Source: a virus. From it: a stretch of 22,337 nt of DNA. Each line of letters opens with the position of its first letter. The stretch's first letter is position 1. Positions 1 through 22,337 of this stretch are shown one piece after another. The position numbers and the translations under genes were made by a program. The stretch lies in IMG/VR virus record IMGVR_UViG_3300027733_000222, positions 1-22,337 of that record, one strand, 5' to 3'. A model generated the notes under the pieces. The model worked only from the letters and a program-made list of their open reading frames with translations, did no database searches and had not been told where the DNA came from.

Positions 1-30
1 GGTAAAACAGCTCGCGGACCGATGGCATAA
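1..30 (+). CDS. C-terminal end of an upstream gene (partial)
   Basis: Frame 1 is open from the left edge and reads nine codons, GKTARGPMA, then stops with TAA at 28-30, two bases before the next start. Tight spacing and direction fit the last codons of the preceding virion gene. The piece is too short to identify. A capsid or other head gene would be expected here from usual phage gene order, but that is inference only. Confidence 0.35.
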   Translation, partial: GKTARGPMA

Positions 31-32
31 CT

Positions 33-695
33 ATGACGTACGATGAATTGTGTACATCTATTTCAGATTACGTTGAGAATACGTTCTCGACAGAGCAGAT
101 TGATGTCTTTATTAAAGAGGCAGAGCAGCGTATTTACAATTCAATACAGCTTCCAGACCTGCGTAAAAACGTCACGGGTATAGTTACTCTACACAATAAA
201 TACCTGCAATGCCCGAATGATTTTTTATCGGCTTACTCTATTGCGGTTATTGACCCTACATCTGGTGAGTACACCTACCTTTTAAACAAAGACGTTAACT
301 TCATTCGCGAAGCTTACCCAAGCCCAACGAGTTATGGAACACCTAAGTATTACGCTATCTTTGGACCGCAGTCTAACGATATAAATGAGCTTACATTTAT
401 CTTAGGTCCTACACCTGATGTGCAGTATACGACAGAGCTTCACTACTTCTACTACCCACCTTCTATTACAAGTGAAGAGTCTGGTGGTAATACATGGTTA
501 GGTGAAAACTTTGATTCCGCGTTGCTATACGGTTCTATATTAGAAGCTTACGTTTTCCTCAAAGGGGACGTCGAGATTATGACAACTTATCGTCAACGCT
601 ACGAAGAAGCTATGAACTTACTCAATACACTAGCTACGGGTAAAGACAGAGGCGATGCATACCGTAACGGTCAAGCAAGGATACCTGTTAGATGA
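33..695 (+). CDS. Head-tail adaptor-like protein (220 aa)
   Basis: The 220-residue protein opens with MTYDELCTSISDYVENTF, followed by a helical segment (FIKEAEQRIYNSIQLPDLRKN), a central beta-rich part with many Tyr residues, and a C-terminal helical segment (residues about 155-205, ending near KDRGDAYRNG). This two-part arrangement, with the N-terminal 'sI..yven.f...qid.fI..AE.rI....' pattern, resembles the adaptor proteins of podoviruses such as SU10, which dock on the portal and receive the tail. Its place at the head of a tail/fibre block agrees. No good ribosome binding site is seen, so translation may be coupled to the upstream frame ending at 30. It overlaps the next gene by ATGA (692-695). 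Family assignment is from memory of sequence pattern, not from a search. Confidence 0.6.
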   Translation: MTYDELCTSISDYVENTFSTEQIDVFIKEAEQRIYNSIQLPDLRKNVTGIVTLHNKYLQCPNDFLSAYSIAVIDPTSGEYTYLLNKDVNFIREAYPSPTSYGTPKYYAIFGPQSNDINELTFILGPTPDVQYTTELHYFYYPPSITSEESGGNTWLGENFDSALLYGSILEAYVFLKGDVEIMTTYRQRYEEAMNLLNTLATGKDRGDAYRNGQARIPVR

Positions 696-1108
696 TAGTA
701 CAAGGTCAAACAACTAGCTTTAAAGAAGAGCTTTACGAGGCTATCCATAATTTCACTACGGATACGTTTAAAATTGCTTTGTACACAGCTAACGCTACTT
801 TAAATCAAGATACTATTGCGTATACTGCTACAGGTGAGATTTCAGGTGCGGGTTATACGGCTACAGGACAAACGCTTTTAAATCCCGTAGTTAGCTCAGC
901 AAGTGGTGTTGCGTATATTAGCTTTGATAATATCTCGTGGACTTCAGCAAGTTTCACAGTACGTGGCGCGTTGATATATAATAGCTCTAAAGCTAATCGC
1001 TCTGTCGCTGTACTGGACTTTGGTAGCGATAAGGTAACAACTTCAACTTTCACAATAACTTTTCCAGCGAACACAAGCACTTCAGCTATTATTCGCTCAT
1101 CTAATTAG
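692..1108 (+). CDS. Small beta-rich phage virion protein (138 aa)
   Basis: The 138-residue protein starts in the ATGA overlap with the previous stop and is therefore probably translationally coupled. It begins MIVQGQTTSFKEELYEAIHNF, then TFKIALYTANATLNQDTIAY, and ends in a Thr/Ser-rich strand region with RGALIYNSSKANRSVAVLDF. Proteins with this same layout are common and mostly unnamed in environmental tailed-phage genomes, next to tail or fibre genes. There is no signal peptide, membrane segment or enzyme motif. A structural role (tail decoration, fibre base or head decoration) is inferred from context and composition, and the exact function is unknown. Confidence 0.55.
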   Translation: MIVQGQTTSFKEELYEAIHNFTTDTFKIALYTANATLNQDTIAYTATGEISGAGYTATGQTLLNPVVSSASGVAYISFDNISWTSASFTVRGALIYNSSKANRSVAVLDFGSDKVTTSTFTITFPANTSTSAIIRSSN

Positions 1109-1117
1109 GTAAACAAT

Positions 1118-1672
1118 ATGCACTCAGAAAAAGTAGATGCTCAAGACTCCACAGGCGTAAACCTTATTCGAGGTGGAGAAGCTGACGAGCAAATTCAAAT
1201 CACAGGTCACTATGACGTTAAATGCCTTGACGCTGATGGTAACGTGAAGTGGGAAGATACTATTAAAAATTTAGTAGTGACTGTGGGTAAAAATGATTTA
1301 CTTACTCAGTATTTTAAAGGGGCTGCTTATACAGCAGCTTGGTATATGGGGCTAGTTGACGGTGCATCTTCGCCTACTTATGCGGCTGGGGATACTTTAG
1401 CTTCTCATGCGGGATGGACTGAAAGTACAGCTTACTCAGGGTCTAACCGTATTACCACTACATTTGGTACAGCTTCTGCGGGTTCACTGACTTCTAATTC
1501 GGCATCCTTTAGCATTAATGCTTCAGCTACTATTGCAGGGGCTTTGATGTGTCAAACTCAAGTACGAGCTACAACAACAGGCGTTTTGTATTCAGCAGGT
1601 AACTTTACTGGCGGAAACCGCACGGTAGTATCTGGAGATACAATCGTAGTTACATACACAGCAAGTGCATAG
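1118..1672 (+). CDS. Beta-rich phage virion protein (184 aa)
   Basis: The 184-residue protein has a charged N-terminal part (about 1-45, with YDVKCLDADGNVKWEDTIKN) followed by NLVVTVGKNDLLTQYFKG and a Ser/Thr/Gly/Ala-rich half that looks like short beta strands. Proteins with the 'G...W.d.i.NLVv..G.n.ll...f.G..y...wy.GLvd' pattern are common beside fibre genes in environmental phages and are usually unnamed. There are no catalytic motifs. The stop (TAG at 1670-1672) lies inside the AGGTGA-like ribosome binding site of the fibre gene at 1680, so expression of the two is linked. It is probably a fibre-associated or tail surface protein, by inference only. Confidence 0.55.
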   Translation: MHSEKVDAQDSTGVNLIRGGEADEQIQITGHYDVKCLDADGNVKWEDTIKNLVVTVGKNDLLTQYFKGAAYTAAWYMGLVDGASSPTYAAGDTLASHAGWTESTAYSGSNRITTTFGTASAGSLTSNSASFSINASATIAGALMCQTQVRATTTGVLYSAGNFTGGNRTVVSGDTIVVTYTASA

Positions 1673-1679
1673 GTGAAAC

Positions 1680-3635
1680 ATGGCTTTAGTTTTAGCAGAT
1701 AGAGTTAAAGAGACAACAACTTCTACAGGCACTACCGCTATTACTTTAGCTGGTGCAGCTACAGGTTATCAAACATTTTCTTCAGCAGTAGGTAATGCAA
1801 ACACCACTTATTACACCATAGCAGACCAAACAGGCGCTAATTGGGAAGTAGGTATCGGTACTTACACATCGTCTGGGAATACACTAAGTCGAGATACAAT
1901 ATTAGCATCAAGCAATGCGGGTAGCTTAGTTACGTTTACTGCTGGCACTAAAGATGTATTTGTTACGTATCCTGCTGAACGCGCATTATATACTGGTGGA
2001 CCTTTAGGAACGCCTTCTAGTGGCACATTAACTAATGCGACTGGATATACTTATGTTAATTTAAGTGGCACTGTACCCACGTGGAATCAAAACACGACAG
2101 GAAATGCTACAACAGCGACAACAGCGACCAATGTAGCTGGCGGTAGCGCAGGCAATGTACATTACCAAACAGGGTCTGGCACTACTGGTTTTGTTTCTAA
2201 TGGTACAACAGGTCAAGTATTAACCTCAAATGGTGCGGCTGCGCCTACATGGGCAACAGCTTCTGGTGGTGGCGGTACAAAAACCATCTCAAACAAAACA
2301 GGCGCATATACCATCGTATCGGGTGATTTAGGCACAATTATTAATTGTACTTCTGGTACGTTTACTGTCAGTTTAACAGCCGCTGCGTCATTAGGTAGTG
2401 GGTTCACTTGCACTATTTGGAATACAGGTACGGGTGCAATTACGATTGACCCAAATGCGTCTGAAACGATTGATGGTGTTGCTACACTTATTCTAAGACA
2501 AGGCGAAGGTCTAGCTGTTGTTTGTAACGGCACAAACTGGGAAACTGATGATAAGAAGCCAATGCGGGGTTATGTTGAGAATATAATATCTACAGATAGC
2601 CGTTCAACTGTTACTGGTAGCGGTAGCATTGCATTAGGCGGTGCTGCTACTATCGGTGGCGCATATAGTATTTCTTGGGGAAGAAATACTACTAATAACT
2701 CCGACAATAGTATTTGTATTGGTTATAGCGCAACTTCAGGTTTAACAGGTGTAACTATAGGATATACAGCAAGTGGTTCATCGTACTCATTTAGCGGTGG
2801 GTATGCAGCTTCTGCATCGGGGTTAGCTTCATTAGCTCTTGGTTCAAACAGTACGTCGGGTAGTGAAAGCTCATCTGCCATAGGTAGAAATAGTGCAGGC
2901 TCTGGAGCAGTTACCGCCACAGGCGCAGGAGCAATGGCATTAGGCGGTTCATATGCTTCTGGTACAGACAGTTTTGCTGCGGCTATTGGCGATAATACGA
3001 GTAGTTACGGTGCTAAAAGCGCAAATAGCATTGCTATTGGTCAAACCGCATTGGCTAGTTCTTCTAACACTCTATGTATTGGATTATCAAGCGTAGCCAG
3101 TGGTATTCAATCTGTTGCGATTGGGAGAGCGTGTGAGTCCATCGGAGTACAATCATTTACGTTTGGGTATGGAGCAAAAGCATCTCAGCAAGGTAAAATA
3201 GTATTTGGAACAACAATATTCTCTGCAACTAGCGGGCAATCTCAATATGGGAAAATTATTTTAGTTGCAGAAACCACAACCACAACAACAGTAGCATTAA
3301 CCTCAAATGGCAGTGCAGCATCAACAACGAATCAACTTATCCTAGCGTCCGGTCAAGCGATGGCTATTCAAGGCACATTGATAGCTAAGCAATCTGGTAG
3401 CGGTAATATGGCTGGCTGGAACATCACAGGTATAGTATCGAATAATGCAGGTACGATGGCGGTGAGTGGGTTAGCGTTAACGTTAATAGGTGTAGATACA
3501 ATTGTTTTGGGGGTGAACCTACCAACCATTGCAGTTGATAATACAAACAAAGGTGTAACGATTACATCGGGTTATAAATCAGCAACAAATATTCGATGGG
3601 TAGCAACGGTAAATACTTCAGAAGTAACGGTTTAA
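1680..3635 (+). CDS. Tail fibre with YadA-head-like repeats (651 aa)
   Basis: The N-terminal ~100 residues (MALVLADRVKETTTSTGTTA through the YPAERALY region) match the kind of base domain seen on many podovirus and cyanophage-type fibres. Next come a Thr/Gly/Asn-rich stalk (about 105-195) and a small beta domain (about 200-290). Residues about 310-505 are many degenerate repeats with cores such as SIALGG, SLALGS, SIAIGQ and SVAIGR. These are typical of the YadA/trimeric autotransporter head beta-roll, so the fibre is probably a trimer. Residues about 524-651 form a separate terminal beta domain ending NIRWVATVNTSEVTV, a tip domain recurring on environmental phage fibres. No S74 chaperone motif is present, unlike the fibre at 4537. 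It likely contacts the host surface; the receptor is unknown. Confidence 0.75.
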   Translation: MALVLADRVKETTTSTGTTAITLAGAATGYQTFSSAVGNANTTYYTIADQTGANWEVGIGTYTSSGNTLSRDTILASSNAGSLVTFTAGTKDVFVTYPAERALYTGGPLGTPSSGTLTNATGYTYVNLSGTVPTWNQNTTGNATTATTATNVAGGSAGNVHYQTGSGTTGFVSNGTTGQVLTSNGAAAPTWATASGGGGTKTISNKTGAYTIVSGDLGTIINCTSGTFTVSLTAAASLGSGFTCTIWNTGTGAITIDPNASETIDGVATLILRQGEGLAVVCNGTNWETDDKKPMRGYVENIISTDSRSTVTGSGSIALGGAATIGGAYSISWGRNTTNNSDNSICIGYSATSGLTGVTIGYTASGSSYSFSGGYAASASGLASLALGSNSTSGSESSSAIGRNSAGSGAVTATGAGAMALGGSYASGTDSFAAAIGDNTSSYGAKSANSIAIGQTALASSSNTLCIGLSSVASGIQSVAIGRACESIGVQSFTFGYGAKASQQGKIVFGTTIFSATSGQSQYGKIILVAETTTTTTVALTSNGSAASTTNQLILASGQAMAIQGTLIAKQSGSGNMAGWNITGIVSNNAGTMAVSGLALTLIGVDTIVLGVNLPTIAVDNTNKGVTITSGYKSATNIRWVATVNTSEVTV

Positions 3636-3662
3636 TAATCAACAACAAAACAGGAAACAACA

Positions 3663-3956
3663 ATGGCTATTCAAATTGATTTAAATACAAGTAACTTCGG
3701 CATTCCTTTCGCTGGAGCTTATTTTCGTATCGTTACATCGTCTATTAGTCGTCAACGCAATTCACAATTTTCAGTGATGATTGACGTGGTAGGCTACGCG
3801 CAAAAGCCAACTAATGATGATACTAAAGATATTGATTTCAGACGCTACCACACACCACTTGCAGACGTAGAAGCGCAAGCAGGGTCAACATTCTTAGAAA
3901 AGTCTTATAACTGGGTAGCATCACAAGCCGATATGTCTGGCGCGGTAGCGGTGTAA
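3663..3956 (+). CDS. Conserved-looking small phage protein (97 aa)
   Basis: The 97-residue protein begins MAIQIDLNTSNFGIPFAGAYF and ends in DMSGAVAV. It has alternating strand-like segments (YFRIVTSS, SQFSVMIDVVGYA) and no membrane segment or enzyme motif. An ACAGGA sequence about eight bases before the ATG serves as ribosome binding site. The stop overlaps the next start by one base (TAATG at 3954-3958). I recognise the general pattern from phage fibre regions, where it is unnamed. Its position between two fibre-related genes suggests a small structural or fibre-base component. This is inference. Confidence 0.5.
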   Translation: MAIQIDLNTSNFGIPFAGAYFRIVTSSISRQRNSQFSVMIDVVGYAQKPTNDDTKDIDFRRYHTPLADVEAQAGSTFLEKSYNWVASQADMSGAVAV

Positions 3957-4534
3957 TGTTTGGTTTTTCCGCTTTTGCTGGGGCGCCTTTTGCCAGTTTA
4001 ACTGGCGCAGCCCCTATATCTGTTTCTTTGTCAGAATCTATAGCACTCTCTGATGGCTATGCAACAGTCGTAACATTTACTTCAGCACTAACAGAGGCAG
4101 CCACACTAGCGGACACAATTACAGTAACTGGAGCCTATTCGGTAGATTTAAGCGCACCTATATCTTTAACAGACGGTTACGCACCTGCGGTAGCATATAT
4201 AGCTGATTTAGCTTCTTCTGTGGCACTTACTGATGTTTACACTTCAGCAGTTACATATAATACAATACAAGAAGAAAGTATTTCCCCGTTAGCCGAGCAG
4301 ACGGTATCTGTAACCTGTAATTTAGCTCTTAGTGAAGCATCCCTATTATCAGATACATATAGCGCAGCGGGTAGTATATACAACACATCAAGCTTAAACA
4401 CGGTAACCCTACTTGACGGATACACATTTAGATTCTTATGGGAATCTATAGACGATACACAATCTGCTAATTGGGTATCTGTAACCACAACACAAGACCC
4501 TAATTGGGTACCAGTTATAACTTACCAGGAATAA
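3956..4534 (+). CDS. Repeat-built tail/fibre-associated protein (192 aa)
   Basis: The start is the ATG of a one-base TAATG overlap. No Shine-Dalgarno sequence is seen, so it likely depends on re-initiation. After a hydrophobic N-terminus (MFGFSAFAGAPFASLTGAAP), residues 25-156 are about seven degenerate repeats of a pattern close to L(S/T)E..x.L(S/T/A)D.Y...v.y. Asp falls at 33, 53, 73, 93 and 133, and the preceding Leu at 31, 51, 71, 91 and 131, an exact 20-residue period with one diverged unit at 105-124. The C-terminus carries two W-V strands (ANWVSVTTTQ and PNWVPVITYQ), a tail pattern frequent in phage virion proteins. There is no catalytic motif. A structural, probably beta-solenoid or stacked-sandwich, component is inferred. 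Confidence 0.55.
   Translation: MFGFSAFAGAPFASLTGAAPISVSLSESIALSDGYATVVTFTSALTEAATLADTITVTGAYSVDLSAPISLTDGYAPAVAYIADLASSVALTDVYTSAVTYNTIQEESISPLAEQTVSVTCNLALSEASLLSDTYSAAGSIYNTSSLNTVTLLDGYTFRFLWESIDDTQSANWVSVTTTQDPNWVPVITYQE
4028..4429 (+). repeat. 20-residue (60-base) degenerate coding repeats
   Basis: Within the 192-residue protein, units start at residues 25, 45, 65, 85, 105, 125 and about 146 and share L-x-x-x-(I/V/T)-x-L-x-D-x-(Y/I). Nucleotide identity between units is modest, so the repeat is old or under selection at the protein level. Confidence 0.7.
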
Positions 4535-4536
4535 AC

Positions 4537-5871
4537 ATGACAACATCATACACAACATTGTTGGGGCTTGCTCAACCGCAAACAGGAGATTTAAGCGGTA
4601 CTTGGGGGACAACCATTAACGATAACCTTACTGCTTATTTAGACGATGCGATTGCAGGCGCACAGGTTATTAGTGGTAGTCAGACAGCCGTTACGCTAAG
4701 TAAAACAACGGGGGCAAGTTTAAGTCAAGTCGTAGCAGGCACTACGGGCTCATCACAATATCAGATTATTCGTTGTACAGGCACTCCCTCAAGCTTACTG
4801 ACTATCACAGTCCCTGCAGCAAATAAAATATATGTAGTTATCAACGCAACAGCTCAATCGGTCAAAATCGTAGGTACAGGTCCAACTGCGGGGGTTACTA
4901 TTGCTTCTGGTAAAAAAACTTTAGTAGCGTGGAGTGGCTCTGATTTTGTGGAAGTTGCACCTAGTTCTAGCGGAACAGTAACTTCTGTTGCCATGACAGT
5001 CCCTAGTTTTTTATCTGTTACAGGTTCGCCAGTAACAGGAGCAGGGACAATTGCGCTTGATTTTACTTCAACAACACCGTTGGCTATTGGGTATCGTGCA
5101 TTAGGGTTAAACACAACAGGTTCACAAAACACGGCTGTTGGGGCAAACGCTTTATATAATAATACAACCGCAGGGTATAACACGGCTGTCGGATACAACG
5201 CACTAACTAATAATAGTTCTGGTGAACACAATGTAGCTGTAGGTAGAAACGCACTATCTGCGGTATTTAATAGTGGTTCGTTTAATGTTGCTTTGGGGAG
5301 TAGCTCTTTACTCGGTAATACCTCAGGTACCAACAACACAGCAGTGGGTGGTTACTCTTTAAGCGGTGGGTCATCTGGTTCATATAACACTGGTATTGGC
5401 TATCTCGCAAGTTGTGGTAGTACAGGTAGTGGTAATATTTCAATCGGACCTGTCAATTCTGCTGGTACTAACGCACCCGCATTTTCTATATCAACAGAAA
5501 GCAACCGAATTAGTATGGGTTCAACAGGCGTTACAAACGCCTACGTGCAAGTAGCGTGGACAGTTGTTTCTGATGCGCGTGATAAAACTAATTTTGCACC
5601 TGTTCCACATGGTCTTGATTTTGTAAATCAACTTAATCCAACTTCGTATCAATTTAAGGTTAATCGTGAAGATGACACACCAACAGGTGCTGTTAGATAC
5701 GGTTTTAAAGCGCAAGATATTTTATCTTTAGAGGGTGATAATTCAGTTATTATTGACAGTGAAGATTTAGAAAAATTACGTTTCAACTCCGATAGTTTAA
5801 TCCCTGTTCTTGTTAATGCAATTAAAGAGCTTACTGCTCGTCTTGAAACTTTAGAAAATAAGGTAAATTAA
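4537..5871 (+). CDS. Tail fibre/spike with YadA-like repeats and S74 self-cleaving chaperone (444 aa)
   Basis: The ATG at 4537 is chosen over an in-frame TTG at 4504 because an AGGA site (4527-4530) sits six bases upstream and the previous gene stops at 4534. The N-terminal module MTTSYTTLLGLAQPQTGDLS is a usual fibre start in environmental phages. Residues 198-288 are YadA-head-like repeats (NTAVGANAL, NTAVGYNAL, NVAVGRNAL) with a 17-residue period. The last ~100 residues are a peptidase S74/endosialidase-type intramolecular chaperone. SDARDK at 345-350 supplies the expected Ser345 and Lys350, followed by FVNQLNPTSYQF and a coiled C-terminus (IPVLVNAIKELTARLETLENK). In this family the domain trimerises, assists folding and then cuts itself off before the Ser, which would leave a mature ~344-residue fibre. 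Confidence 0.88.
   Translation: MTTSYTTLLGLAQPQTGDLSGTWGTTINDNLTAYLDDAIAGAQVISGSQTAVTLSKTTGASLSQVVAGTTGSSQYQIIRCTGTPSSLLTITVPAANKIYVVINATAQSVKIVGTGPTAGVTIASGKKTLVAWSGSDFVEVAPSSSGTVTSVAMTVPSFLSVTGSPVTGAGTIALDFTSTTPLAIGYRALGLNTTGSQNTAVGANALYNNTTAGYNTAVGYNALTNNSSGEHNVAVGRNALSAVFNSGSFNVALGSSSLLGNTSGTNNTAVGGYSLSGGSSGSYNTGIGYLASCGSTGSGNISIGPVNSAGTNAPAFSISTESNRISMGSTGVTNAYVQVAWTVVSDARDKTNFAPVPHGLDFVNQLNPTSYQFKVNREDDTPTGAVRYGFKAQDILSLEGDNSVIIDSEDLEKLRFNSDSLIPVLVNAIKELTARLETLENKVN
5128..5400 (+). repeat. 17-residue (51-base) YadA-like tandem repeats
   Basis: Units beginning N(T/V)AVG or a close variant start at residues 198, 215, 232, 250, 267 and 284 of the S74 fibre. Four spacings are 17 and one is 18. 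Each unit is close to NTAVG-xxAL-xxxxxGxx. At DNA level the core AACACGGCTGT recurs with drift. Confidence 0.75.
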
Positions 5872-5872
5872 A

Positions 5873-6064
5873 ATGAACAAATTACTTAAAGCATGGAACT
5901 ATATCCAAGCAAGATTAAAAGAACCTTCTACACACGCGAGTGTGGCAGCACTCGCTACGATGGCGGGTATGAATATTGATGCTGGTCCCGTGCATGATGG
6001 CTTGACTGCGGCTGGTATCGTGTTTGGTGTGATTGGATTATTTACATCAGAGTCTTCATCTTAA
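5873..6064 (+). CDS. Small holin-like membrane protein (63 aa)
   Basis: The 63-residue protein has a basic N-terminus (MNKLLKAWNYIQARLKEPST), a weakly hydrophobic Ala-rich stretch (HASVAALATMAGMNID) and a clear hydrophobic helix near the end (GLTAAGIVFGVIGLFT). The 'RLKEPSTHA...ALA...G' pattern is common in small proteins encoded just before endolysins in environmental phages. Position directly upstream of a peptidase lysin, length and one or two membrane segments support a holin or other inner-membrane lysis factor, but no named holin family is recognised. It starts one base after the fibre stop, with AAGG (5860 region) as a modest ribosome binding site. Confidence 0.5.
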   Translation: MNKLLKAWNYIQARLKEPSTHASVAALATMAGMNIDAGPVHDGLTAAGIVFGVIGLFTSESSS

Positions 6065-6207
6065 TAGTTGCGCTACAGGGGTGTAGTCTTACGCAATGTG
6101 ATATTACACCCACAGCAACATTGGCGTATAATGAAGCTAAATCAGAGCTTGGTTTAGGTAGTGAAGGGGTTAATTTAAAGTGTAAAATAGAGGAGTATTA
6201 TGATTGA
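6046..6207 (+). CDS. Hidden lipoprotein-like frame, possible outer-membrane lysis (o-spanin-like) subunit
   Basis: The frame is open from 5998 to TGA at 6205-6207, in the -1 register relative to the holin-like gene, and fills the apparent gap 6065-6199. Read from the ATC at 6046 it gives a short signal of the form (M)RVFILIVALQGC, then CSLTQCDITPTATLAYNEAK and a Glu/Lys/Tyr-rich end. LQGC is a lipobox, with Cys codon at 6082. The mature part would be 41 residues, near the size of lambda Rz1, though not proline-rich. No ATG, GTG or TTG is in frame between 5998 and the Cys; only ATT (6037, 6040), ATC or ATA could initiate, with a weak GGA at 6035. The start is therefore uncertain. The stop overlaps the next gene's start region by eight bases. 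It could be a real lysis lipoprotein with a rare start, a frameshift product, a sequence error, or chance. Confidence 0.4.
   Translation: MRVFILIVALQGCSLTQCDITPTATLAYNEAKSELGLGSEGVNLKCKIEEYYD
6190..6195 (+). promoter_or_regulatory. Shine-Dalgarno GAGGAG before the 69-residue gene
   Basis: GAGGAG lies four bases before the ATG at 6200. It is the strongest ribosome binding site in the lysis cassette, and it sits inside the hidden lipoprotein-like frame. Confidence 0.6.
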
Positions 6208-6409
6208 TTCAATAAGTGGGTTTTTTAAAAAAGTACTACGCTTCTTCTCAGCGCATACATCCGAACTTGCAGAAGCAGCCACGATTGCTGAAATTGCTAC
6301 GGGTAATGCCGAGCTTGTCCCTTTAACTCAAACTATCGCAAAAGCAACCCAAGCAAGCACTTCCATTCTTGATAAAATGACGGATACCTTAAATGACGAA
6401 ACTAAGTGA
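6200..6409 (+). CDS. Small lysis-cassette protein of unknown function (69 aa)
   Basis: The 69-residue protein begins MIDSISGFFKKVLRFFSAHT, an amphipathic basic/aromatic helix, followed by an Ala/Glu/Thr-rich helical stretch (ELAEAATIAEIATGNAEL) and a polar C-terminus. It has no true membrane segment and no signal peptide. The N-terminal helix could lie on the membrane surface. It overlaps the endolysin start by 17 bases and follows a strong ribosome binding site, so it is a real gene in the lysis operon. A holin accessory or antiholin role is possible from context only; I do not recognise the family. Confidence 0.55.
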   Translation: MIDSISGFFKKVLRFFSAHTSELAEAATIAEIATGNAELVPLTQTIAKATQASTSILDKMTDTLNDETK

Positions 6410-6755
6410 ACATTTTAGTGAAGAAGAATTCATGTGTCACTGCGGATGTGGCGAGAAGCACATCAATCCAAAACTCATTGAACTCTTAGAGCGCATTCGC
6501 ACAACTCTTGGAAGACCTATTAAAATTGTTAGTGGGCATCGCTGTGAGAAACACAACAAAGAGTGCGGCGGTAAAGAACATAGCCAGCACTTACTTGGCA
6601 ATGCAGCAGATATTCAAATAGAAGGTATGCTTCCTGTAGCAGTTCAAGAATATCTCATGAAGCATTATGACGATGACTGTAAAGGGTTAGGCCGCTATAA
6701 ATCATTTACCCATATTGATGTACGTGATGGTAAAATCGCACGCTGGAACGGATAA
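6393..6755 (+). CDS. Endolysin, M15-type D-Ala/peptide-cleaving metallopeptidase (120 aa)
   Basis: A compact 120-residue protein of the peptidase M15 (M15_3, VanY-like) type. FSEEEFMCHCGCGE near the N-terminus and IKIVSGHRCEKHN are standard for the family. HLLGNAADI (66-74) gives the zinc ligands His66 and Asp73, and FTHIDVR (105-111) gives the third ligand His107. Such enzymes cut peptide bonds in peptidoglycan cross-links or stems. There is no signal peptide or SAR segment, so release to the periplasm would need a holin, which fits the upstream 63-residue gene. An extra Cys set (15, 17, 19, 51, 58) may bind a second metal or stabilise the fold. The stop overlaps the next start by one base (TAATG). 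Confidence 0.88.
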   Translation: MTKLSEHFSEEEFMCHCGCGEKHINPKLIELLERIRTTLGRPIKIVSGHRCEKHNKECGGKEHSQHLLGNAADIQIEGMLPVAVQEYLMKHYDDDCKGLGRYKSFTHIDVRDGKIARWNG

Positions 6756-7489
6756 TGCAATCTAATATCGATAGCTTTGTATATTGTTGGACTGATAAAG
6801 CAACTAATAAACTTTATGTGGGCTTACATAAGGGAGCTATCGATGATGGTTATATTTGCTCATCTAAACACATGAAAAAAGAATATGCGGTTAGACCTTA
6901 TGATTTTACTAGACAAATAATATCAAACGGTACTTATGATGATTGCCGAATGTTTGAGAAAAAAGTAATACTTGCTATGTTTGCACAAGATGTACCTTGT
7001 TATAATTTGAATGCTGGCGGTGCGATTAAATTTACTCCTGAAATTCGAGCAAAGATAAGTGCTACACATAAAGGTAAAATCATATCTCAATCACATAGAG
7101 ATGCTATTCGAGCGTATAGTAAGATAAAGCCTCCAGCATCAGAAGAAACTAAAGAAAAGATACGCCAATCAAAATTAGGTGTTGTACGTAAACCTTTTAC
7201 TGAAGAAGCTAAACGTAATATGAGTATTGCTCGTACTGGTGTAAAAAGAGCACCTGAAGTAGGTACTGCAATTAGTTTACGACAGTTAGGTAAAAAAAGA
7301 AAAACGCCTTACCCAGAAGAAGCTAAAGAAAAAAATAGATTAGCTAGTACTGGTAAAAAACATTCTGAAGAAACAATAGCGCGATTAAAAGAAATTAAAG
7401 CTAATGTATCTCAAGAAACTCGTGATAAATTAAGCGCAGCTAAAAAAGCGTATTGGGACAAGAAGCGAGCTGAAAAACATGGTACTTAA
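6755..7489 (+). CDS. GIY-YIG homing endonuclease with NUMOD3 motifs (244 aa)
   Basis: The N-terminal ~90 residues are a GIY-YIG nuclease variant. VYC (9-11) and YVG (21-23) stand for the two name motifs, Glu68 in CRMFEKKV is the expected metal-binding Glu, and YNLNAGG (83-89) closes the domain. A canonical catalytic Arg is not obvious; the ICSSKHMKK segment occupies that area. Residues about 93-235 hold several NUMOD3-like DNA-binding units of the form SEETKEKIRQSKLG, TEEAKRNMSIARTG and SEETIARLKEIK. The gene is Lys-rich and looks more AT-rich than its neighbours. It overlaps the endolysin by one base and the tail gene at 7479 by 11 bases. It is probably a free-standing selfish endonuclease spreading between phages; activity is not certain. 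Confidence 0.85.
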   Translation: MQSNIDSFVYCWTDKATNKLYVGLHKGAIDDGYICSSKHMKKEYAVRPYDFTRQIISNGTYDDCRMFEKKVILAMFAQDVPCYNLNAGGAIKFTPEIRAKISATHKGKIISQSHRDAIRAYSKIKPPASEETKEKIRQSKLGVVRKPFTEEAKRNMSIARTGVKRAPEVGTAISLRQLGKKRKTPYPEEAKEKNRLASTGKKHSEETIARLKEIKANVSQETRDKLSAAKKAYWDKKRAEKHGT

Positions 7490-9572
7490 AAAACTCACGG
7501 TTAAAAGCGGTGTCAATAGAGAAAACACGCGACTATACACAGAAGGCGGATGGTATGACTGCGATAAGATTCGTTTTCGTCAAGGTACACCTCAGAAAAT
7601 AGGCGGCTGGAATCGAATCTCTAGCGCTACTTTTAATGGAGTGTGTCGTTCACTATGGGCTTGGCAGACACTTGCTCAGATACCGCTTATTGGTGTTGGG
7701 ACAAATACAAAGTTTTACATCTCTCGTGGTGGGTACTACTACGATATCACTCCTATTCGCACAGCAACTAACTTAACTACGCCTTTTGCAGCTACTACAG
7801 GCTCAACGGTTATTACGGTATCAGCACCTTCACATGGGTGCGTTAATGGAGACTTTGTTACTTATAACGGTGCATCGTCGTTAGGTGGAGTTATTACTGC
7901 CGCTGTACTTAATACTGAGCATCAGATTACTTATGTTAACGCAAACTCTTACACAATCTCAGTTAGTATAGCGGCAACCAGTGGAGATACTGGGAATGGA
8001 GGTACAGTTCGCGCTGTATACCAGATAAATAGTGGTCCTGCATATCAAACAGCGGTTACAGGTTGGGGTGCTGGAGGTTGGAGTCTTGGGTTATGGGGCA
8101 CCGGCGTTGCGACTACGGACTCTCTTCGCGTTTGGTCTCAAAGTAATTATGGGGAAGACCTTGTATTTGGTCCACGCACGGGAGCGATGTATTACTACTA
8201 TGCAGGGAGAGGAGTAGCATCTACAACAGCAACTATTTCAGTAGCATCTCCAGCAGTTATCACTACAACAAATCAGTATAAAGAGGGTACACCGATAGTC
8301 TTTGAAACAACAGGCGCACTACCTACTGGCGTTGTTACGGGCACGGTATACTATATAAAAAATTATGTTGCAGGTGTGTTTAATATAACTGACTCTGTAG
8401 GGACTCTAATTAACACTTCTGTAGCTGGGTCAGGTACACAATCTATTTCAGCACGTGCAGTAAATTTAACGGCTATTGCTGGAGCTTCAGATGTTCCCAC
8501 TATTCAGAATTACATTACGGTATCAGATACTTTCCGCTTTGTGTTTGCTTTTGGTTGTAATGACTACGGTGTATCTGCTCAAAGCCCATTGTTAGTACGC
8601 TGGTCTGACCAAGAGAATGCAGCTAACTGGACACCGTCCACTACTAATCAAGCAGGGTCATTAAGCCTTACTCGTGGGTCTCAGATTATTACTGCGCTTC
8701 AAACACGTCAAGAGATTCTAGTTTGGACGGATTCTACGCTCTACTCTATGCAGTATTTAGGTTACCCGCTGGTTTGGAATGCCCAGCTTATGGGTGATAA
8801 CATCTCTATTGTAGGTGAGAACGCGGCTGCTCTGGCTTCAGGTGTTGTGTACTGGATGGGGCGAGATAAGTTTTATAAATACGATGGCCGTGTGCAAACA
8901 CAAAACTGCGACCTGCGGGAATATATATTTAATGATTATAATGCACAGCAATCAGAACAAGTACTTGCCAGCACCAATGAAGGGTATAATGAAGTCTGGT
9001 GGTTCTACTGCTCTGCTGATAGTACGGTGGTGGACAAATACGCAATCTATAATTACGCTGAAGATATATGGTATTACGGTACGATGGGTCGCACCGCTTG
9101 GCTTGACTCTGGGATTTTAGATTACCCTCTTGCAGCTACTTACTCAAATAACTTAGTTAATCATGAAGATGGTTTGGACGATAATGAGACTTCAACATCT
9201 ACTGCTATTCATGCTTATATTACAAGCTCTGAGTTTGATATTGATGACGGTCATAACTTTGTATTTATTCGCAGGATTTTACCGGATTTAACTTTTAGAG
9301 GCTCTACTACAGAAAGTCCAGCAGCGACACTGACTGTTTACCCTTTAATTAACGCAGGTAGTGGATATACAAATCCAGCTTCTGTTGGCGGTAGTGATAA
9401 TGCAGTGATTACAAGAACAGCTGTTGTACCTATTGAGGCGTTTACTGGGCAAGTGTTTATTCGAGTACGTGGTAGACAGTTTGCGTTTAAGATGGAAAGT
9501 AATCAGTTAGGTAATACGTGGCAGATGGGCGCCATGAGGCTCGATTTCAAGCTGGACGGGCAGAAATCATGA
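7479..9572 (+). CDS. Tail hub/nozzle-like structural protein (697 aa)
   Basis: Residues 1-95 carry the pattern GVNRENTR, GGWYDCDKIRFRQGTPQKIGGW, then a Trp-rich segment and GVGTNTKFYISRGGYYYDITPI. This is typical of a large podovirus tail protein family usually likened to P22 gp10 or T7 gp12 (tail hub or nozzle). Two Thr/Ser/Gly-rich beta modules appear inserted at about 105-185 and 256-326; the second has the 'TTGALPTGVVTGTVYYIKN' form that recurs in phage proteins. The later part (about 340-697) has DTFRFVFAFGCNDYG, WSDQENAANWTP and many strands, as in a beta-propeller-like hub. It begins inside the end of the endonuclease gene and ends in an ATGA overlap. It probably forms the tube below the adaptor. 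Confidence 0.68.
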   Translation: MVLKKLTVKSGVNRENTRLYTEGGWYDCDKIRFRQGTPQKIGGWNRISSATFNGVCRSLWAWQTLAQIPLIGVGTNTKFYISRGGYYYDITPIRTATNLTTPFAATTGSTVITVSAPSHGCVNGDFVTYNGASSLGGVITAAVLNTEHQITYVNANSYTISVSIAATSGDTGNGGTVRAVYQINSGPAYQTAVTGWGAGGWSLGLWGTGVATTDSLRVWSQSNYGEDLVFGPRTGAMYYYYAGRGVASTTATISVASPAVITTTNQYKEGTPIVFETTGALPTGVVTGTVYYIKNYVAGVFNITDSVGTLINTSVAGSGTQSISARAVNLTAIAGASDVPTIQNYITVSDTFRFVFAFGCNDYGVSAQSPLLVRWSDQENAANWTPSTTNQAGSLSLTRGSQIITALQTRQEILVWTDSTLYSMQYLGYPLVWNAQLMGDNISIVGENAAALASGVVYWMGRDKFYKYDGRVQTQNCDLREYIFNDYNAQQSEQVLASTNEGYNEVWWFYCSADSTVVDKYAIYNYAEDIWYYGTMGRTAWLDSGILDYPLAATYSNNLVNHEDGLDDNETSTSTAIHAYITSSEFDIDDGHNFVFIRRILPDLTFRGSTTESPAATLTVYPLINAGSGYTNPASVGGSDNAVITRTAVVPIEAFTGQVFIRVRGRQFAFKMESNQLGNTWQMGAMRLDFKLDGQKS

Positions 9573-10198
9573 GCAATACAGTTCAAACCCCAAAAGCACC
9601 GAGTTTACCTTTTGCTGAGGTGCAGTATAGCCGTAACTACCTTGACCAATTAAATAACGTACTGCGCTTATACTTCAATCAACTTGATAACACGTTCCAA
9701 TCCCTGCTGAGTATTGCAGGGGGAGCTGCTTTTAAATTTCCTGTTGGTAGTTTTTATTTGACTACGCAGCAGACGATACCTGTTATAAATACAGCTTACG
9801 CCATACCGTTTAACAATACAGCCGTATCAAACCAAGTTGCTATCGGAACAACGACATCTCACATCGTAACAAATGTAGCGGGATATTATAACTTTCAGTT
9901 TTCAGCGCAGTTGGCTAAGACGGCTGGAGGTACCATTAATACGTGGGTATGGCCTAAAGTAAATGGGGTGGATATCTCAAACTCAAATACTAAACTTCAA
10001 ATAACGGGAGCAAGCACTGCTGAGACTGTTGCAGCATGGAATTTTGTACTCCCTATGAACGCTGGAGATTACTTTGAGCTTTACTGGGCAGCTGACAGCA
10101 CCAATATTATTTTAGAAGCTGTTGCAGCTAATTCTTTTTCACCTGCAATACCTCCTGTCATCCTTACCGCTACGTTTGTTTCAGCACTATACTCATGA
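9569..10198 (+). CDS. Virion protein with C1q/TNF-like beta domain (209 aa)
   Basis: The ATG at 9569, in an ATGA overlap with the previous stop, is preferred to an in-frame ATG at 9518 that would read 51 bases into the upstream gene. Residues about 1-50 (LPFAEVQYSRNYLDQLNNVL then RLYFNQLDNTFQSLL) form a helical attachment segment seen in environmental phage proteins. Residues about 65-209 look like a C1q/TNF-type jelly roll (AYAIPFNN, HIVTNVAGYYNFQFSAQLAK, VWPKVNGVDI, VLPMNAGDYFELYWAAD). In phages such domains sit on tail or capsid surfaces and often bind host glycans. It may be a small receptor-binding or tail-surface protein. Binding target is unknown. Confidence 0.65.
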   Translation: MSNTVQTPKAPSLPFAEVQYSRNYLDQLNNVLRLYFNQLDNTFQSLLSIAGGAAFKFPVGSFYLTTQQTIPVINTAYAIPFNNTAVSNQVAIGTTTSHIVTNVAGYYNFQFSAQLAKTAGGTINTWVWPKVNGVDISNSNTKLQITGASTAETVAAWNFVLPMNAGDYFELYWAADSTNIILEAVAANSFSPAIPPVILTATFVSALYS

Positions 10199-10216
10199 TA
10201 TTATTAGCTAAACTTT

Positions 10217-10222
10217 GGAGGT
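10217..10222 (+). promoter_or_regulatory. Shine-Dalgarno GGAGGT setting a GTG start
   Basis: GGAGGT ends three bases before the GTG at 10226 and is the only good site nearby. This supports GTG at 10226 rather than the later in-frame ATG at 10253. The spacing is short. Confidence 0.6.
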
Positions 10223-10225
10223 ATC

Positions 10226-10654
10226 GTGAGCGATTTAGCAACCCTTGGCAATATGCCAAAAATCTTAGAATTAGAAGCCCTTATGAAGGCTTTGCCACAG
10301 GTAGAGTCTCCCGCACAGCATTATCATCTGAGCGGTGTTTATTGTCGGTCTCTTTTTATACCTAAAGGCTGTTTGCTTACAGGTAAGATTCACAATCACG
10401 AAAGCATTGGTATTCTAGCTCAGGGTACACTTCGCATCACAAACGGTGACACATCTACAGTCGTTACTGCACCTTACATCACAGTCGATAAGCCAGGTAT
10501 TAAACGCCTAGGTTACGCTGAAACAGATTGCACATTTATTACAGTTCATCGAACTGACCTTGATAGTATTGACGCTATCGAAGAAGCGCTTGTATCTGAC
10601 TCTTTTGAAGAGTACGAGCTAAAAACACAACAGTTAATTGGGGAAGGTTTATGA
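10226..10654 (+). CDS. Cupin-like phage protein (142 aa)
   Basis: GTG start after GGAGGT. The middle of the protein resembles a cupin barrel: GKIHNHESIGILAQGTLRI (53-71) matches the shape of cupin motif 1 with His56 and His58, and the VDKPGIKRLG segment resembles the start of motif 2. The usual Glu of motif 1 and the last His of motif 2 are not clear, so metal binding is uncertain. The C-terminus is acidic and helical (SIDAIEEALVSDSFEEYELK). Similar proteins are found unnamed among virion genes of environmental podoviruses. The gene ends in an ATGA overlap with the 481-residue gene, which suggests a shared late role. A structural or binding role is more likely than an enzyme, by inference. 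Confidence 0.55.
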   Translation: MSDLATLGNMPKILELEALMKALPQVESPAQHYHLSGVYCRSLFIPKGCLLTGKIHNHESIGILAQGTLRITNGDTSTVVTAPYITVDKPGIKRLGYAETDCTFITVHRTDLDSIDAIEEALVSDSFEEYELKTQQLIGEGL

Positions 10655-12096
10655 GTTTTATTGCAAGTATGGTTAGCGCAGCTGCTGTATCAGCTGGAGC
10701 TAGTGCTTTGGTTGGGGGTATTGCTGGCGCAGCTGCTACGGGTGCTGTGGGTGCTGGGCTTGGTGCTGGTATTGGTGCTGCTACTGGCGGTGACGCTGGT
10801 CAAGGTGCTTTGATGGGCGGTATTGGCGGATTAGGCGCTGGAGCTGGTGCAATACTTGGCGGTGCTACTATGGGTGCAGAGGCTATTGGTGAAGGCGCTG
10901 CCGCTAGTGGTGCTGGTTCTGCTGGTGCTGGTGCTGGTGCTGGTGCTGGTGCTGCTCCTGTAGTAGAGAATGCGGGATTACAATCTTCTGGTGTAGTTAC
11001 TCAAGGTTTAGGTGCTAATACTGCTCCTATTACTGGAGAAGTAACATCGGGTTCTTTAACTGCACCAACTGCAAATACTGGGATGGCGGCGTTACCCGAA
11101 CCTATAGCGCAAGGTAATGGAGTGGTTACTCAAGGTTTAGGTGCGCAAACTCCACCTCCTATGTCACACCCTTTGCCCGGCTCACAACCATTAAATGTAT
11201 TAGCAGAAGCTCCTCAAAATAGCGATGTACTACTTAATGGGTCTACTGGCCCTGGATGGGGGCAACAACTCTTAAATAAAGCAGGCATAGAGAGTCAAGC
11301 CGGTAGTAAAATCGGTGGTCAAGCTCTTGAAAACGCAGTATATGGTGCTGGTATTAATGGCCTACTTGCTGGTGCTCAAGGTCAAGATGTTGGTAAAGCT
11401 ATGGGTATTGGCGCTTTATCTGGTGGTATTGGCGGAGCGGCGGGTGCAGGTTTATCTGAGGCTCCTGGCGCTGTTGGTGAATTTGCAGCGGCTCATCCTA
11501 TGATTACATCTGGTGCTATTGGTATGGGTGCTAACACTGCACTTAATGGACTTACAGCCTCTAACCCTTCAGCACCAGACTATAAAGGTATTCGTAGTAA
11601 TGTGAAGTGGAACCCTAATGTATATAAGCCATACGGCCCTCAGTTCGCGGCGGGTGGTATTACCGATTTAGATAATTATGATGCAGCACCTAATCAACCT
11701 ATAACGGCGCCTCCTGGAACACTTAATATCCCTAACCGCGCTGAAGTAGCTAATAATGAAGGGTATGTAGGTGACTCTGTGCAGTTGATGGCACACGGTG
11801 GTATTTCTGATTTAGGAGGGTATTCTGATGGTGGACGATTGCTTAAAGGTCCTGGTACGGGTGTTAGTGATGACATACCGGCAACCATCGAAGGGAAACA
11901 GCCAGCACGCCTTGCTGCAAACGAATTCGTCATTCCTTCAAGAATTGTATCTGAAATTGGTAACGGGTCTACAGATGCTGGTGCTAAAGCCCTATATGCT
12001 ATGATGGATAGAGTACAAAATGACCGTAAAAAATCTATAGGTAAAGGTAAGTTTGCCGTGGATTCAAAAGCGGCTAGACATTTGGATGCGCTATGA
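10651..12096 (+). CDS. Putative internal virion/ejection protein, Ala-Gly-rich (481 aa)
   Basis: Residues 1-85 are almost wholly Ala, Gly, Ile, Leu and Val with GxxxG spacing (ASALVGGIAGAAATGAVGAG), as in membrane-inserting internal phage proteins. A hexanucleotide GCTGGT run follows, coding AG repeats. Residues about 110-165 contain a duplicated GVVTQGLGA motif. Residues about 330-350 and 370-400 carry AAGGITDLDNYD and AHGGISDLGGY motifs. Residues about 392-457 read GGRLLKGPGTGVSDDIPATI, then QPARLAANEFVIPSRIVSEI, GNGSTDAGAKALYAMM. That C-terminal module is widespread in phage virion proteins near ejection genes. No enzyme motif is seen. The stop overlaps a small ATG-initiated frame (ATGA at 12093-12096). 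The role is inferred from composition and place. Confidence 0.55.
   Translation: MSFIASMVSAAAVSAGASALVGGIAGAAATGAVGAGLGAGIGAATGGDAGQGALMGGIGGLGAGAGAILGGATMGAEAIGEGAAASGAGSAGAGAGAGAGAAPVVENAGLQSSGVVTQGLGANTAPITGEVTSGSLTAPTANTGMAALPEPIAQGNGVVTQGLGAQTPPPMSHPLPGSQPLNVLAEAPQNSDVLLNGSTGPGWGQQLLNKAGIESQAGSKIGGQALENAVYGAGINGLLAGAQGQDVGKAMGIGALSGGIGGAAGAGLSEAPGAVGEFAAAHPMITSGAIGMGANTALNGLTASNPSAPDYKGIRSNVKWNPNVYKPYGPQFAAGGITDLDNYDAAPNQPITAPPGTLNIPNRAEVANNEGYVGDSVQLMAHGGISDLGGYSDGGRLLKGPGTGVSDDIPATIEGKQPARLAANEFVIPSRIVSEIGNGSTDAGAKALYAMMDRVQNDRKKSIGKGKFAVDSKAARHLDAL
10921..10953 (+). repeat. GCTGGT hexanucleotide repeat (AG dipeptides)
   Basis: Five uninterrupted GCTGGT units followed by GCT, coding an Ala-Gly run in the 481-residue protein. 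Near-copies precede it from about 10909. It is the kind of simple run that can change length by slippage in six-base, frame-keeping steps. Confidence 0.8.
10996..11144 (+). repeat. Pair of 20-base direct repeats, 129 bases apart
   Basis: GTTACTCAAGGTTTAGGTGC occurs at 10996-11015 and again at 11125-11144, each coding VTQGLGA within a longer similar context (SGVVTQGLGANTAP and NGVVTQGLGAQTPP). The 129-base spacing is a multiple of three, so recombination between copies would keep the frame. Confidence 0.8.
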
Positions 12097-12167
12097 AACT
12101 ATTAAACCTACAAGTAATTCCAGCCACGGAAAATCTCCGCAAGGCTAACAAACACTTACCAGCTTAG
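12093..12167 (+). CDS. Tiny coupled frame (24 aa), function unknown
   Basis: An ATG overlaps the previous stop as ATGA and opens a 24-codon frame, MKLLNLQVIPATENLRKANK then HLPA, ending TAG at 12165-12167. The stop is embedded in the TAGGAGGT ribosome binding site of the 678-residue gene. The ATGA junction is the same coupling style used by true genes here, and the peptide has no odd codons. It might be a translated leader that carries ribosomes to the next start, or the N-terminal remnant of a longer gene cut by insertion of the repeat-rich gene. It may also be chance, as it fills an 80-base gap. Confidence 0.3.
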   Translation: MKLLNLQVIPATENLRKANKHLPA

Positions 12168-12172
12168 GAGGT
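12165..12172 (+). promoter_or_regulatory. Strong Shine-Dalgarno TAGGAGGT
   Basis: This near-perfect complement of the 16S rRNA 3' end lies four to five bases before the ATG at 12177. Its first three bases are the stop of the 24-codon frame, so translation ending there would place ribosomes at the next start. Confidence 0.7.
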
Positions 12173-12176
12173 AAAA

Positions 12177-14213
12177 ATGGATATTGTACCAGCGTCAAAA
12201 AGTTCAGATTGGTTTAAAGCATTAGATAATGCTACAGTTAATTCTATAGGGGGTAATAATGTTAAAGATGGAATTAACGGTCCTAAATTTGGATTAATAG
12301 TAGATGAACTTAATAAAGCTAAAACAGTAGCTGACCAAATTAATATATGGCAAAAATACTTAAAAGACCCCACCATACTAACGGGTAAAGGGCTTGCCGC
12401 TGCTAAAAAAGCGTTTAATACATGGATGACTGGCGGTAAATTACCCGCAAATGTTCAATCTGTATTGTCTAAAGACCCATTAGCGGCACTTCCTGAATTA
12501 GCTCAAGCTCAGTTAACTTATGATAAGACTGACCCTGCATCAGTTAAAAACTATGCAACTGCGCTAAAAGATACTTATGGTAATTTAAAAAAAGCAGATG
12601 GTACGCCAGAGTTTACGCCAGTCTATTTAGATAGTGTAGCAGCAGGGACTATTCCTCAAGATACGTTTGATACTCGTATAAATACTATTGCAACTAAAGC
12701 GGCTTTTGCTGATTTAAAGGCTCAAGGTATAAACCCTGCTGATGTAGGTGGCGCAGAAGGTCTTGCGAGTAGCGATAAGTTAGCTGAATATTTAAACGAC
12801 CCAACTAAATTAGCTTCCGCCTATACTACAACTTCTACAGCAAATTCTACAGTACCTAGCAACGTGGGTACTGGTTCTGTATCAAATGCAGGGATTGATT
12901 CGCTTGGTTATACCAATGGAACTTTTGATTATACTGGAGGAAGTGGGCAGTTATTGACTGATGGTAAGGTAGACCCTACTAAAGTAAAAGCGGCTGTTGA
13001 TGCATACGATACTCAAAAAGGCACATGGCACCTGCCTGACACAGGAAGGTCAGGTTTAACACAAACAGATACAACCCCTTTTGGCTCATACTTGCAAAAT
13101 ATGTTGGTTAACTACGCTAATAAAGGAGATTTCTATTCGCCAAGTTATGTGAATAATCTTAAACAGCCCGAAGCACCTAACTTAACAAATATCAAAACAT
13201 CGTTTGAAAACAACCCTACGTCTAAAGATTTGTCTTCGTACCTAGTAAAAATGCATCAACCTAGTACGGCTAATACAACAGGCCAAACATCTAAACCAGG
13301 TACGCCAGATACAACAACTACAAAAGTCCCTACTGTTAATGCCCCTGCTGTTAATACACCTGCTGTTAGTACGCCTACTGTTAATACACCTGCTGTTAAT
13401 ACACCTGCTGTTAGTACGCCTGCTGTTAGTACGCCTGCTGTTAGTACGCCTGCTGTTAGTACGCCTGCTGTTAGTACGCCTGCTGTTAGTACGCCTGCTG
13501 TTAGTACGCCTGTAAAAACAGCCGCTGAGATAGCTGCTGAGAAAGCAGAAGCGGACAGATTAGCTGAGATTAATAGGATAGCGGCAGAAAAAGCAGAAGC
13601 TGAAAGACAGGCGGGTTTAGTAGCATTAGCCAATCAACAGGCAGCAGATAAAGCCGCAGCAGATAAAGCCGCAGCAGATAAAGCAGAAGCGGACAGGCTA
13701 GCAGCATTAGGACGCAATCCAGATGGCGGACCTTCATCATTAGCACCTATTAACCCTAATACGTATGGACCTCAACAAATAACGCTTGCCCCTAATACTG
13801 TAGCTTTATCTAACTCCCCATCGGTAATTGCTGCTCAACAGTCCCCTGCTCAGAAAGCTGCTATGGCTCAAACTGTAACGCTTCCAACGGTAGGCCCTCA
13901 GCCTATTAATCCGAGTAACGGTGGACCTACTTCAGCTATTACAGTAAATCCATCTAATGCAGGGATAGTGGGAACTATAGACCCAGCAACGCTATCTGTA
14001 GCTAATATGAATTCCAATGTAGGAGGACTGCCATCTTTGATGGGACCACAACAAGTCACAGTACAACCTCAACAAAATGCAGGGGTAGGTACGGTATTAG
14101 CTCCAGCGCCTACACAAACCTCTGCTCAGAATGCAGCTACTCAACAAACCCCTCAGAATCCTTGGGATAAGATGGGTATAACCCAACAAGATTATTATGA
14201 AAACTACTGGTAG
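12177..14213 (+). CDS. Repeat-rich virion-region protein with PAVST array and TolA-like segment (678 aa)
   Basis: Not recognised as a named family. Residues 1-380 are mixed helical/polar with segments such as WFKALDNATVNSIGGNN and YGNLKKADGTPEFTPVYLDS. Residues 385-444 are twelve five-residue units, first variable (PTVNA, PAVNT, PTVNT) then seven identical PAVST units. Residues about 447-515 are a charged Ala/Lys/Glu helix (AAEIAAEKAEADRLAE and three AADKA units), like the TolA stalk or an extended coiled coil. The remainder (about 515-678) is Pro/Gln/Asn-rich with repeated GPQ motifs, and ends WDKMGITQQDYYENYW. The layout suggests an extended, partly disordered protein with a rigid spacer. 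It sits inside the putative ejection-protein block after a very strong ribosome binding site, so it is probably abundant. Confidence 0.5.
   Translation: MDIVPASKSSDWFKALDNATVNSIGGNNVKDGINGPKFGLIVDELNKAKTVADQINIWQKYLKDPTILTGKGLAAAKKAFNTWMTGGKLPANVQSVLSKDPLAALPELAQAQLTYDKTDPASVKNYATALKDTYGNLKKADGTPEFTPVYLDSVAAGTIPQDTFDTRINTIATKAAFADLKAQGINPADVGGAEGLASSDKLAEYLNDPTKLASAYTTTSTANSTVPSNVGTGSVSNAGIDSLGYTNGTFDYTGGSGQLLTDGKVDPTKVKAAVDAYDTQKGTWHLPDTGRSGLTQTDTTPFGSYLQNMLVNYANKGDFYSPSYVNNLKQPEAPNLTNIKTSFENNPTSKDLSSYLVKMHQPSTANTTGQTSKPGTPDTTTTKVPTVNAPAVNTPAVSTPTVNTPAVNTPAVSTPAVSTPAVSTPAVSTPAVSTPAVSTPAVSTPVKTAAEIAAEKAEADRLAEINRIAAEKAEAERQAGLVALANQQAADKAAADKAAADKAEADRLAALGRNPDGGPSSLAPINPNTYGPQQITLAPNTVALSNSPSVIAAQQSPAQKAAMAQTVTLPTVGPQPINPSNGGPTSAITVNPSNAGIVGTIDPATLSVANMNSNVGGLPSLMGPQQVTVQPQQNAGVGTVLAPAPTQTSAQNAATQQTPQNPWDKMGITQQDYYENYW
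13329..13508 (+). repeat. Twelve-unit 15-base tandem repeat coding PAVST-type pentapeptides
   Basis: Units of 15 bases run from 13329 to 13508. The first five are diverged (PTVNA, PAVNT, PAVST, PTVNT, PAVNT) and the last seven code PAVST with essentially identical DNA (CCTGCTGTTAGTACG). The homogeneous 3' half implies recent expansion by slippage or unequal exchange. The frame is kept whatever the copy number. Confidence 0.92.
13641..13685 (+). repeat. Three-unit 15-base tandem repeat coding AADKA
   Basis: GCAGCAGATAAAGCC occurs at 13641-13655 and 13656-13670, and with one final-base change at 13671-13685. It extends the charged helical stalk of the 678-residue protein in five-residue steps. 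Confidence 0.85.
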
Positions 14214-14214
14214 T

Positions 14215-14643
14215 ATGATAACCGTACATGCAGTACCTCTTGAGTTTATTCAGCAAACGTGGCCTTTAGCGAGGCCGCATATTGTGGCTGGTTTGCAGGA
14301 AGGGAGTGGTGAGAATTCACCTAACATGACGTATAATGACGACCATGTACTAAGCTATCTTGTTAACGGTAATTGGGAGCTTTTCGTGGCAGTAGATGAG
14401 AACAATGTAATGCGAGGCGCTGCAACTATCTCGTATATTAATTACCCACTGCATCGAGTTGCATTTATCACAGCGGTAGGGGGTAGGATGATTGCCACCC
14501 AAGATAGTTTTAACCAATTAAAAAATTTATTTAAAGCACGCGGAGCTACGATGATTCAAGGTTACGGAAGACCTGCTATCATAAGACTCTGGAGACGCTT
14601 TGACTTTCAACCCCGCAGTACCTTACTGGAAGTATCAATATGA
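14215..14643 (+). CDS. GNAT acetyltransferase-like phage protein (142 aa)
   Basis: Starting at the ATG one base after the upstream stop gives MITVHAVPLEFIQQTWPLAR, the usual beginning of small phage GNAT-like proteins. An in-frame ATG at 14197 would add six residues overlapping the upstream gene, so either start is possible. The pattern is GNAT-like: an N-terminal helix, a central strand pair (WELFVAVDENNVMRGAATIS), a helix (FNQLKNLFKARGATMIQGYG) and a final RRFDFQPRSTLLEVSI strand. The canonical acetyl-CoA loop (Q/R-x-x-G-x-G/A) is not clear; GGRMIA is the nearest candidate. Such genes occur among ejection-protein genes in environmental podoviruses, with unknown role. It may modify a virion or host protein, or be a non-enzymatic structural variant. 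It overlaps the next gene by ATGA. Confidence 0.6.
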   Translation: MITVHAVPLEFIQQTWPLARPHIVAGLQEGSGENSPNMTYNDDHVLSYLVNGNWELFVAVDENNVMRGAATISYINYPLHRVAFITAVGGRMIATQDSFNQLKNLFKARGATMIQGYGRPAIIRLWRRFDFQPRSTLLEVSI

Positions 14644-16253
14644 TTATTAAAAGTTTTAAAAAGTATTTCACAACCTATATCGTACCGACATTCTATGGTG
14701 GCGGAAGCGGGGGCGGTCAGAACACAACAGTTCAACAACGCAACATCCCTAAAGAGCTTGCTCCTTACTATGAAGTATTACTTGGTTCTATGATGAAACA
14801 AGGGTTTACATCTGCTGCAAATCCTGGAAAGCCTGCACCAAAAGTTTCTGCTGATTGGACGCCTAACACAGCAAGTTATGCTAAAGGGGGTGAAGTTAAA
14901 CATTATGTATCTGGTGGAGTAACATCGGATACGCTTAGTAGCTTAGGAATAACTAATGCATCGGGAGGCTTAAATTCTAATTTTAACCCTACTGGAATCG
15001 TTCCCTACCAGCCTGTTGATTTTGCAACTGTCACTGACCCTAATACGGGCGCGGTAAGTTATGACGCGAGTAAAACAGTAGCGCAACCAACAGCGTTGCA
15101 AGATATGTCCTATAAAGCAGCGGCTCAAATGGGACTTCCTGAACAGAACCAAGCCGCCTCTAATCTGTCTTCTATTGCAGGGATGGGGGGACTTAATACA
15201 GCTAATTCAGCGCTTGAGTATGGCGGTGCTGGATATAATGCAGGTCTTAACTCAGCGCAAATAGGTAATGCAGCGGCTGATACAGCGGCTCAGAATGCAA
15301 ACATCTTAGGCAATAGCGCACAGAATTATGGGGGTCTTGGTGCCGCGATAGGTGCCGCTGGAGCGGGTATTGGTCAGTCTTACGAGAATAAAGCCACTAA
15401 TGCGGGTACTGTTCAGTCCTACATGAACCCTTACCTTGAAGCGTCACTGAAACCTCAACTTGCGTTGATGGACCAAGAGAACGCTATTACTAATCAAAAA
15501 GCAAACTCACAAGCAGCGCAAGCTGGAGCGTATGGTGGTAGTCGTCAGATGGTGCAAAATAACCTTAACGACCAGTCTAATAAATTAGCGCAAGCATCCC
15601 TCATCGGTCAAGGATATAAATCAGCCTACGACACAGCGCAAGGTAACATTTTGCAAGGTTCACAACTCGGTCTTCAAGGGTATAACACAGGTATTCAAGG
15701 TGCTCAAACAGGACTTCAAGGTGTTACTACGGCTACAGGTGCAGGGCAGTACGGTTTATCAGGTGCTCAAACGGGGTTATCTGGTCAACAAGCCGCAATA
15801 TCAGGTGCGGGAGTCGGTCTTCAAGGTGTTGGTGGTGCACAGGCTGGGTATGGTATGGCGGGTACAGCAGGGCAACAGTTAATGAATATTGGTAACCAGC
15901 AGTTGGCACAACAGCAATCTATCGCAGGGCTTCAAAATACTTATGGCGCACAGCAACAAGCGAATAACCAACAGGCTATTAATAATGCAATTACTTATAA
16001 TGACTACCAACAAAAATACCCTTGGGAAGTCTTGGGTAATATAGGTAATGCACTTAACGGCGTGCAGGTTGGGAATATGTCTACGTATACGCCTTCACCA
16101 AGTCTCATCTCTCAAGTGGGTGGTCTAGGTGCTACTGCTCTTGGCGCATATGGTGCTAATGGTGGGTTTAAAGCTAAGAAAGGCGGTAAAGTTCCTAGCA
16201 GTGGTGGTATCGGTGACTTAGCTGTGTATAACGCGATGAAAGGAGGAAAATAA
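14640..16253 (+). CDS. Putative internal virion protein, Gln/Ala/Gly-rich (537 aa)
   Basis: It starts in an ATGA overlap. Residues 1-20 are basic/hydrophobic (MIIKSFKKYFTTYIVPTFYG), then a Gly linker and IPKELAPYYEVLLGSMM. Residues about 78-95 carry YAKGGEVKHYVSGG. The middle (about 145-330) is helical and Ala/Gln/Asn-rich with the AYGGSRQMVQNN segment, which I know from internal virion proteins of environmental podoviruses. Residues 345-400 are eight heptads of L(Q/S)G type. The C-terminus has YPWEVLGNIGNALNG and ends with KKGGKVPSSGGIGDLAVYNAMKGGK. No catalytic motif is seen. Position between the GNAT-like gene and two further large proteins supports a DNA-ejection or inner-core component, comparable in place (not in sequence) to T7 gp14-gp15. 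Confidence 0.55.
   Translation: MIIKSFKKYFTTYIVPTFYGGGSGGGQNTTVQQRNIPKELAPYYEVLLGSMMKQGFTSAANPGKPAPKVSADWTPNTASYAKGGEVKHYVSGGVTSDTLSSLGITNASGGLNSNFNPTGIVPYQPVDFATVTDPNTGAVSYDASKTVAQPTALQDMSYKAAAQMGLPEQNQAASNLSSIAGMGGLNTANSALEYGGAGYNAGLNSAQIGNAAADTAAQNANILGNSAQNYGGLGAAIGAAGAGIGQSYENKATNAGTVQSYMNPYLEASLKPQLALMDQENAITNQKANSQAAQAGAYGGSRQMVQNNLNDQSNKLAQASLIGQGYKSAYDTAQGNILQGSQLGLQGYNTGIQGAQTGLQGVTTATGAGQYGLSGAQTGLSGQQAAISGAGVGLQGVGGAQAGYGMAGTAGQQLMNIGNQQLAQQQSIAGLQNTYGAQQQANNQQAINNAITYNDYQQKYPWEVLGNIGNALNGVQVGNMSTYTPSPSLISQVGGLGATALGAYGANGGFKAKKGGKVPSSGGIGDLAVYNAMKGGK
15672..15839 (+). repeat. Eight-unit 21-base (7-residue) degenerate repeat, L-(Q/S)-G-x-x-x-G type
   Basis: Units begin exactly every seven residues at 345, 352, 359, 366, 373, 380, 387 and 394 of the 537-residue protein: LQGYNTG, IQGAQTG, LQGVTTA, TGAGQYG, LSGAQTG, LSGQQAA, ISGAGVG, LQGVGGA. 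Spacing is perfectly regular, although DNA identity varies. Confidence 0.8.
16241..16246 (+). promoter_or_regulatory. Shine-Dalgarno AGGAGG for the 546-residue gene
   Basis: AGGAGG is eight bases before the ATG at 16255, which favours that start over the adjacent ATG at 16258. It lies in the last codons of the upstream gene, coding the GG of MKGGK. Confidence 0.65.
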
Positions 16254-16254
16254 G

Positions 16255-17895
16255 ATGATGAATACCCCTTCTATGTATTCTGTTGACCAGCTACTTAAAG
16301 CTCGGCAAGATGGCGTACCTGACTACGTTGTCGTCCCCATGCTACAAAAAGCAATGGCGCAGAAGCAAGCGATGGCGCAACAGCAAGCGCTTCAACAAGG
16401 CGCACCTAAAACACCTGTAGCACAGCAAATCCTAGACGCCGCTCATAATGATGTCATGCAAGAGCACATGGCGCGTAGAGCAGAGGAAGAAGTTCCAGAA
16501 CCTCGTGGGATTGACTCTCTACCTAGCGGTATTGATGAAAGTGATTATGCAGGTGGTGGGATTATTGCTTTTAATGGTGAGGATGGGTCAGATGTACCTG
16601 AAGCTGAAGAAGACCATAATATATTAGGTATTAGACCTATCGGCGCATCAACAGGGTTTCAAAAATTTAACTCTGAAGCTGATGCTCTTAAAGAAGGGGA
16701 TAGGCTTTTAGGTGTGTATGGGCGTAAACATAAGATTGATACGTTAGAAGGTGTTGTTAATAGATGGGCTCCTAAAGGAGACGGTGCTAATGACCCTGAA
16801 GCTTATGCTGCTATCGGACATAAAATGCTCGGTACTAAACCAGGTCAAAAGTTTAACTTAAATGACGCTACAGATAGAAGTAAAATACTGTCAGTAATAA
16901 GTAAAGTCGAGCATGGTAAAAACTATAGTCCTGAGGATATTCAAGGGGCTACTCATAACAGAGATTCCCATTCCACTAAAGGTATTGCGTCTTTACCAGA
17001 AGCTCAGGGTAATATAGCGTTCCCAGCTGCACCAGAAGATTTACCGATGCCACATAGTAAAGAGGAAGAGTCAGCTGCATATAAAGCGCAACAACTACAA
17101 GACTTACTAGGCGAAGACCCTAATGCGGCAAGACGTGAAGCACGCTTATCCAAGCGTGAAGCTGATTTAGCTGAAGAAAAAGACCGTTCTCCTTGGATGG
17201 CTTTGATGCAAGCTGGGCTGTCTACGATGGCGGGTACTTCGCCTAATGCGTTTACTAACATTGGTGCAGGGGCAACTGAAGGTCTAAAAGCCTATGGAGA
17301 AGCTCGTAAAGATATCAGTAAAAGCTCAGATAAACTTATGGACCTTCGTGACGAAGTGGAAACAGCACAACGCGCAGAGAAGAAAGCAATCAATCTCAAA
17401 GGGTTTGAAAGTGCTGAAGCTGCTAAAGCTGCAAATGTTAAAGCTGACGCTGAAAATAAACTTCGTAAATACGAGCACAGTGTAAAAGGCGCTGAGTACG
17501 GACAGAAAGAAAGAGAGCTTCAAGCTACAGCTAAGGAAAAAGGACAGATAGGGGATTACTACGCTAGCCAAACAGCATATAAACCTGAAGCGGCAGAAAA
17601 TGCTCAGTCTTTAAAAGTACAAGAAGCTGATGAGAAAGCGCGACATAACTTTACCACTGCCTATAAAGAGGGGATGGCTGAGTTACCTAAAGCAGACTCT
17701 TATTTCCCTGAAAAAGTAGAAGCACATAAAGCTAAAGTACTTAATCAGTTATATCAATTATACCCTCAATTTGCACCTAAAAAACCTATGCCGGGCCCTA
17801 CAGGTACAGGAGCACTCCCTACGCCGTCTAATTTAAGTAGTATGATTGCAGTAGACCCAAAAACTAAGAAGCAAATATACACTGGACCTATGTAA
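16255..17895 (+). CDS. Putative internal virion protein with an embedded lysozyme/structural-P5-like domain (546 aa)
   Basis: The N-terminus (MMNTPSMYSVDQLLKARQDG) and the Gln-rich helix (AMAQKQAMAQQQALQQGAPK) resemble starts of environmental phage internal proteins. DYAGGGIIAFNGEDG follows at about residues 98-112. Residues about 119-222 form a distinct domain: GIRPIGASTGFQKFNSEADA, DRLLGVYGRKHKIDTLEGVV, NRWAPKG, NDPEAYAAIGHKMLGTKPGQ. Domains of this pattern occur in phage virion proteins likened to peptidoglycan-acting P5-type structural proteins. The usual N-terminal 'NNPGN' motif is replaced here by NILGIRP, so activity is doubtful. Residues about 270-500 are long charged helices (RREARLSKREADLAEEKDRS). 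It is probably co-packaged with its neighbours in the ejection machinery. The next gene starts nine bases after the stop. Confidence 0.55.
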   Translation: MMNTPSMYSVDQLLKARQDGVPDYVVVPMLQKAMAQKQAMAQQQALQQGAPKTPVAQQILDAAHNDVMQEHMARRAEEEVPEPRGIDSLPSGIDESDYAGGGIIAFNGEDGSDVPEAEEDHNILGIRPIGASTGFQKFNSEADALKEGDRLLGVYGRKHKIDTLEGVVNRWAPKGDGANDPEAYAAIGHKMLGTKPGQKFNLNDATDRSKILSVISKVEHGKNYSPEDIQGATHNRDSHSTKGIASLPEAQGNIAFPAAPEDLPMPHSKEEESAAYKAQQLQDLLGEDPNAARREARLSKREADLAEEKDRSPWMALMQAGLSTMAGTSPNAFTNIGAGATEGLKAYGEARKDISKSSDKLMDLRDEVETAQRAEKKAINLKGFESAEAAKAANVKADAENKLRKYEHSVKGAEYGQKERELQATAKEKGQIGDYYASQTAYKPEAAENAQSLKVQEADEKARHNFTTAYKEGMAELPKADSYFPEKVEAHKAKVLNQLYQLYPQFAPKKPMPGPTGTGALPTPSNLSSMIAVDPKTKKQIYTGPM

Positions 17896-17904
17896 GGATA
17901 CCCC

Positions 17905-20900
17905 ATGCAAACTATAGAAATCCCAAATATTGGAGATGTAGAGTTTCCTGACGAGATGTCACAAGAGTCTATTATTAACGCTATCCAAACTCATATTATC
18001 CCCGCATACAAAGCACACTTAGAAAAGACGGGTCCAGTCAATGCAGCTATTGGCGCGTTTAAAAGTGGTATGGGTGCTGCTAATGAAGGTATCGCACAGC
18101 CTTTAGAATCTATGGGGCTGTCTGAATTGGCAGCCGGTAGACGTAAAGCAGCTGAAGAGTATAAAGGTGAAGCAGAACAGGCCTTTGAACCTACCTCTGA
18201 AGAAGAAGTAATTGCGGCACAAAACCAAGGTACTATCCCTGGTGCATTAACATGGGCTAAGAAAAATGTTGGCGAAACTCTTGGCGGTATTGCGGGTAGA
18301 TATGGGCCTCCTACTGTAGCGGCGGGTATTGCTGGGGCACTTGCTCCTGAAGTTGCTGGTGCTGCAGGGCTTGCTAGAGCGGCTGGGTTTATTGGGTCTG
18401 ACATTGCTCCTGAGATGGGTGAGAATATTGAGGCGGCCAAAGAAGCGGGTACTGAAGAGCCTGGGCTTATTGCGAACGTATCGGGAGGTCTTGTAGAGGC
18501 TGCTATTGGGCACTACGGTTTGCCTTTAACAGGAAAGTTGGCAGGTACGTTATTTAAAAGAGCAGAAGAGCTTGCACCTCGCATTCTATCAGGTGAGTTA
18601 ACTAAAGAAGCGGCTGTTAAAGAGTTAGGCGGCTTTGGGGTTAACATTGCCAAAGAAGTAGGAGTAAATGCAGCATCTAATGCTGCTGCAATGACAGGCA
18701 TAGAGGCTACACGTCGAGGTGTTACTGGACAAGACATAACTTCTCCTGAGGCTTTAGAACAGTACGGCGAAGGTGTAAAGACTGCAGCTATTCTATCCCC
18801 TATATTTGGTGGTGCACATGGGGTTATGAATGTTCGAGGTGCGCGTGGAGCGTTACCAGAAGGTATGGTAGAAGAAACGAAAGAACCTACAACCCCTGAA
18901 ACACAAGCGGCAGAGCAATCTCAGGTTGCAGAACCTACTGAAACAGAGCAACCTCCATATGCTGCGCCAGAAGACTACGGTGATATTAACGATGACCGCT
19001 TAGCAGACTTTATTACACAAGTTCAAGAAGGGTTAATAGACCCTCATGACCCTGCAAATGAAGGGTTAATAAAAGCTGTAGAAGAGCAACACCCAGAAAC
19101 CATGAGTTTCTTAGGCATAAAAAGTAAATTTACGGATGAAGATTTGTCTACGCCAGTAGATAAGCACACAGTTGATACAGAAGAAGGAGAGCCTGCTGTC
19201 GAGTCTGAAACAGTAGAACCTGTGCAAACAGAAGAAGCCGCAGTAGAACCTGTGCAACCTCAAGAAAGCCCTAAGATACATTCAGACCCTTTAATAAATG
19301 ACCTATTTAACCCTGCAAATAGAACGACTAAAGTTGAAAAAGAGCCTACACTTAGAGAATCAGTTAGTAAAGTTATTAGACGTTATACACCGACCCGTAT
19401 TTCATGGATTGACCCAACTGACACATTAGGGGCTAAGTTAAAGTCTGAGGACACCTTTAGTTTGGCGGATAAGAAACTAAGGTCTGATATGTTACAACGG
19501 CAATTAAAGCAATTAGGTCAAGTAATTAGAGGTGTTGAAGAGCTTGGTAAGCCTGTGTTTAAAGGTGACGGTACTGTCGGGGTTAAATCTGATGATAGAC
19601 TTGCTTTAGGAAGTATCCATAATAGAGCAATCGAACTTGGTAAAAAACATGGGTTTGATGGCCCTCAGTTTATTGATGAGATGGCTCGCGTTATGCTGGG
19701 TAAAGAAACCATTAAGGAGGATGCAAATCTTCACGCGTATGGGAAACATCTACAGACTTTAGCAGAAAACCATAAGCAGAACGCTAAAACTATGTCTAAA
19801 CAAGGCGGTGTGACAGCTACAGAGATAAACAAAGAGTTTAATACTGCTAAGCAGTTAGATAAAAAAGCTAAAGAATATCTTGCTATAAATAGGGAGCGTG
19901 TTGTATCACCCGAACATATCTCTCGCGTAGAAGCACTTATGAAGAGATATCCAGAGAGTAAACAGATTGTAGGTGAGCTACGCGACTTAAACCGTTCTTT
20001 AGTAGACTTAGCTAAGACCTCTGGTCTTATTGATGCACATACGGCTAAGAAATGGAATGATAAAGAGTATTATATCCCTATGTACAAACCCGAAGACTTA
20101 GATTCATTTGAGAATGAGCAGTCCAGATGGGGTATTGGTATGGGAGCTAAAACTATTAAGAACGCTGCAGACTATAGACGCGAAGGACACGAACATAAAA
20201 TCAACGTATGGGATAACGTCCAGCGCCATGTAGCGTTCATGGTAGCGTCTGCTGCGCAGAACGAATCTCGTAGAACTGCTGTACATCAATTAGCTAAATA
20301 TGGGGAAGTCGAGAGAGCTAAAGACCAAGGACGTTCAAGTAAAGACGGTAACTTGGCTGTGTATGAGAATGGTGTTAAGACTTGGTATATCGTAAAAGAC
20401 CCTGATGCACTTATTGCATTTCAAAACTTTAATTATGCAGCTAAACCTCTTATGCAAATGGCAGGGAGAGTGCTTAGGGCGGGTGCATTATTTAATCCAA
20501 TTTATTGGTATCGTCAGCTAGTACGCGACCCCCTTGCCGCTAATTTTGTTGCTAATGTGGGAGGTGTTATTACTCCTCTACACGCAATGGCACATTTTGC
20601 ACATATTTTATCTGGTAAATCAAAAGATTTTAAAACACTTAGAGAGCATGGTGTAGTAGGTCCTGTAGATTTAACTCATAACTATAATATGATGCAGACT
20701 CATATAGGCAAAGCCATGAGTTACGACAAAGATGTCTGGAGTAAGATTAAAAATCAACTTGTGCGCATTCATGAGGCATCCGACTCAGCTACTAGAGTAG
20801 CCGTCTATAAAGAAGCCATGAAAGATGCTAAGAAGTTAGGGTTATCTGAGCAAGATGCAGAGAATTATGCAGTACACAGAGCTAGGGAATCTATCAACTT

Positions 20901-22008
20901 TGCTGTTCACGGCACTTCTGAAACTCTTCATGCGATAAGAGTAAGTACCCCTTTCTTCTCATCTACACTTAATGGCTTAGATACTGTTTACAGAGCGGCT
21001 TCTCAACATAATTTAAGTCCTAGGGAAGGGAGAGAATTAAAGAAACGGTTTGTATCACGCGCAGTAATGATGGGTATGATGAGTGCTATATATGCAATTT
21101 GTATGCAGGGTAATAGAGACTATCAAAAGCTTGACCCCGTAGAAGCTGATGGAAATTGGTTAGTAGCAGGTACACCTAATGAAAATGGGGATACTCCGTT
21201 TTATAAAATCCCAGCCCCTTTTGAAGTAGGCTTCTTATTTAAGACACTACCTGAATTATTCATACGACGCATGTACGGTAATGCAACCAATAAGGAGATT
21301 ATAGACTCAGTAATTAAAGGTATGGAATCTAATATCCTCCCTCCAATACCTATTATTGGACAAGTACTAAAACCTGCAGTGGAGACTATGACAAATTATG
21401 ATATACACAATAAACGTCAAATAGAATCTGCGCACGACCAAACACTAAATGTAGAGATGCGTGGTCAAGGGGACAATGCTTTTTATGATTGGTTAAGTGA
21501 TGACTTAAAACTAAAGAATATTAACTTAAGCCCTAAAAAATTACGCCATTTATGGCAAGGCTACTTTGCGCAACTTGGAGCTATAAGTGCATCGTTAGCC
21601 GATTCGTTAATAACTTCGGCTACAGGAGAAAACAAAACCCCTGTAAATCCTGATTCTGGGTTCCTTAAAGGTATTAAAACTGACCCTAGCAAAAGTAAAT
21701 ATCTGTCGGAGTTTTACGAGTTGTCTAATGATGCAACTAAGATTGTTAATACTCTTAACAGTTATGAATCATCTGCTCAAGGTAAGAAGGTTGAAGAGAT
21801 GGTCGCTAAACCTGAAAATATTAAAGCTATTGGTGTGCATGATATGACGTCTAAAGCACAACAGGATATTTCTGAAATAAGGGCTGCGATAAACACTATT
21901 AAGCATCAACCAGACTCTCCTGAGAATAGAAAATCTATACACGATTTAAAGATGGCGGAGAACCAGATAGCTGAGAGTGTCATGAAGGCGTCCCAAGGAA
22001 TCAAGTAA
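17905..22008 (+). CDS. Giant putative DNA-ejection protein with LPD38-like region (1367 aa)
   Basis: AAGGA lies about five bases before the ATG. The N-terminus reads IPNIGDVEFPDEMSQESIIN, a short motif that opens many large environmental phage virion proteins. Residues about 40-310 are Gly/Ala-rich helices with hydrophobic stretches (GPPTVAAGIAGALAPEVAGA) that could insert into membrane. Residues about 320-465 are an acidic Pro/Glu/Thr linker with a small internal repeat. From about 475 the chain is helical and charged. Residues about 845-1080 (VLRAGALFNPIYWYRQLVRD, SDSATRVAVYKEAMKDAKKL, STPFFSSTLNGLDTVYRAAS) resemble the 'large polyvalent protein-associated' LPD38 type. No lytic transglycosylase motif was seen. 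Its size, its place last in the late operon and its neighbours resemble T7 gp16 in position only. It is followed directly by a terminator. Confidence 0.65.
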   Translation: MQTIEIPNIGDVEFPDEMSQESIINAIQTHIIPAYKAHLEKTGPVNAAIGAFKSGMGAANEGIAQPLESMGLSELAAGRRKAAEEYKGEAEQAFEPTSEEEVIAAQNQGTIPGALTWAKKNVGETLGGIAGRYGPPTVAAGIAGALAPEVAGAAGLARAAGFIGSDIAPEMGENIEAAKEAGTEEPGLIANVSGGLVEAAIGHYGLPLTGKLAGTLFKRAEELAPRILSGELTKEAAVKELGGFGVNIAKEVGVNAASNAAAMTGIEATRRGVTGQDITSPEALEQYGEGVKTAAILSPIFGGAHGVMNVRGARGALPEGMVEETKEPTTPETQAAEQSQVAEPTETEQPPYAAPEDYGDINDDRLADFITQVQEGLIDPHDPANEGLIKAVEEQHPETMSFLGIKSKFTDEDLSTPVDKHTVDTEEGEPAVESETVEPVQTEEAAVEPVQPQESPKIHSDPLINDLFNPANRTTKVEKEPTLRESVSKVIRRYTPTRISWIDPTDTLGAKLKSEDTFSLADKKLRSDMLQRQLKQLGQVIRGVEELGKPVFKGDGTVGVKSDDRLALGSIHNRAIELGKKHGFDGPQFIDEMARVMLGKETIKEDANLHAYGKHLQTLAENHKQNAKTMSKQGGVTATEINKEFNTAKQLDKKAKEYLAINRERVVSPEHISRVEALMKRYPESKQIVGELRDLNRSLVDLAKTSGLIDAHTAKKWNDKEYYIPMYKPEDLDSFENEQSRWGIGMGAKTIKNAADYRREGHEHKINVWDNVQRHVAFMVASAAQNESRRTAVHQLAKYGEVERAKDQGRSSKDGNLAVYENGVKTWYIVKDPDALIAFQNFNYAAKPLMQMAGRVLRAGALFNPIYWYRQLVRDPLAANFVANVGGVITPLHAMAHFAHILSGKSKDFKTLREHGVVGPVDLTHNYNMMQTHIGKAMSYDKDVWSKIKNQLVRIHEASDSATRVAVYKEAMKDAKKLGLSEQDAENYAVHRARESINFAVHGTSETLHAIRVSTPFFSSTLNGLDTVYRAASQHNLSPREGRELKKRFVSRAVMMGMMSAIYAICMQGNRDYQKLDPVEADGNWLVAGTPNENGDTPFYKIPAPFEVGFLFKTLPELFIRRMYGNATNKEIIDSVIKGMESNILPPIPIIGQVLKPAVETMTNYDIHNKRQIESAHDQTLNVEMRGQGDNAFYDWLSDDLKLKNINLSPKKLRHLWQGYFAQLGAISASLADSLITSATGENKTPVNPDSGFLKGIKTDPSKSKYLSEFYELSNDATKIVNTLNSYESSAQGKKVEEMVAKPENIKAIGVHDMTSKAQQDISEIRAAINTIKHQPDSPENRKSIHDLKMAENQIAESVMKASQGIK
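19211..19257 (+). repeat. 17-base direct repeat in the acidic linker of the giant protein
   Basis: CAGTAGAACCTGTGCAA occurs at 19211-19227 and 19241-19257, 30 bases apart, coding VEPVQ twice. It is a small in-frame duplication within a likely disordered linker. Confidence 0.8.
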
Positions 22009-22013
22009 AAGAG

Positions 22014-22036
22014 AGGGGGCGTTAAGCCCCCTTTTT
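22014..22036 (+). terminator. Rho-independent terminator at the end of the late operon, probably bidirectional
   Basis: GGGGGC (22015-22020) pairs with GCCCCC (22026-22031), with A22014-T22032 extending the stem, around the five-base loop GTTAA. On the + strand a TTTTT run (22032-22036) follows directly. On the - strand the hairpin begins two to three bases after the convergent gene's stop and is followed by a weaker T-rich stretch (CTCTCTTTTA). It therefore likely stops transcription from both sides. Confidence 0.9.
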
Positions 22037-22337
22037 CACCCCATCTGCGTAGTATCTAAAACCAGTGCAATTACTGCAGGACTATCCTGCACCGTACCAG
22101 CCGACATCCTAACTTTAGTTGTATCGAGTAGGATACCAATTTTCTTCAAGTCCTCTACTAAGCATTTATATGACAACTGCTTTCTCGCACACCACGATTT
22201 AAACACTGACGCTATGATATAGGCTCTATGCGTATCTGGCTCCCTGCGTATCACAAGCGCACCGCGAGGAGTTTCAATAGGTACACCAAGTGTCCCTGCA
22301 ATAGTAGGAGGCTTATTATTTATTACAAGCTGATTCT
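22036..22337 (-). CDS. C-terminal end of a convergent gene, possibly a replication/primase-helicase-type protein (partial)
   Basis: The minus-strand frame ends in TGA at 22036-22038 and stays open to the right edge of the window (about 100 codons), so the start is outside. An internal GTG at 22254 is not taken as the start because the frame continues through NQLVINNKPPTIAGTLGVPI upstream of it. The visible part contains LVIRREPDTHRAYIIASVFKSW, a helical segment (YKCLVEDLKKIGILLDTTKV) and RMSAGTVQDSPAVIALVLDT. This resembles the small C-terminal domain that ends some phage replication proteins with primase or helicase regions, where '.i......lyI....fk.wc' and a final strand recur. That identity is a weak memory match. 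The gene belongs to a different transcription unit from the late genes. Confidence 0.6.
   Translation of the reverse strand, partial: NQLVINNKPPTIAGTLGVPIETPRGALVIRREPDTHRAYIIASVFKSWCARKQLSYKCLVEDLKKIGILLDTTKVRMSAGTVQDSPAVIALVLDTTQMG

Follow-up and report, generated by a model that had tools for sequence, protein, structure and literature searches.

Does the space between a phage's holin-like gene and its endolysin gene encode a lipoprotein that lacks a standard start codon and, if so, how did it get there and what might it do? The locus lies in a window of 22,337 nt, the whole stretch of DNA that was analyzed, which stems from an uncultured phage, probably of freshwater origin. Its relevant features are:

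5873 to 6064, plus strand: holin-like gene, 63 aa, with one C-terminal hydrophobic stretch (hydropathy) and relatives at 74 loci
5998 to 6207, plus strand: open lipoprotein frame including its TGA stop; its portion 5998 to 6051 is DNA of the holin gene in the -1 register
6046 to 6204, plus strand: likeliest lipoprotein coding extent, predicted for initiation at AUC 6046
6052 to 6388, plus strand: inserted module with respect to related phages, ~337 bp in place of a holin-endolysin spacer of ~10 nt
6200 to 6409, plus strand: 69-aa gene with a strong Shine-Dalgarno sequence (GAGGAG), overlapping the lipoprotein frame by 8 nt
6393 to 6755, plus strand: endolysin of the Peptidase_M15 family (Pfam PF08291, E=3e-24; phrog_894, E=6e-39)

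The M15-type endolysin shares ~47% identity with endolysins of SP6-like phages, and the holin-like gene weakly matches phrog_2374 (E=0.017). Neither Rfam families nor tRNAs were found.

The open frame in the -1 register is real and runs over 69 codons from 5998, directly after a TGA at 5995-5997, to the TGA at 6205-6207. The preliminary description had taken the apparent gap downstream of the holin-like gene to be fully open; the frame is indeed open, but it shares its initial 22 codons with the holin-like gene, and the true gap is 6065-6199. The lipobox (RVFILIVALQG/C), preceded by a basic residue and a hydrophobic run, was confirmed, as was a mature part of 41 residues beginning at the predicted Cys, residue 29. 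LQGC departs at position -2 from the strict consensus [LVI][ASTVI][GAS]C (PMC6139136), the residue at +2 is Ser rather than Asp, and the mature part carries two further Cys. As had been claimed, ATG, GTG and TTG are absent before the lipobox, and so is CTG; the near-cognate codons in frame are ATT 6037, ATT 6040, ATC 6046, ATC 6058 and ATA 6064. An AlphaFold model of the lipoprotein (pLDDT 52) was uninformative.

An open frame with a lipobox could arise by chance in a non-coding gap. The region 6067-6198 was therefore scored with a 3-periodic, order-2 model trained on the other genes of the phage. The lipoprotein frame reached +7.1 bits, compared to -40 and -77 for the other two frames of the same strand, while no reverse-strand frame exceeded -5.5. 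This score is reached by 93% of true-frame but only 1.5% of off-frame windows (83% and 1.2% when one gene at a time is left out). Among random sequences, just 2% stay open, and 1.25% of these open ones score as high. Open off-frame stretches within real genes do so in 14% of cases, so periodicity alone is not conclusive and, together with the lack of homologues (see below), leaves chance some room. In a 22-kb Markov window, however, a basic residue with hydrophobic run and lipobox should turn up 0.27 times across the six frames, or ~0.0008 times per 135 nt of one strand; the real window holds two such matches, and only the frame at 5998-6204 has a good lipobox. The remaining two forward frames also contain several stops. 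Chance is thus quite unlikely and, with periodicity and lipoprotein signal taken together, a true coding origin of the frame is highly probable.

How the frame came to lie here is revealed by related loci, which were collected from an endolysin scan (54 loci) and a holin-like protein scan (74 loci). In all ~70 related contigs with both holin and endolysin, the two genes directly adjoin (-4 to 11 nt apart), and these cassettes carry no lipoprotein gene; the only exceptions are the window itself, L001/L131 and, partly, L004. The blastn alignments of two close relatives, L006 and L007, stop at 6051 and restart at 6389, so ~337 bp were gained in the lineage of the window. The final three residues of the holin-like gene have been replaced and differ from those of the relatives. 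L001/L131, another contig, has the same arrangement: it is the same DNA as the window, without a mismatch over all 6516 bases compared, and holds the only other copy of the lipoprotein frame (100% identical). Comparison of the cassettes shows that the lipoprotein frame and the 69-aa gene arrived together as one module of ~337 bp between holin and endolysin.

The third exception, L004, represents a second lineage; it starts within the 69-aa gene and carries the end of the module. Its first 97 nt are identical to 6340-6436 of the window, and the following 319 nt contain 34 differences (11% divergence); the switch marks a recombination breakpoint within the endolysin gene. The pattern points to a recent recombination that would have moved the module between lineages, and after such a recent transfer missing stops tell little about selection. 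In L126-L130, the holin-like gene is cut short, at one of two points, and genes for two or three small transmembrane proteins come next, with an endolysin predicted from its sequence to be lysozyme-like downstream in L128/L129. These cassettes have changed in yet another way; the lysis cassette is thus a site of recombination.

The left joint of the module bears directly on the start codon. Homology with the holin of relatives extends to 6051, one codon past the best candidate start, ATC 6046, and novel sequence starts at GTC 6052. The basic residue of the signal peptide and the candidate starts are therefore out-of-frame holin DNA. The stretch WIIYIR that precedes the hydrophobic run is encoded by holin DNA shared with relatives that have no lipoprotein, among them L007, which is 84.6% identical to the frame in its residues 1-13. 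Initiation at ATC 6046, which is followed by AGA, would yield the 12-residue signal MRVFILIVALQG, short but otherwise typical, and then Cys and 40 residues with the two further Cys; ATT 6037 or 6040 would give signals of 15 or 14 residues. Shine-Dalgarno pairing is weak at every candidate start (-2.4 to -3.1 kcal/mol), compared to a median of -4.1 kcal/mol at the assumed starts of the phage and -2.2 at random positions. Natural infC starts are AUU in Escherichia coli and AUC in Streptomyces, and near-cognate start codons are repressed by IF3 (PMC5472188). Like infC, the frame would depend on a non-AUG start of the type AUN; what the sequence shows is the absence of ATG, GTG and TTG, and translation or IF3-dependent regulation as in infC is hypothetical here.

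Taken together, these data are best explained by a genuine lipoprotein coding sequence of recent import, with a start that is either near-cognate, with weak translation, or already lost; this reading has an even chance. An outer-membrane lipoprotein sequence would have recombined together with the 69-aa gene between holin and endolysin, its canonical start being lost in the left joint or absent from the outset. If the frame is translated, the likeliest start is AUC 6046 (or AUU 6037/6040), within the 3' end of the holin gene, and little protein would be made. Cut after LQG and acylated at the Cys, it would be, because Ser and not Asp occupies +2, sorted to the outer membrane. As an envelope lipoprotein of late infection, it might then aid outer-membrane disruption at lysis or block a receptor. 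In favor of this explanation count the periodicity outside the holin gene, a lipobox far above chance, an insert absent in relatives, the L001/L131 copy, the recombination trace in L004 and the AUU/AUC starts of infC. Against it count the lack of homologues, the weak Shine-Dalgarno pairing, IF3 repression, the off-frame figure of 14% and the recent transfer.

Two other accounts of the missing start have to be weighed against the imported coding sequence. It is conceivable, although short of probable, that the frame is a start-less relic: the ATG was lost on recombination, and the 69-aa gene is the only expressed cargo, with the frame as its leader. The joint falls exactly at the expected lipoprotein N-terminus, the 69-aa gene owns a strong ribosome-binding site (-8.6 kcal/mol), and the recent transfer implied by the identical stretch in L004 left little time for decay. 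Yet a complete basic-hydrophobic-lipobox signal is kept in register with several AUN codons, the frame has no stops, and no ATG-bearing donor was found that would prove the loss. A fusion of holin and lipoprotein, made by ribosomes that shift by -1 within the holin gene, is compatible with the register and with the overlap of 66 nt. It is very improbable, since 5998-6064 contains no X XXY YYZ slippery heptamer and RNA structure near the joint is not unusual (z = -0.19), and programmed frameshifting was rejected. The proposal that gene finders miss here, for want of a standard start, a lipoprotein coding sequence that is real, or was so until recently, is partly supported; the frame has about even odds of still being translated.

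Could similarity to known proteins reveal the function? The search of phage proteins and metagenomes suggested in the preliminary description retrieved the identical L001/L131 copy and no other homologue of the lipoprotein; none was found in phages, plasmids (tblastn), PHROGs, Pfam, IMG/VR or GTDB genomes. Three degenerate motif scans based on the lipoprotein, and one based on the 69-aa protein, gave no true new homologues. All searches for both proteins together returned only L001/L131, the L004 fragment and chance matches. A Qnr pentapeptide protein matched in the PDB (E=0.39) is due to chance as well. As no search found a homologue, the function of the lipoprotein has to be read from its anatomy.

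The preliminary description had expected a spanin lipoprotein at this position, a reading that finds no support. Like the o-spanins lambda Rz1, P2 LysC and T4 PseT.2, this is a small frame for an outer-membrane-type lipoprotein that overlaps a lysis-region gene and escapes gene callers, and the N-terminal signal and lipobox are present apart from the deviation at -2. Unlike in those systems, the frame overlaps the holin gene and not an i-spanin gene, lacks a standard start and has no detected sequence similarity to spanins in PHROGs, Pfam or phage genomes. No cognate i-spanin with an N-terminal transmembrane segment and a periplasmic domain is encoded next to it, and the 69-aa neighbor has no transmembrane segment (hydropathy peak 0.76). 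A unimolecular spanin finds no support either: the C-terminal half, GSEGVNLKCKIEEYYD, is polar and offers no C-terminal transmembrane segment. A two-component o-spanin whose i-spanin partner is encoded elsewhere would fit the site in the lysis cassette, the outer-membrane-type lipobox, the small mature part with extra Cys and the fact that o-spanin genes often go unannotated (196 of 528 systems; PMC6139136). It is nevertheless unlikely, given that no partner is adjacent and that a crude lipoprotein filter, applied to three long contigs of relatives, yielded no convincing candidate for a spanin lipoprotein. Because of the latter result, the phage group may be spanin-less, as are 91 of 677 phages (PMC6139136). 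Provided that the frame is translated, a spanin-like role is a reasonable possibility, albeit not the probable one.

As a rival equal to the spanin, the product could be a lipoprotein for superinfection exclusion, akin to Llp, Cor and Rtp45, and by analogy would block the phage's own outer-membrane receptor. Llp and Cor both contain an intramolecular disulphide, the Llp gene adjoins that of the receptor-binding protein, and Rtp45 has ~6 kDa (PMC9586334, PMC12685063). T5 Llp, Cor and Rtp45 share with the product of the frame its very small size, two extra Cys, here among ~41 mature residues, and a gene near the tail fibre; the frame lies one gene downstream of a tail-fibre gene with a Peptidase_S74 domain (Pfam). 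However, it sits within the lysis cassette, is shorter than Llp (61 residues) and has no sequence match to solved exclusion lipoproteins, which makes this role likewise unlikely. Doubtful, too, although a little less so, is the complete proposal of an outer-membrane lipoprotein acquired with the module, acting in lysis or exclusion, whose sole start is an AUC or AUU borrowed from the holin gene. If it is true, the dose of the lipoprotein would depend on how much holin is translated and on the fidelity of IF3.

If translated, the frame would be a lysis-region lipoprotein invisible to start-codon-based annotation, gained by phages of a group in which the lysis cassette is otherwise seen to consist of holin and endolysin only. 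If it is a relic, it illustrates how start codons can be lost when modules are exchanged within lysis cassettes. Both readings hold a modest lesson for annotation.

No homologue of the co-acquired 69-aa protein was found beyond L001/L131 and the L004 fragment. The protein is predicted to form a two-helix hairpin (pLDDT 75), for which a fold search gave no significant match. At the other end of the cassette, the relatives examined (L003, L008, L013, L036 and L007) lack, at this place, the NUMOD3-type homing endonuclease that in the window lies directly 3' of the endolysin gene (6755-7489).
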